The translations under genes were made by a program, and so were the position numbers. A stretch of 62,147 bases of DNA from a virus, in IMG/VR virus record IMGVR_UViG_3300047472_000433, positions 1 through 62,147 of that record; one strand, given 5' to 3'. Shown one piece after another: positions 1-62,147 of this stretch. Numbering within the stretch: the first letter of the stretch is position 1; every line of letters begins with the position of its first letter. The notes below the pieces were generated by a model that worked only from the letters and a program-made list of their open reading frames with translations, did not search any database and was not told where the DNA came from.

Positions 1-207
1 ATGCGCAGCCCTGCTGGAGAGCCGCCGCTACAAACGCCCGGTTACAATGCCGCGCCGCCGCCGGGCGTGACGAAATCGACCGGCACAGCCGTCGATATCC
101 GCGTCGGCCGCCAATTGGCGAAGCCGCTTAAGCCCGCCCGGCGCGCCGATGTCCTGCCGCCCACCGGCGACGACGGTACAGTCGCCGAGAATTGTCTTCC
201 GATATGA
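1..207 (+). CDS. Possible 3' end of a host gene
   Basis: The frame is open from the window edge to a TGA at 205-207, with strong G/C preference at third positions. The ATG at base 1 may be internal. No domain is recognised in the roughly 68 residues (proline- and arginine-rich). Another frame closes at base 69, so the assignment is weak. Confidence 0.2.
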   Translation: MRSPAGEPPLQTPGYNAAPPPGVTKSTGTAVDIRVGRQLAKPLKPARRADVLPPTGDDGTVAENCLPI

Positions 208-224
208 GTACCTGAAAGATCGCT

Positions 225-764
225 ATGAACGAGGACGCAAAACCCATGACAAAACCGGCGACGATGGATGCCGAGACACTGGCATTTATCCGGAATCTGT
301 TTTCGCTCGTCCGCGCGGGCGATACCGAACAACTGGGCGCCATGATCGCCCGGGGCGTGCCGGTCAATTTTCGCAACGAAAAGGGCGACAGCCTGATTAT
401 GCTGGCGACCTACCATGGGCATGTGGAGACATCGCGCATCCTGCTTGAAGCGGGCGCCGATGCCGACGTCCCCAACGACCAGGGCCAAACACCGCTGGCC
501 GGCGTCGCCTATAAAGGATACCTGGAAATCGCCGAATTATTACTCAAGCATGGAGCAAATGTGGAGGGTGCCAGTCCCGACGGCAAGACGCCGTTGATGA
601 TGGCCGCCATGTTTAATCGCCTAAGCATCCTCGAATTGCTGCTTACACATGGCGCGAAGATCGATGCGGTCGACAGCCGCGGCATGACAGCCACATCGCT
701 GGCCCACAAAATGAATGCGCCCGACACCCTCGCCCACTTGACCAACCTTGGTCAGGTGGCATAA
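225..764 (+). CDS. Ankyrin-repeat protein (host)
   Basis: A 179-residue protein that is almost entirely ankyrin repeats. About four units carry the G(A/H)xxxSRILLEAGADAD and LLLKHGANVEG type signatures between residues 45 and 165. Such repeats mediate protein-protein contacts; no catalytic domain or signal peptide is seen, so the partner is unknown. A second ATG at 246 with GAGG upstream is an alternative start. It lies outside the tRNA junction and points toward it, so it is most likely chromosomal. In many proteobacteria similar small ankyrin genes sit next to catalase genes, but the neighbour is outside this window. Confidence 0.85.
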   Translation: MNEDAKPMTKPATMDAETLAFIRNLFSLVRAGDTEQLGAMIARGVPVNFRNEKGDSLIMLATYHGHVETSRILLEAGADADVPNDQGQTPLAGVAYKGYLEIAELLLKHGANVEGASPDGKTPLMMAAMFNRLSILELLLTHGAKIDAVDSRGMTATSLAHKMNAPDTLAHLTNLGQVA

Positions 765-922
765 AGCGACACAACGATATCGTGGCGATCCAGTTGGCAG
801 TAGCGATCCGTGCTTGTAGCCAGCGTCCTTGCGAACGGTCTCCGTTACACGTCCTCCATTGTGCAAGCTGGTCCGCCGGCGTATGCCATCGTTTTTACAT
901 ACTTTTTCGAATGACATTAAAA

Positions 923-951
923 AAGGGCTTGACGATTTCTCGTAAGCCCTT
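923..951 (-). terminator. Intrinsic terminator of the tRNA-Val gene
   Basis: On minus, an 8-bp stem (AAGGGCTT/AAGCCCTT) is followed by a run of six T residues. It lies 18 bp past the 3' end of the tRNA fragment, in the right direction to end tRNA transcription, which supports the strand assigned to the fragment. Confidence 0.75.
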
Positions 952-968
952 GATTTCAAACGTATTCT

Positions 969-1018
969 TGGTGGGAAGTGCAAGTTTCGAACTTGCGACC
1001 CCTGCAGTGTGAATGCTA
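969..1018 (-). other. Prophage junction: 3' half of tRNA-Val(CAC)
   Basis: Read on minus this is the 3' part of a tRNA: anticodon loop TTCACAC (1007-1013, anticodon CAC), 3' anticodon stem TGCAG, variable loop, T arm GCAAG-TTCGAAA-CTTGC (980-996), acceptor strand ACTTCCC and ACCA. The 5' half is missing: the expected stem partner is replaced by TAGCA and no D arm follows. This is the usual remnant left when a tyrosine integrase recombines within a tRNA 3' end. The 240 bp between here and base 1257 hold no convincing gene; the stretch around 1090-1120 contains repeated TTACAC words that could be integrase arm sites. Confidence 0.7.
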
Positions 1019-1256
1019 GTGAACGGCTGTTTTGATAGGCGCCTCATAGGAGAAAGTTTCTCAGGAAGCCCAAGAAACGCCGTGGAATTGCACTGAATTA
1101 CACCGGAATTTACACAGGCCCTATCCCTGCCCCACCGTCAAGGTCCGCACCCACCAGACCTGCACGTATTGCGTTGGTCAGCACGGCTGTGAACCGGGCC
1201 GGCACGGAAGGCGCGGAGCTGGCGGAGCCGCTGGCAGCACAATCTGCACCAATCGT

Positions 1257-1883
1257 CTAGTCGCCATCCTCGCGCTCGTCAAATCCGAGAGGTAGTTGTG
1301 CCGCTTCGCCGAATACCTCGCGCATTCCCTTTTCAAGAATAGCATGGTCGGCCATGCTCGCTGTGCCGTCGCTCAGCCGCTGGCAAATGGGGATTGCCTG
1401 GTCTAGCTTCTCCAGCGTCATATCTCGATAGTGCTTCGTGCCGGCGACGGCGTTGTTGATCTTGTGGGCGGTCGAGAAAAGGATGCCGGTGTGACTTACC
1501 AAGCTCAGGGCGGCGTGGTGCAGCGGCAGCCGGTCGCGGTGACTGCTCAACCGCGTGCGCGACAATTCAGCCTCCAGTGCGACCATGCGATCCCATACTT
1601 TGGCCTGCAATTCGTAGCTGTAACTCATCGCCATCAGGCAGGCTTCGCGCTTGGGAAAGTGGTAGCACGGGTAGCTTTGACCATTCTGTTCGTTCCGATG
1701 GGTGCCGGAAAATTTTCCGACACCCTCACCGAGCACGCGCGGCGCCTTCTTCATAAGGTCTGCATGTTCTAGTTTTTTAAACGGCTTCTTCGGCGTCGCA
1801 CGCTCTTTCCGATCGGCGTTAATGAAATCCACCATTTCCATGCTGGGCATGGTGGGCTCAAAGTGGCGGATCGGGCCGCTCAC
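1257..1883 (-). CDS. Rha-family phage regulatory protein, module 1
   Basis: A 208-residue protein of the phage Rha (pRha) type. Residues about 15-110 carry the conserved core, ending in a predicted helix rich in M, Y and E around the words SYELQAK and MVALEAEL. Rha proteins are phage regulators often encoded beside BRO/KilA-type antirepressors. Its start overlaps the stop of the upstream BRO-N gene (ATGA), so translation is probably coupled. A near-copy, roughly 80 percent identical by eye, lies at 16535-17158 next to a second BRO-N gene. Divergence is concentrated at residues about 50-72, around a palindrome in the DNA. The C-terminal half has no recognised function. Confidence 0.8.
   Translation of the reverse strand: MSGPIRHFEPTMPSMEMVDFINADRKERATPKKPFKKLEHADLMKKAPRVLGEGVGKFSGTHRNEQNGQSYPCYHFPKREACLMAMSYSYELQAKVWDRMVALEAELSRTRLSSHRDRLPLHHAALSLVSHTGILFSTAHKINNAVAGTKHYRDMTLEKLDQAIPICQRLSDGTASMADHAILEKGMREVFGEAAQLPLGFDEREDGD
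1700..1725. repeat. AAAATTTT-centred palindrome inside rha copy 1
   Basis: A 26-bp inverted repeat (GGGTGCCGGAAAA/TTTTCCGACACCC) with a single mismatched pair (1705/1720). Related palindromes occur in rha copy 2 (16975-17000) and downstream of the second Mnt-like gene (18896-18919, and imperfectly 18930-18955). Confidence 0.6.
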
Positions 1884-2719
1884 ACCATTGCCCCCAGTTG
1901 CGCGCGCAGTGGTGTATCAAGATCATTGGCGTTAATCTCCCCGAAACAAACCAGCATGCGGCGTGACATTTCCCGCATCGCCTCGCTCAGCACCTTGAAA
2001 TCGCGGTACAGCGCGTTGAGGTGATCCTTGCGTACAAGGCTTGACTCGGTCGCATCGATCACCTTTGTTCCGTGCTCGTGCGTGATGACCAGCTGTCGGC
2101 GGCTGTATTTCTCAGCCTCATCGCCCATCAGTTCCCACGTCACCGGCATCGATGCGAAGAAGTCGCGTGCCGCTTCGAACTGATCGGCACGCAATTTTTG
2201 AACGTCGCAAATCTGAAACTTTGCCTCAACGGCGTCCGCTGCATTTTTGATAGCAGCCCTCATCGCCGCCGCACGATTCATCGGGTCGGGGATCGCCGCT
2301 ACCCGTTCCGCGATGCGACGCTTGATGATATCGCCCAGCGCGACCACCTGGGCCGAAGCGATTAGGGCGGGCGCAGCGGGCACTTCGCGTTTGATTTCAG
2401 CATCGATCAGGTCCAACACCCATGCGCGGAAAGCCTTCGCCACGTCCGTGCGGGCGAACATCGCCAGCAGGTGCGCGCCGCGCAATGAGAAGATGCGAAC
2501 GGGCTGCATGCCGCCGGCCGTCTTCAGCTTGAGCACGCGCGTCATCGACTTGGTGAATTCGTCGGCGTGACGGGCAAACACGCGAGCCAGCGATTTGCCT
2601 TCCGACTTATAGCCGAGCGCGGTCTCGATCTGCGGCAGACGGAACCAAGTCTGATGATCGCGGTGCAAGGGTTTGATCTCGACGCCTTGAAACGCCAACG
2701 TGGTCATGGTAGTATTCAT
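1880..2719 (-). CDS. BRO-N antirepressor (Ant), module 1
   Basis: The N-terminal ~115 residues form a BRO-N domain (ALGYKSEGKSLARVFARH, then RIFSLRGAHLLAMFARTDVA), typical of phage antirepressors that bind and inactivate repressors. The C-terminal half is a variable region and differs from the second copy at 17155-18156, while the N-terminal half is nearly identical. The start at 2719 is chosen because GAGG lies nine bases upstream and this stretch is the one conserved in both copies; the frame is open further upstream to 2752. The gene follows an Arc-like repressor gene and a hairpin, as ant follows arc in P22. The following rha gene overlaps by four bases. Confidence 0.85.
   Translation of the reverse strand: MNTTMTTLAFQGVEIKPLHRDHQTWFRLPQIETALGYKSEGKSLARVFARHADEFTKSMTRVLKLKTAGGMQPVRIFSLRGAHLLAMFARTDVAKAFRAWVLDLIDAEIKREVPAAPALIASAQVVALGDIIKRRIAERVAAIPDPMNRAAAMRAAIKNAADAVEAKFQICDVQKLRADQFEAARDFFASMPVTWELMGDEAEKYSRRQLVITHEHGTKVIDATESSLVRKDHLNALYRDFKVLSEAMREMSRRMLVCFGEINANDLDTPLRAQLGAMV
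2687..2715 (+). promoter_or_regulatory. Predicted antisense promoter inside ant (sar-like), module 1
   Basis: On plus, TTGAAA (2687-2692), a 17-bp spacer and TAGTAT (2710-2715) form a sigma-70-like promoter within the first codons of ant. The same sequence is present without change in module 2 (18124-18152). It would start an RNA at about 2722, just past the ant start codon and running across its ribosome-binding site. Confidence 0.5.
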
Positions 2720-2721
2720 TT

Positions 2722-2796
2722 TGTTAAGCCTCATGTATGTGGTATTTGACATAAGCCCCGAACCCTGCCGCCAAGCTTGTTCGGGGCTTTTCTTTT
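2722..2796 (+). ncRNA. Predicted sar-like antisense RNA to the ant leader, module 1
   Basis: Predicted from the promoter at 2687-2715 and the terminator at 2753-2796, giving about 72 nt. The RNA would be complementary to the ant Shine-Dalgarno region (GAGG on minus, within 2724-2732) and to most of the arc-ant gap. Phage P22 has a small antisense RNA, sar, in the same place with the same target and a similar length. Its existence here is inferred from sequence only. Confidence 0.5.
2753..2796 (+). terminator. Intrinsic terminator in the arc-ant gap, module 1
   Basis: An 11-bp stem (AAGCCCCGAAC 2753-2763 with GTTCGGGGCTT 2779-2789) followed by TTTTCTTTT on plus. The T-rich tail is on the plus side, so it ends plus-strand transcripts; no plus-strand protein gene precedes it. 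Read on minus it is a hairpin between arc and ant. Confidence 0.7.
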
Positions 2797-2962
2797 ATGT
2801 TGCATTCCGTTGCCGCTCTTTTTCGGCGCGACGTTGCTCGAGACAGAGCACGATGAAATTATTGGTGCTGCGTTGATCCTTTGCTGCTTCGCTCACGACC
2901 CATTTCTTTAACTCTTCCGGCATCCTCAGGCCAAACGGCCCAGTTTTTGGCGCCATACCCAT
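2795..2962 (-). CDS. Arc-like ribbon-helix-helix repressor, module 1
   Basis: A 55-residue protein with the Arc/MetJ ribbon-helix-helix pattern: the strand GPFGLRMP (compare PQFNLRWP in P22 Arc, from general knowledge), helix EELKKWVVSEAAKD, then RSTNNFIVLCLEQRR as the second helix. It would dimerise and bind operator DNA through the strand. The longer frame reaching 3196 crosses the operator and the divergent gene, so the ATG at 2960-2962 is preferred. It is the first gene of the arc-ant-rha operon and lies divergent from a Mnt-like gene, with a 38-bp palindrome between them. Confidence 0.75.
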   Translation of the reverse strand: MGMAPKTGPFGLRMPEELKKWVVSEAAKDQRSTNNFIVLCLEQRRAEKERQRNAT

Positions 2963-2994
2963 GTAATCCTCCGTGTATCGGTGTGCTATCATTT

Positions 2995-3032
2995 GTGCTA
3001 CTACAGTGCTTATACTAGCACCGTAGTAGCAC
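2995..3032. promoter_or_regulatory. 38-bp palindromic operator between divergent arc-like and mnt-like genes
   Basis: Outer arms GTGCTACTAC (2995-3004) and GTAGTAGCAC (3023-3032) are perfect inverted repeats; inner arms GTGCT (3006-3010) and AGCAC (3017-3021) share the same centre (3013.5). The centre reads TATACT on plus and overlaps TATAAG on minus, so both divergent promoters may have -10 elements inside the operator. An additional GTGCTA half-site occurs just upstream (2983-2988). Confidence 0.65.
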
Positions 3033-3059
3033 CACTTCAAGAACTTTATGGAAAATTTT

Positions 3060-3479
3060 ATGGCTCGTACTGATCCGCAGGTGAATATCAGGATGCAGGC
3101 TGAGTTAAAAGCGCGCCTTGAGGCTGGGGCTGCTATGTCCGGGCGCAGCTTGAACTCGGAGATTATTGAGAGACTCAACTCTACATTTTCGATCAACCCC
3201 GAGCGGGCGCTGAAGACGATCGAAAGTCAGACGGCACTGGTCGGCCTAATGGGGCGCCAATTGGCAATGATGGCCGAATTGGCAAAAAAGGGAAATCCTG
3301 ACAAGTTGGAGCAAATTCTTCTGATCGAAACGCTCGCTCAAACTTTGTCTCAGGGCGACTACCATAGCGCACTCGAGGTCACTGGCGATATGCGCCAGCT
3401 CAGTGCCAACAAAGCAGGGCAACGCAAGGAAACACCTGCCAATTCCCGCATTCCTTCAAAAAAAACGCCAAAGACTTAA
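3060..3479 (+). CDS. Mnt-like ribbon-helix-helix repressor, module 1
   Basis: A 139-residue protein whose first 45 residues match the Mnt/Arc fold: MARTDPQVNIRM strand, helix AELKARLEAGAAMSG, then RSLNSEIIERL. The start MARxDPxxNxRM resembles the start of P22 Mnt closely, so the ATG at 3060 is preferred over 3048. The rest is helical and polar and may serve tetramerisation. It is transcribed away from the Arc-like gene, as mnt is from arc in P22. A strong terminator follows at 3508-3536. Likely role: a maintenance repressor holding the antirepressor silent in the lysogen. Confidence 0.8.
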   Translation: MARTDPQVNIRMQAELKARLEAGAAMSGRSLNSEIIERLNSTFSINPERALKTIESQTALVGLMGRQLAMMAELAKKGNPDKLEQILLIETLAQTLSQGDYHSALEVTGDMRQLSANKAGQRKETPANSRIPSKKTPKT

Positions 3480-3507
3480 CAAGCCGTTGATTCGCTCAAC
3501 ACATCGC

Positions 3508-3536
3508 AAAGGGTCCGTCAGATTGACGGACCCTTT
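3508..3536 (+). terminator. Terminator after mnt-like gene, module 1
   Basis: A perfect 13-bp stem (AAAGGGTCCGTCA/TGACGGACCCTTT) with loop GAT. A second hairpin (GGGTGC 3543-3548 with GCACCC 3564-3569) follows. Module 2 has an equivalent AAAGGGTCGGTCA stem at 18847-18876. Confidence 0.75.
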
Positions 3537-3627
3537 CACAAAGGGTGCTCCCCCGACTTCGAGGCACCCCTCATGCGGCTTTCAGTGCCGCTACCGGATC
3601 CGGCCCCCAGTGCGATCCACCACCAGT

Positions 3628-4158
3628 CTATTGCAGCGCCATCCCATTATCACGCACGAACGTCTGACAAGCACGGCCCGTCGCCGCGGCCTGCTCCGTC
3701 TCCAGGATCAGGGCTTTAATATTTCGGTCCACTTCGACAGGAAGTAGCCCGCCGGCGGGATCGGCGCCATCACCACCGGCGGCGCTTGCGGTACCGGCCT
3801 GGGCGGCAGGTCCACGGTTTGCACAGAAACCGGGGAGGCGCATGCGCTGAGCAGCAGCAAGCTGAGCGCGAACAGAGGACATTTCATCATCGTGGACTTT
3901 CGTGATGGCCACCGCAGAGGCGGCCTGTTTTGCGGCTTGCGCCACGTTTTCGGCGGTGCGCGTGGCAACCACCGCCTTTTCTGACGCGGCCCGAGCGGCT
4001 TTGTCAGCATCCCATTTCGCCTGGACGCCAGCAGCGCCCTCCTCGCGCTCATAGATCATGCCGGCGCCGGCCATCGCGACGATTATCAACAATCCATAAG
4101 CCCAGGCGGGCACGCCCTTCAAAAACAGCATTGCGGCAGTGAACATTTTTAACTCCAA
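3628..4158 (-). CDS. Rz-like inner-membrane spanin
   Basis: A 176-residue protein with one N-terminal membrane segment (about residues 14-36, WAYGLLIIVAMAGAGMI) followed by a charged, alanine-rich helical periplasmic region, the form of Rz i-spanins. An Rz1-type lipoprotein gene is embedded in another frame (3708-3887). Together i- and o-spanins fuse inner and outer membranes at the last step of lysis. It is the last gene of the lysis cassette and of the late operon. The start is 4158 or the ATG at 4146. Confidence 0.75.
   Translation of the reverse strand: MELKMFTAAMLFLKGVPAWAYGLLIIVAMAGAGMIYEREEGAAGVQAKWDADKAARAASEKAVVATRTAENVAQAAKQAASAVAITKVHDDEMSSVRAQLAAAQRMRLPGFCANRGPAAQAGTASAAGGDGADPAGGLLPVEVDRNIKALILETEQAAATGRACQTFVRDNGMALQ
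3708..3887 (-). CDS. Rz1-like outer-membrane spanin lipoprotein
   Basis: A 59-residue protein wholly nested in the Rz gene in a different frame. It has a signal peptide with lipobox LLLLSAC (Cys about residue 16), followed by a proline-rich mature part (PPRPVPQAPP, PIPPAG), the typical make-up of Rz1 o-spanins. Start ATG at 3885-3887, with another ATG directly before it. Nesting of Rz1 in Rz is common in lambdoid phages. Confidence 0.8.
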   Translation of the reverse strand: MKCPLFALSLLLLSACASPVSVQTVDLPPRPVPQAPPVVMAPIPPAGYFLSKWTEILKP

Positions 4159-4520
4159 TTAGGTAGGTCGACCGTCTGGCCGGCGAGTGGGTGGGTGCAA
4201 TCGTCGAGGAACTGAATCCGACCGTCGGTCACGAAGGAATGGCAGACGCCGCATTTGAATGGCGACACGCGGCCCGTCCGCTGCTCGAACATGCACCAGC
4301 ACTCCGGCCCGGCGTGGCCCAGCATGTAGTGCCCGTTCGTCGCCAGTACCGATGGAGTGAATGTCGGGCGTACGACGTCGCCATTGAAGCTCCATGTCGG
4401 CCGTTGCCGGCCGTCGGCCGCCGGTCCGACTGGCAGCACGTGGATTTCGCCACAGCCCGGGCAGTCGAACGCAACTTCGTTGTCACGTGTGTGGCACGCC
4501 TTCGGCGCAGCCGTACTCAC
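4149..4520 (-). CDS. DUF6527-like phage protein
   Basis: A 123-residue protein with four or more cysteines in CPGC and CGVC pairs, a W-F-N-G-D strand, PTFTPSVL, and a C-terminal SFVTDGRIQFLDDCTHPLAGQ motif. This matches the pattern of small phage proteins labelled DUF6527, which often sit beside endolysin genes. The cysteines and histidines suggest metal binding. Function unknown. It overlaps the endolysin stop by four bases and the Rz start by ten, so it is co-translated in the lysis cassette. Confidence 0.6.
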   Translation of the reverse strand: MSTAAPKACHTRDNEVAFDCPGCGEIHVLPVGPAADGRQRPTWSFNGDVVRPTFTPSVLATNGHYMLGHAGPECWCMFEQRTGRVSPFKCGVCHSFVTDGRIQFLDDCTHPLAGQTVDLPNWS

Positions 4521-5146
4521 GCCAGCACCCGCATGGCCGTCGCGCGCAGCGCCGCGCGGCCCGCGTAGCCAATGGCATCGCCGACCTTGTCCGTCTTGCG
4601 GCCGATGTTGACCACATCACACACGCCATCGAAGTCGCCGGCGTCCGACCAGCCATTGATCCGATTCACGGCCCAGAACCAGCCGGCCGATCGACACGCG
4701 CCCTCGGGCGTGCGCAGCCAAGCGCCCAGCTGCGGCAGCGGGATGCCGAAATACTTCGCGCAGGCCGTGTGCCCGTCGCGGAAGGTGATCATGATCCCAC
4801 CGGCGCCACGGAACAGCCAACCGTCGCCAGTGGCCTCGTCACCGTTGCCGCCGCGGCCGGCGTAGACGAGGCTGGCGATGCGCTGCGGCTGGCGCGCGTA
4901 TTGCACCGCGCGCGCGGCGTCGAATCGGCCGGGCCAGGTCGCCAGCAGACCGGCGGCGCCGTAGTTCAGGTTTTCTTCGAGCGCTGTCAGCTGTCCGGTC
5001 TCCTGTCCGACGGTGGCGAGGAAGTCAGCCTGGCGCTGCTGTCGATCGATCTGGAATTCGGCCATCGCCGCGACCAGCGCAGGCAAAAAAATGCCCGCTG
5101 AGGCGCGGGCATTGGGCATGATGCTGATGAGCTGCTGTTCGTTCAT
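4517..5146 (-). CDS. Endolysin, glycoside hydrolase family 19
   Basis: A 209-residue chitinase-like GH19 domain over most of its length, with the catalytic-region motif GQETGQLTALEENLNY near residues 45-62, then GRGGNGDEATGDGWLFRGAGGIMIT and a C-terminal INGWSD region. GH19 phage enzymes cleave peptidoglycan glycan strands. No signal peptide is present, so it needs a holin. The stop overlaps the next gene and the start overlaps the holin-like gene (ATGA), giving a compact lysis cassette. Confidence 0.85.
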   Translation of the reverse strand: MNEQQLISIMPNARASAGIFLPALVAAMAEFQIDRQQRQADFLATVGQETGQLTALEENLNYGAAGLLATWPGRFDAARAVQYARQPQRIASLVYAGRGGNGDEATGDGWLFRGAGGIMITFRDGHTACAKYFGIPLPQLGAWLRTPEGACRSAGWFWAVNRINGWSDAGDFDGVCDVVNIGRKTDKVGDAIGYAGRAALRATAMRVLA

Positions 5147-5562
5147 GGCGTGCTTTCAGGCTTGGCGCCGAGGCGCAGGATCCGGGCCAGGCCCGCGTTG
5201 AGATACCCCTCGAGCACTCGGGAGCCGCCGTAGCCGGCGATCGTGATGCACGCCGCCTGCAACACGGCCGGCCACGCCAGCCAGCTGCACACGAAGAACG
5301 TCAGGATCCCGGCCACCACCGAGTTGAGCGTGTCCTTGATGATCTCGAGCACGACGCTTTTGACGACGGCCGTCGGGTCGGCCATCTTTTGCGCGGTGAA
5401 GGCGGCGCCGCCGATGATGGCCAGCAGTACCGACACAGCGACGGCCGCCGGCGGAATGTCGGCCAGGTCGCCGACGAAGGTCGTTTGCGCTGCCCAGGCG
5501 CTCACGCTCCAGATGGTCCCGAAGAGCATCAGGAAAAATCGTTTCAGTTGCAGGTCGCGCAT
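5143..5562 (-). CDS. Putative holin, three membrane segments
   Basis: A 139-residue protein starting at ATG 5560-5562, well inside a longer open frame. Hydrophobic segments are seen at about residues 8-24, 38-55 and 80-110, with a basic C-terminus. Position directly before the endolysin and the number of segments suit a class I or LydA-type holin. A small membrane gene upstream (5544-5978) is another holin or antiholin candidate. Assignment rests on context and topology. Confidence 0.5.
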   Translation of the reverse strand: MRDLQLKRFFLMLFGTIWSVSAWAAQTTFVGDLADIPPAAVAVSVLLAIIGGAAFTAQKMADPTAVVKSVVLEIIKDTLNSVVAGILTFFVCSWLAWPAVLQAACITIAGYGGSRVLEGYLNAGLARILRLGAKPESTP

Positions 5563-5978
5563 TGGGCATCTTTCGAACGTTGGTGTGCATCGATGAAGGC
5601 GACGGCCATGATGGTGAGCGCGCTCCAGAGGTAGTGCAGCAGCAGGCCGGTCGAGCGCAAGCTGAAAACGGCGACATACAGGTGAGCCACATAGCAGAAC
5701 GCCATGGCGGCCAGGATGAAATGCCGCTGACGCAGTGCGATGCGCCAATGGAACCGCTCTGGAAGGAAATCGTTGATCACGGCATCGAGCAGTGCGGCCG
5801 CGCCGAACAGCATCAGCAGCCAGAGCACGACGGCGCCCTCGCCGGTTGACGCTACCAGGTGCATGAGCGAGCGTGGATCAGTCATGCCGATGTACCAGGT
5901 CACAATGGCGTTACCGCCCATGTAGGTGCGGAAGATCGATCCGGCTCGGTCGCCACCGGTATGTGATTGGCCGTTCAT
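5544..5978 (-). CDS. Membrane protein of lysis cassette
   Basis: A 144-residue protein (start ATG 5976-5978, overlapping the previous stop) with about four hydrophobic segments: residues 20-32, 47-65, 85-105 and 112-132. The family is not recognised. It overlaps the next gene by 19 bases. Possible roles are second holin, antiholin or membrane anchor. Confidence 0.55.
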   Translation of the reverse strand: MNGQSHTGGDRAGSIFRTYMGGNAIVTWYIGMTDPRSLMHLVASTGEGAVVLWLLMLFGAAALLDAVINDFLPERFHWRIALRQRHFILAAMAFCYVAHLYVAVFSLRSTGLLLHYLWSALTIMAVAFIDAHQRSKDAQCATCN

Positions 5979-6532
5979 GCGGCGCGGTCCGGCAGCACGA
6001 GCGGCGGCAGCGCGGCAATGATCGAATCGACAGCAGGAACGGTTGCTGTGCCGGCGCTGACAGCAGCCATGAGCACATAGCACTGCTGCCAGCAAGTATC
6101 CATCCAGGTCCCGTAGGCCATACCCTCGTCGTGGTACGGGCCGGGAAAGGCCGCGCGCAACGCGGCGCTCTGGATTGAATCGTAGTGTCGCTCGGCCGCC
6201 ATCGCATTCATGAAATCCTGCACCGCGCCCTGCACGCTATCAAAAGAGCGATCGAGCGCCGCGGCTTGATTGGCCGCCAGCACATCGGCGCCGAGGCTGT
6301 CCACGGCAAAGGTCTGCGTCCAGACGTCATTGACCAGGGCGACCGGGCCGAGTGTCAGCGATTGAGTGCTGTCGTCGTACGCGGGTGGCGTGCCCTCGTT
6401 GATAAGGCTAAATCCCAGTGCATCGAAGTCGATCAGACTTGCCTCCGGTGGAAAGCAGATGCCAGGAAACAGGGCCAGCACATCGGCAAGCTCAAGCGGT
6501 CCAGCCGGGTTTGCTTTGTTGATGAATCGCAT
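5975..6532 (-). CDS. Phage protein of unknown function downstream of fibre genes
   Basis: 185 residues. The N-terminal part is a compact beta-rich region; the C-terminal half is helical with tryptophans. The position after putative tail-fibre genes and before lysis genes recalls tail-fibre assembly proteins, but no diagnostic motif is seen. It overlaps the following membrane gene by four bases. Confidence 0.5.
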   Translation of the reverse strand: MRFINKANPAGPLELADVLALFPGICFPPEASLIDFDALGFSLINEGTPPAYDDSTQSLTLGPVALVNDVWTQTFAVDSLGADVLAANQAAALDRSFDSVQGAVQDFMNAMAAERHYDSIQSAALRAAFPGPYHDEGMAYGTWMDTCWQQCYVLMAAVSAGTATVPAVDSIIAALPPLVLPDRAA

Positions 6533-6540
6533 TTGCGCTC

Positions 6541-7857
6541 CTACAGTTGATAAACATATTGGTCGTATGTTGACGGGTTGCCGTCCTTCACGCGCGGCAC
6601 CATCACTACGGCCTTGCCGCCCGGTGCGGCGATGATCGGATGATCAGCCCCAAGCACGCCCGAAACCACCGGCGATGCGGCACCGTCAATAGTCAGCAGC
6701 GGAATCGTCACTGACAGATTCGCGCTTCCCGTCGAGGTCACTGCCGCCGGCCGGGCGAAGGTTTGGCCGGATGTCGATTGCCACTGAAGCCAGACCAGCG
6801 CTTTACCCTCGGCGAACCAGTTATTTGAGGCGTTGCATTCCGAGATAAACGACGATGAGGACAGTTGGGCTAGTGGGAAATCGATAGGCGCTGGCGTCAC
6901 CGTATCGACGGTCTTGGCCAAGGTAGTTGGAACGGTAGCCGAATTGGCGGTAAGCAAGCTGGCGCGGCCGGCGCCCACGACGCTGGCGCCGGAATCAAAT
7001 ACCAGCACGGTGGCGGCGCCGAACGGAAGCATGCGGCAAACCGATAGCGCGCCGGCCGGCGCCCGCACAAACGAGACCTGGGTGCCGATGGCGACCGGCG
7101 TGCCGGTGCAATTGACCATCTGATAGCGGCCGGTACTGCCGCCAGAGACATCGTCGCTTACCTCAACGACGACATACCCATTCGGCGTTGCGCCGCCAAG
7201 CCCGGCAATGCCGGTACCGGCCGGGTAACCGTGCGTGGTATCGGTAGGCATACCTGAGCGCAATGCCGTTGTGTTCTTGACACCAACCGTACTGGACAGT
7301 TTTTGCAGCCAACCATCGGCGGCCGGTGGCGTGCTCGGTGGCCCTACCGAATAGCCGAATAGTGCGTTGCCGGAATATCCGACCGCGCTGCTATACGCTG
7401 CAATGGCCGGGCCCGCTTCGTCATAGGCATAGGTCATGGGCGTCGTGAAAGTGATCGTCGCGCTCGGCGCCGCCCCGATAGTGGTAATCGCACGATACGC
7501 CTTCGTGTCGCCTGAGCTGACGTTGGCCGCGTTATTCGCGGCGATGACGATGCTGGCATTTACAAAACAGAAGTTGCCAGCGGCCTGGCTGGAATAAGCA
7601 TTGCGCCAGCCGGCAATCGTCGAGAAATTCGACATCACATATCGGTTTCTTGTGGCGTCCCAGTCCCATACGGACAGACCATCCTGGACCGCAGACGAAA
7701 GGCCGGGGTAGCCGTAGCCCTTTGCGGTGATTTCCCAGGCAAAGCGGCCGGCGCCGAAATTGGCCGGCATCAACGATGGAACCCCGAGGACGCCGAGCGG
7801 AATCAAATTGATTTGCCGCGTCGTCGCAGCGGCCATACGCATCATGCGCGCGGTCAT
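6541..7857 (-). CDS. Putative tail tip or receptor-binding structural protein
   Basis: 438 residues, rich in Ala, Gly, Ser, Thr and Val with no membrane segment, and beta-strand-like periodicity throughout. Such composition and the position at the distal end of the tail operon fit a tail fibre or tip protein. No family is recognised. The start overlaps the stop of the upstream gene (ATGA). Confidence 0.5.
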   Translation of the reverse strand: MTARMMRMAAATTRQINLIPLGVLGVPSLMPANFGAGRFAWEITAKGYGYPGLSSAVQDGLSVWDWDATRNRYVMSNFSTIAGWRNAYSSQAAGNFCFVNASIVIAANNAANVSSGDTKAYRAITTIGAAPSATITFTTPMTYAYDEAGPAIAAYSSAVGYSGNALFGYSVGPPSTPPAADGWLQKLSSTVGVKNTTALRSGMPTDTTHGYPAGTGIAGLGGATPNGYVVVEVSDDVSGGSTGRYQMVNCTGTPVAIGTQVSFVRAPAGALSVCRMLPFGAATVLVFDSGASVVGAGRASLLTANSATVPTTLAKTVDTVTPAPIDFPLAQLSSSSFISECNASNNWFAEGKALVWLQWQSTSGQTFARPAAVTSTGSANLSVTIPLLTIDGAASPVVSGVLGADHPIIAAPGGKAVVMVPRVKDGNPSTYDQYVYQL

Positions 7858-8693
7858 TTCACGTCCTTACCCAGGACCAGCATGCGCCAGGCGCCGCCAT
7901 CAAGCTTGTAGAACCCGAGGATGTCAACGCCGGCGACCGTCAGGGTTGGTGCCACGCCGCCGGCGAATTTTGTCCCGGCTGGCGGTGTGAAGGAAAACGC
8001 GCCACCATTGGTCAGCTCGAGCACGAACGAGCCCTGCGCCCCAGCCGGAATGCCGGTCACGGCCAGCGCCCATGCCGCCGTCGCGGTCTTGATGAAGGTC
8101 GTGGCGGTCGACAGATCGGCCGTGCTGCCGGCCGCCAGGTCGGCGGCGCCCTCGAAGATGCCCGCCGCATAAAACTGGCTGCCGGTGTATTGGTTGTACC
8201 CCAGGCCAGCGCCACCAGGTGCCGAGAGGGACACGATCCAGTCAGCGGCTGTGGCGCCCAATGTCTGGACGGCCTTGATATCGGCGACGATGGCGCCGGT
8301 TGCGCCGTCGTATGACAAGATTGGTCCGGACATCTGGATCGTCGACGGCGCGGCGGCGCTGGCCAGCGTCACCCATTGACCTTTGTTGAAATTCTTCCCG
8401 GCCTGAACCGTCAGGGTATGCGACACGTACGCTGTCGTCAGCGACGTGGTTGATGTCCCCGCCGTGGCTGGCGCATTGATGGCGCTGGCGGCCGATGCCT
8501 GCGCCGCGGCGGCCGATACTGCTGCGTCATTTGCGCTGTCGCCACCGACCGCTGTGACGTCTTCAGCATAGCTGGCCAAAGCCAGCGTCGCGTTATAGCC
8601 GATGAACTGATATTCTGGCGGAACGCCATCGCTGATGACGACGGCCGGGTCATTCGTGTATTGGTGCCCGTTGAGAGTGAAATTAATTGACAC
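7854..8693 (-). CDS. Putative tail fibre/structural protein (GTG start)
   Basis: 279 residues. The start is taken as GTG at 8691-8693 because AGGAG lies seven bases upstream, while the longer frame runs into the preceding gene. The N-terminal YNATLALASYAEDV and alanine-rich region (about residues 55-80) look like a fibre shaft or trimerisation helix; the rest is beta-rich. The family is not recognised; the position suggests a tail fibre component. Confidence 0.55.
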   Translation of the reverse strand: MSINFTLNGHQYTNDPAVVISDGVPPEYQFIGYNATLALASYAEDVTAVGGDSANDAAVSAAAAQASAASAINAPATAGTSTTSLTTAYVSHTLTVQAGKNFNKGQWVTLASAAAPSTIQMSGPILSYDGATGAIVADIKAVQTLGATAADWIVSLSAPGGAGLGYNQYTGSQFYAAGIFEGAADLAAGSTADLSTATTFIKTATAAWALAVTGIPAGAQGSFVLELTNGGAFSFTPPAGTKFAGGVAPTLTVAGVDILGFYKLDGGAWRMLVLGKDVK

Positions 8694-8704
8694 AGGGTCG
8701 CTCC

Positions 8705-9574
8705 TTAAAATGCTTCTTCGACTGCCACTGGCAGGGAATTTACGTCGAACATGCTGCTTGTCGGCGGCCCCAGCGCGGAGGCCGTGCACATGAAGGATTG
8801 CTTTTGCCGCACGGCTGCCGGCGCGTCCGAGTCGTAAATAAAGAACATCGGTTGCGTCAGCCCGTACCGCCGCGCCATTTCAAAGAAGTTGCTGTACAGC
8901 TCGTCGTCGCTGAGCCAGTCGAACTGCAGCTTGGCAGTTCGGTATGCGCGCTGTTTGTCGGCGAACTGCGGGCCACCCTTCGCCCGGCTCTTCGTTGATG
9001 GATCGTTGTAGAACGGCGGGTTGGCGCCATACGAGGCGTTGACCACCGACGTCAGCGACGGCGCGGCCACGATCTGGCCGACATCGACATAGCCGTCGCC
9101 ATTGGACGTCCAGTCGAATTGCACATCGAGGTATCGCCCGATCGCCGCCACTTCCGTGACGAACGTCCAAGGGATCATGTAGCCAGCCGCGTCCTCAGCG
9201 GTCATTCGCCCATCGATCCACTCCACCCTGGTCGGGTCGAGCGTGCCGTAGGGATAGATGACGCCAAAGAAGTCTTGCCAGTCGGTATCGATAACAGCAT
9301 CGGTCAGCGCGGCATCGGTGCAAAAGCGGATGCGCGCCTTGTCGAACAGGCCGGCGTTATGGAACGGGATGGCCAGCACGCTCACGTTGCGCAGCGCACC
9401 CAGGTCTATAACCAGACGGGTACCGGCGAGATCAACGCCCGGATATCGCGCCATCTCCGATAGCACCTCGCCTTGCAGGTTGGCCAGATCGATCCAGCCG
9501 GCGCCTGTTGCGGTGGGCGTCACGATTGTGGTCGGCAAAGTCCAGTTCGGGAAACACAATTTTGGATTTGCCAC
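8705..9574 (-). CDS. Tail tip/hub-associated protein
   Basis: 289 residues, aromatic-rich C-terminal half (FFEMARRYGLTQPMFFIYD). Genes of this type lie between the hub protein and fibre genes in many Burkholderiales siphophage-like prophages. No named domain is recognised. It is part of the contiguous tail block. Confidence 0.5.
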   Translation of the reverse strand: MANPKLCFPNWTLPTTIVTPTATGAGWIDLANLQGEVLSEMARYPGVDLAGTRLVIDLGALRNVSVLAIPFHNAGLFDKARIRFCTDAALTDAVIDTDWQDFFGVIYPYGTLDPTRVEWIDGRMTAEDAAGYMIPWTFVTEVAAIGRYLDVQFDWTSNGDGYVDVGQIVAAPSLTSVVNASYGANPPFYNDPSTKSRAKGGPQFADKQRAYRTAKLQFDWLSDDELYSNFFEMARRYGLTQPMFFIYDSDAPAAVRQKQSFMCTASALGPPTSSMFDVNSLPVAVEEAF

Positions 9575-9577
9575 AGG

Positions 9578-11179
9578 TTAGCCCCAGCAGGTAAGTTCAG
9601 TTTTTCGGGTCTCGCGGTCGACCAGCACGCCAGCGATGCGCATCGGCCGCCCGCCAGCGTATTGCCAGCGCGCCTGCACAACAGAGACGACGGCACCAGC
9701 GCGGATTACATCGATCTGCGCGGGTGAGAGCCACATCGACAAGGTTGTCAGGTTGCGGGCTTGCTTGTAAAGCGCCAGTTGTCCGTTGGCGAAGTTCTGC
9801 GCGGCGGTCGGGTCAGCGATCAGCGAGGTCAGAGCCAGAGCGATGGCGTTCTTGTACGGCGTCTGCACGGTGACGTCAGTGGCCGGCGCGATCCGTGTCT
9901 CCAGGGCCAACCAGCTGCGCGCAGCCAGGCCGGCGCGTGCGCCAGGTGCGCGCACGACATCTGTCGCGCTGGTCTTGTCGCCGCCCAGGTCGGAGTCGGC
10001 CTGCACCGTCCAGTTCTTGCCATACGTCAAATTGACCTGGTAGGCCGGCGCGACATCGCCATTGCCGATCGGATCGCTGACGGCCATCGTGTCCGTGCGC
10101 AGATCGGTCAGGATTGCGACCGCTGAACCGCTCGGCGCTGTCCATTGCGTCAGGCGGTAGATGCCGAGCGGGTCGCCATACCAGGCCGCCGCGGCGCTGT
10201 TGGCGATGTCGTTCAATATCGAGTCGCACTGCGCATCTTCGAAAATCGCGTATTCGATCGCCGCCGGCAGCGCAGTATCGAGCGCGGCGATATCGCTGGC
10301 GGAAATCGACGACGTCGGCACGCCGGCGTATACCAGAGCGCGGCGCCAGGCCTGCGCGTGCGTTCGATCCGCCGCCACGCCGTAAGCCGCATCGTTGGTG
10401 ACGCCACGCGCTGGCGAACTGCCGAGGCGAAAAAATGTGCCGTCTGTCGTGTTGGCCAACACGCGGTACCCGCCGGCTGTCGGCGCGGTAGAGATCATAT
10501 CGGCCATCGATGCATAGGCAGCGCCGGCCGTCAGCGGTACGCCGCCATCACGGACGGCTGACACCGACACTGCCGCCGAGCCAACGGGAATTGAAACCTG
10601 ATAGATCAGCTTCGACGTGTTGCACAGAACGGCCGACATATTTGATGCCTGGGCCAAGACGATCGGCTTTACCTTTCCGTTCAGATCGTCGACGCCCTCC
10701 ACGCCTAAGGGCAAGACGTTGGTGCCGGCATAACGCACAGCCTGAAACGGCTTCGTCTGCGCGGCCGTTAAGTCGGCGGGATGGAACGTGATCTTGTCCC
10801 AGTCGAAAGTCGGCGCGCCGGCCAGGGTGCCGTTGATTACCGTGACGTAACCGGCGGGGTACGGCGCGCCGCGCTCCCCGATCCTGACGACGATGCCGCG
10901 GCCGTCGTATGCGTAACCGATCAGCTTTGTGCCCAACGTGCCACTGGAGTCATCGAGCACAAGCTCGCCTGGCGTGACATGGCCATATTGCCCAGGTGCC
11001 GAGAAAATATCGACGCGACACCACCCGGGGTCGAGAAGGAACGGCCGGTAAAGTGCATTCGGCGGCGTCTCCGCCGGCCGTGTGCGATAGGCCAGGCCGT
11101 CGCAGAAACGCAATGTTTCCTCTGCGGCCGTGGCCAAGTTATACCCCTTGATCTCGACGAGCACGATCAGATCACTCAT
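9578..11179 (-). CDS. Tail tip/baseplate hub protein
   Basis: 533 residues with a soluble mixed alpha-beta composition, directly downstream of the tape measure and overlapping its stop (ATGA). Position and size fit the distal tail or hub protein that carries the tail tip. No catalytic motif was recognised. Confidence 0.5.
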   Translation of the reverse strand: MSDLIVLVEIKGYNLATAAEETLRFCDGLAYRTRPAETPPNALYRPFLLDPGWCRVDIFSAPGQYGHVTPGELVLDDSSGTLGTKLIGYAYDGRGIVVRIGERGAPYPAGYVTVINGTLAGAPTFDWDKITFHPADLTAAQTKPFQAVRYAGTNVLPLGVEGVDDLNGKVKPIVLAQASNMSAVLCNTSKLIYQVSIPVGSAAVSVSAVRDGGVPLTAGAAYASMADMISTAPTAGGYRVLANTTDGTFFRLGSSPARGVTNDAAYGVAADRTHAQAWRRALVYAGVPTSSISASDIAALDTALPAAIEYAIFEDAQCDSILNDIANSAAAAWYGDPLGIYRLTQWTAPSGSAVAILTDLRTDTMAVSDPIGNGDVAPAYQVNLTYGKNWTVQADSDLGGDKTSATDVVRAPGARAGLAARSWLALETRIAPATDVTVQTPYKNAIALALTSLIADPTAAQNFANGQLALYKQARNLTTLSMWLSPAQIDVIRAGAVVSVVQARWQYAGGRPMRIAGVLVDRETRKTELTCWG

Positions 11180-14100
11180 GCCGGTACCGCCTTCCTCGAT
11201 AGCGTCGTCGCCATGTGCTGCTTCAAACTACGGATATCGTCGCTACTGGCCACCTTGCCGCTCAAGCCTTCAAGCAGGGTGTTTTGCTTTTCGATCAGAT
11301 CGTTCTGCCGCAGGATGGCCGCCGTCTGCGCTTTCGATTGTGTGGCGCTATCATCACTTCCCCGCGCCTGGGCGGCAGTCTGCACGCGTTCGCCGTGATG
11401 CAACTCGGCCCGGTACCCATCGAACGGCACGAAATCGAGGCCATTGGCGTGCGAACCGTGCACGGTGGCATACTCTGGCGACGCCACGAATTGCGCTGTG
11501 ATCTGCGCAAGTGTCTCGCCGGCGTTAGCAAGGGTCTGCCAATATTGCAAGCCGGCCGCCTCCCCCTGACGATTCAACAATGTCTCGTAGAGATTTTCGA
11601 TATCGTTGGGACCCACACCTGAAGGCGTCGTCGCCGCGACGTTGGCCTTGTTCAGATTGGCGATCGCCTGCTGCACGCTGAGCACGCCGGCATTGATGCT
11701 GGTCAAGACCGAAACCGACGCCGTCATGGCATCGAGCTGCTGTTGCTCGTTCGAAGCGGCCGACGTAGATGCTGCAGCCGACGCCTTCAGCGCCGTCTGC
11801 ACCTGGTTGTAGGCCGTTGCGTAATCCTGGCTGCTGCCATAATAGTTCTTGGCCGCATCGAGGTACGTCGTGGCCGCCGAGTCTTTATCGGCCCCTGTCG
11901 CTGTATCGAACTGACGTTTTGATTCCGCAAGCTGCTGTTCTGGCGACAAGATACTGTCACTGCCCAGCTTGAGTGCGTCGATCTGCTGCAGCGTGGCCGC
12001 CGCGTCAGCCTTCTTTGCATCAATAACAGACTGCATCGATTGGGCCTCGTTATTATAGGCGTCGCTCAGGGCAGAACGCGCGTCCGATGCCGCACTTTGG
12101 GCATCGACCAGCGCTTGTGCAGCCTGCACCTGATCGAACAGCGCTTGATTGCTGGCGTCGAGTGCATCGCGTTGCTGCGCGAGCAACTGCGTCGATGTCA
12201 AAGTCATCTTATCAAGCTGACTTTGCAAATCAGCACGCTCACTGGCGATGTCAGCCTCCGATTTTGTCGCGTCGACGGTAGCATCATGCACGCTGGCGAA
12301 GGCGTCCGACAATGCCATCAGCTGCGCATATTCCGTTGCGCCGGCCGTCGTACTCAGATCCAGGCTGTCGACAACATCCTTGAACTGCGCGCGCGTGGTC
12401 ACGCCAGACAAGCCCATCGCGTCCATGGCTGCCGTGACCGCCTTGAGGGTCGGCGCCAGCTGCTCGGCACTGCTCAGATAATTCTGCGAATAGGAGGCAG
12501 TTTCAGACGTCAGCGTGTCGACGCCGCCGGCCAGCTGAATAAGCTGCGCGCGCGCCGCTTCCGACGCTAGGCCCACGGCGCCGAACGCGGTCGAGGCATC
12601 CTTGCCCATGGCTGCCGCCACTGCATTCGTCGCGGTGAATTCATTGGTGACGCGCGTGAGTGCAGCACTGGTAGCCTCAGTCGGCGTTTTCAGCGCGGCG
12701 ATCTGCTCGAGCGTGACCTGGGCGCCGAAGATGGCAACGCCGGAATCCTTGAGCGAATCACGGTAGGACAGCAGCGCCTCGGCCTCGGTGGCCAGCTGCT
12801 CGGACGTGCCGGTGAACCCAGCCTCCAGCGCGCCGAGGCCGGGCTCGACCGCGTTCAGGATCGTGTTGATGCGATCCGAAAACACGGAGTCCAGTTGCCC
12901 GCTGGCGTTCTGATCGGAACCCTCGGCGCCGGTGTGCACGGTGTCGGTGTGGTCGGTCAGCGCGGTCGTGACGGCCGTTTTCTCGTCGGCCGTCAGGTAG
13001 GTGGCCAGTGCGTCGTCGGTCGTGGCGACATTTTTGATAAGCGCCTGCACGGCAGCCGAGTTGGTATCGGTCCAGAACGACGACGAGACGCCGAAGGTAC
13101 CGAACGACGACGCGCCCGAGCCGCCGATGTACGACTCGTCCTGACCCTCATTGCCGCGTTCATTGACGCTGACATTGCCGGCCGTGTTGTTGCTGGCGAA
13201 GGTCAGTCGCGTATCAGACTCGGGCCCATCGCTGAAAATTCCGTCCAGCACCTTGTAGGCGACGACGGCGCCTGCAATCCAGGGTACGGCGGTGCTGAGC
13301 GCCGAAGTGAAGGCTGCTCCGGCCGACGCCGCACTGGTCAGCTCGCCACCGAGGGCAGTTGCTGCGGCCGTCGCGGATCCGGAAACGCCCGAGCCGAATT
13401 CAGCGATCGTGCTCGAACCCAGTGCACTGCCGAAACTGCTGATGCCGCCGCCTACTGTCGCGGCCACGCCGCCCGTAGCGACCTTGTAAGCCGTGCTGGC
13501 CGCATTCGCTGCGCCGATCAGACTTCCGACGTCGCCTGTGCCGCTGGTGGCCGCGCCCACTGCCTGCGCCGCGGTCGGATTCAGGATCGACGCCGCCAGG
13601 CTGCCGACGAAGTTGATAGGAATGCTCAGCACCTGGCTGACGATCGACGTCTTAAGCTTCTTCCACGCTTTGTCTCCGCCATTGGCAATGGCATCGGCAA
13701 GCGTGTCTTCGACGTGCTTCGCGGTGGAATCCCATGCGGTCGATGCGGCTTTCGCGGCCATCGCATTGGCCGCAATTACGTCCTTTTGGTCCATCGCAGC
13801 CGCAACGCGGCGATGGGCGTCTGCCTCGTTATTCAGTGCCACGAGGGTTTTCTGATAGAACTCGATGGCGCTTTCGCTTTCGCCATTTTCGGCGGCGGCG
13901 GCGATTGTCTGGGTGGTTGTGGCCGCAGCCTCGTCTAGACGAGCCGCCGTCAAACGCTCGATGGCACCGCGAGAGGTCTCCTTGCTGCTGTTTGACTCTT
14001 CCTGTTTTTGAGCCTCCTGGTTCAGGCCTGAAATGTATTTATTGACAGCGTCGTCCGATGCATCTGCGATGGCCTTCTGGCGCAAGCGCTCTTCTTCGTC

Positions 14101-16095
14101 GAGACGGAAACTCTCGGCAGAGTTTGCAGCCTGCGCGGTCGCGCGCTTGGCATCGATATCGTCGATCTGCTTCTGCGTCCTCGCCTCTTCAGCAACGGTC
14201 GCGTTGTCATGTGCAGCTAGAGCGTCAATTTCCTTGTCGTAAGCGGCGATCTGGGCCGCGGCCGTGTCGGCGCTATATTTCCGCTTGTTGTTATAGAAAT
14301 CATCGTCCGACAACTCGCCAGCCTTGCGGTACATATCGTCGAGCGTGCTGAGGTCGGCGTTATGCTTCTTCGCGGCTGCCGCCTCGTCGTCGTAGCGCTT
14401 GAGTTGGTCCTGCAACTCCGTGTTGGCAGCTTGGTCAACCTTTGCGGTCGCTGGCTTGCCTGGCGTGTCACGGTAGTTCGGCGTACCGACGTAGACCGAC
14501 TTGGCGAGCGCTGTCTGGGCGGCCTGCTGCTCAGCCGCGCTTTTGTCTGCATTCGCGATGCGCAGCGCTGTAGCCTTGGCGGCATAATCCTGGTCGATTT
14601 TGAGTGCAGCATCTGCGGCGGCTTTATGTTTCTGCAGTTGCGCAGCGGTCCGCTCATCGAAGGCCCGCTGAAACCGGTCAACAGTGCCCGCCAAAGTCAC
14701 CTGGGATTCTTCGTAGTCGGCCTGCTCCTTCGCGAAAGCCGCCTTACGCTGGGCCTCGATTGCGTTGTAAGCGGCCAGCGAATCGGTAGAATTTGCCTCT
14801 TTTGGCGCCGTTGCCTGAATTTGATCGTACTTTGCGTTGATGCTCGCACCAGCGGCCTGGTGCCCGGCAAAAGTACCAGCCATCTTCGCACCCGTCAAAA
14901 CGTTGTCGATGGCATTTGCCACGCCGACGAAGATCGCAGCCAAATCATGCCCCCAAGCCTGCAACTCATTATTCTTGGCAAGTTCTTTGATCTCGCCGCT
15001 TGCGTCTTTCAGATGATCGGTCCAGGCCATCACTGCGACGGAGAGAACTTCATTGAACGTTTCGCCGAACGTCGTTTTGAAATCTTCCGTGTACCGCTCG
15101 GCAGATTTGAGTTGCTTGCCAACCGTATCCATGCTCGCGGCGTATGCGCCGGCGATATCAGTGCCATGTTCGATGACGGCGGAAACGCGGGCATTGACGC
15201 GCTCATTTTCACTGAGGCCAGCCGTGGTGGTGCCGATGGCCTCGGCGGCCTTGCGATAGGCGTCCTCAAAGTTGACGTTTAGGCCTATGTTTCTCAGGAT
15301 TAGCGTGTTGCCGCGCCCAATACCATCCACCAAACGATCAAATGCGGCGGACGAGCTGATGTTGCCGATCACGGCTGCGTCTTGGGCGATGCGCGCCAGG
15401 TTGGTCGCATTGGCCAGGTCGACGTGAGCCTGAACGAGCTTGACGGCCGACTGGCGCGACTCGACCAGCGTAATTCCCTGGCGGGCAATGGCATCGGTCG
15501 CGGCATTCATTTGCACCACCGTATATCCCGCCGTCGCACCGACGACCTGAGAGACTACCCCAAGGGTTTCGTAGCGCGCAGCCAAAAGCGTTGCATCTTT
15601 TATGTAATCGGCGATCTGCAGGGCGGCATAGCCGGCCGCCAAAAATTTCAATGCGTCGGACCACTGAGTGGAGCGCGCAGCAGCTTGGGCTTGAGCGTCG
15701 GCTGCCGACCTCGCCTCATCCTCGAACGCCTTCAATTTATCGATCAGGTCCTGCGTTTGCTGAGTCACGCCAAGTTGCGCGGCCTGATAGGCTGCGAGTT
15801 GTGAGCGACTCATTCCAAGCACGGCGACCTGATCCTTTAGCTTGTCGATGAAATAACTCTGACCGGTCGTCAAGGCGTCCACACTCGTACCCAGCGCCTT
15901 ATTTGCGTCGGTATTCGCACGCGACTGGCTTGCCTGCGCCTGCATGATTTTCGAGGTATTGGCCATCTGGCCATTCGACACGCGCACGCGCTGCTCAACG
16001 TTGGCGGCTGCATCTGCAAAATCGTCCAGCGCAGCCTTGCCGTCGCGCACTGGGCGCGAATCGATTTCAATTCCGAGGCTTGCAAAATCAGTCAT
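11176..16095 (-). CDS. Tape measure protein with DUF4214 segment
   Basis: The longest gene in the window, 1639 residues, with long alanine-rich coiled coils (about residues 20-160 and 480-850), a glycine/alanine-rich hydrophobic region (about 870-1010) and further coiled coils to 1500. That is the build of a tail length tape measure. Near the C-terminus (about 1525-1575) is a DUF4214-like segment, NLYETLLNRQGEAAGLQYW followed by FVASPEYA. It sets tail length and helps DNA delivery. Two intrinsic terminators lie directly upstream, and the normal upstream neighbour (tail chaperone) is displaced by a 3.3-kb insertion. Confidence 0.85.
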   Translation of the reverse strand: MTDFASLGIEIDSRPVRDGKAALDDFADAAANVEQRVRVSNGQMANTSKIMQAQASQSRANTDANKALGTSVDALTTGQSYFIDKLKDQVAVLGMSRSQLAAYQAAQLGVTQQTQDLIDKLKAFEDEARSAADAQAQAAARSTQWSDALKFLAAGYAALQIADYIKDATLLAARYETLGVVSQVVGATAGYTVVQMNAATDAIARQGITLVESRQSAVKLVQAHVDLANATNLARIAQDAAVIGNISSSAAFDRLVDGIGRGNTLILRNIGLNVNFEDAYRKAAEAIGTTTAGLSENERVNARVSAVIEHGTDIAGAYAASMDTVGKQLKSAERYTEDFKTTFGETFNEVLSVAVMAWTDHLKDASGEIKELAKNNELQAWGHDLAAIFVGVANAIDNVLTGAKMAGTFAGHQAAGASINAKYDQIQATAPKEANSTDSLAAYNAIEAQRKAAFAKEQADYEESQVTLAGTVDRFQRAFDERTAAQLQKHKAAADAALKIDQDYAAKATALRIANADKSAAEQQAAQTALAKSVYVGTPNYRDTPGKPATAKVDQAANTELQDQLKRYDDEAAAAKKHNADLSTLDDMYRKAGELSDDDFYNNKRKYSADTAAAQIAAYDKEIDALAAHDNATVAEEARTQKQIDDIDAKRATAQAANSAESFRLDEEERLRQKAIADASDDAVNKYISGLNQEAQKQEESNSSKETSRGAIERLTAARLDEAAATTTQTIAAAAENGESESAIEFYQKTLVALNNEADAHRRVAAAMDQKDVIAANAMAAKAASTAWDSTAKHVEDTLADAIANGGDKAWKKLKTSIVSQVLSIPINFVGSLAASILNPTAAQAVGAATSGTGDVGSLIGAANAASTAYKVATGGVAATVGGGISSFGSALGSSTIAEFGSGVSGSATAAATALGGELTSAASAGAAFTSALSTAVPWIAGAVVAYKVLDGIFSDGPESDTRLTFASNNTAGNVSVNERGNEGQDESYIGGSGASSFGTFGVSSSFWTDTNSAAVQALIKNVATTDDALATYLTADEKTAVTTALTDHTDTVHTGAEGSDQNASGQLDSVFSDRINTILNAVEPGLGALEAGFTGTSEQLATEAEALLSYRDSLKDSGVAIFGAQVTLEQIAALKTPTEATSAALTRVTNEFTATNAVAAAMGKDASTAFGAVGLASEAARAQLIQLAGGVDTLTSETASYSQNYLSSAEQLAPTLKAVTAAMDAMGLSGVTTRAQFKDVVDSLDLSTTAGATEYAQLMALSDAFASVHDATVDATKSEADIASERADLQSQLDKMTLTSTQLLAQQRDALDASNQALFDQVQAAQALVDAQSAASDARSALSDAYNNEAQSMQSVIDAKKADAAATLQQIDALKLGSDSILSPEQQLAESKRQFDTATGADKDSAATTYLDAAKNYYGSSQDYATAYNQVQTALKASAAASTSAASNEQQQLDAMTASVSVLTSINAGVLSVQQAIANLNKANVAATTPSGVGPNDIENLYETLLNRQGEAAGLQYWQTLANAGETLAQITAQFVASPEYATVHGSHANGLDFVPFDGYRAELHHGERVQTAAQARGSDDSATQSKAQTAAILRQNDLIEKQNTLLEGLSGKVASSDDIRSLKQHMATTLSRKAVPA

Positions 16096-16106
16096 GGGGC
16101 GCCCAT

Positions 16107-16130
16107 AAAAAAACCCGCACAGGGCGGGCC
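16107..16130 (-). terminator. Intrinsic terminator directly before the tape measure gene
   Basis: On minus, CCCGC-cctgt-GCGGG followed by seven T residues, 12 bp from the tape measure start codon. It would stop transcripts coming from the inserted module unless RNA polymerase is antiterminated. Confidence 0.7.
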
Positions 16131-16132
16131 TA

Positions 16133-16162
16133 AAATAAAAAAGCCAGCGCGATGGCTGGCTT
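16133..16162. terminator. Second terminator before tape measure gene
   Basis: AAGCCAGC-catcgc-GCTGGCTT on minus followed by TTTTATTTT. It lies just downstream of the zinc-ribbon gene stop (16181) and probably ends that transcript. Confidence 0.7.
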
Positions 16163-16180
16163 CGTTTCTACAGCGGTCTT

Positions 16181-16489
16181 CTATCCGTTATTCCACCAGG
16201 CGCCCATCCGGCCACCGATGTATGCAATGACTCCCAAAATGCAGAGCCAAGATGATGCCTCGATCTCGCGCGCTGTACATGCGACCACGCCGGAGCAGAT
16301 CATAAGCACACCGACCAGTTGCACAGCCTTATACGGCTTGGAAGTCTGCTCGACAGTTACTACCCTCCGGGGCAAATCGCTACCGGGTGACGCCGCAGCA
16401 ACGCCTGGCGCTGGATTGCCACATTTTGGGCAGGCAAAGGCCCTATCGCTAATCCTATTCCCACACTCAGCGCAGTCTATTAATGCCAT
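16181..16489 (-). CDS. Zinc-ribbon membrane protein (moron candidate)
   Basis: 102 residues. The N-terminus has two CxxC pairs (CAEC at about 6-9 and CPKC at about 20-23) forming a zinc ribbon. The C-terminal half has two hydrophobic segments (about 55-72 and 79-95) ending in WWNNG. It lies between rha copy 2 and the tape measure gene, inside the region that interrupts the tail operon. Small phage-encoded membrane proteins in such positions often alter the host envelope, but no function can be assigned. Confidence 0.6.
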   Translation of the reverse strand: MALIDCAECGNRISDRAFACPKCGNPAPGVAAASPGSDLPRRVVTVEQTSKPYKAVQLVGVLMICSGVVACTAREIEASSWLCILGVIAYIGGRMGAWWNNG

Positions 16490-16534
16490 ACCACCCCCAA
16501 TTGTTATTTGGGCAATGATACATTAATTTAATTT

Positions 16535-17158
16535 CTAGCCACTATCATCCGGGTCATCAAGCCCGAGCGGCAGTTGCGGCGTCTCCCCGAATACTTCGCG
16601 CATGCCCTTTTCGAGAAGCGCGTGATCGGTCTTGCTTGCGGTGCCGTCGCTGATCCGCTGACAGATCGGGATTGCCAGGTCCAACTTCTCCAGCGTCATG
16701 TCGCGGTAATGTTTCGTGCCGGCGACGGCGTTGTTGATCTTGTGGGCGGCCGAGAAGAGGATGCCTGTGTGACTTACCAAGTTCAGCGCGGCATGGTGCA
16801 GCGGCAGCCGGTCGCGGTGACTGCTCAAGCGCGTGCGTGACAGCTCCGCTTCCAGAGCGACCATGCGGTCCCACACCTTGGCCTGCAATTCGTAGCTGTA
16901 GCTCATGGCCATCAGGCAAGCTTCGCGCTTTGGAAAGTAATAGCACGGACGGTCCTGTCCGTTCTTACCCGAATAGACGCCGGAAAATTTTCCGGCGTCT
17001 CCACCAAGCACGCGCGGAACCTTTTTGATGAGGTCAGAGTGCTCCAGTTTCGTGAACGGCTTTTCGGCCGTCGCCCTCTCCTTCCGATCGGCGTTGATGA
17101 AGTCCACCATCTCCATACTGGACATGGTGGGCTCGAAGTCGCGGATCGGGCCGCTCAT
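16535..17158 (-). CDS. Rha-family phage regulatory protein, module 2
   Basis: A 207-residue paralogue of the protein at 1257-1883. Almost all of residues 72-175 are identical, with differences in residues about 30-70 and at the C-terminus. It contains a perfect 26-bp AAAATTTT palindrome. Its start overlaps the BRO-N stop (ATGA). It is part of the second arc-ant-rha operon, inserted between tail chaperone and tape measure. Confidence 0.8.
   Translation of the reverse strand: MSGPIRDFEPTMSSMEMVDFINADRKERATAEKPFTKLEHSDLIKKVPRVLGGDAGKFSGVYSGKNGQDRPCYYFPKREACLMAMSYSYELQAKVWDRMVALEAELSRTRLSSHRDRLPLHHAALNLVSHTGILFSAAHKINNAVAGTKHYRDMTLEKLDLAIPICQRISDGTASKTDHALLEKGMREVFGETPQLPLGLDDPDDSG
16975..17000. 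repeat. Perfect 26-bp palindrome inside rha copy 2
   Basis: AGACGCCGGAAAA/TTTTCCGGCGTCT, perfect across 26 bp. It occupies the same place in the gene as the near-perfect palindrome in copy 1 (codons for GKFSG), while flanking codons differ, so the symmetry has been kept with different arm sequences. Confidence 0.6.
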
Positions 17159-18156
17159 GCTGCCGGCCCAGCAATCTGGTGCGCAAAAGCGATCCGCTCC
17201 AGAGCATCATCGGGATTAGGCGCCCGGCTGAAAAGCACGTTCAGCCCCTGCTCGCGCTGATGATCAGTCACCTCCGTCAGCAGCGCTTTCAGGCGCCCTT
17301 GCCAGTTAGCCATACGCCGCCGACTCATTTCCCCAAACTCAACCGCGAGATGCAGCGCCTCGATCCGCAGGCGAGCTCCGGTGACATCGTGACCATCTTT
17401 CGCTAGCGCTTCCATCAATTCCAGTTCAGGCTTGCGATTGCGCTTGTCAAGCAAGACTGACGCGGACAGGCATTCGTTACCGAAGCTTTTGTCGCGATCA
17501 TGAGGCTCAGCCGTAGCGAGCGGGAAGTTATATTTCGCCGGCGCCGATGCTGGCAGATCGTCCACCAACTCCCAGCTGACGTTGAACGATTCGAGGAAAT
17601 CGCGCGCCACCAGGAACTGGTCGGCGCGGAGCTGCTTAACGTCGCTGACATGCAGGTTTGCCTTGATGGCCGCTGCAGCATTCTTTATGGCCACCCTCTG
17701 CGCCACAGCGCGGTTCATCGGATCGGGGATCATGGCAACCTTTTCCGCGATACGACGAGTCACGATACTGCCCAATGCGCTGATCTGGGCCGGCACGATC
17801 AATGCAGGCACGGCCGGCGCCTGACGTTTGATTTCGGCATCGATCAGATCCAGAACCCATACACGAAACGCCTTCGCCACGTCGGTGCGAGCAAACATCG
17901 CCAGCAGGTGCGCGCCGCGCAGCGAGAAGATGCGGACGGGCTGCATGCCGCCGGCCGTCTTCAGCTTGAGCACGCGCGTCATGGATTTGGTGAACTCGTC
18001 GGCGTGACGGGCGAAGATGCGCGCCAGCGATGTGCCCTTGGCTGCATAACCCAAGGCTGCCTCGATCTGCGGTAGGCGCAGCCAAGTTTGATGATCGCGG
18101 TGCAGCGGCTTGATTTCGACGCCTTGAAACGCCAACGTGGTCATGGTAGTATTCAT
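17155..18156 (-). CDS. BRO-N antirepressor (Ant), module 2
   Basis: 333 residues from the conserved ATG at 18154-18156 (GAGG nine bases upstream). The BRO-N domain (about residues 10-125) is nearly identical to module 1, including RIFSLRGAHLLAMFARTDVA. After about residue 185 the protein diverges fully and carries a different, longer helical C-terminus, consistent with a different repressor partner. The rha gene follows with a four-base overlap, and an Arc-like gene precedes. Confidence 0.85.
   Translation of the reverse strand: MNTTMTTLAFQGVEIKPLHRDHQTWLRLPQIEAALGYAAKGTSLARIFARHADEFTKSMTRVLKLKTAGGMQPVRIFSLRGAHLLAMFARTDVAKAFRVWVLDLIDAEIKRQAPAVPALIVPAQISALGSIVTRRIAEKVAMIPDPMNRAVAQRVAIKNAAAAIKANLHVSDVKQLRADQFLVARDFLESFNVSWELVDDLPASAPAKYNFPLATAEPHDRDKSFGNECLSASVLLDKRNRKPELELMEALAKDGHDVTGARLRIEALHLAVEFGEMSRRRMANWQGRLKALLTEVTDHQREQGLNVLFSRAPNPDDALERIAFAHQIAGPAA
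18124..18152 (+). promoter_or_regulatory. Predicted antisense promoter inside ant (sar-like), module 2
   Basis: TTGAAA (18124-18129), 17-bp spacer, TAGTAT (18147-18152) on plus. The sequence is identical to module 1 from the -35 through to the ant Shine-Dalgarno region. Confidence 0.5.
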
Positions 18157-18158
18157 TT

Positions 18159-18232
18159 TGTTAAGCCTCTTCACAAGTGGTTGACATGAGCCCCGAGCGA
18201 TCCGCCAAGATTGCGTTCGGGGCTTTTCTTAT
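18159..18232 (+). ncRNA. Predicted sar-like antisense RNA, module 2
   Basis: About 73 nt from the predicted start after TAGTAT to the T-run of the terminator at 18189-18232. It covers the ant ribosome-binding site. Compared with module 1 the first ~15 nt and the terminator stem are conserved, while the segment between (18169-18180) and part of the loop differ, so the two RNAs might discriminate between the two ant messages. Confidence 0.5.
18189..18232 (+). terminator. Intrinsic terminator in the arc-ant gap, module 2
   Basis: AGCCCCGA (18189-18196) pairs with TCGGGGCT (18217-18224), followed by TTTCTTATT on plus. Same place and orientation as 2753-2796. Confidence 0.7.
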
Positions 18233-18426
18233 TGGGCATTCTGCTCAGCGATTTTGATAGCCTTGATTCCCTGCTCTAGCAGAAATACCAGCTCACTATT
18301 CATCGAACGGCGATTCTGCGCGGCCAAGACCTTAACCTGAGGTCGAAGCCCCTGGGGCATGCGCAAGTTAAACTGATCAGAGGACCGCCCAACAACTTCA
18401 TCCTGGTTCATTTCCATCTCCGTCAT
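18229..18426 (-). CDS. Arc-like ribbon-helix-helix repressor, module 2
   Basis: 65 residues with the Arc pattern: strand SSDQFNLRMP (about 15-24), helix GLRPQVKVLAAQN, then RRSMNSELVFLLEQGI. The NRRSMNSEL segment matches the Arc/Mnt consensus better than module 1. Several in-frame ATGs (18426, 18417, 18411) are possible starts. It is first in the second ant operon and divergent from the Mnt-like gene at 18520. Confidence 0.75.
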   Translation of the reverse strand: MTEMEMNQDEVVGRSSDQFNLRMPQGLRPQVKVLAAQNRRSMNSELVFLLEQGIKAIKIAEQNAQ

Positions 18427-18457
18427 GGTTAAACATCATGGATGAATAATACTCGCC

Positions 18458-18491
18458 ATTTCATATCATCGCAAGTGCATATCATTGAAAT
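18458..18491. promoter_or_regulatory. Candidate operator between divergent repressor genes, module 2
   Basis: ATTTCA (18458-18463) and TGAAAT (18486-18491) form inverted arms. Inside, CATATCAT occurs twice as a direct repeat (18462-18469, 18478-18485) with 16-bp spacing. There is no resemblance to the GTGCTACTAC operator of module 1, which suggests separate specificity. Confidence 0.4.
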
Positions 18492-18519
18492 ATATTAAAT
18501 GGCTAGTATCATCTCCGCC

Positions 18520-18822
18520 ATGACAGAGAAACCTAAGCCACCAAGCAGAACAGCAGATCAGTTCGTCATCCGTCTCCCGGAGGGCATGCGCGAATCGATC
18601 GCTGCTGCGGCAAAAAACAACAACCGCAGCATGAACGCCGAAATCATCGCGCGCATCGCGCAAACCTTCGGACCGTCCGACCTGGACACACGCATAAACG
18701 ACGCCGTCGAGAGCAAGCTCTCGACCATGGAGAAGTGGCTCACTGAGCTCCTGACGAATCATGCTCAGGAACTTGCCGGCAGCAAGAGCGTCAGCAAGCC
18801 GCCCCTCAAAAAAAAATCCTGA
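18520..18822 (+). CDS. Mnt-like ribbon-helix-helix repressor, module 2
   Basis: 100 residues from ATG 18520 (an upstream ATG at 18499 is also open). Ribbon-helix-helix: strand ADQFVIRLP, helix [14 protein letters not shown], then [15 protein letters not shown]-terminal helix (about 55-85) could tetramerise. It is divergent from the module 2 Arc-like gene and followed by a terminator, exactly as in module 1, but sequence identity with the module 1 Mnt-like protein is low. Confidence 0.75.
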
Positions 18823-18846
18823 CCTTTGGATTGCACAATCCAATTT

Positions 18847-18876
18847 AAAGGGTCGGTCAATTTGACCGACCCTTTT
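18847..18876 (+). terminator. Terminator after mnt-like gene, module 2
   Basis: AAAGGGTCGGTCAA (18847-18860) and TTGACCGACCCTTT (18862-18875) form a long perfect stem ending in T residues. Counterpart of 3508-3536. Confidence 0.7.
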
Positions 18877-18895
18877 ACCAAAGGGCCACCGCGAT

Positions 18896-18955
18896 GACGC
18901 CCGAAAATTTTTGGGCGTCGCGATCGGCGGGGCGCCCAAAAGTTTTCGGACACCC
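18896..18955. repeat. Two AAAATTTT-type palindromes downstream of module 2
   Basis: 18896-18919 is GACGCCCGAAAA/TTTTTGGGCGTC (one G-T pair). 18930-18955 combines a GGGCGCCCAAAA left half with a TTTTCGGACACCC right half, the latter close to the right half of the palindrome in rha copy 1. The stretch 18823-19110 holds no protein gene; it carries the terminator, these palindromes and the promoter region of the 19111 gene. Confidence 0.5.
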
Positions 18956-19110
18956 CTCGCCAAAGGGCCCCTCGTTCTGAGGGACCCTTTCCTCTTCCGC
19001 GCCCTATCCCTCGTGCAACTATTTGTGATAATTCAACTTGTTATTTTGGCTACAATGGGTGGCGCCATATTCACCAGGGTTTGGCGCACCCTGCCATCCA
19101 GGAAGAAGTC

Positions 19111-19371
19111 ATGAAATTTACAGCTGCGTTAATTAAGGAGCAAAACGCTGTCTTCGCGGTAGTGATCGTGAAGCAGCATGTCACACAGAGCGCGCGTGAG
19201 GCGGAACAGGCAGCGATAGCGTACCAGCCACACTTTCCAGGTATTCCAATTGTTCTGGCGTCACAGGATTCCCGCGGTACATTCCAGTATCGGGGTCGAA
19301 CAGATCTGGCGAAATTCCTTGCAGGAGTGGACCCTTCGCGCATCCCGTGGAAGGAATACACACTGCGGTAA
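19111..19371 (+). CDS. Small paralogous protein, copy A
   Basis: 86 residues, starting at ATG 19111 after GGAAGAAG. The family is not recognised. The second copy at 54273-54533 shares about 80 percent of residues, notably the block HFPGIPIVLASQDSRGTFQY followed by RGRTDLAKFLAG. A shared upstream element with TTCAA(C/T)TTGTTA and a TACAAT -10-like box precedes both. The pattern of a short beta-strand protein with a GIPIVLASQ core suggests a compact soluble domain. Nearby module genes are regulators; the function is unknown. Confidence 0.7.
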   Translation: MKFTAALIKEQNAVFAVVIVKQHVTQSAREAEQAAIAYQPHFPGIPIVLASQDSRGTFQYRGRTDLAKFLAGVDPSRIPWKEYTLR

Positions 19372-19423
19372 CGATCTCGTATCGATCGCATGCTGAATCA
19401 GGCTGAACCATAATTTCTCCTTT

Positions 19424-19447
19424 AAAAAGGGCGCCAAGCCGGCGCCC
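19424..19447 (-). terminator. Terminator after the tail chaperone gene
   Basis: On minus, GGGCGCC-ggctt-GGCGCCC followed by TTTTTAAA, starting at the stop codon of the frameshift product. It would end tail transcripts before the inserted module. Confidence 0.7.
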
Positions 19448-20240
19448 TACTCTTTCCTCATTTGACTCGCCAAATACGCTCCGTCGAGCCGGTCGATAAC
19501 CTCTTCCTCGAAGACGTCCAGCCGAATACGGCGCCGCGCCTGCCAGGCTAGGATCTCGCTGTCGGACAGCGGATTGACAGCCATGCCGTTCTGCCGCTTC
19601 CGATTCATCGCCAAGAACATATCCCAGAGGTAAGCAAACTCGACCGGCAGCGCAGGCGCTTCGGGCTCGACTTCGGCTTTGTACAGTGGGCTGCGCTTGG
19701 CAGCATCTATGTGATCTCCCTTGGCGTTGCCGTCCGCTGCCCGCGCCGAGCGATCGAACTGATGCTCGGCGTAGGCCAGCAGGTCGGCGGTTAGACTTTC
19801 AAAAAATTGCTGTCCGCTTTCATGGCATCCAGCACACGGCCCTGCCACGAAGGATATTTCCCGAATGCCGCGGCGACGGTTGCCTTGTCGAAGGGGATGG
19901 GGATGCCGTCTTTCATGAAGCCGTACCATCCAACCACGACCGCGATGGCAGTGCGATTGGCATTGCCGTCGATCAGGTCGACCAGCTGGTCGGCGCCGGC
20001 ATCGGAACTGGCATCGATCGCTGTTTTGCGGCGCGCGGATTTCTTGTAGCCCTCGGCACGGATCGCGCGGTCCACCTCGCGGTGCTCAGGCGAGTTCGCG
20101 CCCACGATGATAAAGCCCGCGACCGGCTCGCCATCCTTGTCGAAGACCAGGTCAACGTTGAAGGTAATCGGCGCGGCGTCAGCCGTCATCAGGTTGGAAA
20201 TATCGAAGCCTGCGGAAGTGATTTGCTGTGCGGTATTCAT
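19447..20240 (-). CDS. Tail assembly chaperone long form by -1 frameshift
   Basis: The short product ends 13 bases after the heptamer T TTT TTG (19800-19806 on minus). Slipping back one base continues as FFESLTADLLAYAEHQF and runs to a stop at 19447-19449, adding about 118 residues rich in R, E and D. Tail chaperone pairs (G and GT in lambda) made by -1 frameshifting upstream of the tape measure gene are widely conserved. Here the usual downstream neighbour is 3.3 kb away because of the insertion. Frameshifting is inferred from frame overlap, the canonical slippery sequence and gene position. Confidence 0.7.
19791..20240 (-). CDS. Tail assembly chaperone, short form
   Basis: 149 residues; N-terminal DISNLMTADAAPITFNV and a central VDRAIRAEGYKKSARRK segment. 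Position between tail tube and tape measure genes and an overlapping -1 frame identify it as a lambda gpG-like chaperone that coats the tape measure during tail assembly. Confidence 0.7.
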   Translation of the reverse strand: MNTAQQITSAGFDISNLMTADAAPITFNVDLVFDKDGEPVAGFIIVGANSPEHREVDRAIRAEGYKKSARRKTAIDASSDAGADQLVDLIDGNANRTAIAVVVGWYGFMKDGIPIPFDKATVAAAFGKYPSWQGRVLDAMKADSNFLKV

Positions 20241-20263
20241 GGATTTTTATCTTTCTGGTGGAA

Positions 20264-20294
20264 TAAAAAAGCCCGGCGTTTTCAGGCGCCGGGC
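20264..20294 (-). terminator. Intrinsic terminator between tail tube and chaperone genes
   Basis: On minus, GCCCGGCG-cctgaaaa-CGCCGGGC and TTTTTTATT, a strong stem with U-tail inside the late operon. Confidence 0.75.
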
Positions 20295-20333
20295 AAAGCA
20301 CAGGGCAATCAGCCCTGATCGGTGGAACGCGGT

Positions 20334-21545
20334 TTAGACCAGGGTGGAGTCCTGGACCGCGAGCGTGGTGGAATCGAACTGCGGGTCGGAGACGTTCGAC
20401 AACAGGACGTCGAACGCACACGTGATAATCTTGTTTTTTTCACCGTCATCGGTTTTCGCCGAGGTGATCTTGATGCGCCCCATGGAAAAGGTCATCACGT
20501 CAGCCAGCGCGGCGCTGCCGGCGGCCATGGCGTATGCCAGCGACACCTCGGTCTCCTGCTTGAAGTAGTCGATGTAGCTGGAATCCTGCATCAGCACCGT
20601 GAACTGGCCGGATCCAGCGATCTTGCCCCGCGAGGCAGCAGTTGCATATTTGCTACCGACAACAGGATCAATTTTCACCTGGCCGTCGATCGACAGCGAC
20701 ATACCGGTGCAGATCACCGAAGGGATACCGGCCACGGACAGCAGCGCGGTGGCGCCGGCGAATTTGCCTGTACCTGGCGCGGCGGCCGGGCCCGTGAAAT
20801 ACGCCGCTGGCGTCGTCGGACCTTCCAGCTTGCCCATCAGGGTGAAGTTGGCCGTCGTCAGGCCGTTCGGCTGCACGGCGATGTCCATCTTGCTGATCAG
20901 CTGGTCGATGAACGTGCGGTTGACCGAGATCGAAGGATCCTGCACCTCGCCCGTGAACCAGTCGGTGGTATGGCCGGCCAGCGGTGTGAAGGTGCGCTTG
21001 CCGGGCGCGGTCACCGTCACGTTGTCGCCTGCCGCCTTGACAACCATGGCGCTGCCGTCCATGAACTGGCCGGAGAGCGTCAGCGCGGTCACGGCGGTGA
21101 CGAAGAAGTTTTTCGCGTTGTTGGCCGTGGCCGGCGCTGTGAAGCCGCCGATGCGCACGACGGTGCCCGCGCGGTGGCCGTCCGTGATCCACGAGCCGAC
21201 CGTGCGCACCAGGCCGGTCAGCGTCGACGCGATGGTGGCTGCCGCGGCGGTCACGCCGGCGGCCGTGAAGTCGCGGCGTAGCAGCGCGGCGATCAGCAGC
21301 GCGTGGGTGCCGCACGATGCTTCGGCATTGATCGCGCCTTCAACGCGGAAGTTACCCAGGCGGGTGTCTCCCTGCTGCTGGCTCGGCGTGATCTCGTTCG
21401 AGCTGTATTTGTCGGCCGCGGTATCGAAGGTCGCGGTGACACGCGGGTAGTACTGGCCGCCGGAGGCCAGCGCCTTCGTGCCCTCGGCGGGCTGCTTGGC
21501 GAGGACGAGCAGAGAACTTATTCCGTTCGCGGTGGTAGTGGTCAT
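20334..21545 (-). CDS. Major tail tube protein
   Basis: 403 residues from the ATG at 21543-21545 (AAAGG upstream). The N-terminus GISSLLVLAKQPAEGTKA, the central SISVNRTFIDQLISKMDIAVQPNG and the C-terminal AFDVLLSNVSDPQFDSTTLAVQDSTLV are typical of phage tail tube proteins of the TTP family. Residues about 110-190 look like an inserted Ig-like domain. It polymerises into the tube around the tape measure. Confidence 0.7.
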   Translation of the reverse strand: MTTTTANGISSLLVLAKQPAEGTKALASGGQYYPRVTATFDTAADKYSSNEITPSQQQGDTRLGNFRVEGAINAEASCGTHALLIAALLRRDFTAAGVTAAAATIASTLTGLVRTVGSWITDGHRAGTVVRIGGFTAPATANNAKNFFVTAVTALTLSGQFMDGSAMVVKAAGDNVTVTAPGKRTFTPLAGHTTDWFTGEVQDPSISVNRTFIDQLISKMDIAVQPNGLTTANFTLMGKLEGPTTPAAYFTGPAAAPGTGKFAGATALLSVAGIPSVICTGMSLSIDGQVKIDPVVGSKYATAASRGKIAGSGQFTVLMQDSSYIDYFKQETEVSLAYAMAAGSAALADVMTFSMGRIKITSAKTDDGEKNKIITCAFDVLLSNVSDPQFDSTTLAVQDSTLV

Positions 21546-21565
21546 TTTGTGAGCCTTTCGGGAAT

Positions 21566-21591
21566 AAAAAAGGCCCACGCGATGGTGGGCC
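21566..21591 (-). terminator. Intrinsic terminator before tail tube gene
   Basis: On minus, GGCCCAC-catcgc-GTGGGCC followed by TTTTTTATT. It lies only 20 bp upstream of the tail tube start codon. Confidence 0.75.
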
Positions 21592-21615
21592 GATGAAAAA
21601 ACTTGGGGTGGTAAA

Positions 21616-22023
21616 TCAGGTGTAGAGGTCAGAATGCCAACGGATCTTGATCGGCGTCATCCAGAGTCCCGCCTCGATCCGGCCCGCGCCGATCTCGGCG
21701 GTGCGGTCGACCATTACCGACACGCCGCCGTCGCTGAACGTGGCACCGCGCCTGAACAGCGCCCTGATGCGCTCGGCCTGCAGTGCGGCATCGAGCGTGC
21801 CTACCTCTGGCGGATACTGCAAATTCACCTGGAAAATGCCGCTCTCCTGATAGAAGCCGTCGCCCATGGTCGGGTTGTTCGGCGTCGCCACCAGCAAATA
21901 AGCCTCACAATAAGGTTGGTCCGCCGTTGGGTTGTAGCTCTGGTTCTCGTGCACGATGTCGACCGCCGGCGAGATGCTGGCCAGCGCTGATTCGAGCGCG
22001 TTCCTGATGTTGGGTATCGTCAT
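21616..22023 (-). CDS. Tail terminator protein (DUF4128-like)
   Basis: 135 residues; pattern of the phage tail terminator family: N-terminal IRNALESAL helix, YLLVATPNNPTMGDGFYQESGIFQVNLQYPP, GGVSVMVDRT and final WMTPIKIRW. It caps the tail tube and joins it to the head connector. It overlaps the upstream connector gene by four bases. Confidence 0.65.
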   Translation of the reverse strand: MTIPNIRNALESALASISPAVDIVHENQSYNPTADQPYCEAYLLVATPNNPTMGDGFYQESGIFQVNLQYPPEVGTLDAALQAERIRALFRRGATFSDGGVSVMVDRTAEIGAGRIEAGLWMTPIKIRWHSDLYT

Positions 22024-22505
22024 ATTGGGTATGCCTGGAAGCCTGCTGCCATATCGCCGCCGCCAGCCTTGACGCCGTTGACCGCATCCTCAACGATGTT
22101 GTTCCACTCGACGACGGTGAGCGCCACGACGCCCAGCGGCGCCTGGCCCGACCAGCCCTCTTCGATGCGCTTCGCGTACGGCAGGTTGTTCATAATGTAT
22201 TGGACCTCCCCTGCTTTAGCGCCCGATATGATCGAGGCGGCAGCGGCCAGGGTTGCAGTACCGCCCTTGTCAGTGACGTCCAGCGCGCTGGTCGCCGGCG
22301 AACCAATCGATACCTGCCAGTTCCCGCGGAACCTGCCGCCGGTATATCCCGCTGGGGCCGGATGCTTCCAGAACTTCGCGTCACCCACCGGCGAGCGGTT
22401 GACCAGCTTACCGTCGATCGTCAGCAGCGCGTACCGCACCACCTTATCGGCATCGTCCTTTGTCTTCTCGGTCCACGCGCGAATTTGCGCGGCGAACGTG
22501 CCCAT
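22020..22505 (-). CDS. HK97 gp10-like head-tail connector
   Basis: 161 residues with an N-terminal helix followed by SPVGDAKFWKHP, GGRFRGNWQVSIG and NNLPYAKRIEEGWSGQAP, the signature of gp10-like tail completion or neck proteins. It connects head and tail during assembly. Confidence 0.65.
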   Translation of the reverse strand: MGTFAAQIRAWTEKTKDDADKVVRYALLTIDGKLVNRSPVGDAKFWKHPAPAGYTGGRFRGNWQVSIGSPATSALDVTDKGGTATLAAAASIISGAKAGEVQYIMNNLPYAKRIEEGWSGQAPLGVVALTVVEWNNIVEDAVNGVKAGGGDMAAGFQAYPI

Positions 22506-22888
22506 CAGACGCGCACCACGAGCGTGTACATCACCGGCACGCCGCCAGGGCCGAGCACGTCGACGTTCTTGACGCTGTAGAGCTGGCTGCTGGCCGTCGC
22601 CAGGTCATCAACCTTCGGCGGGATGAGTGCCGTACCATCGTCGGCCAGGGCCGAGATCAGCAGCTTGCGATCGCCCGACTTGATCAGCGTGCCGTTGACC
22701 GTGCCGACGCCCAGGTCGCGGATCGTGACGCCGGTTTCGATGCCCCATACCTGCTGGATGATCGGGGTTCCGGGTACGACCTTGCCACCCACGTAGGTGC
22801 CCGGCTGCTTGAGGCTCAGCGTGATGAGCTGGCCATCTTCCCGGAATGCTGCGTCGGCGTCGATCGCGTCTTGCAGGTAATCGCTCAC
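22505..22888 (-). CDS. Head-tail joining protein (head closure candidate)
   Basis: 127 residues, beta-rich, lying between the gp6-like adaptor and the gp10-like protein. Its size and place fit the head-closure (stopper) protein of siphophages. The family was not matched directly; the call depends on gene order. Confidence 0.5.
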   Translation of the reverse strand: MSDYLQDAIDADAAFREDGQLITLSLKQPGTYVGGKVVPGTPIIQQVWGIETGVTIRDLGVGTVNGTLIKSGDRKLLISALADDGTALIPPKVDDLATASSQLYSVKNVDVLGPGGVPVMYTLVVRV

Positions 22889-23394
22889 GCGCGCACCATC
22901 TGCAGCTTGGGCTCAAGATACGGCCGCAGCATGAGGTCGATCGCGCGATACTGCGTGTACGTCGGCGCGCCGTCCTGGTAGATCGTGGTGATCGGCCCGA
23001 TCGTCTTCTGCTTCACTACGCGCGTGATGTTCGGCGCCAGGTCGCCGCCATTTGCCGTCAGGGCCAGCGCGGCACAGGCGTTCTTCACCTCGGCCGGGAC
23101 CGTGTTCGGCAGCACGTAAGCAGCGATGCAGCCAAAGCCAACATCCTCAAGTTGGACGTTGTACCGGGGCCAGTCGAGCGTCTGCGTCAGAATCGAGCGC
23201 AAGCCCTTCCAGCGCGGCCGGTACATGCCCACCATATACTCCGTTGCCTTGCGCAGGTTCGCTTCCTTGGTGGGTGTGTCGAGCGCGGCCCAGGCGCTGT
23301 TTGCCCTTCCAGCGTGATAGGCATCGGCATCAGCAACTGAGCAATACGACTCGGCGCCGGGCACGAGAGATCCATCTTCGACGATGAGAGTCAT
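22885..23394 (-). CDS. gp6-like/DnaT-like head-tail adaptor
   Basis: 169 residues from ATG 23392-23394. The motif DGSLVPGAESYCSVADADAYHAGR, the helical TKEANLRKATEYM and RWKG, then LDWPR, is characteristic of phage adaptor proteins often annotated as DnaT-like ssDNA-binding protein. Although the name suggests replication, the position among connectors supports a head-tail adaptor. Confidence 0.65.
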   Translation of the reverse strand: MTLIVEDGSLVPGAESYCSVADADAYHAGRANSAWAALDTPTKEANLRKATEYMVGMYRPRWKGLRSILTQTLDWPRYNVQLEDVGFGCIAAYVLPNTVPAEVKNACAALALTANGGDLAPNITRVVKQKTIGPITTIYQDGAPTYTQYRAIDLMLRPYLEPKLQMVRA

Positions 23395-23445
23395 GACTAT
23401 TTCCAATATACAATGTTATCAATTATTTTCACCGCGAGAAATGCA

Positions 23446-24243
23446 ATGAGACCATCCCACAAGATGCGCGATCATAATTTCAAGTCCCCAGGCTTTTGTA
23501 TCGTATGTCTCGACATGGAGCACCCGCGTCGAGAGTTGACTAAAGAGCACATCATTCCAGACGCCCTCGGTGGCACTTTGAGGTACGAGCAAGCCGTTTG
23601 TAGGCAATGCGCTCAGCGAGGAAACGAAAAATTTGAGCAGCCAGCTTTGGCGACGGATTTTCTTGTGCCAAGACTACTACTCGAGATCAAAAAGAAATCG
23701 ACTCGGAGCTTGCCTTCGGTGGCGAAAGGAAATTGGACGGAAAAGAAAGTGCCGAATAGCCTGCTTCATACCGTTGATGTTGGCCTTTATCCGAAACGAA
23801 TCGCCTTTCGTATGTTTGATCCTCCAGGGTTTTTGGCTGGCGTGGATCGAAGTCCAGATTTAGAAGGTGCTCAAATTCGAATTATTGATCTCTCGCCGTA
23901 TTTCCCGGGGAGCATGACCGACCAAAGTGATTTAACTACCTCGCAACCGATGTCGAATGGACCGATCGAATGGTCTATAGCCAAGGCCGCTTACTTCTTC
24001 GCCGTTGCAGTCAAGGGAATCAACTATTTTGACGGTGATGCCATCCGCGAGTTACTAAGAGCCGAGCGATTTGACGGACGAAATTTCGTTGGCTCGCCCG
24101 TTCAAAAAGAGCCCCGCCGAGCCGACGAACTCCATCAGATGTCTCTGAGAATACGACCCGGTGGATTTTTAACAGTGATCGTCCACCTATTCGCTTCCTA
24201 TGCTGTGCCACCATACGAAGTCGTCGTGGGGAAGCTCCTCTAG
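23446..24243 (+). CDS. HNH endonuclease on the opposite strand (moron)
   Basis: 265 residues from ATG 23446. A TACAAT -10-like box at 23409-23414 would start transcription after the upstream ATG at 23413, so the later start is preferred. Residues near the N-terminus show CIVC, EHIIPDALGG (the EHxxP core) and CRQC: an HNH fold with paired cysteines for structural zinc. The C-terminal two thirds are unrecognised. Sequence is less GC-rich than neighbours. It is the only plus-strand gene in the head-to-tail block, facing the SGNH gene, with the look of a later insertion; it may be a homing or defence nuclease. Confidence 0.7.
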   Translation: MRPSHKMRDHNFKSPGFCIVCLDMEHPRRELTKEHIIPDALGGTLRYEQAVCRQCAQRGNEKFEQPALATDFLVPRLLLEIKKKSTRSLPSVAKGNWTEKKVPNSLLHTVDVGLYPKRIAFRMFDPPGFLAGVDRSPDLEGAQIRIIDLSPYFPGSMTDQSDLTTSQPMSNGPIEWSIAKAAYFFAVAVKGINYFDGDAIRELLRAERFDGRNFVGSPVQKEPRRADELHQMSLRIRPGGFLTVIVHLFASYAVPPYEVVVGKLL

Positions 24244-24261
24244 CAGCAAGCCGGCAGGGGA

Positions 24262-26415
24262 TCAGGTCAATGTTGCGAGCCCCTTGAACGCCATCGTTTT
24301 GTCAGCGCTCGCCATGTCCAGCCACACCTGTGCGCCAGCGGCGAGCGTGCTGTACACCGTCTGCGTGAACAGGCCGTTGGCATCCGTCGTGCCTCCGGTG
24401 AAGGTATCTGCAGCCACAGTCAGCAGCTCAGGCGACGCTTGGTCGAAAATCGCGCCGGTGATGCCCGTAAGGCTGGCGCGCGGCACGGTGCCCGCTGCGT
24501 CGGCCGTGAGCGTCAGCGTGATCGTGCGCAGCGTACGAGCACCTTTGACTGGCTGCAAGATCGGGCGCAGCGCTTCAAGACCGACACGCGCTATGTTGTC
24601 GTTATGCTCCCACCCGAGCGGGTGGATACCGTCGAGCGAATTGGCCGAGTTAAACCAGCCAGTGGTGTCAACGTAGACGACCCGCGATGGCGTGGAGCAA
24701 GCAGCAATACCGGTCTGGATATTGGCGGCCTGCAAGCCGCTGAGCGGACGCAAGACCACGATCTTGGTTGTCCGCGGCGTGGCCGCCAACATGCCGTTAA
24801 GCACGGCGGTAACTTGCGTTGTGGTCGCCGTCGTGCTGTCGTTTTGACCGTGGTTGACAAGGATGTAATCGGGCACGTCAGTCGTAAAGTCCCGCGCTTG
24901 GCCGGCCCACAAGAAATTCCAAGTACTCGGGAACACAGGAACCGCGCCGCCGCCGATAGCTGTCCAGCCCTGACCACCGAAGGCGATCATGCCAAACTCG
25001 AAGCCGAGACGCTCCATAATCAAATTCATGTACGACATTTGAGCATTACCGCGCACGGTCGAGTCGCCAGAAGCGATCATTGCATTGATACCGTTTTTGA
25101 TGCTGTCGCCGTAGCAATACGCCACGATGGCGCGCCGTGGGGGCAAGGCGACGAGCGCGCCACCGCTGGCAAGGACAATGCCGTTCAGCACGACAGCGGT
25201 CGACTGCGGCGACCAGCGACTGACTGCTTCGCTCGTCTGTCGGATCTTCACTTCGGCGAAGTGGCGTGTCCATGGCGCCGTTTCAGTCGGCATGGCCAAC
25301 GTGATCGTGGCCGCCAACGTGACGACATTCCACGGACCGGTATTGTCCACCCGGTATTGCAGAATCGCGTTCGGCGCGACGTTGTTCGTCATGTCGAAAT
25401 TGAGCTGGCACGAGGCGCCGGTAAAATTAAACCGGAAATACGCACCGTCATTGTTGCTCTTCGCGTTGCCGGTCGTGACCAGCCAGTTACCCGGCGAGAA
25501 CCGCACCTTGGTTTGGTCGAAACCAGATGCCGGTGCCGACGCCGTGGTCGTGACCGTGCCGGTCGTCAGCGCGGCCGCAGCGTCCGTAGCGGTCAGCGTC
25601 TTGGCACCCGCGCTGGCCGGCGTGTAGGTGGCATTAACCGAGCCGTTGACGGGCACCGTCACCGACGTCGGGTTGAACGTGCCGTCCGTCGAAGTCAGGT
25701 TGACCGTTGTTGTAGTAGCCTTGGTGCCGTTGAGCGAAACCGTCACGTTCGCGGCGACGCCAATCGTGCTTGTCGATGGCGCGGTAATCACCACCGCCGT
25801 AGCGGCGCCGGCAATCGTGCTGTCGTTCAGGTTGCCGTCCAGGTGATACAGGCCGGTCAAGCCGGTCTCATTGCCGGAATAGGCCGTGGTTGGCGGCGTG
25901 AACGCGGCTGTGTAGCGCGCCGTGTTCCAGACGGCCACCTCATCGACCTCGCCGGTGAAGAACGCAGTGGCGGTCGTGCTGCCCGCAGTGGAGAAGAACG
26001 CGCGCACGCCAAAGTAGCGGCTATCGGAAGGAAATACCGGGGCTGTCGTCGACGTCGCAGCCTGCGCGCCGTCCACATACAGGGTGGCGCCGGTCGAGGT
26101 AACGACGAGGGCAACGTGGTGGGCGGCATCGATCGCGCTGATCGACGTCGACAAGATGACATCGCCCGCGCCTTGGTAATGCGCGACGATCGTGTTATCT
26201 GCTGCCTTGCCGATCCAGCCCAGCGCAGCGCGACCTACGACGGCCTCAACGTTGGCACTCGAAACGCCTTTCATGACGGTTTCGATCGTGAGCGGGTAGC
26301 CGGTAATCAGCGCCGAAGACGCTACATATGCATTGCCCGTCAGCAAACTTTGGCCGAACCGAATACCGGTTGCGTTATAAGTCGGGGTGCCGGTCGTTAA
26401 GAGGTTATTGGCCAT
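24262..26415 (-). CDS. Structural protein with LamG-like, Ig-like and SGNH hydrolase domains
   Basis: 717 residues. About 5-200 is a concanavalin/LamG-like fold (GEVDEVAVWNTARY, GLYHLDGNLNDST); about 205-295 is an Ig-like repeat rich in T and V; about 425-630 is an SGNH/GDSL hydrolase with GDS (Ser438), NHGQND (521-526) and a DGIHP block (Asp595, His598); about 630-717 is another Ig-like domain. Such enzymes deacylate or de-esterify polysaccharides. It sits among head genes rather than fibre genes, so it may be a capsid-surface decoration that binds or trims surface sugars. Confidence 0.7.
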   Translation of the reverse strand: MANNLLTTGTPTYNATGIRFGQSLLTGNAYVASSALITGYPLTIETVMKGVSSANVEAVVGRAALGWIGKAADNTIVAHYQGAGDVILSTSISAIDAAHHVALVVTSTGATLYVDGAQAATSTTAPVFPSDSRYFGVRAFFSTAGSTTATAFFTGEVDEVAVWNTARYTAAFTPPTTAYSGNETGLTGLYHLDGNLNDSTIAGAATAVVITAPSTSTIGVAANVTVSLNGTKATTTTVNLTSTDGTFNPTSVTVPVNGSVNATYTPASAGAKTLTATDAAAALTTGTVTTTASAPASGFDQTKVRFSPGNWLVTTGNAKSNNDGAYFRFNFTGASCQLNFDMTNNVAPNAILQYRVDNTGPWNVVTLAATITLAMPTETAPWTRHFAEVKIRQTSEAVSRWSPQSTAVVLNGIVLASGGALVALPPRRAIVAYCYGDSIKNGINAMIASGDSTVRGNAQMSYMNLIMERLGFEFGMIAFGGQGWTAIGGGAVPVFPSTWNFLWAGQARDFTTDVPDYILVNHGQNDSTTATTTQVTAVLNGMLAATPRTTKIVVLRPLSGLQAANIQTGIAACSTPSRVVYVDTTGWFNSANSLDGIHPLGWEHNDNIARVGLEALRPILQPVKGARTLRTITLTLTADAAGTVPRASLTGITGAIFDQASPELLTVAADTFTGGTTDANGLFTQTVYSTLAAGAQVWLDMASADKTMAFKGLATLT

Positions 26416-26433
26416 ATCATATTGCTCCGGTGA

Positions 26434-27321
26434 TTAAGCGAAAACTGCCGCACCATTGGCGGCACGCTGCGTGGTGAAGTTGCCGCCGGTGGCGCCGGTC
26501 GTGCCGGTGATGGCCGCCGATGCCACGCTGGTCGACGTTGCGTTCGGCGCAATGCCGTTCGTTGCCGTATCAGCAAAAGTCATCGTCTTGCCGATGTCGG
26601 CGGAGACTGGCGTGTAGCCCGTCGTCTGGTCGCCGGTTGCGACGACCGCACCCCCAACCGAGATCACCCGGGCGATGGTTGGCGTTGGGTAGCCGCTGAA
26701 CGTGGCACCTGCAAGCACGGCGGCGACGCCGACCGTTGGCGTGCCGACGATTGCGGCGGCCGAAACGATTGTCGGCGCGGTCGGCGTCGGCGCGGAGGCG
26801 ACGACACCGCCAATCGATGGCGTGACCTGGTTCGAGGCGTCGCAGGAAACCGAGTACGCGGCGTCGGCGGGCGTCAACGTATAGCTTAGGGTGTTGACCG
26901 CATTGGCGACGGCGCCGGCGATGTTTGTTTTGGTGAACGGTGATGCGACCAGCGTTCGGGTGAACTGCAGCGTGCCGATGACACCGGTGGGCAGCGTTGC
27001 TTTCAGCGCTTGGCCGACGACGTAGTTGCCGGTGATGGTCGCCACGGCGCCCGCGCTCGACAGGCTCAGCACGGCGGCATTGACGGCGGCCGTGATGCTG
27101 CCGACGGAACAGGTGATAAGGAAGCGGTTAATGCCCGGAAACGGGCCAATGACCGGCAGCGCGCCGGTGCCAATTATCCACGATTGCAGCGAGTTGCCGC
27201 CGCCAAGCACGTCATTGAGGCGATAGACCACGCCCTGCGCGCCGGCTGCACCGATGATATTGAGGGCTTGACTCTCCTGCGTGGTCAGGATGGTCTTTTC
27301 GCCAGCGTTCAGAATGGTCAT
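26434..27321 (-). CDS. Ig-like head decoration protein candidate
   Basis: 295 residues. The N-terminal ~100 residues form a compact domain; residues about 185-280 have the A/V/T/G-rich strand pattern of a bacterial Ig-like domain (PTVGVAAVLAGATFSGYPTP). It lies between the coat/HeH pair and the SGNH protein, which suggests a capsid surface protein. Confidence 0.5.
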   Translation of the reverse strand: MTILNAGEKTILTTQESQALNIIGAAGAQGVVYRLNDVLGGGNSLQSWIIGTGALPVIGPFPGINRFLITCSVGSITAAVNAAVLSLSSAGAVATITGNYVVGQALKATLPTGVIGTLQFTRTLVASPFTKTNIAGAVANAVNTLSYTLTPADAAYSVSCDASNQVTPSIGGVVASAPTPTAPTIVSAAAIVGTPTVGVAAVLAGATFSGYPTPTIARVISVGGAVVATGDQTTGYTPVSADIGKTMTFADTATNGIAPNATSTSVASAAITGTTGATGGNFTTQRAANGAAVFA

Positions 27322-27329
27322 GGATATCC

Positions 27330-27782
27330 TTAAACGGCCGCGTCGAGCAGCGCTTGTAAGTCAGCCTTCTTCGCGGTCGCGTCGAAAGCGATGCCCTTGG
27401 CGGTCAGCGCATCGCGCAGCTGGGCGACGGTCAGCGCAGAATCGGTCTTGCCGGCTTCGGCCAGGCGCTGCGCTTCAGCAGCCTGGAGCGCAGCTTGCTG
27501 GTGCAAGCGCTCAGCCTCGGCGGCCAATTCGTCGGACCAGGCGCGCAGACGATCCTGTTCGGCGTCGAGCGCGGCGCGGTGTGAGATGATCTCGTCGCGG
27601 GCGGCCAGCAGCTCGGCTTTGGTCGGCTCGCGGTCGCTGATGGCGCCGGCCAGCACCGCGCGCGCTTCGTCGTCGAAGGGCTCGTGCTGGTCGTGGTTGA
27701 AATCGGTGTGGTTGATGAGGACGAACCCGTGCGGGTTGTCGTCGGAAATTGGTGCGGAAATACGGATCGTCTGCAGGTTCAT
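27330..27782 (-). CDS. Coiled-coil protein with C-terminal HeH/LEM-like domain
   Basis: 150 residues. Central coiled coil (about 55-110, alternating A, E, L and R) and a C-terminal HeH/LEM-like helix-extension-helix, TVAQLRDALTAKGIAFD followed by KKADLQALLD. This domain occurs in short phage head-region proteins. The function is unknown; it is possibly nucleic-acid or capsid associated. Confidence 0.55.
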   Translation of the reverse strand: MNLQTIRISAPISDDNPHGFVLINHTDFNHDQHEPFDDEARAVLAGAISDREPTKAELLAARDEIISHRAALDAEQDRLRAWSDELAAEAERLHQQAALQAAEAQRLAEAGKTDSALTVAQLRDALTAKGIAFDATAKKADLQALLDAAV

Positions 27783-27795
27783 GTCGAAGCCCAGT

Positions 27796-27820
27796 AAAAA
27801 CGGAGGACCGAAGCCCTCCG
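27796..27820 (-). terminator. Intrinsic terminator after the coat gene
   Basis: On minus, CGGAGG-gcttcggt-CCTCCG followed by TTTTT, in the 74-bp gap between coat and HeH genes. Confidence 0.7.
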
Positions 27821-27856
27821 CTGGTTTGATGCCGGCCGAAGCCGGAACGAGGTCGA

Positions 27857-29002
27857 TTAGCCTTTGAGGATGGCCATGAACTCCGGCTTCCAGACCTTCG
27901 CACCATAGATCGCGCTGACCATGAACATGGCCTTTTTGAAGCCTTTGTACGCATCGACCGCGAACACCAAACCGGAACGCGGATCCTGGACGATCAGGCT
28001 ATCCACGGCAGCATCGCCGCCTGCGGGATTGGCCATCGGACGCATCGCAACCTCGATAGCCGACTGCTTGAAGGCCAGGTTGGCGGTGTAGCTCGCAGTG
28101 ACGGTCACTGCTACGGCGGACGCGGCGATCGCCTTACGCAGGCCTGGGGCCGCGAGGGTGATGACGCCTGGGGCAGTGATGCCGGCGGCAACAACATACT
28201 GGTTGGTATCGCCAGCGAAGGTGATCACATCGCCCTGCAGCAGGGTACCGCTGCCAGTGATCAGCGTGATCGCGGTTGCACCTGCGGCGTAGCCCGCAGT
28301 GTTGGTGGTGTACGCCGTGCCGCTGCCAGCGGCTACCGATGCGATGCCGCCCGATTCCTTGAGCATCAGACCTTGCAGATTCAGAAGTTCGCCTTGGCGC
28401 AGCAGCTGATCACTGCCGGCTTCATTGACTTTTTGCAGCTGCGCCAGATTGCGCAGGCGCGTGCCGCCGACGGTGTTGAGCACGAGGGACGACGTGCCGT
28501 CCATGCTGGCGCCGTTATCCACCAGGATCTGGCGGACCTCAGCGATCTCGTTGAAGTTCGACGCGAACGGCGACGTGCCGGAGATGCCGAAGGCACGCGA
28601 GGCGTTTTTGTACGCCAGCGCCGCGGCATAGGACTCGACCTGATTGACGATGGCACGCATCGCCTGCTGGATCTGCGCGCCATAGATCGTCTCAAAGCCG
28701 GAGCCGTTGTTGACGTGCTTCATGTCCTCGCCGGTCCAAGGAATTTGCACCGAGGCAACTTGGTCAATGACCATCGTCTTGTTGTCGACCGTCTGGTCCG
28801 TGCCTTCCGGGATCGTCATGCTCGGCGTGATGGTCTGCACGACGGCAGCACGGGTTGAGAACGAGCGGATCGTGTCGTTGAGCGCCGCACCTTCGGTGCT
28901 GAAGTTCAGCGTTGCCGATGGCACGACGCCGACGAGTTCGCGCGCGACGGTGTCGCTCGACTGGTAAATGTCTGCTGCAAGATTGCTAAGTACGTTTGGC
29001 AT
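27857..29002 (-). CDS. Major capsid protein, P22 coat-like
   Basis: 381 residues. The N-terminus MPNVLSNLAADIYQSSDTVARELVGVVPS, the segment TPSMTIPEGTDQTVDNKTMVIDQ and the C-terminal VDAYKGFKKAMFMVSAIYGAKVWKPE fit P22 gp5-like coat proteins (HK97 fold). Residues about 225-310 form a beta-rich insertion like the I-domain. A scaffold gene lies upstream, as expected for this assembly type. Confidence 0.75.
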   Translation of the reverse strand: MPNVLSNLAADIYQSSDTVARELVGVVPSATLNFSTEGAALNDTIRSFSTRAAVVQTITPSMTIPEGTDQTVDNKTMVIDQVASVQIPWTGEDMKHVNNGSGFETIYGAQIQQAMRAIVNQVESYAAALAYKNASRAFGISGTSPFASNFNEIAEVRQILVDNGASMDGTSSLVLNTVGGTRLRNLAQLQKVNEAGSDQLLRQGELLNLQGLMLKESGGIASVAAGSGTAYTTNTAGYAAGATAITLITGSGTLLQGDVITFAGDTNQYVVAAGITAPGVITLAAPGLRKAIAASAVAVTVTASYTANLAFKQSAIEVAMRPMANPAGGDAAVDSLIVQDPRSGLVFAVDAYKGFKKAMFMVSAIYGAKVWKPEFMAILKG

Positions 29003-29022
29003 GTGAAACCTTTCGGGAAAAT

Positions 29023-29049
29023 AAAAAAAGGCCCGCAGAATTGCGAGCC
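29023..29049 (-). terminator. Intrinsic terminator upstream of the coat gene
   Basis: On minus, GGCTCGC-aattct-GCGGGCC (one G-U pair) and seven T residues. It lies 21 bp before the coat start codon. Confidence 0.65.
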
Positions 29050-29160
29050 AGTCGGCGATTTGAGATTGAATTGCAGGCCATCCAGCCCAAAGCGCCGCTT
29101 CCCATCCGGGTCACGGCTATTGCGTTTCTTATACTGCGCCGCGCGAAGCGGCTTTACTGC

Positions 29161-29958
29161 TTAGCCTTCGATGCGGGCGCCATCCTTGAGGGCGGCGGCG
29201 CGTGAGCCCTGGTCCATGCTGTCAAACTGCGCGCGGGTGATGGTCTTGGCGCCAGCAGCTGCACCACCCTGCTTCGCACCGCCGCCCGAAGCGCCCGAGC
29301 CCTTCAGGATCATGTCCTTGTTGGCGTACTGGCCGACCATGATCTGGATAGCTTCGTCGAAATCGGCATGGTTGCCGTGGTTCGTCGCTGAAAAGATCGG
29401 GTTGCCCTGCGCATCCATCGGGACGAGCTTGCCGCCATCGACCTTGAAGCGGCTGCCGAAGAACGTCTGGGCCATGTCGGCCGGGATCGCCAGTTTTTCA
29501 GCGATGAACTTGGAGCCGGCAAACGAGCCGCCGATGATGTGATTGTTCAGGTCGCCGGTCAACTTCGCGTTCTGGTCAGTCGCGGCTTTCAGCGCTTCGG
29601 CGGACTGACGCGTGGCGGCGGCGACGGCCTCGGTAGCCGACTTCGCCGCGGCGTCCTTGATTTCCTGCACCTGGGCGGCGGTTTTTAGTTCGCCGGCAGA
29701 CAGGCTCTTGACCGTCGTCAGCGCTGCCAGAGCGGCAGGACCGTCTTCAATGCCTTCGAACGATTTCAGGCGCAGCTCGGCGGCTTCCTTGCCCTCGCGG
29801 TGAGCTTTCGCTTCGCCATTGAGGCGGCCGATGGTTGACACGGTTGCGTCAGCGTCAAACGGCGCCTCGCGACCGTCGGCGTGGATAAAAATTGGCTGCT
29901 TTGCGGCGCCCTCACCTGTCGTTGCAATGGTTCCGTCTGCGTTGAATTTGAATGGCAT
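29161..29958 (-). CDS. Scaffolding protein (DUF6651-like)
   Basis: 265 residues from ATG 29956-29958 with AGGAAG upstream. N-terminal FKFNADGTIATTGEGAAKQPIF, a long central helix rich in A, E and K (about 45-150), then IIGGSFAGSKFIAEKLAIPADMAQTFFGSRFKV and a basic end. The helical middle and position between MuF-like and coat genes suggest the internal scaffold for capsid assembly. Confidence 0.65.
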   Translation of the reverse strand: MPFKFNADGTIATTGEGAAKQPIFIHADGREAPFDADATVSTIGRLNGEAKAHREGKEAAELRLKSFEGIEDGPAALAALTTVKSLSAGELKTAAQVQEIKDAAAKSATEAVAAATRQSAEALKAATDQNAKLTGDLNNHIIGGSFAGSKFIAEKLAIPADMAQTFFGSRFKVDGGKLVPMDAQGNPIFSATNHGNHADFDEAIQIMVGQYANKDMILKGSGASGGGAKQGGAAAGAKTITRAQFDSMDQGSRAAALKDGARIEG

Positions 29959-30029
29959 TCTGGTCTTCCTTGGGCATCCGCCCGTTATGGCCTTCCGGCC
30001 GTGCACCGCATTGCGTCCGCTAGCGGCAT

Positions 30030-30053
30030 AAAAAAACCGCCTCTAGGGCGGTT
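30030..30053 (-). terminator. Intrinsic terminator upstream of scaffold gene (first)
   Basis: On minus, AACCGCC-ctaga-GGCGGTT with seven T residues. Confidence 0.7.
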
Positions 30054-30069
30054 CGATCAATCTGGTCGT

Positions 30070-30093
30070 AAAAAAAGCCCGCCGGAGCGAGCT
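30070..30093 (-). terminator. Intrinsic terminator upstream of scaffold gene (second)
   Basis: On minus, AGCTCGC-tccg-GCGGGCT (one G-U pair) and seven T residues, starting at the stop codon of the gene at 30092. Two terminators thus lie within 70 bp. Confidence 0.65.
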
Positions 30094-30319
30094 ATTTGAT
30101 GGTGCGCTGGAATGTTGCTGGCGGCGCGCCGCCGCGTAATACGAAGTGCGCCGGCACCTCGCCGATCGCGACCAAATCAAGAATGTTGAGCGCGGACCCA
30201 TCTGGCATCATTACCGGGGTATCGCCCATTCCAATTTCAATTAGTCGCCGCAAATCGTCTGCGAGCGAGCGAACGGTCATGGGAGGTGCCGTCAAAAGTG
30301 ATTTAGGATCGAAGGTCAT
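30092..30319 (-). CDS. Small hypothetical protein
   Basis: 75 residues with no recognised family. N-terminal helix (SLADDLRRLIEIGMGDTPVMMPDG) and a short beta part, like small regulatory or accessory phage proteins. It lies between MuF-like and scaffold genes and ends in a terminator. Confidence 0.5.
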   Translation of the reverse strand: MTFDPKSLLTAPPMTVRSLADDLRRLIEIGMGDTPVMMPDGSALNILDLVAIGEVPAHFVLRGGAPPATFQRTIK

Positions 30320-30333
30320 GCACTGATTCTACC

Positions 30334-31485
30334 TTACTGCGCGTACTTGGCCCTGAGCGTTTCGAGCTTGAGCGGCTGGCCGGCCATGCTCACGAGGTCA
30401 CGCGGCGTCAGCTTCCCGTCGCGAAACAGCTCGGCACGGCCCGGCCCAAGCACTTCATTTTGATACGCCTCCCCTTTCATCTGGAGGAAGTCGGCAAACG
30501 TCGTCTTGGCCGAGATCGGCCCGGCCGACGATGCGCGCTGGCCAGGATCCGGCTCATCCATGTCGATGCCCATCTGGCGCAACGTCTTCATGATCGCCGT
30601 TTCCGAACTGCGGCAATTGAAGTGCCGCGGCACGCCGCCGTTGTACGGCAGGTCGTTGCCGTTGATCGGCGCGTAATTCAAGTCCCATTGTGCGCCGCTG
30701 TACGCGATGCATGTCAGGCTCGTGTGACTGTCCAGCGTCGACACTTGCATGATGCCGTTGATGATGTCGCTGTTGGCCTGGAACGTGGCGCGCCGCGCGG
30801 CAGTGGCGACGGCGGCCATGCTGGTCTGTACGATCGAGGCGGCGTTGCTGCGCGCCAGCGGCATGATGCCGGGAATACTTGGCTCAACGTCGGGTGCGGC
30901 CTTCGCGGTCGCGTCGTCGGCCTTGGCCGGCATTTTTGCGACTGTGGCGTCCTGGCCGACCAGGCGCTTGATGATCTGCGCATTCGTCTCGCCCTGCGCC
31001 GCGCCGATGCGGATTTCGTTGGCCAGCTTGAACGCCGTGTCCTGCTGCTGGCGTAACCACCAGTTCTTCGCCGGCGAGCCCTGAACGAGGACGTCGGCCG
31101 CCAGCGTGCGCAAATAGTTCTCGGTCGGCAGGCTCAAACCAAGCCGCACTTCCGCGCTCGCGGCGCCGGCGCCATGAGCGAGCGCACCGGCCAGCGCATT
31201 CTTCACGCCCAGCGACTCGACATCAGCCAGTCCGAAAAGGTCGACCTGCAGCTGCGCGCGCCCGTAATAGTCGGCGATGATGGCGTTCGACTCGCGCAGC
31301 ACCGCATTCTTGCCGGCCTTGCCCATGTCGCTGATCGCGTCAGCGTTGGCCAGGACCGAGACCAGATCCTTTTGCATCAGGATCAGCAGCGCCAGAACGC
31401 GCGCTTTCGATTCGGCCTCGACGCGCAGCATGTCGATACCGTGCTGTAACAGCAGCTCGGTCAGCCACTGCTCGATCGCGCTCAT
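30334..31485 (-). CDS. MuF-like minor head protein
   Basis: 383 residues. The C-terminal region has the phage Mu gpF signature: STLDSHTSLTCIAYSGAQW, LPYNGGVPRHFNCRSSETAI. This family is packaged in the head near the portal. It overlaps the portal stop by four bases. Confidence 0.75.
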   Translation of the reverse strand: MSAIEQWLTELLLQHGIDMLRVEAESKARVLALLILMQKDLVSVLANADAISDMGKAGKNAVLRESNAIIADYYGRAQLQVDLFGLADVESLGVKNALAGALAHGAGAASAEVRLGLSLPTENYLRTLAADVLVQGSPAKNWWLRQQQDTAFKLANEIRIGAAQGETNAQIIKRLVGQDATVAKMPAKADDATAKAAPDVEPSIPGIMPLARSNAASIVQTSMAAVATAARRATFQANSDIINGIMQVSTLDSHTSLTCIAYSGAQWDLNYAPINGNDLPYNGGVPRHFNCRSSETAIMKTLRQMGIDMDEPDPGQRASSAGPISAKTTFADFLQMKGEAYQNEVLGPGRAELFRDGKLTPRDLVSMAGQPLKLETLRAKYAQ

Positions 31486-32930
31486 GCTGCGACCGGTGCT
31501 TTAGCCGGCACCGCAGGATCGACGACGGGCGCTGCGCCAGGCATCGGGACCGAGAACATCGGTGGCTCCAGTTCGATCTTTGCCTGGACATCAATCCAGA
31601 CCAGATCGGGGTTCACGATGCCGTACCGCTGCATCTCCGCGAAGGCATCCTCTTTCGACAGCAGGCCGTTGTTGACGATCTGGATCAGGGCGATGACAAA
31701 CGGCGCGGCGGTGGCCAGCACTGAGTCGGACGAGAAGTCGTCGAAGATGTCGACGTTGCCCTTGTAGACCATCTTCATCCAGGTGTGCATGATGCCGATG
31801 GCATTGTCGAGCGCGTCTTCCAGCCCCTCGACCATGCGCGACAGTTGGCATTTCGCTTCGCTGTCCTCGATGTTGTTCTGGGTCGCCGTGGTGCTGACCT
31901 GCGTCTCGACCAGCAACTCGGCGCCCATGGCGCGCATCTGGTTCTCGAGACCATCAAGAGCCTCTTGTCCAGCCCCGATCGCGGCGCCGCTGTGCTCAAC
32001 GTACTTGGCATCACATCCCTGCGGCAATTCCAGCGCGGTACTCGCGCCGATAACGACCTTCGTTTCTTCGGTGACACCGATGATAGCCAGGATCGGCACG
32101 CGCGCCGTGTGCAGGATCGCGTCCTGATCGCTCGACGACTGCCAGTGCTTGATGTTCAGGTCAGCCAGGTCGCGCAGCGGCGGCACGGCAGTCATGAAGC
32201 CGGTCCGGCGCGTGTAGTACGTCACCAGCGGGATGAAGTCCAGCGACATCGTACCCTGCTGATGAACCACCCAATCGTCGCCGGTCGCGCTCTTGCGGTA
32301 TGTCGCCCAGGCGCCGATGGTCAGGACGCGGACCTGCGCGATGGCCTTCGTGCCGAAGTCGCCATCGTCTTCTTCGACCGACTCGCTGATGCGCAGCTGC
32401 GTCAGCACCTCGGCGCCGTTCGGACCCTTGGCGCTCTTCCAGCCCAGGATCTGTGCCGGCGTCAGGTGGACCAGGTACGGTCGCACGCCGGCAGCATCCT
32501 CCTGCGCCTTCGTCTTGTACAGCGGCTGCCCGTCTTCGCCCATCGTGACCGGGTTCTCGACCAGAATGTGCGTCAGCCCATATTTTAAGCCGGCCGTCAT
32601 CACGCTGGCAGCGAACACGGTCAGGTTATTGCCGCATTGGTCGATGTCGTCGAGCCAGACCTCGGCCGCCGGGTCAAAATCCTTGTGCTGCACGGCCTCG
32701 GCGAACGGCTTGGCGGCCATGTTCTCCAGCGTACGGCCCAGGCCGTTGAACAGCGTCGAGGTCTTGACGCGGTAATCGTAGCTCTGCTGGCTCTCGGCCG
32801 GGAACTTCGGCAGGTACTTCTCGCCCGCCGCGCGCATGGCGCCGGTGCCGCCGACCAGGGCGTCGATCTTTGCCCAATCCGACTGCATCGCGGCGACCGC
32901 GGCAGAGGTGTCGTTGACTTTGGTGGCCAT
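31482..32930 (-). CDS. Portal protein (DUF4055-like)
   Basis: 482 residues from ATG 32928-32930 (AAGGAAAGC upstream). Conserved words LPKFPAESQQSYDYRVKTSTLFNG and the C-terminal helical stem and crown region fit the DUF4055 group of portal proteins. It forms the dodecameric ring at the capsid vertex through which DNA enters and leaves. Order TerS-TerL-portal-MuF supports the call. Confidence 0.75.
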   Translation of the reverse strand: MATKVNDTSAAVAAMQSDWAKIDALVGGTGAMRAAGEKYLPKFPAESQQSYDYRVKTSTLFNGLGRTLENMAAKPFAEAVQHKDFDPAAEVWLDDIDQCGNNLTVFAASVMTAGLKYGLTHILVENPVTMGEDGQPLYKTKAQEDAAGVRPYLVHLTPAQILGWKSAKGPNGAEVLTQLRISESVEEDDGDFGTKAIAQVRVLTIGAWATYRKSATGDDWVVHQQGTMSLDFIPLVTYYTRRTGFMTAVPPLRDLADLNIKHWQSSSDQDAILHTARVPILAIIGVTEETKVVIGASTALELPQGCDAKYVEHSGAAIGAGQEALDGLENQMRAMGAELLVETQVSTTATQNNIEDSEAKCQLSRMVEGLEDALDNAIGIMHTWMKMVYKGNVDIFDDFSSDSVLATAAPFVIALIQIVNNGLLSKEDAFAEMQRYGIVNPDLVWIDVQAKIELEPPMFSVPMPGAAPVVDPAVPAKAPVAA

Positions 32931-32943
32931 GCTTTCCTTGCTA

Positions 32944-34224
32944 TTAAATGTGCAACTCGCTCGTGCGCACAATGCGCTTGACGATCGGCCAGCGCTTCAC
33001 GATGAAGTAGCCGTTTGCGTCGTTCGGATGGTCATGCCCGGTTTTCTTATCGGGTTGCCCATCCTTGCCCCATACCTGCTGCTCGAGCGCTTCGGTCGTT
33101 GTCGGGCACAGGTCAGTGTTGATCTTCCACTGGCGCTCGCCGGCAGCGTTCAAAATCATCGCGTTGTAGGCGTTGACCCGATCTTTTACGGCCGGGTTCG
33201 CCGGGTTCGCCTCGATCTGGAAGCCGGCCGCGCGCAGGATCGACAGGTCGGACTCGCTGGCATCTTTACTACTGGTGTTCGCGCCAGAGGCATCTGGGTA
33301 AATAATCACCTGATGGCCCTTGTCCTTGAAATCTTCTTTCAAGATCCTAGCCATGGCCGGCGTGTCGCGGACTTTCACGCGCTCGGCCAGCGTCAGCGGC
33401 AGCCCATCGCGTATCACATTGATGCAGGCGGTCATGTTCTGGACGTTGAAGTCGAGCCCAACGCGCAGCACCTCGCCCGGCTTGATGATCTCGTCCGTAT
33501 GATTCAATTTTCTGTCGAAGTCGGCATAGATACTGCCGCTTGCCAAGTTGGTGAATTGGCCCTTCAGGTAAGCTGCGATCAGCGCAGGCGGATATGACTC
33601 AAACAGCGACGAGATATAGTCGTCGGGCAAATTCAGTTCGTTGTCGTACGTGCTGGCCTGGATCAAGCCATACAGCCCGGCCAGCGACGGCTTGTCGCGG
33701 ATCGCCTTCACGAACTGCTGGTAGACGAACTTGAATCCCTCGGGCGTCGTCGTCACGTCGATGCCGTTCAGCAGGCCCGGTACCTTGTAGCGCATGCGGG
33801 CAATGATCTTGCGCCAGGCCGTCTCGGCCTTCTTCAACGTCATCACGTCCAGCTCGTCGATCAGCGCGTGGCCGATCTTGAAGCCGACGATCGTCTCCGG
33901 CTTTTCCATCGAGCGACAGATGACCGTGCCGCGATAGCGCCGGCCTTCGAACACCTCGACCTCGTGGTCGGCGATCTTGATCTTGGCGCGCAAGCCCATC
34001 GCCGCCGTGACTTCCTCGATCGTCGGATAGAAGATGTCCCGGATCTGCGGGTAGGTCGGCGCGAAGTAGCCTTGATTGATGCCTGGCCATTGCCAGAAAT
34101 GGGCGCAGATGCCGGCGCAGCCGACAAACGTCTTGCCGCTGCCGAAGCCGGCGACGTAGGCCTTGAACTTGTGCGGCAGTTGCAGGAACTCGGCTTGCGG
34201 GACGTTCAGGTCAAGATTGATCAT
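32944..34224 (-). CDS. Terminase large subunit
   Basis: 426 residues. N-terminal ATPase: Walker A GFGSGKT (residues 26-32) and Walker B HALIDELD; C-terminal RNase H-like nuclease with acidic residues in VGLDFNVQN, IYPDASG and NDANGYF. It packages DNA and cuts the concatemer. The frame is open to 34248; the ATG at 34224 (INLDLNVPQAEF) is preferred. It overlaps TerS. Confidence 0.9.
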   Translation of the reverse strand: MINLDLNVPQAEFLQLPHKFKAYVAGFGSGKTFVGCAGICAHFWQWPGINQGYFAPTYPQIRDIFYPTIEEVTAAMGLRAKIKIADHEVEVFEGRRYRGTVICRSMEKPETIVGFKIGHALIDELDVMTLKKAETAWRKIIARMRYKVPGLLNGIDVTTTPEGFKFVYQQFVKAIRDKPSLAGLYGLIQASTYDNELNLPDDYISSLFESYPPALIAAYLKGQFTNLASGSIYADFDRKLNHTDEIIKPGEVLRVGLDFNVQNMTACINVIRDGLPLTLAERVKVRDTPAMARILKEDFKDKGHQVIIYPDASGANTSSKDASESDLSILRAAGFQIEANPANPAVKDRVNAYNAMILNAAGERQWKINTDLCPTTTEALEQQVWGKDGQPDKKTGHDHPNDANGYFIVKRWPIVKRIVRTSELHI

Positions 34225-34765
34225 CGTCATCGTCGTAGCGCTTCGCATCCTTCACGCCGAACGTGATCGCAACCGGCGTTGGCTTGTCGTCGTCGGGCTT
34301 CATGTCCTTGTTCGCCTTGAGCAAGCCAATCGGTATCTCTGCCGCGGAGTTGGCCAGGTTAGTCAGGACCGCAATTCCCTTGAGCGCGAGCATGCTCTTA
34401 TCATCGAGCGGCGCAGCGTCGTCGATCTCAGACACCTTGGCGTGGGCGATACCTGACAATCGATGCGCGGTGGCGGCGCCGTATCGTGCGGCGCCGGCCA
34501 TGTGCATCGAGATTTCCTTGAGCTCGTCGGCCAAAGTGCGCGCACTAATCTGCGCACCAATCGGCAGCGCACTAAACGCCGTCTCTGCTGCAACCAGTTG
34601 ATTTGCAACATCTTTTATTTGTTTCGTCTGCGCACCAAAGCGTTTTCTAATAACCGCTTCGGATACACCGAACTCGCGGGCCAGCGCCCTACCCGCCTCA
34701 CCAGCCAGGAGGCGCTTGCCAATCTCCGACCACTGCTTTTCTGTCAGCGATGATTTGCGCCCCAT
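34211..34765 (-). CDS. Terminase small subunit
   Basis: 184 residues. N-terminal helix-turn-helix: SLTEKQWSEIGKRLLAGEAGRALAREFGVSEAVIRKRFG, followed by helices (about 50-130) and an acidic tail (DDDDDQS). It recognises pac or cos DNA and hands it to TerL. Confidence 0.75.
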   Translation of the reverse strand: MGRKSSLTEKQWSEIGKRLLAGEAGRALAREFGVSEAVIRKRFGAQTKQIKDVANQLVAAETAFSALPIGAQISARTLADELKEISMHMAGAARYGAATAHRLSGIAHAKVSEIDDAAPLDDKSMLALKGIAVLTNLANSAAEIPIGLLKANKDMKPDDDKPTPVAITFGVKDAKRYDDDDDQS

Positions 34766-34798
34766 GGTGTGACTTCCGTATGAATACCTCCTCGGCGA

Positions 34799-35044
34799 TT
34801 ACGCTGGCTCGACCATCAGGGAGACCGGCGGCATCGTGCGACCGATCACCCACAGCGCAATAGCGGCACCTTCCGCGAGCAATGCCAACTCGTTGGCGGA
34901 AGGCTTCCAATACGACACCACGGCGGGCACGCCATCGCACTCGGTATGCGTGACCGGCAAAGCGCCGCATGGCAACTCGTTCTGGTCCCAGCCCGCCGGA
35001 GCGCCCAGCACGCCGTTATTGCTGGAATGCTGCATCTTGTTCAT
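34799..35044 (-). CDS. Small hypothetical phage protein
   Basis: 81 residues from ATG 35042-35044 with AAAGGTG upstream; the rest of the longer frame lacks a start. It contains APAGWDQNELPCGALPVT and a hydrophobic helix near 52-68 (ELALLAEGAAIALWVIG). Function unknown. It sits between the Ig-like small gene and TerS. Confidence 0.55.
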   Translation of the reverse strand: MNKMQHSSNNGVLGAPAGWDQNELPCGALPVTHTECDGVPAVVSYWKPSANELALLAEGAAIALWVIGRTMPPVSLMVEPA

Positions 35045-35186
35045 GGCTTCACCTTTGTCGCCGCCTGCTCCCAGCGGGTGACGCGATAGTTTGCGCCCGG
35101 AACTCCCCTGGGTCTTTGCTACATCGGCGAGCTGCGTCCGCTGTTTCAAGCCCCACCGCTGGAACGCTCTGGCGGGTTCGCTGAAT

Positions 35187-35516
35187 TTAAGCGGCTGGCG
35201 CGGCAGCGTCAGGTACGTCGGAGGTGATTTCGCCCGAGACGATCGGCAGCGGCGCGATAACCAGGTCGGCGGTGATGGTAACGCCATCGGCCAGGACCAC
35301 GACGGTGGCAGCGCCGGAATCCCCGGACAGCGTGGCGACGGCGCTCAGGCCGTCAGCTGCGACCGCGAGGCTGGCCAACGTCGAGGCGTCGGTGGTACCG
35401 GGGTTGACGACCGACCAGGCGGCCAGCGCGAGTGGGGCCTCGACTTCGCCGTCGGCGGCCTTGAACGTGGCCTTGAGGTTGATCGGGGGGTGGTTGCGGG
35501 TGACGTTGATGCTCAT
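35187..35516 (-). CDS. Small Ig-like phage protein
   Basis: 109 residues from ATG 35514-35516 (AAAGG upstream). Beta-rich with V/T/A alternation. An in-frame ATG at 35630 would add a basic helical extension. Function unknown; probably a structural or decoration protein. Confidence 0.5.
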   Translation of the reverse strand: MSINVTRNHPPINLKATFKAADGEVEAPLALAAWSVVNPGTTDASTLASLAVAADGLSAVATLSGDSGAATVVVLADGVTITADLVIAPLPIVSGEITSDVPDAAAPAA

Positions 35517-35673
35517 GGTGGAGACCTTTGTGGGAATGCCGTCGCACAGGACAGCGAAGTGAAAATCGCACAACGGTTCGATGTGCGAGCGGAAAAAGTG
35601 ATTGAGCAGCTTGGTGATCAGCTTGAGCATGCGGCGCCTCGTTTGGTGTTGCGAGAAGCGCGAGCTGCGCCGT

Positions 35674-35841
35674 TTAATTTCGTTCGTCGCCATCGGCCCG
35701 CGACTGGCGCTCGGCGTCAATCATCGTCCAGCCAAGTTCCCGTCGAATCTCTTCTCGCGTCGGCGGCACGTCCTGCTCGGGAATGTCATGCGGGTGCTGC
35801 TCGCGCGTCTGCTGCTTGGTCGGCGGCGTGATAGCGGTCAT
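35674..35841 (-). CDS. Small hypothetical protein
   Basis: 55 residues, starting MTAITPPTKQQ with a charged helix EEIRRELGWTMIDAERQ. It is in a gap between better-defined genes and shows strong third-position G/C, so it is probably real. Function unknown. Confidence 0.45.
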   Translation of the reverse strand: MTAITPPTKQQTREQHPHDIPEQDVPPTREEIRRELGWTMIDAERQSRADGDERN

Positions 35842-35913
35842 GGCAGCCTGCGAAGTGAGCGCGGAAATGCAAAAAGCCCGCGACCGTTAGGAGGCAGGCT
35901 TAACAATTACCCG

Positions 35914-35941
35914 AATCTATCTGATAGGTGGTAAAACACAA
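35914..35941 (-). promoter_or_regulatory. Candidate late promoter
   Basis: On minus, TTGTGT (35936-35941), 16-bp spacer and TAGATT (35914-35919). It is between the possible antiterminator gene (35984-36559) and the first late genes, where lambdoid phages keep PR'. Weak match; position is the main argument. Confidence 0.35.
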
Positions 35942-35942
35942 A

Positions 35943-35968
35943 ACCGATTTCCCATAGGAGAATCGGCC
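35943..35968 (-). terminator. Possible terminator after antiterminator-like gene
   Basis: On minus, CCGATT-...-AATCGG followed by TTTTGTGTTTT. It ends the early leftward transcript at the start of the late operon. Confidence 0.5.
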
Positions 35969-35983
35969 AGCACAGAAATGGTA

Positions 35984-36559
35984 CTACCAAAAAGCGCGGG
36001 TGGCAACGTTTTTCGATAATTTTTCGCTCAATGCTTCTTCGGCCTGCGGCAAGATCGCCGTGAAGTCCATATTGGGGAAACTCCAGACGCTGGTCATATT
36101 GCACCGGCGCCAGATAGCCGCCTTGAAGTCGCGCGGCAGGCTGTTGATCATCGCGTCTGTGGCCATGGCGATCTCACGCGACACCCGGTTTGCCGCGGCA
36201 TCGGCGGCCGCGGCCGCAACATCGAATCCATCATGCTGCTCGCCTTCTTCGGCGCCGCCGTGGATTCCGGCTTGGCTCTTTGCGCCCAGGTCGCGGTCAT
36301 CCTGTTGCATCCATGACGTCCAGTGTCCGAGACAGATGTCGAGCGGCCCCGGCTCAATCCATGGCGCAACCTGAAGCGCGCGCGGCTCGGCGGGTTTCAC
36401 CGCCGCTTCGATCTGGGCGACCAGGGCCTTCGGATCGACATAGTCGTCGAAAATCACATCAGGCACTGGCGCCGTCTTGCCGCGCCAGTTCAGGGTCAAT
36501 TTCGGACGCGCCGACGCACCACCGTTTTGCTGCATGAAAAATTCATTGACCGCACCCAT
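35984..36559 (-). CDS. Possible late antiterminator (Q-like)
   Basis: 191 residues with GGGAGG upstream of the ATG. The C-terminal half has a WTSWMQQDDRDLGAK word, then a helix pair (INSLPRDFKAAIWRRC, ILPQAEEALSEKLSKN), loosely resembling phage antitermination Q/ArpU proteins (W-x-W, then two helices, one acting like HTH). It is the last gene before the late block and directly upstream of a terminator and candidate late promoter. The many terminators in the late operon require an antiterminator; this is the best placed candidate, but the sequence match is weak. Confidence 0.4.
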   Translation of the reverse strand: MGAVNEFFMQQNGGASARPKLTLNWRGKTAPVPDVIFDDYVDPKALVAQIEAAVKPAEPRALQVAPWIEPGPLDICLGHWTSWMQQDDRDLGAKSQAGIHGGAEEGEQHDGFDVAAAAADAAANRVSREIAMATDAMINSLPRDFKAAIWRRCNMTSVWSFPNMDFTAILPQAEEALSEKLSKNVATRAFW

Positions 36560-36641
36560 GGCACCTCCCGAAACAAGACCCTCCTACCTTACCATGCCGA
36601 AACAAATCCGTACAGAAAAATATTTACGCCTGGAATTGCAT

Positions 36642-36833
36642 TTACCGCCACTTTTTATTGACCTTCGGCGGCCGGCCCTTCGCCTTCCGCACCGACCTGA
36701 TGTCGCCGGCCAGCTTCACCGTTTCAGCCGGATCGCGGTAGCTGGCCGCCGGCAGCGCCCTACTCTTCTCCGGCGCCAGGCGCGCGCCGACGGTCATGAT
36801 GGCCAGCATTTCGTCCGGATCGATTGCGCTCAT
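36642..36833 (-). CDS. Small basic hypothetical protein
   Basis: 63 residues from ATG 36831-36833. The C-terminus is highly basic (RSVRKAKGRPPKVNKKWR). The start overlaps the stop of the upstream gene (36830). It may bind nucleic acid; the function is unknown. Confidence 0.5.
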   Translation of the reverse strand: MSAIDPDEMLAIMTVGARLAPEKSRALPAASYRDPAETVKLAGDIRSVRKAKGRPPKVNKKWR

Positions 36834-37261
36834 GCTGTACCTCGGTCGGATGGGCCTGTACCGTACAGGGCGGCCAACATCTGGTCGCACGCAGGGATGT
36901 GGCGCACCAGCCTGGGCTCTTGGTAGCCGGTGGCATCGCGCTCGGCACGTCGTCTCGCCAACTCGCGCGCCGGCCGCTCAAGTTCGAAAATGAACGCCGC
37001 GGCACGCCCAGCATCGCCGGCAAATTTGTAGGTAACGCGCGGCAGCGGCGGCGGCCCCGAATATTCGGCGATAATAATTTTCGCCGCGACCAGTTCATGG
37101 GCGTATTTCCTCGCCGCCTCTTTCGTCATAAATAGCAATTTAGCCATATCGCTATAGGACAGGTCCCGCTTCTGGATCTCGGTGATCAGCTTGCGGTGGT
37201 TCTCGGTGCGTCGAATGGTGGTGGCCGTCACGCGGGTGCGGCCGAGGAGTTGATCGATCAT
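36830..37261 (-). CDS. Winged-helix-like DNA-binding protein candidate
   Basis: 143 residues from ATG 37259-37261. The stretch RTENHRKLITEIQKRDLSYSDMAKLLFMTKEAARKYAHELVAAKIII reads as a winged helix-turn-helix (about 18-66), followed by FELERPARELARRRAERDATG. Overlaps neighbours by four bases on both sides. Probably a small early regulator. Confidence 0.5.
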   Translation of the reverse strand: MIDQLLGRTRVTATTIRRTENHRKLITEIQKRDLSYSDMAKLLFMTKEAARKYAHELVAAKIIIAEYSGPPPLPRVTYKFAGDAGRAAAFIFELERPARELARRRAERDATGYQEPRLVRHIPACDQMLAALYGTGPSDRGTA

Positions 37262-37671
37262 GCGGCACCTCGCAGTTGTTGGAGCGCCTTTGCGTGCGCC
37301 GCGGCGAGGGCCCCGGTCTCGATTTGTGGCAACGCACGTACGTAAAACGAAATGGCGATGCGGATAGCCTTGTATTCGCCGGTAGTCAGGTCCAACATTT
37401 CCGTCGGCCGCGCACAGGCGCTGCGCAGTGCCGTCCAGGCTTCGACCGCGACTACGTAGAGCTTTCGATTGCCCGATTGCGACCAGACGGCGGCGCTGGC
37501 CAGCAGGTGCTCGGTCAGAGTGTTGGCGAGCGACGTGGGGGCCGCACCGCGCTTTGCGGCATCGAGCGCAATCAGGACGAGGAGTGCGATCTGATCGGCA
37601 TCGTCGGCTTCGACGCGTCGCTTGGCGCCGAGCAGCATCAGCGGGTCGAAGTGGATGGCGTCGCGCTTCAT
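37258..37671 (-). CDS. Hypothetical early phage protein
   Basis: 137 residues from ATG 37669-37671. All-helical composition with conserved DADQIALLVLIALDAAKRG and LLASAAVWSQSGNRKLYVVA. Function unknown. ATGA overlaps upstream and downstream place it in a coupled string of early genes. Confidence 0.5.
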   Translation of the reverse strand: MKRDAIHFDPLMLLGAKRRVEADDADQIALLVLIALDAAKRGAAPTSLANTLTEHLLASAAVWSQSGNRKLYVVAVEAWTALRSACARPTEMLDLTTGEYKAIRIAISFYVRALPQIETGALAAAHAKALQQLRGAA

Positions 37672-37787
37672 GGTTGCACGCCACAGAGCACGATGTCGCC
37701 CCACCACCCGTCACGCGGGACGCCAATTACCTGTGCCAACACGAGGGCAGTGATGATGCGACGGACTGCGAAGTGGCGCGTTTTCAT
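37668..37787 (-). CDS. Very small protein in a coupled operon
   Basis: 39 residues with a hydrophobic segment (RIITALVLAQVIGV). Its ATG overlaps the stop of the DUF1064-like gene and its stop overlaps the next ATG, so it fills the gap exactly. This is the main reason to accept it. Confidence 0.5.
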   Translation of the reverse strand: MKTRHFAVRRIITALVLAQVIGVPRDGWWGDIVLCGVQP

Positions 37788-38131
37788 GAGAAATCCTCCA
37801 CCTTCCATCCGCCACCAGCTTTCTTCGGCAGCACCTGCACTGCGATGAAGCGCAGCGGGTACATATCGGCCGCGATCTTGATCTTGGCGCGCGCGTCGTC
37901 CTGCCAGAAACCTTTGACCTCGTGCGCTTCCAGCTCGCCGCTGGCGAGCATCACCGCGAAGTCGGGTGTGTAAAACGTGTTGTCGGCCAAGCGGAATTTC
38001 AGGCCCTCGAACTTAAACCAAGCGATTTCGCCGGCGGCGCGGCGAAGCTCGAGCGTTGCCGCGTATGCTGCTTCCGTTTTGTTCATGGCGCCGGTCTTGA
38101 GCCGACCGAGCGCCTGCAATGCGTTTTTCAT
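37784..38131 (-). CDS. DUF1064-like nuclease-fold protein
   Basis: 115 residues with the pattern TEAAYAATLELRRAAGEI, FRLADNTFYTPDFAVM, EAHEVKGFWQDDARAKIKIAADMYP. This fits DUF1064, small phage proteins with a PD-(D/E)xK-like core (D in TPDF, E and K in HEVKG). Possible DNA-processing role in replication or recombination. Confidence 0.65.
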   Translation of the reverse strand: MKNALQALGRLKTGAMNKTEAAYAATLELRRAAGEIAWFKFEGLKFRLADNTFYTPDFAVMLASGELEAHEVKGFWQDDARAKIKIAADMYPLRFIAVQVLPKKAGGGWKVEDFS

Positions 38132-38220
38132 TTAGAGCCTTTCTGAGGCGAAATTTTCGGCAGGGACATCACTTCGTACCGGGCAGCATGCTTGCGCGGC
38201 GTGGCGGTGCCGCAGATCAA
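38128..38220 (-). CDS. Possible very small ORF between replication genes
   Basis: A 30-codon frame that would start at TTG overlapping the replication gene stop (TTGA) and ends overlapping the DUF1064 start (ATGA). The basic end (KISPQKGSK) and perfect coupling make it plausible; no SD is evident. Confidence 0.3.
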   Translation of the reverse strand: MICGTATPRKHAARYEVMSLPKISPQKGSK

Positions 38221-38978
38221 GCCCGTGCATGCTTGCCTCCTGCTGGCCGACCTGCCTTTTGGAAATAATTGTCGACTCGACGCTGCAGCGCGGCCCGCTC
38301 TGCCCGCTCGGCTTCGATGCGCCGCTCGTGCTCGGCTTCGAGCTGGACCTCGCGCAGCGCGGCGGCCTCGGCCAGCATTTGCTTGATGCCGGCCAATTGC
38401 GCGCGCGCCTTGTCGTCGCCGGCAGGCGCGCCCTCTGGCGCCGGGAGTAAGGCGGCGACGGTTGGCGCAGGCAGTAGGCCGGCGACCGACGCGCGGCCCA
38501 GCACGGCGGCACGCCTCGTCAGGTCCCAGCCGATCGACGCCGACCAGGTGGCCGGCTGGCGCGCCGCCCGCGCCTCGGCGACCAGCCGGGCATACGCCTC
38601 CTTGAACGCCATGCGGGCGCCTACCTCGTCGCCAAGATCGAGGATCGGCCTGGCCAGCGCGAACGCCTGCGCACATTCGGCGGTCCAGACGACGGTATCG
38701 CCTTCGTCCTGGCTGGTCACGGCGATGGCCCATGCCTCCTCGGCACCAGGCCGGCCGTCCATCAACCTGCAGCGCATGGCGATGCCGGCCGCCACCGGGG
38801 CAAACTCGCCGTTCTCATCGCAGTAGGCCTGCATCGCGGCCTCGATGACCGGGAACGCGAAGAGCTCGACCTTCGCCAGCCAGACCTTGATGATCGCCGG
38901 CTCGGGCAGCGGTTTGCCGTAGGACGCCAGCGTTTCGGCGAGCAGCTGCATGAACTTCGGCTTGTCCGTGGCGTTCAT
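38217..38978 (-). CDS. Helicase loader-like replication protein candidate
   Basis: 253 residues. The N-terminal ~110 residues (FMQLLAETLASYGKPLPEPAIIKVWLAKVELFAFPVIEAAMQAYC) recall the small helical domain of phage helicase loaders and replication partners; residues about 205-245 are a charged coiled coil. It overlaps the initiator-like gene upstream, so a P-like helper is likely. No ATPase motif is present. Confidence 0.45.
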   Translation of the reverse strand: MNATDKPKFMQLLAETLASYGKPLPEPAIIKVWLAKVELFAFPVIEAAMQAYCDENGEFAPVAAGIAMRCRLMDGRPGAEEAWAIAVTSQDEGDTVVWTAECAQAFALARPILDLGDEVGARMAFKEAYARLVAEARAARQPATWSASIGWDLTRRAAVLGRASVAGLLPAPTVAALLPAPEGAPAGDDKARAQLAGIKQMLAEAAALREVQLEAEHERRIEAERAERAALQRRVDNYFQKAGRPAGGKHARA

Positions 38979-39880
38979 GCGCTCACCATGTCGATGATGT
39001 CGCCGGCTGGCGCGGAGCCGGTGAGCTCGGCCATGATCCGAGCGTTGGCCTGCTCGATGGTCTCGTTGCCGCCGCTGGCGCGCGCTTGGCCGGCGTCGTT
39101 GCGGATGAAGCGATCGATGTGGTCGGCGTCACGCAGGATCAGGCTCAGGCCGTTGTACATCGTCTTCGCGTCGTTCTGGCCCATGTTGTGCGGCGTTCGG
39201 GCGCATCCCCTGATCGCCTTGCAGATGTCGGCCGGCGAATAGCTTTTGAGCGTCCTGGCGATCAGCTTACGGCGTTTGTCGTCCAGCACCGATCGTGGCG
39301 AGTCCATCGTTTTTTGCCAATACTCGAAGATCGTCCGAACGTGGTCGAGCGGCTTTTGCTCGACATAGGTTTTCTCCTGTTCTTGTTCCTGTTCTTGTTC
39401 TTGTTCCTGTTCTTGGCTTGGGAGGGCCTTCGAAGGGGCTTCCGAGGGGCTCCCGAAATCACGCATGTTTTTCATGTTGAAAGCGGCGGCATATTTCTTG
39501 TAGAACCCGCGTAGATACTCGTTCTCCGGCAGATCGTCATAGTCCCGCTGAACGCCTGTGCACCGATTATCGTTAGCTGCCAAACGCTCCGCAATCTGGT
39601 AAGTAGCCATTTCGATAACCCAAACCATCTCCGCTTCATGGTCGTACGCGCAGAACCCCGCTTTGATGGCCCCTTGGAGGCCCTTAGAAGCCCCTTCCAA
39701 GCCCAGGCCAGTTTCGTGCGCAATGGTGACGATCGGCAGGTAATATAGGCCCAGCATGTTCGCGCTTGGCGCCGTCATCAGGTACATCCCGACGACCAGC
39801 GTCTCGATACCTTCCTTGCGCAGAGCCTTCCCAGTTTTGCCAATCCAGAATTTAGGACCGACCTTTGAATAGTCGCGCAT
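38975..39880 (-). CDS. Phage replication initiator-like protein (O-like)
   Basis: 301 residues from ATG 39878-39880. The N-terminal domain (about 1-120) resembles winged-helix phage replisome organisers (KEGIETLVVGMYLMTAPSANMLGLYYLPIVTIAHE), then a Glu-Gln repeat linker (about 155-172), then a C-terminal helical domain (EYWQKTMDSPRSVLDDKRRKLIARTLKSYS) as in DnaD-like partners. It probably binds the origin and recruits helicase through the following gene. Confidence 0.55.
   Translation of the reverse strand: MRDYSKVGPKFWIGKTGKALRKEGIETLVVGMYLMTAPSANMLGLYYLPIVTIAHETGLGLEGASKGLQGAIKAGFCAYDHEAEMVWVIEMATYQIAERLAANDNRCTGVQRDYDDLPENEYLRGFYKKYAAAFNMKNMRDFGSPSEAPSKALPSQEQEQEQEQEQEQEKTYVEQKPLDHVRTIFEYWQKTMDSPRSVLDDKRRKLIARTLKSYSPADICKAIRGCARTPHNMGQNDAKTMYNGLSLILRDADHIDRFIRNDAGQARASGGNETIEQANARIMAELTGSAPAGDIIDMVSA
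39374..39415 (-). repeat. Short tandem repeat coding for (EQ)n
   Basis: Alternating GAACAG/GAGCAG/GAACAA codons in the replication gene give a run of about eight EQ pairs. The tract can gain or lose units by slippage; it lies in a linker, so frame is retained in six-base steps. Confidence 0.75.
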
Positions 39881-39881
39881 G

Positions 39882-42512
39882 TCAGTGCTCCTGCTCGGCG
39901 TCCATCGCCTCGAAATCAAACAGCGTTGGCATGCTGACCTCGCGTTCCATCGCCTGGCAGTAATGCACCTGGTCGGCGAAATATGCCGAGTTCAGTTCCG
40001 AACCGGCGCCGCGGCGGCCCAGCTTCATTGCGCGCACTGGTACCGTGCCCAGGCCGCAGAACGGGTCGTAGACGACCTCGCCCGGGTTGCTGTAGCGGTT
40101 GATCAGACGGTCAACGATGTCGATTTGGAACGGGCAGACGTGCTTCTCGACGGCGCGCGAGCTCTGGTCTTTATTCAGAGTGTTCATGCGCAAGACATCA
40201 TGCCAGACCATCGGATTGGTACTGCCAGGCGCCAGGCTCAGGTAGTCGGCCGGCAGCGCCTTGTTGGCCAGCAGCGCCTCGCCGACGGCGACGTGATATT
40301 CGTAGTTGTAGACGTTGACCAGCGAAAGGTCGGTGAACATCTTCGCCAGCTTGGCCGGGCCGAAGCTGGCCAGCTCGGCGCTTCCGATCAGCCGGTCGCC
40401 GCTTGAGCGCCAGAACGCATGCGCGTCGACCTGCCATCGCGCAACGCTGTATCCGGTACAAGGGATCGGCGCCAGTTTGCGGTCGAAAGGCACCGCGGCA
40501 CCGTCGTCGGCCAGGCACAGCGGCTTCACCTTCGTCACCGGTACGTCGGCATAGCCACGACTGCGGTCCGTCTGTGGTTTGTGGAACAGCAGGATGTACT
40601 CGGGCATGCCAACGCTCATCTTCGTGCCGTCCTTGCAGACCTCGGAATAACCCAGCCGGTAGGTCTGGTTGTTCTCGCGCACAACGTCGGTGTTCACTTG
40701 GATCATCCCGCAGTAGTCGAAGCCGTGCTTAATACCGTGGAAAATCGCCTCGGCGTGGAAAGGGCTCACCGTCGGGATGCCGGCGCCGGTCACGTTGCCG
40801 AAGTTGATGCGGTCCTTGACGTGGCAGGCGTAGATCCGGCCCGGCTGCAGGATGCGCAGCAGTTCCGGCGTCAGGAAGTCCATCTGCGCCCAGAAGTGCG
40901 CGTTGTCTTGCGTATGGCCGAAGTCGTTGTAGCTCGGCGAGTATTCATACTGGTTTCCGAATGGAACGCTGGTCACGATCAGGCCGACGGAGTTGTCCGG
41001 CTGCCGCATCGCCTCCAGCACGCAGTCGTTATTCGCCACGGTGAAGCGCTCGCCTTTCTCTTCCTGTCGCGTCACGCCGATCGTGCGCGCCAGCGAGTCC
41101 TGCATGGACAGCTGGTCCAGGCCGTAGGTGCGGATGATCTCGCCCATCTTGGCCTGCATTTCGTCGTGGCGCCGCCACTTCTCCATCAGGTCGGCCAGCA
41201 CCTTGCGCTCGACTTCGGTGTGGATGATGTCGATGCGGACCGGGTGCGGCTGCTGGAAGCGCTGCACGCGGTGCACGGCCTGAATGAAGTCGTTGAACTT
41301 GAACCCGATTCCGGCGAATATCTCGCGGTGGCAGTGCACCTGAAAATTGCAGCCGCTACCGGCGATGATCGGTTTCGTCGAGAGGTCCTTGATCTTGCCG
41401 TCGCTGAAGTCGGCGATGCGCTGCTCGCGCTGCTCCAGGTCCTGCGTGCCCCAGACGCTCACGACATCAGGCAGCGCGGCCTGCAGCGCGTGGCGCTCGT
41501 CCTCCAGGTCGTGCCAGATCAGGAAATGATCGTCAGGATCCTCGGCCATGATCTCCGCCACCTTCGCCACACGCGCGGCCATGCTGTCGCGCTTCTCGCC
41601 GGCGGCGGCCGACAGGCCCATCGCCACGTTCGGGATCAGCAGGCCCTGGCCATTCTTTTCGGCGCCGGCCGTGTCATAGTTGCTGGCCACCTCGTGGAAG
41701 CGCACGTCGAGCGCCGGCAGGTTGTAGCCTTCGTCCGAATGGCCCAGGTCGCTCGGGCGCTGGATGAAGACGGCCCAGCTGGCCACCCACAACCAAAATT
41801 CGTGTTCTTTATGGGGATACAAGGTCAGGTTGCCCGCCTTCTCGCTGTCACGCTGAAAAAAGCGCGTCAGCGCCTGGCCCGTGTCCATCACGCCGAGATA
41901 GCCGGCGTAGTGGATCAGTTCCTTGAAGCGGTTCGGGCTCGGCGTGGCCGTGTAGACGAATTTGAATTCGACACCCTCGAACATCGGCAAAAATTCCTGA
42001 TAGGTCTTGCTGCCGTAGCTGCGCAGCACGCTCGCCTCGTCCAGGCCAGACGCCTGCCACTTCGTGACGTCGATCTTGCCCTCGCGGACCGATTCGTAAT
42101 TCGTCATGTAAATCGTGCGTTCGTCGTCGATCTCGGCATCGGACCGGATGAAGCGCAGGTCGACGGCCTGGTCGCCGGTGAAGCGTTTCGCGACCTCGCG
42201 CGAGAACTCCTGGCGCACGCCCAACGGCGCGACGATGCCGCGGATGCCGCCAGGCCGATGGATGCCGATCTGGCGCATGACCTCGAGGTTCGTGCTCGTC
42301 TTGTGCAGGCCGAAGGAAGCGAAGATGGCGCGCTGGCCGCCGGCCAGGGCCCAGCGAACGATGTCGCGCGTGTGCGGCTTGAGATTCGGATGAATCTGCT
42401 CGAGCGGGACGTCGAAGCCCTTGCGCTGCGCCAGCTTGATTTTGTCGCGCAGGAACTGGCTGTAGGCGGCCTGGGTCAGATGTTTTTGTTCGTCAGCGGT
42501 AAATGCGCTCAT
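39882..42512 (-). CDS. Helicase-methyltransferase fusion
   Basis: 876 residues. The N-terminal ~450 residues are SF2/SNF2-like: a degenerate Walker A (GLHKTS), DEAS box, TATP (motif III) and QAVHRVQR (motif VI). The C-terminal ~380 residues are a beta-class adenine-N6/cytosine-N4 DNA methyltransferase: catalytic-loop variant TSVPF (usual TSPPY), and DPFCGLGT (SAM-binding motif I) near the end. Probably methylates phage DNA, perhaps with translocation; the TSVPF variant may affect activity. It heads the replication block, overlapping no upstream gene. Confidence 0.75.
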   Translation of the reverse strand: MSAFTADEQKHLTQAAYSQFLRDKIKLAQRKGFDVPLEQIHPNLKPHTRDIVRWALAGGQRAIFASFGLHKTSTNLEVMRQIGIHRPGGIRGIVAPLGVRQEFSREVAKRFTGDQAVDLRFIRSDAEIDDERTIYMTNYESVREGKIDVTKWQASGLDEASVLRSYGSKTYQEFLPMFEGVEFKFVYTATPSPNRFKELIHYAGYLGVMDTGQALTRFFQRDSEKAGNLTLYPHKEHEFWLWVASWAVFIQRPSDLGHSDEGYNLPALDVRFHEVASNYDTAGAEKNGQGLLIPNVAMGLSAAAGEKRDSMAARVAKVAEIMAEDPDDHFLIWHDLEDERHALQAALPDVVSVWGTQDLEQREQRIADFSDGKIKDLSTKPIIAGSGCNFQVHCHREIFAGIGFKFNDFIQAVHRVQRFQQPHPVRIDIIHTEVERKVLADLMEKWRRHDEMQAKMGEIIRTYGLDQLSMQDSLARTIGVTRQEEKGERFTVANNDCVLEAMRQPDNSVGLIVTSVPFGNQYEYSPSYNDFGHTQDNAHFWAQMDFLTPELLRILQPGRIYACHVKDRINFGNVTGAGIPTVSPFHAEAIFHGIKHGFDYCGMIQVNTDVVRENNQTYRLGYSEVCKDGTKMSVGMPEYILLFHKPQTDRSRGYADVPVTKVKPLCLADDGAAVPFDRKLAPIPCTGYSVARWQVDAHAFWRSSGDRLIGSAELASFGPAKLAKMFTDLSLVNVYNYEYHVAVGEALLANKALPADYLSLAPGSTNPMVWHDVLRMNTLNKDQSSRAVEKHVCPFQIDIVDRLINRYSNPGEVVYDPFCGLGTVPVRAMKLGRRGAGSELNSAYFADQVHYCQAMEREVSMPTLFDFEAMDAEQEH

Positions 42513-42514
42513 GA

Positions 42515-43012
42515 TTATTCCGTAAATTGGTTGGATGTGGCCGCCGGCGCAGGTGCCGGCCGCAGTTCATTCAGGATCTGCGCACAGATCACCATCAGCT
42601 CGGCCTGACTCCCGTAGCGCGCCTCGAAGCGCGCCTTGTTCGGGTGCACCGCGATGCGCTGCAGCGGGTCGGTGTCGTCTTGCTGGTGGTGGGGAGCGCA
42701 CAGCGGCAGTACGAGCTTGTGGCAGCCGGGTTTCGTGCGGCCGTCGACGTGGTGGATGCTGACGTGGGTATTGCGGCGATGGTCGAGCATGCAGGCGACG
42801 CAGCCGATCTCCGTTGCGAGTCGGTCCCACAGCAGCTTTTCGTCGGCGCTGACGGCGCGCTGCTTCGCTTTCAGCCTGGCCTTTCGCGCCGGTGCGGCCT
42901 TGCGCGTACGCTGGGCGGCGAACACGGAAAGCATGCCGGTCTTGGCGGCCGGGGCGAACGCGGTACGTTTCAGGCCTTTCGTACCAGCCTTGAGTGGCGC
43001 ACGGCGCATCAT
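42515..43012 (-). CDS. Ref-like RecA-dependent nuclease
   Basis: 165 residues. A basic N-terminus (about 1-55) and the C-terminal signature IGCVACMLDHRRNTHVSIHHVDGRTKPGCHKLVLPLCAPHHQ, then AVHPNKARFEARYGSQAEL, close to the P1 Ref family (HNH-like, RecA-dependent). Ref makes site-targeted cuts under RecA filaments. It is translationally coupled to the PAPS reductase-like gene (ATGA). Confidence 0.75.
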   Translation of the reverse strand: MMRRAPLKAGTKGLKRTAFAPAAKTGMLSVFAAQRTRKAAPARKARLKAKQRAVSADEKLLWDRLATEIGCVACMLDHRRNTHVSIHHVDGRTKPGCHKLVLPLCAPHHQQDDTDPLQRIAVHPNKARFEARYGSQAELMVICAQILNELRPAPAPAATSNQFTE

Positions 43013-43776
43013 GCCGAGTACTCCTGCTCAGCGATTTCACAAAAGAACGAGCAGGACGGCATCTTTTCATTGCGACGTGCCGGACCAACGGGCAGATCGC
43101 GCAACGGAAAGCGCTGACCGATCAACGGCCCGCTGCGGTAGCGCAGGAACCAGGACCCCTCGCCAATTTCATCCTGCACCAGACAGTTAACTTCGAATTG
43201 CGCCGGGAAGTCCTCGCGTATGGCGCGCCAATACCCCTCGCCACCCTTGACACAGCCGATACAGTTCGCGTTGTCGTAGCCCAACAGGTACATCGCCGGC
43301 AGATCAATCTTGGCGCGCAACACCATCGCCTTGCAATCCTCCTTGCTCAGCCCGGCATCCACCAACGGCGCCAGAACAGGGCGGTCCTGATACCGCTCGC
43401 GGAAATCGTCGAGACGGTCCATCTCTTCCATCGTGTAGCCCAGGACAATGATGTCGCCGGGCTGCTCAATGGTCCGCAGCAGCTTTTGCTTCAGCTGGCC
43501 GGTGCAAGGGGCTCCATACGGCCCCATCATGTACTGCCGCTTCCGGAACACCTCGATCGTGGACGCTCCATATTTTTCATCGCGCATCACCGTTAAATCG
43601 CGACCGAACCACGTTTGGCAGTCCAGCGCAAAGCGTCGATTGTCCTGGTGCTCTTCCATAAGGAACGCGTTGAGGATCAGCACATCACGCGTGGCGCCGT
43701 ACGTGGCAAGGGCCAGCTTGGTGGCTACGGCCGACGCTGCGCCGCACGAGAATTGGCAAACGATGCGCGCGGTCAT
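43009..43776 (-). CDS. PAPS reductase-like (adenine nucleotide alpha hydrolase) protein
   Basis: 255 residues. N-terminal FSCGAASAVATKLA is the PP-loop of the adenine nucleotide alpha hydrolase/PAPS reductase superfamily. MGPYGAPCTGQLKQ and DNANCIGCVKGGEGYW hold further conserved cysteines, plus SCSFFC at the end, which may hold an Fe-S cluster or zinc. Phages with such genes may use them in DNA or nucleotide modification rather than sulfate assimilation. It lies among methyltransferases and recombination genes. Confidence 0.65.
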   Translation of the reverse strand: MTARIVCQFSCGAASAVATKLALATYGATRDVLILNAFLMEEHQDNRRFALDCQTWFGRDLTVMRDEKYGASTIEVFRKRQYMMGPYGAPCTGQLKQKLLRTIEQPGDIIVLGYTMEEMDRLDDFRERYQDRPVLAPLVDAGLSKEDCKAMVLRAKIDLPAMYLLGYDNANCIGCVKGGEGYWRAIREDFPAQFEVNCLVQDEIGEGSWFLRYRSGPLIGQRFPLRDLPVGPARRNEKMPSCSFFCEIAEQEYSA

Positions 43777-44258
43777 GCTCGCACCTCGTTCGGTGATGCC
43801 GAGAACTCGACGCCCATGTTGGCGCCGAAGGCCTCGACCTGGGTCAGATACAGGGCAAAGCCGCGCTTCGTCAGCTGCGTTGTGCTGCCAACCAGCATCG
43901 GCGAGCCGTCAGGCTTGAAATCCCATTTTCGGTAGCCATCCTTGACGTGGCCGTTGGCCGGATCAGACTCGGGCGCGCCGTCATCGGGCAGATAGGCGCC
44001 CTTAAAATATTCATGCCAGACCATTTCGGTGAACTGGCGGCCGTCGCTCCATACCTGCTGGGCGATGTCCTTGAGCGGGCCGACCCACATGCGTGCATTC
44101 GCATCGAGGCCGCGCGTTTTGACACGCTCGCGCACGACGACCTCGAGCGGATTGTCGGCGTCGAGGGGCAGGTTGCTGGCCAGCGCGATCATCGTCGCGC
44201 GCTGGACCTCGCTGAGCAGGTAGATTTTTCGCTCGGTGAATTTTGGGCGGGCCGTCAT
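43773..44258 (-). CDS. ninB: NinB recombination protein
   Basis: 161 residues from ATG 44256-44258. Motifs KIYLLSEVQRATMIA, MWVGPLKDIAQQVWSDGRQFTEMVWHEYFK and STTQLTKRGFALYLTQVEAF match the NinB family (lambda Orf), which helps load annealing proteins at recombination and replication forks. Overlaps neighbours by four bases. Confidence 0.8.
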   Translation of the reverse strand: MTARPKFTERKIYLLSEVQRATMIALASNLPLDADNPLEVVVRERVKTRGLDANARMWVGPLKDIAQQVWSDGRQFTEMVWHEYFKGAYLPDDGAPESDPANGHVKDGYRKWDFKPDGSPMLVGSTTQLTKRGFALYLTQVEAFGANMGVEFSASPNEVRA

Positions 44259-44434
44259 GGCTCGGCCCGCCGCGCGCAACGGATGCAAACAGCGCTCGCG
44301 CCCTTGAACTGGGCGATCGAGCGGCGACGGTTGCAGTGGCCCACGCATTTGCGCATGGGGCTGTAGGTGCCGACGGCCGATTCGCGCTGGATGGCGCGGT
44401 GCTGGCGGTCGACGGAACTGGTGTCGAATCTCAT
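44255..44434 (-). CDS. Zinc-ribbon small protein
   Basis: 59 residues. It carries CVGHCNRRR and CIRCARR, two cysteine pairs like a zinc ribbon, with Arg-rich flanks suggesting nucleic acid binding. The stop overlaps the NinB start. Function unknown. Confidence 0.55.
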   Translation of the reverse strand: MRFDTSSVDRQHRAIQRESAVGTYSPMRKCVGHCNRRRSIAQFKGASAVCIRCARRAEP

Positions 44435-44466
44435 GTTATGCTTGCCTTTCTAATAATGGAGGCAAT

Positions 44467-44646
44467 ATGAACGACCAAGTACGCAAGAACTGGAACCGCT
44501 TCGACGAACTTATCGGTGCCGCCGAATCTCCAGATACAAAGGCGATTCTTGAGGCGATAAAAATGCAAACCGAAATGATTAATTTAAATTTGACCGGGCT
44601 GGCCCACGTTATGACTACGATCGCTCGATCACTTCCGGTGAAATAA
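44467..44646 (+). CDS. Small plus-strand helical protein
   Basis: 59 residues (MNDQVRKNWNRFDELIGAAE..., ending SLPVK) behind a near-perfect GGAGG SD. All-helical, likely a small regulator or antitoxin-like protein. It lies opposite to the early operon, between the C5 methyltransferase (on minus) and the zinc-ribbon gene, and would need its own promoter. Confidence 0.55.
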   Translation: MNDQVRKNWNRFDELIGAAESPDTKAILEAIKMQTEMINLNLTGLAHVMTTIARSLPVK

Positions 44647-44647
44647 T

Positions 44648-46972
44648 TCACGCGACCCTCGCAATCTCGCGCTCATGCGTGAAATTGGCCAGGATCAGCG
44701 CCTTCGCCATCGGCGGGCAAACAGAATTCCCGCACATGCGCACCTGGGCCGACTTCGTCAGCGTCAGGCCCTGCGCCGGGTCGTCGCCGATGATGTAGTT
44801 GTCAGGAAAGCCCTGGGCCCGGAACAGCTCGCGCGGCGCCAGCATGCGCAGGCCGATGTCGACGATCTGGTAATCCTGGCCATGAATCGTGACGAGGCCA
44901 AAGCGATCCTTGCTGGTGATCGTGTTAAGCGGATCGGCCAAGTCGTTCGTTTCACTGGCGCCGTAGTAGGCGAGCAGGAAAGCGCGGACCTCGGCATGAT
45001 GCTGGCCGCCAGCGCTCACCGTACCCAGCGGCTCGTCGGTACCGGCCGCGGTGCTGGTGCCCCGCAGTTTGATCATGTTGCTCGTCACCAGCGCCGCCTT
45101 GCCACCGCCGCCGGCCGTGACCGTCCCGAGCGGCGCATCAGCGGCATGGCCGACACTCGCGCCCATATCGCGCTGGATATGCGCGGTTACGATTCCCATG
45201 GCGTTTCCGGTACCCGGCCGCGCTTGCTGGCCGCCAGCCGTGACGGTGTGCAGAGGCTCATCGAGCGCGCTGCCCACGGCGCCCGAGCGAAATTTGGTAA
45301 CGTGTGCCGAGACCATGCTGAAATGGCCGCCCTTCACCTGTGCGCAGATCGTGCGCAGCGGCTCATCGATGGGCATGACGCGCTGGTTGCTGGCGTTCGC
45401 GTGCTCAGTCAGCAGCGCCGTCACGAGGCTGTGGTGGTCGGACGATGTGACGGTGCCCAGCGGGTCGGCCAGGTCGGAGCCAACGACGCCGGTATAGTGC
45501 TTGGCCAGGAACGCAGTAGCCACAGCCGTGTCACCCTTCGCCGTGATTGTCGCCGTCGGCTCATCAGCTCCGCGCGGGCGGCTTTCACCGGCCCGGCCGC
45601 CCACGCCGATCAGCGCAGCCGATACCAGAGCATGGCGGTTTTCCGTCGGAATCGTGTTGATCGGTTCGTCGGGAACCTGGCCACGCGCATCGCTCGGCCG
45701 CTTGTCACTGTAGTACGGACTCAGGAACGCGCTGGCCAGCGCCTGGTTGCCGGCTGACGTCACCGTCGGTACCGGCTCGCCGATGTCGGCGCCAGCGTGG
45801 CCAGTCGTGTTGGTCATAATGAACGGCGCCAGTTCGGCCTCTATCAGCGCATGCTTACTCTCGCCGACGACAGTGCCCAGCGGCTTCTCGATATCCAGCG
45901 CGCGCGGCGCTTGGCCGGCACGCTCGCCATACCCGACCTGGACCACTGTGGCCACGCCCAGCGCCTTCTCGCCGCGCTGCGCACCGGTGATGGTGCGGAA
46001 CGGCTGGTCGATCGATTCGCTGCGGTCGCTACCCTGGTGCGTGACCGGAACGATGGTCGGCAGCACGATAGACCGATGGCTTTCTGTTGTGATTGTCCCG
46101 AATGGGTCACTCACCGCCTTCGGCTTGCCGGAATAGATCGGGCCGCCCTGGCCCACAATAAACGGATTCGCTGAATCGACCACATAGCGCATGATGCCCT
46201 TTGCGATGCGGCGCAGCGTGGCCTCAGCCAGCGGACGCTTACGCGTGAAGATCGACGGACATTCCAGTGACCAGTCGATGCATTCAGCGGCCGTGCGGTA
46301 TGGCTTGAGTTTGCCGGTGCGCACGCCGATGCTGTCGGGCGCGCCGTGCGTCGCCACCGGCCACTGGATCGGAATGCCGTCGCGGCGCGCCACCAGGAAG
46401 AAGCGCTTTCGGATCGTCGGCGTGTCGTGATCGCAGCCGCGCAGCTCGCGATGGTCGACGACATAGCCATGGCCTTCGAGTTGGCGGATGAAGCTGTCGA
46501 AGGTCTTGCCCTTCTTCGCCGGGTCCGGCTTGGCGTTGCCGTCGGCGTCGACCAGCAGCGGGCCCCAGGTTTTGAATTCCTCAACGTTTTCCAGCATGAT
46601 GACGCGCGGCTTGCACTTCGCCGCCCAGCGCAGCGTTACCCAGGCCAGGCCGCGAATCTTCTTCTCGACCGGCTTGCCGCCCTTCGCCTTGCTGAAATGT
46701 TTGCAATCGGGGGAGAGCCATACCAGGCCGACTGGTTGGTTGTTCGTTACCTTGATCGGGTCGACGTCCCACACGCTTTCGCACAGGTGCTTCGTGTGCG
46801 GGTGGTTGGCGGCGTGCATGGCCAGCGCTTCGGCGTTGTGGTTGATGGCGATGTCGACCGGGCGGCCGAAAGCCTGTTCGAGGCCGGTCGACGTTCCACC
46901 GCCGCCGGCGAAGTTGTCGATGATCAGCTCGCTGCCCAGATCGAGCGAGAGCGTAAAGTCATCGCGCTTCAT
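44648..46972 (-). CDS. DNA C5-cytosine methyltransferase with a 12-repeat insertion
   Basis: 774 residues. C5 motifs: I (FAGGGGTSTGLE), IV WLSPDCKHFS (Cys90), VI ENVEEF (about 128-133), VIII IRKRFFLV, IX RMLAPRELFRAQGFPDNY and X QVRMCGNSVCPPMA. Between VIII and IX (about 285-705) lie about 12 copies of a 30-45-residue unit starting with (D/E)-x-P-(L/I)-x-T-(V/I)-T and continuing HALVSA-like. C5 enzymes normally hold a target recognition domain there of 100-200 residues, so this region is expanded. It modifies phage DNA, protecting it against host restriction. Confidence 0.8.
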   Translation of the reverse strand: MKRDDFTLSLDLGSELIIDNFAGGGGTSTGLEQAFGRPVDIAINHNAEALAMHAANHPHTKHLCESVWDVDPIKVTNNQPVGLVWLSPDCKHFSKAKGGKPVEKKIRGLAWVTLRWAAKCKPRVIMLENVEEFKTWGPLLVDADGNAKPDPAKKGKTFDSFIRQLEGHGYVVDHRELRGCDHDTPTIRKRFFLVARRDGIPIQWPVATHGAPDSIGVRTGKLKPYRTAAECIDWSLECPSIFTRKRPLAEATLRRIAKGIMRYVVDSANPFIVGQGGPIYSGKPKAVSDPFGTITTESHRSIVLPTIVPVTHQGSDRSESIDQPFRTITGAQRGEKALGVATVVQVGYGERAGQAPRALDIEKPLGTVVGESKHALIEAELAPFIMTNTTGHAGADIGEPVPTVTSAGNQALASAFLSPYYSDKRPSDARGQVPDEPINTIPTENRHALVSAALIGVGGRAGESRPRGADEPTATITAKGDTAVATAFLAKHYTGVVGSDLADPLGTVTSSDHHSLVTALLTEHANASNQRVMPIDEPLRTICAQVKGGHFSMVSAHVTKFRSGAVGSALDEPLHTVTAGGQQARPGTGNAMGIVTAHIQRDMGASVGHAADAPLGTVTAGGGGKAALVTSNMIKLRGTSTAAGTDEPLGTVSAGGQHHAEVRAFLLAYYGASETNDLADPLNTITSKDRFGLVTIHGQDYQIVDIGLRMLAPRELFRAQGFPDNYIIGDDPAQGLTLTKSAQVRMCGNSVCPPMAKALILANFTHEREIARVA

Positions 46973-47313
46973 GGATGCACCGCCTCGGCCGAACGGCGCA
47001 CAATCCGCACCGGCGCAATGAACGGCACGCCACGCGGCGCCGGGCCGGCGACTTGGCCGACGTAGGCCTCGACGTTCCCGGTCAGCGCAGCGCGCGCCGC
47101 GTCGGTGATGGAATAAATGATCCCGACCTTGTAGGCGGTACCGGAGCGCAGCAACGATTCGAAAATTTCGCGCAGCTCGCCCTCGGCGCTTTTCGCGTCA
47201 AGATCAAAGCCGGCGCGCTCGCAGACTTGGTAAAAGGTGCCGGGGCCGGCGTCCAATATCTGGATCAGCCGGTAGGCGCGGTGGTGCTTCTGCGGAAGGA
47301 TGGAGCGCGTCAT
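46969..47313 (-). CDS. Small hypothetical protein, possible winged helix
   Basis: 114 residues. The segment [28 protein letters not shown] looks like a helix-turn-helix; [16 protein letters not shown] a second helix pair. Sits between HD hydrolase and C5 methyltransferase with four-base overlaps. Possibly an early regulator. Confidence 0.45.
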
Positions 47314-47921
47314 GGTTGCGTTCCAGTAGTTTCCCAGCGTGGGGACAGCAGGTCCTGGTACCGTTGCAGGAACAGCGCCCTCGCCTGCTCTGGCGCCAGT
47401 GGCACGATTTCGAAAGGCAATGGCTCGGCACCATCACGCCAGGCGTAGGCGACCGGGCGGTTGGGCATCAAGTCGCGCTGCTCAGTAGCCAGCAGTGCCA
47501 GGTCGGCGGCCTTGATCTCGGGCGGCAACGTCGGCGCCAGGCCGAACTGCTGCAGCACGACGGCCTCGACGCGAGCTTCAATGGCACGGTAGTCGGGCAG
47601 CAGCGCTTTTAATGGGCTGGACACGTCGCCCAAGAACGCCTCGGCCGCATCGTGCAGCAAGCCGGCCAGTTTCAGGTGCGGCGGCAGTTGGTCGCTGACC
47701 AGGACAGAATGCTGAGCGACTGAGTAGAACGTGCGGGTGTGTCCCGTAAAGCGGCAGATATGCGACAGCGCGTGCGCGATATCAGCGATGCTGAAAATCG
47801 CTTTCTCAGGCTCGTTGAAGTCGAAGGCGAAACCAGTCTGCGTGGTGATGGCGCGCGCACGCGGCGTATGAGATGGCGCAATGCTTTTTTCTGCGGCGCC
47901 GATATGATGTTGTGATAGCAT
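47310..47921 (-). CDS. HD-domain phosphohydrolase
   Basis: 203 residues. HD motif: [38 protein letters not shown], then [11 protein letters not shown], as in the YfbR/5'-deoxynucleotidase-type group. It would hydrolyse nucleotide phosphates and could support phage DNA synthesis or deplete a signalling nucleotide. It is at the head of the DNA-modification gene block. Confidence 0.7.
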
Positions 47922-47947
47922 TCGATTCTCACTGGTAGTGAAACGTT

Positions 47948-48091
47948 TTACGAAGCCGAGTTCCCGCTCGGCTTTTTCTTTTCCTGCTCCGCTTTCAGTT
48001 CGTCGAGCATCGCCGTGTAATGCGCCAGCGTGCGGACGTGGCCGGGGTCGACCGGCAGGGGATCGGCCTCGGCATGCTGCTGATCGCTCAC
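47948..48091 (-). CDS. Small GTG-start protein
   Basis: 47 residues. The GTG start at 48089-48091 overlaps the stop of the helix-turn-helix gene (GTGA), so translation is probably coupled. Mostly helical and charged. Its last codons overlap the plus-strand terminator at 47955-47982. Confidence 0.45.
47955..47982 (+). terminator. Plus-strand terminator in the leftward early operon
   Basis: GCCGAG-ttcccg-CTCGGC followed by TTTTTCTTTT on plus. No plus-strand gene is known upstream here, so it may stop antisense transcription. Confidence 0.5.
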
Positions 48092-48336
48092 GCCGGCGCC
48101 CAGGTGGCCAGGGCCTTGATGTCGGCGATGCTGATGTCGAAGGCTTCGTGCATGCGGATGATCAGACTGGCGCCGAGCGGCAGCCGGTCGTGGCGCAGCT
48201 TCGAGATCACCGGCGGCGCCAGTTCGAGCTTGCGCGAGAGCGCGGCGTCATTTTTGAGGCGGGCGTGCTCGGTCAGGTGGTCGAGCAGTCTGTTGATGCC
48301 GGCCGACGTGATGGGCCATTTGCTGGTTTTGGACAT
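48088..48336 (-). CDS. Helix-turn-helix small regulator
   Basis: 82 residues with a helix-turn-helix, [29 protein letters not shown] (about 28-56), similar to Cro/XRE-type or CII-like small phage regulators. Upstream of replication genes in the cro operon. Could activate or repress lysogenic promoters; not assigned. Confidence 0.55.
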
Positions 48337-48393
48337 GGGTTATTCCTGTTGTGGTTGGTGAATCGTTCGTGGTGCTGCGTCAGTGCGGCGCCG

Positions 48394-48585
48394 TCATGGC
48401 GGCTTGTTCAGCGCGCGGTCCGTGGCATCGCGCCATTTGTTCCGCGCCTCTTTGTGGGCCGCCTTCGCCCTCGCCTCTTGTTCGCCGCCGGCGGCGCCCT
48501 GCAAGTTCTTTTCGGCCTGGCGGTAAATCAGCGAGCGCTGCAAGATCAGCTCCTTTTCTTCCGGCGTGATCGCCCGTTTATCCAA
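48394..48585 (-). CDS. Small charged protein (TTG start)
   Basis: 63 residues; TTG start at 48583-48585 with GGAGG upstream. Highly charged and helical. Function unknown. Confidence 0.5.
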   Translation of the reverse strand: MDKRAITPEEKELILQRSLIYRQAEKNLQGAAGGEQEARAKAAHKEARNKWRDATDRALNKPP

Positions 48586-48602
48586 TGTCGGCCTCCATGC
48601 CG

Positions 48603-48887
48603 TTAAACCAAATATTTCGCCCGGGGCACGATGCCGAAGTTGGTCCGGCTCGGCAGAAGCTGGGCCCTACGAATTTCCAGTTTGGGTCTAGTCCCGCTGG
48701 GGTAAGCAGGGATATCCTTCCGTATCGGTTTGGCATCCTGATGATTGCGAACGATGACAATCGTGCACTTATCGAGGACATTACTGACGCTACAGCCCAT
48801 GTCGGCAGCGATCGATCCGAGCGCTTCCTTATTGGCATCTGTGGTGTAAAACTTCACGAGTGCGTTGCGTTTTTGTGGTTGATTCAT
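48603..48887 (-). CDS. Ribbon-helix-helix-like small protein
   Basis: 94 residues with AGGAG upstream. The strand-helix-helix VKFYTTDANKEALGSIAADMGCSVSNVLD suggests a ribbon-helix-helix domain. Early operon regulator of unknown target. Confidence 0.5.
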   Translation of the reverse strand: MNQPQKRNALVKFYTTDANKEALGSIAADMGCSVSNVLDKCTIVIVRNHQDAKPIRKDIPAYPSGTRPKLEIRRAQLLPSRTNFGIVPRAKYLV

Positions 48888-49012
48888 AGTTTTGCTCCTG
48901 GTGGTCGGTGGGACAGGGTTTGGGTCTTGCGGTACAGGTCGTACAAATAGGCGGGAGTTTCCAATGCGTTACAGTTGCAGTTCCTCAACAACAACTGGCG
49001 AAGGAAACTCCC

Positions 49013-49228
49013 ATGAATTGCAAAAAAGACGTTCAAGCAAAATTCGTTGGCAAAGATGTTTGGATCGATGCCAATTACGACTTCGGTCCGCTGCTGAAAA
49101 TCACCATTCACACGGAACTGAGGCCAAAAAATGGTGGCGACTTCACCTCCAAGGAGATTCAAGAAGCACCGATCCGGGTGGCAATACAGCATCTTCAGGA
49201 GCTGCTGGATCAAGAGTCTGGCCAATAG
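49013..49228 (+). CDS. Small plus-strand protein
   Basis: 71 residues behind AAGGAAA. Beta-alpha composition (VWIDANYDFGPLLKITIHTEL). It converges with the minus gene at 49143-49394, overlapping by 86 bp. Function unknown. Confidence 0.5.
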   Translation: MNCKKDVQAKFVGKDVWIDANYDFGPLLKITIHTELRPKNGGDFTSKEIQEAPIRVAIQHLQELLDQESGQ

Positions 49229-49394
49229 ATGGGTCGTATATGGTCGCCGTCGACGTATCAGCACGCCCACGTGGCGATGTTATGAAATCGAGACCAACGT
49301 GCCGTCCCTTGAGATCGGCCCGCAACCCCTTCAGCTCGTCCAGAATCTCCAACTGGATCGCGCGATACGTCGGCTTCGGCTCGGCGCGACTCAC
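49143..49394 (-). CDS. Hypothetical early protein next to cro
   Basis: 83 residues; its ATG overlaps the stop of the Cro-like gene, which favours it. The C-terminal third overlaps the plus gene at 49013-49228. N-terminal helix YRAIQLEILDELKGLRADLKG. Function unknown. Confidence 0.45.
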   Translation of the reverse strand: MSRAEPKPTYRAIQLEILDELKGLRADLKGRHVGLDFITSPRGRADTSTATIYDPSIGQTLDPAAPEDAVLPPGSVLLESPWR

Positions 49395-49636
49395 GACGGC
49401 ACCTCCGGCTGTTGGCGGTCAGGGCGCGCGGGGGTGGGCGGGGCGGCGGACGTCGGCGAGCAGCGCTCTGTGTGGAGTTCGAGCAGGCGCGTGGCGATGG
49501 CATACGTCGGATTGCTGCCGCGCGTTCCATTTAAAAATGCAGCCACCGTTGACTGACTGCAGTCGATCAGGTCAGCCAGCTCTTGCTGGGTGAGGCCGGT
49601 GGCAAGCAATTCGGAGGTGATTTTTTGGGTTTCCAT
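49391..49636 (-). CDS. Cro-like repressor
   Basis: 81 residues with a clear helix-turn-helix GLTQQELADLIDCSQSTVAAFLNG (about 14-40) and a polar tail. Divergent from cI across three operators, so it is the lytic-side repressor. Its ATG is 8 bp from a -10 box, so the message may be leaderless. Confidence 0.75.
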   Translation of the reverse strand: METQKITSELLATGLTQQELADLIDCSQSTVAAFLNGTRGSNPTYAIATRLLELHTERCSPTSAAPPTPARPDRQQPEVPS

Positions 49637-49643
49637 GAAAAGA

Positions 49644-49671
49644 TTATTACATACGTATTTTCAAATGTAAA
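49644..49671 (-). promoter_or_regulatory. PR-like promoter for cro and the leftward early operon
   Basis: On minus, TTTACA (49666-49671), 16-bp spacer, TAATAA (49644-49649). The -10 box overlaps the operator nearest to cro. Confidence 0.5.
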
Positions 49672-49707
49672 TACCTTTGTATTTGACATTCTTATTACAA
49701 TCGTAAT
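49646..49707. promoter_or_regulatory. Three CI/Cro operators (OR-like)
   Basis: Each site is a 14-bp partial palindrome of form (A/T)TAC-N4-GTA(A/T)T: ATTAC ATAC GTATT (49646-49659), AATAC CTTT GTATT (49670-49683), ATTAC AATC GTAAT (49694-49707). Centres lie at 49652.5, 49676.5 and 49700.5, exactly 24 bp apart. The two matching sites near 55171-55208 confirm the pattern. Confidence 0.75.
49696..49701 (+). promoter_or_regulatory. Candidate PRM -10 for cI (leaderless message)
   Basis: TACAAT with 6 bp to the cI ATG, so transcription would start at the A of the ATG and the message would lack a leader, as with lambda PRM. No good -35 and no SD are visible. Confidence 0.45.
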
Positions 49708-50448
49708 ATGAGAACATTAGCCGAGCGCCTCGTATGGGCGCGACTCGACAAGGGCGCCCGCGATGGTGCCGACTTCACACAAACCGACCTCGCCGCCAAG
49801 GCGGGCGTATCGCAGGGCGCAATCGGCCATTTGGAATCTGGGCGTACAAGCACGTCCCGCAGCATCACGTCTATCGCGAAGGCTCTTGACGTCGATCCGA
49901 TGTGGCTGGCTGAGGGCAAGGGCGAGCCGCGTACAAGCGCCGCGCCGGCTGTCGACGCGCCCGAGCGCGATACATCGGAATTCATTCGAGGCGTCAGCCG
50001 CGTCGTCCCCGACGGCATCGACGAAGACACCTACCCCGTCAAGCTGGTCAACCTGCGCCTACAAGCCGGCTTTCCCGGCTTCGAGGCCGACCGCAGCTTC
50101 GAGGATGGCGGCACCGTCAATGTCCCGCAGCAGTGGATCGACCGCAACAACCTGGTGCCGAATTGCTTGATGGCCATCAAGGTCCGTGGCGACAGCATGG
50201 AGCCGATGCTCTTCGAGGACGACGTGGTGGTGATCAACATCGCCGACACGAAGCCAGCCAACGGCAAAATCTACGCGATCAACTTCGATGGCCAGGCGGT
50301 GGTAAAACAGATGGTGTGGGCGGAAAACGACTGGTGGCTGCACTCGTTCAATCCGGAGCACAAGCGCCGGCGTTGCCGGTCGGGTGAGTGCATCGTCATT
50401 GGACAGGTCGTGCACCGTGGTGGGAGCAGTTTGATTGGGAAGTTGTAG
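49708..50448 (+). CDS. CI repressor, LexA/S24-type
   Basis: 246 residues. N-terminal helix-turn-helix (FTQTDLAAKAGVSQGAIGHLE, about 23-43). The C-terminal S24 peptidase domain has a candidate cleavage site Ala120-Gly121 (LRLQAGFPGF), catalytic Ser163 (VRGDSMEPM) and Lys200 (AVVKQM); the Ser-Lys spacing of 37 residues matches LexA. So prophage induction by RecA-stimulated self-cleavage is likely. It binds the five operators. Confidence 0.9.
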   Translation: MRTLAERLVWARLDKGARDGADFTQTDLAAKAGVSQGAIGHLESGRTSTSRSITSIAKALDVDPMWLAEGKGEPRTSAAPAVDAPERDTSEFIRGVSRVVPDGIDEDTYPVKLVNLRLQAGFPGFEADRSFEDGGTVNVPQQWIDRNNLVPNCLMAIKVRGDSMEPMLFEDDVVVINIADTKPANGKIYAINFDGQAVVKQMVWAENDWWLHSFNPEHKRRRCRSGECIVIGQVVHRGGSSLIGKL

Positions 50449-50569
50449 CTCATCGTGGCACGCGTGATCCGGAAGTGAGGCGACGCCACTTAATTACCAA
50501 TAAGAAATTTGTCAGTGGGCTCCGCTTTTCAAGACTGCGGAGAATCGATGGGCGAAACGGTACGCTTGG

Positions 50570-51121
50570 ATGCCGAAATGCTGGGATAGAAAATTGGCTT
50601 TACTTAAACCGACCAATGAAGACGTAGCTGCATTTCTCGTGCTCACGAAGTCCCTCGTCCGCGAAATGGAATGGATTGGAAGTCCCAGCAAAAAAGCAAC
50701 TGGATGGGCAAAGTTTCAAAGCTTTTGTTATTTGGGAACAACATTGTCGGACGAGGTTGATTTCAGAGCGCAGTACCGCGCAAGAGCTATTGATCGCAGG
50801 GGCGGTTCGTCTATAGAAATTCCAGAGGCCTTTTATATGTCCATCTGGATACGGAACCACAGAGTATATGGAATAGATACGAAGCCGGGCCAATGCCATA
50901 CAAATGCAATAGTCCAAGGGATGCCACACTCCGGAGCGATCATTAAATCATTGACACATGAACATGTTTGGACAGTCGCTGCAGATGACTACGTAGAGCC
51001 GATCGAGCCACCAATCCTCGAGCTGGAAACAGCGATTGAAAAATTCTGTGATCGTGTTAACCTATTACTGAACGGCCCATTCGTACATCCGATGAAGGGC
51101 AAAACTGAGCAACTCATATGA
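50570..51121 (+). CDS. Rex-position gene A (DUF6978-like, tentative)
   Basis: 183 residues. ATG at 50570 or TTG at 50594 (LALLKPTNED) are possible starts. Contains SIWIRNHRVYGIDTKPGQCHTNAIVQGMPHSGAIIKS and THEHVWT. The general pattern resembles partners of DUF1828 proteins, tentatively DUF6978. The stop overlaps the next start (ATGA). AT-richer than surrounding phage genes. No membrane segment. Function unknown; context suggests an exclusion or defence role. Confidence 0.55.
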   Translation: MPKCWDRKLALLKPTNEDVAAFLVLTKSLVREMEWIGSPSKKATGWAKFQSFCYLGTTLSDEVDFRAQYRARAIDRRGGSSIEIPEAFYMSIWIRNHRVYGIDTKPGQCHTNAIVQGMPHSGAIIKSLTHEHVWTVAADDYVEPIEPPILELETAIEKFCDRVNLLLNGPFVHPMKGKTEQLI

Positions 51122-51888
51122 ACTGTACAACGGTAGCATCAATCACCGGCTGGCACTGCACCCCTTCAGGGGAGGCCTCAGTGAGAGCAGTCTCGCCGCT
51201 GACTCTCGGCGAAGAGGGGGACCACGTTGCGTTTTACATTGCTCAGCCCACTCCTGAGACATTCTATCTTACGGATGCTTGCGAAACAGCCATGTTTGCA
51301 GAGCGACTTGGCATCACATTAAGGAAAAATCGCCTTGATTCACTTAATCAGACTTTCGGCGTGACCTTGGCTGGTTTCGCTGAAGATTGGAGTATCGAGG
51401 CAAGTGGTCCCATAAGCTCGTTGCAACGGGCATTATGGGATGCAACTAAATTAGCTCTGGCATTATCGTTCAAGACAAGGGCTTGGCAACCGAAATTCGC
51501 TCAGGCAAAATTTCAGTCGATCGTGGTTCGAGAACTTGAAGCACAGTTGGGAATGGAACGAGTAATTCGCCAAGCGAAAATCCAGGGCGCAAGCGGCCAT
51601 ATAATTGAATTTCCAGCGGCGATAATCAACATACGGACAAATTTGCCAGTTTTTATCCAGCCAGTTGCCTTGGAGAATGAAAAAATAAATTGGCCTGCAG
51701 TGTATGAATTCCATGGAAAATTATTTGACGTAAAAATTGCTTCCGAACTAAATAATCGTATCGCTGTAATTGAGAAAGGCGCCACTGCGTTGGAGTTCGG
51801 TCGCGCGGCCAACTTCCTAGGAACTGCGGCCAAAGTAATTACCTTGGATGATATAGTCGGACGGGTTCAGCTCGATGCATTAATGTAG
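51118..51888 (+). CDS. Rex-position gene B, DUF1828 plus DUF1829-like
   Basis: 256 residues. The N-terminal region (about 20-115: VSPLTLGEEGDHVAFYIAQ, FYLTDACETAMFAERLGI, FGVTLAGFAEDWSIEA) fits DUF1828. The C-terminal region (about 140-256: ELEAQLGMERVIRQAKIQGASGHIIEFPAAI) is like DUF1829. Such two-domain proteins occur next to small partner genes in mobile elements. Strongly coupled to gene A. AT-rich and cargo-like in its position between cI and the right operator. Confidence 0.6.
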   Translation: MNCTTVASITGWHCTPSGEASVRAVSPLTLGEEGDHVAFYIAQPTPETFYLTDACETAMFAERLGITLRKNRLDSLNQTFGVTLAGFAEDWSIEASGPISSLQRALWDATKLALALSFKTRAWQPKFAQAKFQSIVVRELEAQLGMERVIRQAKIQGASGHIIEFPAAIINIRTNLPVFIQPVALENEKINWPAVYEFHGKLFDVKIASELNNRIAVIEKGATALEFGRAANFLGTAAKVITLDDIVGRVQLDALM

Positions 51889-51925
51889 TTACCTGGAAAG
51901 GTGCGTCGTCATTAAGGGTAGTGCG

Positions 51926-51950
51926 TATAATGTTTATGCTGCAGCATAAA
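51926..51950. promoter_or_regulatory. TATAAT box with 18-bp palindrome
   Basis: TATAAT (51926-51931) is followed by TTTATGCTGCAGCATAAA (51933-51950), a perfect 18-bp palindrome just after the -10. No good -35 is seen. It probably controls the genes from 52010 on. Confidence 0.4.
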
Positions 51951-51983
51951 ATCCGGGAAGAAAAATTTCTAAATAAGCGCTAT

Positions 51984-52012
51984 CATGGTTTCCTTTTCGC
52001 AAGAAAACCATG
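51984..52012 (+). promoter_or_regulatory. Hairpin enclosing the start codon of the 52010 gene
   Basis: CATGGTTT (51984-51991) can pair with AAACCATG (52005-52012), which contains the ATG of the next gene. This could hold the start codon in a stem. Confidence 0.4.
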
Positions 52013-52288
52013 ATCGTCCGCAGCGCAATCCTTAAGCTGGGCCGTGCCCAGTTAGCAGTCTTCCTCGTTGATCCTGATCTGACCTACCCGGTGCCCGGCG
52101 CCGCGTACATCGCCCAGGTCAGGCATCTTCACCCTACCCTACCCATCATGCTGATCGCGCCGCGAGTTCAAGGCTTCTCGCGCACATACGCCGTGTTCGA
52201 GCTCAAGAGCGTGCACGAGATCAATACCGATACCGTGGAATGGATCGAGCAGGAGCTTGCTCCGTTCGAGGAAGAATTGCCGTTTTAA
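52010..52288 (+). CDS. Small rex-region protein
   Basis: 92 residues, alternating strands and helices (LAVFLVDPDLTYPVPGAAYIAQVR, PIMLIAPRVQGFSRTYAVFEL). The family is not recognised. Its start is inside a predicted hairpin. It may be expressed from the lysogenic transcript. Confidence 0.5.
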   Translation: MIVRSAILKLGRAQLAVFLVDPDLTYPVPGAAYIAQVRHLHPTLPIMLIAPRVQGFSRTYAVFELKSVHEINTDTVEWIEQELAPFEEELPF

Positions 52289-52299
52289 TCGAGACAACC

Positions 52300-52593
52300 A
52301 TGGCCAAGCCTACCAATACAACCCTGTTGATCATGTACAGCTTCCTCGATCGCGTCGCCGCCGAGATGGCGGCCGATGCATTTCGAAACGATGGATTTTC
52401 CGTCAAGGTAACGCAGATACCGAACGAGCGCTGGGGCTGTCAATGCGAACGCACGCAAGCCTGGTGCTGGCTCTCGCGCTGGCTGGCTAAGCGGCGCGCC
52501 GCCGGGATTGCCGCGCGGTTCGGCGCCGTCGGCCAGCCCGTCGTGCTTATGGTTGCAAGCATTTCTGGTCGCCGGCCGGCATCTAATGATTAA
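52300..52593 (+). CDS. Small Cys/Trp-rich rex-region protein
   Basis: 97 residues from ATG 52300. WGCQCERTQAWCWLSRWLAKRR near residues 45-66 is Cys/Trp/Arg-rich. No family match. It follows closely on the 52010 gene. Confidence 0.5.
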   Translation: MAKPTNTTLLIMYSFLDRVAAEMAADAFRNDGFSVKVTQIPNERWGCQCERTQAWCWLSRWLAKRRAAGIAARFGAVGQPVVLMVASISGRRPASND

Positions 52594-52679
52594 ACGCGTT
52601 GTGACAATTCGATAGATTTCCGGTTGTCAATATTGCATATAATCGAATCTCTTGCGAAAGCGCTAACCATGAAGGGTAT

Positions 52680-53402
52680 ATGTCAATAATTCATAAAGTC
52701 GAGTCGGGGTATTTGCAGTTGCTGCGCGTCGCGCTCCTGCTGCTAGCTACCATCGCCATCGCTGCTGTCGCGGTGTTGGGGGTGCAATATCTCCAAAATA
52801 AGGATGCGATTGCGAAGCCAATAAAGGATGACGCGTCTCTGGAATTATCTGGGTTCTCTATGCCCAAAGTACGAGACGATGGGACCGCCCCCGATCCGGC
52901 GCAGCCAGTGGTGCAAGACCCGCTACTTAAATCGTTTGATGCTGCGCTTTCCGGATTTTGGCTCGCAATCAACCCTGAGGCCAGCATAAACCACGTCGCA
53001 GTTGCCAACGTCTTTAAGGCTGCTGAAACAGATCCGACGCTCGGTAGAAAATTTTTGGAGCAAGCGGTCAGCGCTATAAATAATGGCATTAAAAACAAAA
53101 AGCTGATCGCTGAGGCCAAAATGGATCAAGCAAATGCCTTGGGTAAAATATACGACTACCTGCAAGCGGAGTTCAAGCGAAAACAGGAAGAGATCACGGC
53201 CGAGCGCGCCCACGCTGATGCGGAGGCTCAAGCGTCGCGCGCGCAGGCCCTGTGGGCACTTTACGCGGCCGGAGTTCTGGCGCTTACGTTTGCAGGGATC
53301 ATCCTCTTGGTCGTGCTGCTACGAATTGAGCGAAACCTGCGAGACCTGCCGAAAGTGAGTGTGGATCCAGCTTCGGATTTGCCTTATCCACCGATCATTT
53401 AA
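52680..53402 (+). CDS. Membrane protein in the lysogenic region (exclusion candidate)
   Basis: 240 residues with AAGGG before the ATG. Two hydrophobic segments: about 14-36 (LLRVALLLLATIAIAAVAVLG) and about 196-216 (AGVLALTFAGIILLVVLL), with a helical, charged middle that would lie in one compartment between them. A TATAAT at 52638-52643 is upstream. Expressed in the lysogen and anchored in the inner membrane, a superinfection exclusion role is plausible. Confidence 0.55.
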   Translation: MSIIHKVESGYLQLLRVALLLLATIAIAAVAVLGVQYLQNKDAIAKPIKDDASLELSGFSMPKVRDDGTAPDPAQPVVQDPLLKSFDAALSGFWLAINPEASINHVAVANVFKAAETDPTLGRKFLEQAVSAINNGIKNKKLIAEAKMDQANALGKIYDYLQAEFKRKQEEITAERAHADAEAQASRAQALWALYAAGVLALTFAGIILLVVLLRIERNLRDLPKVSVDPASDLPYPPII

Positions 53403-53479
53403 TTAGGTCGCTCGATGTGCGGGCGCAGCCTGGGCGGCTGTGATGTGTCGCAAGCCGACGCTGAGAATATGGGAATTTT

Positions 53480-53701
53480 ATGACCGAAAAAGTAACGCCG
53501 ACGTGCCGATATGGACATGGGCCGCTCGTACAGATCGATCTCATGACCAGCGACGGCAAGCCGAGGGGAATGATGCTTTCCACTTTTGAATTTAGCGATG
53601 AGAAAAGTATGGCAATGGAGGATGGTAACGGCTATTCCGTTATTGGATTCCGGTGCTCCGTTTGTCGATATATGGAATTTTTCGATGAGGGGGACGACTG
53701 A
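53480..53701 (+). CDS. Small zinc-binding-like protein
   Basis: 73 residues. Cys/His at CRYGHG (N-terminal) and CSVC (C-terminal) could form a single zinc site. The stop overlaps the next start (TGATG). Function unknown. Confidence 0.5.
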   Translation: MTEKVTPTCRYGHGPLVQIDLMTSDGKPRGMMLSTFEFSDEKSMAMEDGNGYSVIGFRCSVCRYMEFFDEGDD

Positions 53702-54090
53702 TGTCCGATAAAGTGGTGGGGCAGATCGGGCAGAGAACGCCGGTTGACAATGGCGGAGAACCGCCGGATGATGGGCGCATGGAGCACCGCATAACCGCGC
53801 TCGAGACGCGTCTCGATACCATCCTTCCTACCTTGGCGACAAAGGCGGACATAGGGGAAATCCGCGCCGATCTCCACAAGGTGAGCTCGGAAATCAAAGG
53901 GTGGACGCTGGCAACGATGATCACAATCATTGGTACGATGTTGGCCGCGATCTTCGGTATAAGCCAGATATTCAAGAATGCGATCCCAGGCGCGCCCGCT
54001 GCTGCGCCAGCGCCCATCGTGATCTACGCCCAGCCCGGGCCGGCCGCAGCCGCGCCGGTGGCGCCGCCCTCGCCTACGACCAAGCACTGA
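53701..54090 (+). CDS. Coiled-coil single-pass membrane protein
   Basis: 129 residues: coiled coil (about 25-65, MEHRITALETRLDTILPTLATKADIGEIRADLHKVSSEI), a membrane segment (about 70-90) and an Ala/Pro-rich tail. Ends in a terminator. Possibly works with the 53480 product at the membrane. Confidence 0.5.
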   Translation: MSDKVVGQIGQRTPVDNGGEPPDDGRMEHRITALETRLDTILPTLATKADIGEIRADLHKVSSEIKGWTLATMITIIGTMLAAIFGISQIFKNAIPGAPAAAPAPIVIYAQPGPAAAAPVAPPSPTTKH

Positions 54091-54094
54091 CAAC

Positions 54095-54117
54095 AGCCCG
54101 CCCCGCGCGGGCTTTTT
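54095..54117 (+). terminator. Terminator of the rex-region operon
   Basis: AGCCCGC-cccgc-GCGGGCT followed by TTTTT, directly after the gene at 54090. Confidence 0.7.
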
Positions 54118-54272
54118 AACGCCCTCCCCGACCCGCCAAGCGCGGGTATTTTTTCGTCCAAGCAATAGCAAAAGTGACAATTGGCTATATTTCAATTTGT
54201 TAATTTCAATACAATGAAGAGCGCCCGTCAGCTTCCCGGCCTGGGCGCATCCATCAACTACGAAAGCAATAA

Positions 54273-54533
54273 ATGAAATTCACAGCCGCGTTAATCAAGG
54301 AACAAAACGTCGTATTCGCGGTGGTAATCGTAAAGCAACATATTACGCAGAGTGGACATGGAGCCGTGCAGGCGGCAGCAGCGTTCCAGCCACACTTTCC
54401 AGGTATTCCAATTGTTCTTGCGTCACAGGACTCCCGCGGTACATTCCAGTATCGGGGTCGAACTGATCTGGCGAAATTCCTTGCAGGCCTCCACGCGTCG
54501 CAGATTCCCTGGAAGGAATACACGATTTCGTGA
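54273..54533 (+). CDS. Small paralogous protein, copy B
   Basis: 86 residues, second copy of the 19111-19371 gene. Most residues are identical, with changes at 27-32 and 72-75. Third-position substitutions are synonymous in this frame but not in the opposite frame (for example CTG to CTT, GAT to GAC, ACA to ACT), which supports the plus frame as the protein. A similar promoter region precedes it. It lies between rex-region genes and the right operator. Confidence 0.7.
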   Translation: MKFTAALIKEQNVVFAVVIVKQHITQSGHGAVQAAAAFQPHFPGIPIVLASQDSRGTFQYRGRTDLAKFLAGLHASQIPWKEYTIS

Positions 54534-54846
54534 TCATTTCTGCGGCCGCCGAGTTCTCAGCGGCGACATGATGCGCGCCCAGCGTAGCGATCTCATCGGC
54601 ACCCAGATCGCGCGCGGAGGCGCCGGCCCGGGCGAAATGGCCGACCGCCCCCTCCGGCGCCCCCGTCGCCTGCCGGCACAGCTTCTGCCCCAGCGGGGCG
54701 AAATAGGCGTCAATGATCGGCCGCGCGTACTTTCGGAACTGTTGGGGGCGGTCACTGCCCTCGGCAGCCATGCGGGCCTCGTCGATCTCTGGGAAGTCCC
54801 GCAGGAGTGCCAGGGCGATTTCAGCAGGATGTTTTTCGATACTCAT
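54343..54846 (-). CDS. Minus-strand gene antisense to copy B (uncertain)
   Basis: 167 residues. The part not overlapping copy B (54534-54846) has good coding bias and AAAGG before ATG. The 3' end overlaps copy B antisense by 191 bp and is likely a shadow of that gene. The family is not recognised. It is only 13 bp from the divergent gene at 54860, leaving no room for a promoter on that side, so the gene may be partly spurious. Confidence 0.35.
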   Translation of the reverse strand: MSIEKHPAEIALALLRDFPEIDEARMAAEGSDRPQQFRKYARPIIDAYFAPLGQKLCRQATGAPEGAVGHFARAGASARDLGADEIATLGAHHVAAENSAAAEMITKSCIPSRESATRGGLQGISPDQFDPDTGMYRGSPVTQEQLEYLESVAGTLLPPARLHVHSA

Positions 54847-54859
54847 TTAGAAAGCCTTT

Positions 54860-55090
54860 ATGAGTAATATTTCAATCACAGCGCCATTGGTCAATAACAG
54901 CCAGATGACGTACATAACGCCCGACGATTCATGCTTGGCGGCCGTCGACTTCATTTGCGGCGACGATACCGGTGCGCCAGTGCGCCATGTCGTTATCGAA
55001 GTCAAAACTGCAACCGGTAAAACAGTTCGGGTATTCATCCCCAACGACCGAAGCGAAGCTGTTGTGTATGTCGGCGACGAGATAATTTAA
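54860..55090 (+). CDS. Small beta-rich protein
   Basis: 76 residues (SLAAVDFICGDDTGAPVRHVVIEVKTATGKTVRVFIPND). Beta-strand pattern. It follows copy B on the same strand and ends in a terminator. Function unknown. Confidence 0.5.
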   Translation: MSNISITAPLVNNSQMTYITPDDSCLAAVDFICGDDTGAPVRHVVIEVKTATGKTVRVFIPNDRSEAVVYVGDEII

Positions 55091-55104
55091 CCGCCCCCGA
55101 CATC

Positions 55105-55129
55105 AGCCCCGCCAGCCGGGGCTTTTTTT
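55105..55129 (+). terminator. Terminator before the right operator
   Basis: AGCCCCG-ccagc-CGGGGCT followed by seven T residues. It separates the lysogenic block from the early recombination operon. Confidence 0.75.
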
Positions 55130-55170
55130 CGACCTAAATTTTCCAGTTCAAAATATTTTACAACTTTTCT

Positions 55171-55210
55171 AGTACATTCGTATTGATCTTCTTAAATACA
55201 TATGTAATAC
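55171..55210 (+). promoter_or_regulatory. PL-like promoter with two CI/Cro operators
   Basis: Operators AGTAC ATTC GTATT (55171-55184) and AATAC ATAT GTAAT (55195-55208), centres 24 bp apart, matching the three sites at cI-cro. A promoter TTGATC (55183-55188), 16-bp spacer, TAATAC (55205-55210) overlaps them. It would drive the recombination operon when CI is gone. Confidence 0.65.
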
Positions 55211-55247
55211 TCCGTTCATCGGATCAGCAAACACACCGGAGTCGAAC

Positions 55248-55355
55248 ATGAGCCACGCAGAGATCGCCGCAATCCAAGCAGCCGCCGGCGAAACGCCGCC
55301 ACCGTTCGACTTCACCGTACCAGCCGAACCCGCAACCCTTTCCCGGAGCCTGTAA
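55248..55355 (+). CDS. Small first gene of the recombination operon
   Basis: 35 residues behind CCGGAG. Its stop overlaps the next ATG (TAATG). Position is that of lambda N or similar early genes; too short to assign. Confidence 0.45.
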   Translation: MSHAEIAAIQAAAGETPPPFDFTVPAEPATLSRSL

Positions 55356-55759
55356 TGACCGCAAACCATATCAACGAAGCCACGGCAGTCGCGCTGGTCA
55401 ATGCCAGCTTCGACACGCCAGGCCTGCGCCGCGAGTCGGCCGGCGAATATGTCGAGCGCAAGCAGCAAGAACGTATCGACGCGCTCGCTACTACATATTT
55501 CAACGCGAATCGGGATTCCGTCCTGATGGGTTGCGAAGACGGCGAAGTGAACCGCGATACGAAGGACGCTGGCAATTCGCTGCTCGAGAATCTGGCCGAA
55601 TCTGGCGATCTGCCCACCCTGGTCCGCACCGCGTTTTCGTGCAGCGCTGAAGTCACCGGCCGGGCCTTTGTCGAAATTCTGGTGCGCGTCATGAAGGCCG
55701 ATGCCGAGCGCGACGCCGAGATTGAGATCAAGGGCCAGCGGGCAATGCTCAACGATTGA
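55355..55759 (+). CDS. Hypothetical early protein
   Basis: 134 residues, mostly helical and charged (QQERIDALATTYFNAN, DAGNSLLENLAESGDL). Coupled to the previous gene. Function unknown. Confidence 0.5.
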   Translation: MTANHINEATAVALVNASFDTPGLRRESAGEYVERKQQERIDALATTYFNANRDSVLMGCEDGEVNRDTKDAGNSLLENLAESGDLPTLVRTAFSCSAEVTGRAFVEILVRVMKADAERDAEIEIKGQRAMLND

Positions 55760-56291
55760 AAAAGCGGTCGCCGGGTGCTGCAACCATCCGGCTTTGTCTT
55801 GGGTCAGGACGAATAAATTGATACTGGAGCCCAGCATGGCCCGACTTGCCGCGCAGTCGATCCGAAAGGACCAGCGCGGCACCTATTCCAGTATCACCCA
55901 CTGCCGCTCATGAAGCGGCTTTGGCGATGCAAGGACCTGTGTACTTGATCCCGATAGGCCACTTTGGAGGATCGCATCATGGACTAATTAGTTGATCTGC
56001 CTGACCTGCGCCAGATGCGCACAGGAACCACACAGAACGGCGGCGAATGAATGTAAGAGCGCGTCGGGGGATGGGTAGCGCAGGCGCCTGCGTCCATCGA
56101 CCGAGGGGGTTTCGGGATCGTCATACCGAGAGCCGTTCTGTGTGGTGAATGCGCAGGCTGATGCGCAAGCGGAGATAGCCCGGGCGCTGGTTCGAGCTGA
56201 CGTATCGAGAACTGGGACATACCGGAGATCAGCGCCGGCCACCACAATTATTTGCCCGCAGGGGCGCCAGAACATAAACGAGGAGCGGGAC
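55760..56291 (+). other. 530-bp gene-poor region with strong inverted repeats
   Basis: No convincing protein gene except a possible 25-codon frame at 55837 after GGAG. Left part: GATACTGGA and TCCAGTATC (55819-55897) as distant inverted arms. Right part: CCACACAGAACGGC (56028-56041) and GCCGTTCTGTGTGG (56132-56145) perfect 14-bp arms 90 bp apart, with an inner stem CGCAGG/CCTGCG (56079-56092) inside GATGG/CCATC (56070-56098). It may be a structured RNA or an element used at the DNA level. Confidence 0.5.
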
Positions 56292-56615
56292 ATGGGCGAA
56301 GTTGCCGAAATGATGTTGGACGGAACATTGTGCGAAGGCTGTGGTGTTTTCCTTAACGCTGAACCGACAGGATACCTATGTCGCTGCAAAGACTGCGCAA
56401 CCGAAGCGAGGAGCGAGCGCGTCAAAAGGAACGTCGCCGCCAATCAGAAATTGCAAGGCGAGCAAAAGAAAATCCCTTGCAGCGTCTGCGGCCGCAAGGT
56501 CAAGACCATCGGCATGCCGAACCACATGAAGGATGCGCACCCGTCACACGATTTGCTCGCTGCCGCGAAGCAGGAAGACGCATACGGCGCCTATCACCTA
56601 GATGGTGCCGCATGA
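56292..56615 (+). CDS. Zinc-finger phage protein
   Basis: 107 residues from ATG 56292 with AGGAG upstream. LCEGCGVFL, CRCKDC at the N-terminus and a C2H2-like CSVCGRKVKTIGMPNHMKDAHP at the C-terminus. Probably binds DNA; the function is unknown. Overlaps the next gene by four bases. Confidence 0.55.
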   Translation: MGEVAEMMLDGTLCEGCGVFLNAEPTGYLCRCKDCATEARSERVKRNVAANQKLQGEQKKIPCSVCGRKVKTIGMPNHMKDAHPSHDLLAAAKQEDAYGAYHLDGAA

Positions 56616-56797
56616 ACCGCGCCATCACCCTCATCACTGGCGGCCGCGCCTCGCGCCTTACTCGCCTCCTCTTCGGCGCGCCCGGCTGCTGGCCGTCGCG
56701 CCACCCCGGCGCCATGCTCGCCGTCGTGATCCTGCTGGCCCTGTCGGCCGATTGGATTGCTGACACCGTGGCGACCATCGTGGTCGGCGCGCTATGA
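56612..56797 (+). CDS. Small membrane protein
   Basis: 61 residues with one hydrophobic segment (GAMLAVVILLALSADWIADTVATIVVGAL). Overlaps neighbours on both sides by four bases. Function unknown. Confidence 0.5.
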   Translation: MNRAITLITGGRASRLTRLLFGAPGCWPSRHPGAMLAVVILLALSADWIADTVATIVVGAL

Positions 56798-57126
56798 GCG
56801 AACTTTCAGATATCCACTCAGCACTGCGATCAGGATTATTTGCAGTAGATCGACTGGAAAGTAAGTGTGTTCGCGGCTCCGATTGGGACTACGTGAATTC
56901 AACTCGGCGCGAACTCAATGATGGCATGAAGGCATGGGAAAAGCTTTCGAGTCAATTGCGTGATGGGAAAAAGTACATCGAGGCGCCCGATGATTTCAAG
57001 CATACAAGCTGCTATTGCAGTGCTCCGACGTGCAGCCCTCCGTGCGGCTTTTGCGAGTCAGGTGGTGGCAATGATCTGGATGGGTTTGATAACCAGCTTG
57101 ATGGGCAAATGGGAGGCGCGCCATGA
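56794..57126 (+). CDS. Small protein with Cys-rich tail
   Basis: 110 residues, helical N-terminus and Cys-rich CYCSAPTCSPPCGFC near residues 73-87, which may hold metal. The stop overlaps the next ATG. Confidence 0.5.
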   Translation: MSELSDIHSALRSGLFAVDRLESKCVRGSDWDYVNSTRRELNDGMKAWEKLSSQLRDGKKYIEAPDDFKHTSCYCSAPTCSPPCGFCESGGGNDLDGFDNQLDGQMGGAP

Positions 57127-57242
57127 AACGCAACTGGATATTCGGCATCGCCGTCAGCTTGCTCTACCTGGCCGTCCTCGCCTTCACGCAGCACGGCGAC
57201 GACGTTGCGCAGAAAGCCGAGTGCGTGAAATGGAAGCACTGA
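57123..57242 (+). CDS. Very small membrane protein
   Basis: 39 residues with a hydrophobic segment (WIFGIAVSLLYLAVLAF). ATGA overlap with the previous gene. Function unknown. Confidence 0.45.
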   Translation: MKRNWIFGIAVSLLYLAVLAFTQHGDDVAQKAECVKWKH

Positions 57243-57343
57243 TCCTGTTCCGCCGCTACCGGTGCGCCGGCCACACCTTGAAACATGCCGCGCGTCTGGC
57301 GGCCCTGCAAATCGAAATTTTGAAACTTCAAAGGAAGATGTGA
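57230..57343 (+). CDS. Very small protein before recT
   Basis: 37 residues (MEALILFRRYRCAGHTLKH...). Overlaps the previous gene by 13 bases in another frame; its stop overlaps the recT ATG (TGATG). Confidence 0.4.
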   Translation: MEALILFRRYRCAGHTLKHAARLAALQIEILKLQRKM

Positions 57344-58284
57344 TGAACGCAGTTACCCAAGAGAGCCGCGCAGCCATGCAGTTGGCGCCGACCGAACAGA
57401 TGGACATGCCCGTCGTCGCGACCAGCAGCGCCGCGCTGATCCTCGATTCGGCCAGCATGGACAGCATGATGCGCCTGGCCGAGGTGATGGCCAAAGGCCG
57501 CGCCACCGTGCCGGAGCACCTTCGCGGCAGCGCCGCCGACTGCGCCGCCGTCGTCATGCAGGCTATCCAGTGGCGCATGAACCCGTTCGCCGTGGCGCAG
57601 AAAACGCACCTCGTTAATGGAGCGCTGGGCTACGAAGCGCAGCTGGTCAATGCAGTCATCCAGTCCAGTGGCGTCACCATCGACCGCTTTAATTACGAGT
57701 GGTACGGGCCGTGGGATCGGATCATCGGAAAAACGAAGGTCTGCACAGCGCCTGCCAAAGGCAACAAGGGCGATGCGAATTACAAGAAGGAACATCAGTT
57801 CCGCGTGCCGGATTACCTGATGCAGGATGAGGATGGCTGCGGCGTACGTATCTGGGCCACGCTGCGCGGCGAGGCGCAACCGCGCGTGCTCGAACTGCTA
57901 CTCGTACAGGCCAGCGTGCGCAATTCGCCGCTGTGGGCGACCGATCCAAAGCAGCAGCTCGCATATCTGGCAGTGAAGCGCTGGACGCGGCTCTACTCGC
58001 CGGACGTCATCCTGGGCGTCTACACGCCAGATGAGTTGGAAGAGGTGAATAGCGAACTGCGCCAAATCCACGATATCACGCCGCCGCCGACCGCCGGCGC
58101 CGCACCGGGCGTGCTCCCCGAATGCAGTGCCGAGAAGTTCACCGAAAACACGCCAGCCTGGCGCGATCTGATCGTGTCGAAGAAGAAAACGCCCGCCGGC
58201 CTGATCGCGATGCTGAGCACCAAGGCGATTTTGACGGAGCAGCAAAAGCTGACGATCGACAGCTGGGCCCACGAGTCCGATTGA
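57343..58284 (+). CDS. recT: RecT-family single-strand annealing protein
   Basis: 313 residues with AAAGGAAG upstream. The RecT core contains RMNPFAVAQKTHLVNGALGYEAQLVNAVIQSSG, GCGVRIWATLRGEAQPR and VKRWTRLYSPDVILGVYTPDEL. It binds ssDNA and promotes annealing with the exonuclease encoded next. Likely expressed from the PL-like promoter. Confidence 0.85.
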   Translation: MNAVTQESRAAMQLAPTEQMDMPVVATSSAALILDSASMDSMMRLAEVMAKGRATVPEHLRGSAADCAAVVMQAIQWRMNPFAVAQKTHLVNGALGYEAQLVNAVIQSSGVTIDRFNYEWYGPWDRIIGKTKVCTAPAKGNKGDANYKKEHQFRVPDYLMQDEDGCGVRIWATLRGEAQPRVLELLLVQASVRNSPLWATDPKQQLAYLAVKRWTRLYSPDVILGVYTPDELEEVNSELRQIHDITPPPTAGAAPGVLPECSAEKFTENTPAWRDLIVSKKKTPAGLIAMLSTKAILTEQQKLTIDSWAHESD

Positions 58285-58330
58285 TCGCCATACCCCTTCG
58301 CCACCCGATAACTACATCAAGGACAACACC

Positions 58331-60184
58331 ATGCAAGTCGAACTCATTCAAGGCAGCGACCCGTGGCTGCAATTTCGCCTCACCCACTTCGGCGCCAGCG
58401 AGGCCGCCGTCATGCTCGGTATCTCGCCGCTGGCGAAACGCAGCGAACTGCTGCACATGAAATCGACCGGCCTGGCAAAGGAATTTTCCGAGTGGGTCCA
58501 GTCGAACATCCTCGATTACGGCCACGAAGTCGAGGCGCTGGCGCGGCCGCATGTCGAGCGCGACATCGACGAAGAGCTCTACCCCGTCACGCACGAAGGC
58601 GATTTTGCGCTGGCTGGCGCGCCGTGGCGCCTGTCGGCATCACTCGATGGTTTGAACCTGAGCGACACGATCGCATGGGAGCATAAACAGTGGAACGAGG
58701 AACTGGCCGCCGCCGTCGCCGCCGGCGAACTTCCCGAGCACCACGCACCGCAGTGCCAGCAAGAGCTGATGCTCTCCGGCGCCGACAAGCTGATGTTCAC
58801 CGTTTCTGACGGCACGGCCGAGCGCAAGGTCTCGATGTGGGTCTACCCGGACGCGGCCTGGTTCGAGCGCCTGCGCGCCGGCTGGGAGCAGTTCGCCAAG
58901 GACCTGCTCGACTATGCGCCGCGCCAGCTCGCCGAGAAGCCGGCCGCCGAACCGATCAAGTCCCTGCCGGCGCTGGTTGTGCAGACGCGCGGCGAAGTCG
59001 TCAGCAGCAACCTGAATGCCTACAAGCTGGCCGCCGATCGCTTCATTGCGAACATCAAAACCGATCTGCAGACCGACGATGATTTCGCCAACGCCGAGGC
59101 CACCGTGAGATTCTGTGGCGATGCCGAAAAGGATCTCGAGCTGGCCAAGGCCGCGGCGATCGCACAGACGGCCAGCATCGACGAAGTACTGCGCACGGTC
59201 GACCACATCAAAGACCAGTTGCGCACGAAGCGCCTCGTGCTCGAGAAGCTGGTTGTAAAGCGCAAGCAGGAAATCAAGGAAACCATCCTGGCCGAAGCCA
59301 AGGCTGCCTACCTCGATCACGTCGCCGCGCTCGAAGCCGAGATCAAGCCGCTGCGCCTGGTGCAGACGCCGCCCGACTTCGCCGGCGCCATGAAGAATAA
59401 GCGTACCCTGGCCAGCCTGCACGATGCCGTCGACACGCTGCTGGCCAGCGCGAAGATCGCCACGAACGCGGCGGCCACTGACTACCGCAGCAAGCAGGCC
59501 TGGTGCCGCGAGAATGCCGACGGCTTCCAGTTCCTGCTGATGGACCTGCAGACGATCATCGCCAAGCCGGCCGACGATTTCCAGCTGTTGGTGACGACGC
59601 GCATCGCCGACCACAAGCGCGCCGAGGAAACCAAGGCCGAAGCGCTGCGCGTCAAGATCGCCGCTGAGGAAAAGCAGAAGGCCGAAGCGGCCGCCGCTGA
59701 AACGCTGCGCCTGGCCCGGATCGAAGAGGCGCGCCAGACCGAACAGCGCGAGGCCGCAGAACGTGCCCGCGTCGCCGCCGACACGAAACGCCAGCTTGAA
59801 GAGCAGGCCCAGCGCATTGCCGCTGAGCGCGCTGCCGAAAAACCAGTGGTCCCGGCCAGCGCTGCGCCCGAGGTCGCCCGCCAAGCGTCGTTCTACGGCG
59901 AGGCCGCACCAGCGCGCGCCGCCCAGCTGCAAGCCCATGCCGACCAGCACCTGGCCGACGGCCGCGCCAGCGCCCTGGCCGAGCGCGCCGCCGGGCTGCC
60001 AGGCGGATCGCTGCGCCCCGGGATTGCTGATTCGCTGCTCGATGCCGTGATTGATGTCGGACCGACCGATGACCAGATCATCGCCTTCGGCGCCGAGCAC
60101 GACATGGATCTCGACGAACTGCTGCCGCGCCTCGAGCGCTTCATCGCCGACGTGCGTGCCGGCCGCGTCCTGGTCGCCGCGTAA
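58331..60184 (+). CDS. YqaJ-type exonuclease with long coiled-coil extension
   Basis: 617 residues. N-terminal ~230: lambda exo-like YqaJ domain (FGASEAAVMLGISP, SASLDGL, and AWEHKQW, with E-x-K catalytic residues). The remaining ~390 residues form long alanine/glutamate-rich helices (up to about 500) and a helical C-terminal end. YqaJ enzymes alone are about 200-350 residues, so the extension is unusual. It works with RecT for phage recombination. Confidence 0.75.
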   Translation: MQVELIQGSDPWLQFRLTHFGASEAAVMLGISPLAKRSELLHMKSTGLAKEFSEWVQSNILDYGHEVEALARPHVERDIDEELYPVTHEGDFALAGAPWRLSASLDGLNLSDTIAWEHKQWNEELAAAVAAGELPEHHAPQCQQELMLSGADKLMFTVSDGTAERKVSMWVYPDAAWFERLRAGWEQFAKDLLDYAPRQLAEKPAAEPIKSLPALVVQTRGEVVSSNLNAYKLAADRFIANIKTDLQTDDDFANAEATVRFCGDAEKDLELAKAAAIAQTASIDEVLRTVDHIKDQLRTKRLVLEKLVVKRKQEIKETILAEAKAAYLDHVAALEAEIKPLRLVQTPPDFAGAMKNKRTLASLHDAVDTLLASAKIATNAAATDYRSKQAWCRENADGFQFLLMDLQTIIAKPADDFQLLVTTRIADHKRAEETKAEALRVKIAAEEKQKAEAAAAETLRLARIEEARQTEQREAAERARVAADTKRQLEEQAQRIAAERAAEKPVVPASAAPEVARQASFYGEAAPARAAQLQAHADQHLADGRASALAERAAGLPGGSLRPGIADSLLDAVIDVGPTDDQIIAFGAEHDMDLDELLPRLERFIADVRAGRVLVAA

Positions 60185-60217
60185 TTGCCGCCCTTCCCGT
60201 CCACCCTGGAGAAAATA

Positions 60218-60517
60218 ATGAAAGCAGCAATCCCCATCACCATGATCCCTGTCACCTCAAGCCAGATCGCGGCCATCGGCCACTCGCCCGAGCTCAACGT
60301 CCTGGCCATCCAGTTCCCGCCGAAGAAGTCGACCGGCGTGGCCGACACGTACCAGTACCAGAACGTCGACGCGGCCATGTTCGCCGAGTTCCTGGCGGCC
60401 GAGTCGCAGGGTTCGTTTTTCATCCAGCGCATCAAGAAGCTCCCGGAGCAGTTCCCATATGCGAAAGTCGAGCCGGCGCCGGCTGCCGCTGCGACCGAGC
60501 CAGGTGCCGCGGCATGA
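60218..60517 (+). CDS. KTSC-domain protein
   Basis: 99 residues from ATG 60218 with GGAGAA upstream. The central part (SSQIAAIGHSPELNVLAIQF, DAAMFAEFLAAESQGSFFIQRIKK) fits the KTSC domain; the tail is Ala/Pro-rich. KTSC domains occur with recombination proteins; the role is unknown. Confidence 0.65.
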   Translation: MKAAIPITMIPVTSSQIAAIGHSPELNVLAIQFPPKKSTGVADTYQYQNVDAAMFAEFLAAESQGSFFIQRIKKLPEQFPYAKVEPAPAAAATEPGAAA

Positions 60518-61143
60518 GCGCCACTATCCTTACCGAGGACCAGTTCCTGCGCGAAGTGGCCGAGCACAGGATGATCGTGATCCGCGACGACGGCGTGCAC
60601 CGCCACATCCGCTTCAAGCAGCCGGACAGTATCTGCATGTACTTCGACCTGATCACCTGGCCGGGGTACCTCTGCTACACGGGTGACATGGGCACCTACG
60701 TGTTCCAGCGCCTGACCGACATGTTCGAGTTCTTCCGGACGGACCGCGAGTACAAAAAACGCGGCGGCAAGAAGCTGGGCATCAACTTGTCGTATTGGGG
60801 TGAAAAGCTGCAGGCGACCGACCGCGGCGACGGTTACCGCAAATACTCCGCCGACAAGTTCAGGGCCAACGTCATGGATTGGATCGAGCAGCGTGGCCTG
60901 GTCGGCCAGTTGGGCCACGGCCTGCGCGACGAACTGGAATCGGAGGTGCTCGACCATGCGGACGATGGCGCTGACGTCGCCTACCGTGCGGCGATGGACT
61001 TCAAATGGGCCGGCAAATACGTATTCCCGGATTTTTACGAGGTCGACAGCGAGGAATACACGCACCGCTTCGTGTGGTGCTGCTACGCGCTGGCCTGGGG
61101 TATCGAGCAATACGACGCGTCGAAAGTCGAGGTCGCAGCATGA
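60514..61143 (+). CDS. Phage protein of unknown function
   Basis: 209 residues with aromatic-rich strands (TWPGYLCYTGDMGTYVFQRLTDMFEFFRTDREYKKRGGKK, KWAGKYVFPDFYEVDSEEYTHRFVWCCYALAWGI). It belongs to a group of phage proteins frequently near KTSC/RecT genes. Overlaps both neighbours. Confidence 0.5.
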   Translation: MSATILTEDQFLREVAEHRMIVIRDDGVHRHIRFKQPDSICMYFDLITWPGYLCYTGDMGTYVFQRLTDMFEFFRTDREYKKRGGKKLGINLSYWGEKLQATDRGDGYRKYSADKFRANVMDWIEQRGLVGQLGHGLRDELESEVLDHADDGADVAYRAAMDFKWAGKYVFPDFYEVDSEEYTHRFVWCCYALAWGIEQYDASKVEVAA

Positions 61144-61889
61144 GCGCCCCAACATACAGCCGGCCGTTCGACATGGCCGCTGCGCGCGCCGGCGCGCCTT
61201 TCTGCGGCGCGCAGGGCCAGGCGGTCCGGGTTCTGATCTGGGACCGCAAGCACCCGACGCACCCGATCATCATCATGGAGGAGGATGGTGAGCAGGAGGC
61301 CATTGCCATGCGCGCGAACGGCACGACCGAATTCGGCGCTTACACCGCGAGGGAGCTGGTCATGCTGCCGCTGGGGCTGATCGACGGACGGCCCGTGTTC
61401 GTGGCTGACCGTATCGAGCAGCGTGACCACCACAACGAATCCTGGGTGGCGCGCGATGCGCAGCCAGAGGACCGGGATTTTTCCACTAGTCGCTGGCCAG
61501 CGCCGGCAAAGGTCTATCCGCAGACGCAGATGAGCGACGATGATCTGCGCCACGCCGCCGGCATGAACCACAACAACATGACGATGACGCTCGGGCACCT
61601 GCATTCCGCTGCCAACGCCGCACTTCGTCATGCCGTCGATACCAGCCAGGTCGTGGATGCTGAGCGGTCCACAGAGGCAATCCGCAAAGCCTACGCCGAC
61701 GGCCAGGCTATCGCGTACAAGCATGAGGGTGCAGCACGCGCCGAACGCGACATGGCAATTGTGCGAGCCACTGTACTTGCATGCAAAGCACGGTTCAACA
61801 CTGGGCCGCTTGACATGTATTCAGGCGAGAACGTCATCACTCGGCTCTCCGGCATCCATCCTAAATCCGCCATCGCCACCGTCAAATAA
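61140..61889 (+). CDS. Hypothetical recombination-operon protein
   Basis: 249 residues from ATG 61140. Beta-rich N-terminus and a helical C-terminus. No family identified. Overlaps the previous stop (ATGA). Confidence 0.5.
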   Translation: MSAPTYSRPFDMAAARAGAPFCGAQGQAVRVLIWDRKHPTHPIIIMEEDGEQEAIAMRANGTTEFGAYTARELVMLPLGLIDGRPVFVADRIEQRDHHNESWVARDAQPEDRDFSTSRWPAPAKVYPQTQMSDDDLRHAAGMNHNNMTMTLGHLHSAANAALRHAVDTSQVVDAERSTEAIRKAYADGQAIAYKHEGAARAERDMAIVRATVLACKARFNTGPLDMYSGENVITRLSGIHPKSAIATVK

Positions 61890-61898
61890 GGAATCATC

Positions 61899-62147
61899 AT
61901 GTGGTTCAAGAATTTGCAGATCTACCGCCTTCCCGTCCCTTGGAATTTCACAGCTGAGCAACTGGAAGCCGCGCTGGCGCCGCATGCGATGGTTCCGTGC
62001 ACGAGCATGGACCTGCAGCAGCAGGGCTGGGATTCGCCGCGCAACAACGGCTCGCTGGTCCACACCGTCAACAAGCAGATGCTGATCCTGCTGGGCACGG
62101 AAAAGAAATTGCTGCCCGCTACGGTGATCAACCAGGTCGCCAAGGTG
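61899..62147 (+). CDS. rdgC: RdgC recombination-associated protein (cut by window end)
   Basis: First 83 residues. The N-terminus [26 protein letters not shown] and [36 protein letters not shown] fits RdgC, a DNA-binding ring protein that limits RecA. It is often found in prophage recombination operons. The gene is not complete in this window. Confidence 0.85.

Follow-up and report, generated by a model that had tools for sequence, protein, structure and literature searches.

To our knowledge, the sar RNA of bacteriophage P22 has been the single textbook case of its kind since 1987. The literature describes sar in P22 and epsilon34, and of the listed phage records whose DNA includes a P22-like sar, only the entries for these two phages annotate it. 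In P22, pairing of sar with ant mRNA prevents the antirepressor from being translated, and sar is required for the proper establishment of lysogeny (PMC12197685, PMC2629481). The P22 record (NC_002371) places sar as a misc_RNA at 15021–15090 (70 nt), with its promoter at 15097–15125 within ant codons 3–12, the ant start at 15091, and a terminator that shares 2 nt with the arc stop codon (15022). A second phage antisense RNA that limits antirepressor synthesis is the c4 RNA of P1 and P7 (PMC12197685), and one Rfam-called sar RNA, of low similarity, is expressed in Mycobacterium mucogenicum (PMC6582537). A full-text search of the open-licence literature returned no description of sar with Bro-N antirepressors.

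The window analysed here, a 62,147-nt stretch of viral DNA (IMGVR_UViG_3300047472_000433), contains two mosaic immI-like modules (1257–3479 and 16535–18822) in which the ant N-terminus and sar region are near-identical and the ant C-termini have been replaced (Table 1). In both, divergent Mnt-like and Arc-like RHH genes are present, arc is followed by ant, and the putative sar gene lies between arc and ant on the strand opposite ant. The two Ant proteins have 79% of amino acids in common over residues 1–200, and 54 nt from the Shine-Dalgarno sequence (SD) to codon 13 are identical between modules; arc2 and mnt2 are strongly diverged from arc1 and mnt1. Synonymous change is missing between ant1 and ant2 over codons 1–16, which in a pairwise test is not significant alone (p 0.22). 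The ant1 start codon is ATG 2719–2717, with the SD GAGG at 2732–2729, and the ant1 stop is overlapped by the second gene of its operon. The arc1 product scores below the Pfam Arc cut-off and passes those for HicB and the PHROG Arc-like repressor. Because a palindrome with 16-nt arms separates arc1 from mnt1, we infer Pant and its operator at this point; the palindrome overlaps TTGAAG-N17-TAGTAT on the minus strand (3040–3012), a candidate Pant read by eye that scores 8/12, under the limit of the promoter scanner. In the P22 record, the mnt repressor (NC_002371.2, 14519–14770) bears the label 'partition protein ATPase', a name that PHROGs 2685 and 795 also give to what look like Mnt-type RHH proteins; the misannotation appears to be spreading.

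Table 1. Features of the two antirepressor modules (positions in the window).
Feature	Position	Strand	Evidence or remarks
Second gene of ant1 operon	1257–1883	−	PHROG 63 anti-repressor match; weak Rha match
ant1, Bro-N antirepressor, predicted sar1 target	1880–2719	−	Pfam Bro-N E 3.6e-6; PHROG 5060 anti-repressor Ant E 1.9e-36
Psar1, TTGAAA-N17-TAGTAT, extended −10	2687–2715	+	inside ant1 codons 2–11
sar1, predicted 73–75 nt antisense RNA, two hairpins	2722–2796	+	fold z, model R3
sar1 5' hairpin	2722–2751	+	CCTC 2729–2732, complement of ant1 SD GAGG
sar1 intrinsic terminator	2753–2796	+	stem 2753–2763/2779–2789, then U-run
arc1, small RHH (Arc-like)	2795–2962	−	Pfam HicB 1.7e-4, Arc 2.5e-3; PHROG 228 Arc-like repressor 9.5e-6
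Near-perfect palindrome, 16-nt arms, between arc1 and mnt1	2995–3032		inferred operator
mnt1, divergent RHH (Mnt-like), MARTDPQVNIRM...	3060–3479	+	Pfam Arc E 6.8e-9
ant2, Bro-N antirepressor, predicted sar2 target	17155–18156	−	
Psar2, sequence as Psar1	18124–18152	+	
sar2, predicted antisense RNA of module 2	18159–18231	+	terminator shares 2 nt with arc2 stop
arc2, Arc-like RHH	18229–18426	−	Pfam Arc E 6.7e-14
mnt2, divergent RHH	18499–18822	+	Pfam Arc E 4.7e-17

A sequence-only reading of module 1 had noted a promoter in the early ant codons and a plus-strand intrinsic terminator across the arc–ant gap, and this arrangement over the ant start is confirmed. Psar1 consists of TTGAAA (2687–2692), a 17-nt spacer and TAGTAT (2710–2715), with TG one base ahead of the −10 box; the sequence is the same in module 2 and kept in two relatives (L015 and L016), a third (L014) has TTGGAA/TATTAT, and module 2 and all three relatives retain both promoter and terminator. 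Placed from the promoter, the transcription start site (TSS) is predicted at about 2722, an offset of +3 in both modules. The terminator tail reads TTCTTTT (2790–2796), its U-run sharing 2 nt with the arc1 stop codon (2795–2797), and the minus strand has no U-tract after the hairpin at 2753–2789; the terminator is therefore oriented plus only. The RNA had also been described as about 72 nt and antisense to the ant SD, of which the antisense placement stood and the length was corrected to 73–75 nt. The 75-nt form folds at −27.2 kcal/mol (z −4.66 against dinucleotide shuffles) and would form a 75-bp duplex with ant mRNA that includes the SD (2729–2732), complementarity being perfect from the SD to the arc stop.

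Promoters like Psar1 are not rare alone: about 20 promoter-like sequences occur in the 62-kb window, and shuffled sequences gave an expectation of 2.7 per 8 kb, similar to the observed frequency. A combined scan of both strands of the 62 kb, in which a promoter of at least 9/12 had to be followed by a hairpin (−12 kcal/mol or below) and a U-run at 45–90 nt from the TSS, returned exactly two places, with TSSs at 2722 and 18159, both of them starts of ant genes; simulated sequences gave a mean of 0.4 and a maximum of 2.

A search with the single protein found no relatives, and the exact DNA pattern of the promoter and start region had no match in viral contigs. A profile built from nine aligned Bro-N starts (A4) recovered 160 loci from viral and genome contigs, and the non-redundant set, including loci from phage and plasmid records, comprised 138 Bro-N loci. 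An RHH gene lay directly upstream on the same strand in 35 of the 138 according to a corrected RHH profile; an earlier profile with one out-of-frame seed had given 32 such arc-bearing loci, with the result unchanged. A strict antisense terminator ending 50–80 nt from the ant start was present at 24/35 arc-bearing and 7/103 arc-less loci (Fisher p 1.2e-12, for loci that are related and not independent samples). The expectation that the element would be found in other BRO-type modules was borne out: by sequence reading and folding it recurs at 33 of these 35 arc-bearing loci, both window modules counted, with nearly constant spacing from start codon to terminator, and arc-less loci seldom carry it. 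The two arc-bearing loci in which it was not found (L021 and L031) have short gaps (43 nt and 34 nt, respectively), and at L021 the RHH call is doubtful. Hosts in the survey included Acinetobacter, Psychrobacter, Morganella, Providencia, Citrobacter, Atlantibacter, Serratia, Comamonas and Massilia.

Two Acinetobacter phage or plasmid Bro-N loci (L010 and L011) keep a sar-like element with no Arc gene before ant, and have a divergent regulator instead. Pasteurellaceae Bro-N loci (L037, L044, L094, L109, L165 and others) carry, in place of the antisense hairpin, a sense terminator-like hairpin at −62 to −31 from ant, which suggests attenuation.

The antisense promoter at the ant start scored 8.8 in 33 sar-bearing clusters versus 5.8 in 90 others (Mann–Whitney p 2.6e-15), a score of 9 being reached by 70% of the former and 0% of the latter, and the predicted TSS always lay within 0–3 nt of the start codon. 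Part of the −35 box comes free with the protein, because it overlaps codons of the conserved F-Q/N/H motif of Bro-N proteins. A synonymous recoding test, which takes account of this overlap, gave 6.4 ± 0.3 for sar-bearing genes, with 0/200 recodings reaching the observed score; at arc-less loci the promoter score was no different from that of their own recodings. Turning to RNA structure, an alignment of 28 loci, with the window group left out, showed standard pairs in 91.5% of terminator stem cells and changes on both sides at 8 of 9 pairs. Both-side changes occupied 38 cells versus 13.7 ± 2.6 in shuffled alignments (0/500), and slid versions scored far lower. The covariation claim covers the terminator stem only, the 5' hairpin having been misaligned by MAFFT across all 33 RNAs.

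We thus consider it highly probable that the locus encodes a sar-type cis-antisense RNA blocking Ant translation, within a complete P22 immI-like unit (mnt-like, arc, sar, ant) that is present twice. At the level of sequence, this unit has the promoter, the terminator, the complementarity, and a conserved position and structure; by analogy with P22, the RNA would be made, its pairing would block translation, and Ant would inactivate a phage repressor. Each module would comprise a divergent Mnt-like repressor gene, a leftward operon of an Arc-like repressor gene and ant, and a rightward sar gene between them. RNA polymerase would start at Psar in the first ant codons, make 73–75 nt and end at the arc-adjoining terminator, and the RNA, displaying the anti-SD in its 5' hairpin, would base-pair with the ant leader and keep ribosomes from binding, so that little Ant would be made while Arc could be made from the same message. 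After infection, Pant would produce arc–ant mRNA, Arc would shut Pant and sar would hold Ant down; in the lysogen, Mnt would keep Pant off. Predicted duplexes of mismatched sar/ant pairs reach −91 and −100 kcal/mol, versus −151 and −153 for matched pairs, and sar1 and sar2 have common 5' ends; cross-regulation between the modules is therefore possible on modelled energies.

Other readings of the hairpin can be weighed against this evidence. The plus-strand terminator might only shield the arc/mnt control region against stray transcription running rightward, with no dedicated small RNA; a terminator alone accounts for the hairpin and U-run, and promoter-like sequences are common in the window. 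We regard this as improbable, since the antisense promoter has a constant position and a higher score than at arc-less loci or in synonymous recodings, its terminator keeps a nearly constant distance from the start codon, and P22 makes the RNA (PMC12197685). A hairpin acting in the sense strand of the ant leader, as attenuator, processing site or RBS-shielding structure, is very unlikely to be the explanation: the leader does fold into a mirror hairpin and the Pasteurellaceae loci have sense terminators, but here the U-run is on the antisense side with no U after the hairpin on the sense strand, just two sense terminators were seen among arc-bearing loci, and the antisense promoter is left unexplained. 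A sense-strand role may nevertheless exist in addition to the antisense RNA.

A role of the inverted repeat as a DNA operator, bound by Arc or a different RHH protein, would suit its place in an Arc-controlled operon and the habit of RHH proteins of binding short repeats. The palindrome between arc and mnt is, however, a likelier site, and the arc–ant stem has compensatory changes, variable loops and a directional U-run at its end, as an RNA helix would, which makes the operator reading scarcely credible. Hardly more tenable is a peptide encoded by the small RNA: module 1 offers an ATG at 2733, but this has no Shine-Dalgarno, its frame is missing from module 2, and conservation is lowest in the loop that surrounds it.

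The preferred reading, a sar-type antisense RNA, was further compared with P22 sar through covariance models. A covariance search across arc/Bro-N phages had been proposed in the sequence-only reading; three models free of P22 each found P22 sar at its annotated ends (E 9.3e-6 for R1, 1.6e-7 for R2 and 8e-6 for R3). R1 was trained with the window copies, and its matches there are by construction. R3, whose training leaves out P22, the window and three close relatives of the window, matched only the two predicted places in the window, weakly (E 0.07 for sar1 and 0.46 for sar2), and matched the relative L014 at E 0.003. The Rfam model RF00262, with a gathering cut-off of 43 bits, scored 97.8 bits on P22 sar and a sub-threshold 30–36 bits at the matching place in enterobacterial Bro-N relatives; it had no match at 2500–3100 of the window at E up to 10, and none window-wide at gathering. 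The Rfam family Betaproteobacteria_toxic_sRNA also gave a weak match (E 6.3), which was attributed to chance.

In the family to which the Atlantibacter locus belongs, R1 matched 36/198 genomes, in arc–ant gaps of Bro-N and P22_AR type and in a symR-like class; in the Massilia family it matched 3/294. In one of these Massilia-family genomes (L210, 908–1755), a window-like sar separates an Arc gene from that of a 196-residue protein with no match in Pfam, which is a candidate for a new type of antirepressor. In the phage record behind L015 (L217, 1501–1567), a KilA-N gene with no Arc gene beside it has a sar-like element on the strand opposite its start (E 0.008). The sar models also match a second antisense class (L189, L194–L198, L200, L202–L206, L175; ~1501–1570), many members of which face the start of a small enterobacterial ORF such as MATSKCTYIFAAINRS...; for seven of these, Rfam SymR (RF01809) matches sub-threshold (E 1e-3 to 1e-2). 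R1 is not specific to sar alone, because these symR-like elements match it, as does a tRNA, judged by eye (L218, E 0.14); K-12 symR is matched by neither R1 nor R2.

From the sequences compared, P22 sar appears to be one instance of a widespread brake on the exit from dormancy, one that protein annotation cannot see. If nearly every arc–ant pair comes with a sar, lysogeny control by antirepressors would normally carry a double lock: Arc and Mnt would act on transcription and the antisense RNA on translation. Because its geometry is fixed, sar is easy to annotate and testable in many prophages together, and the presence in a single phage of two modules whose sar RNAs are partly cross-complementary raises a testable question of cross-talk. 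It is also conceivable, though we lean slightly against it, that sar is a general and old part of Arc–antirepressor switches across Pseudomonadota that stays while the silenced protein is exchanged (Bro-N, P22_AR, the Pfam-less protein of L210 and perhaps the KilA-N protein of L217), and that it may share ancestry with SymR-like antisense RNAs, which are situated opposite small prophage genes of enterobacteria; if true, this would be a mobile class of antisense RNAs blocking ribosome-binding sites.

Among known systems, SymR (RF01809) of E. coli, 77 nt long and facing the start of symE, which it targets, is likewise cis-antisense and differs in target. The c4 RNA of P1 and P7 resembles the window RNA as a phage antisense RNA limiting antirepressor synthesis, but is transcribed upstream in the ant direction and pairs through short segments, whereas the window RNA would come from the strand opposite the ant leader and be fully complementary to it. 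The proposed likeness to P22 sar holds in location, orientation, target and length. P22 and both window modules have the gene order mnt–arc–sar–ant, a promoter in the first ant codons with the TSS (predicted in the window) beside the ant start, and a 2-nt overlap of terminator and arc stop; the same two hairpins as in the fold of P22 sar, the length of about 70 nt, the intrinsic terminator adjoining the arc stop and the complementarity to the ant SD are likewise predicted for the window copies. These differ in being two in one phage genome, in a larger terminator loop with CCGCCAAG, and in their target, which is Bro-N and not of the P22_AR_N family, P22 Ant being P22_AR_N/P22_AR_C. Judged on sequence, the window copies are sar-like in every testable design feature and lie outside the curated RF00262 family, the link to that family being by architecture and intermediates, not direct similarity; the case for common descent with P22 sar runs indirectly, through these intermediates, which make it likely.
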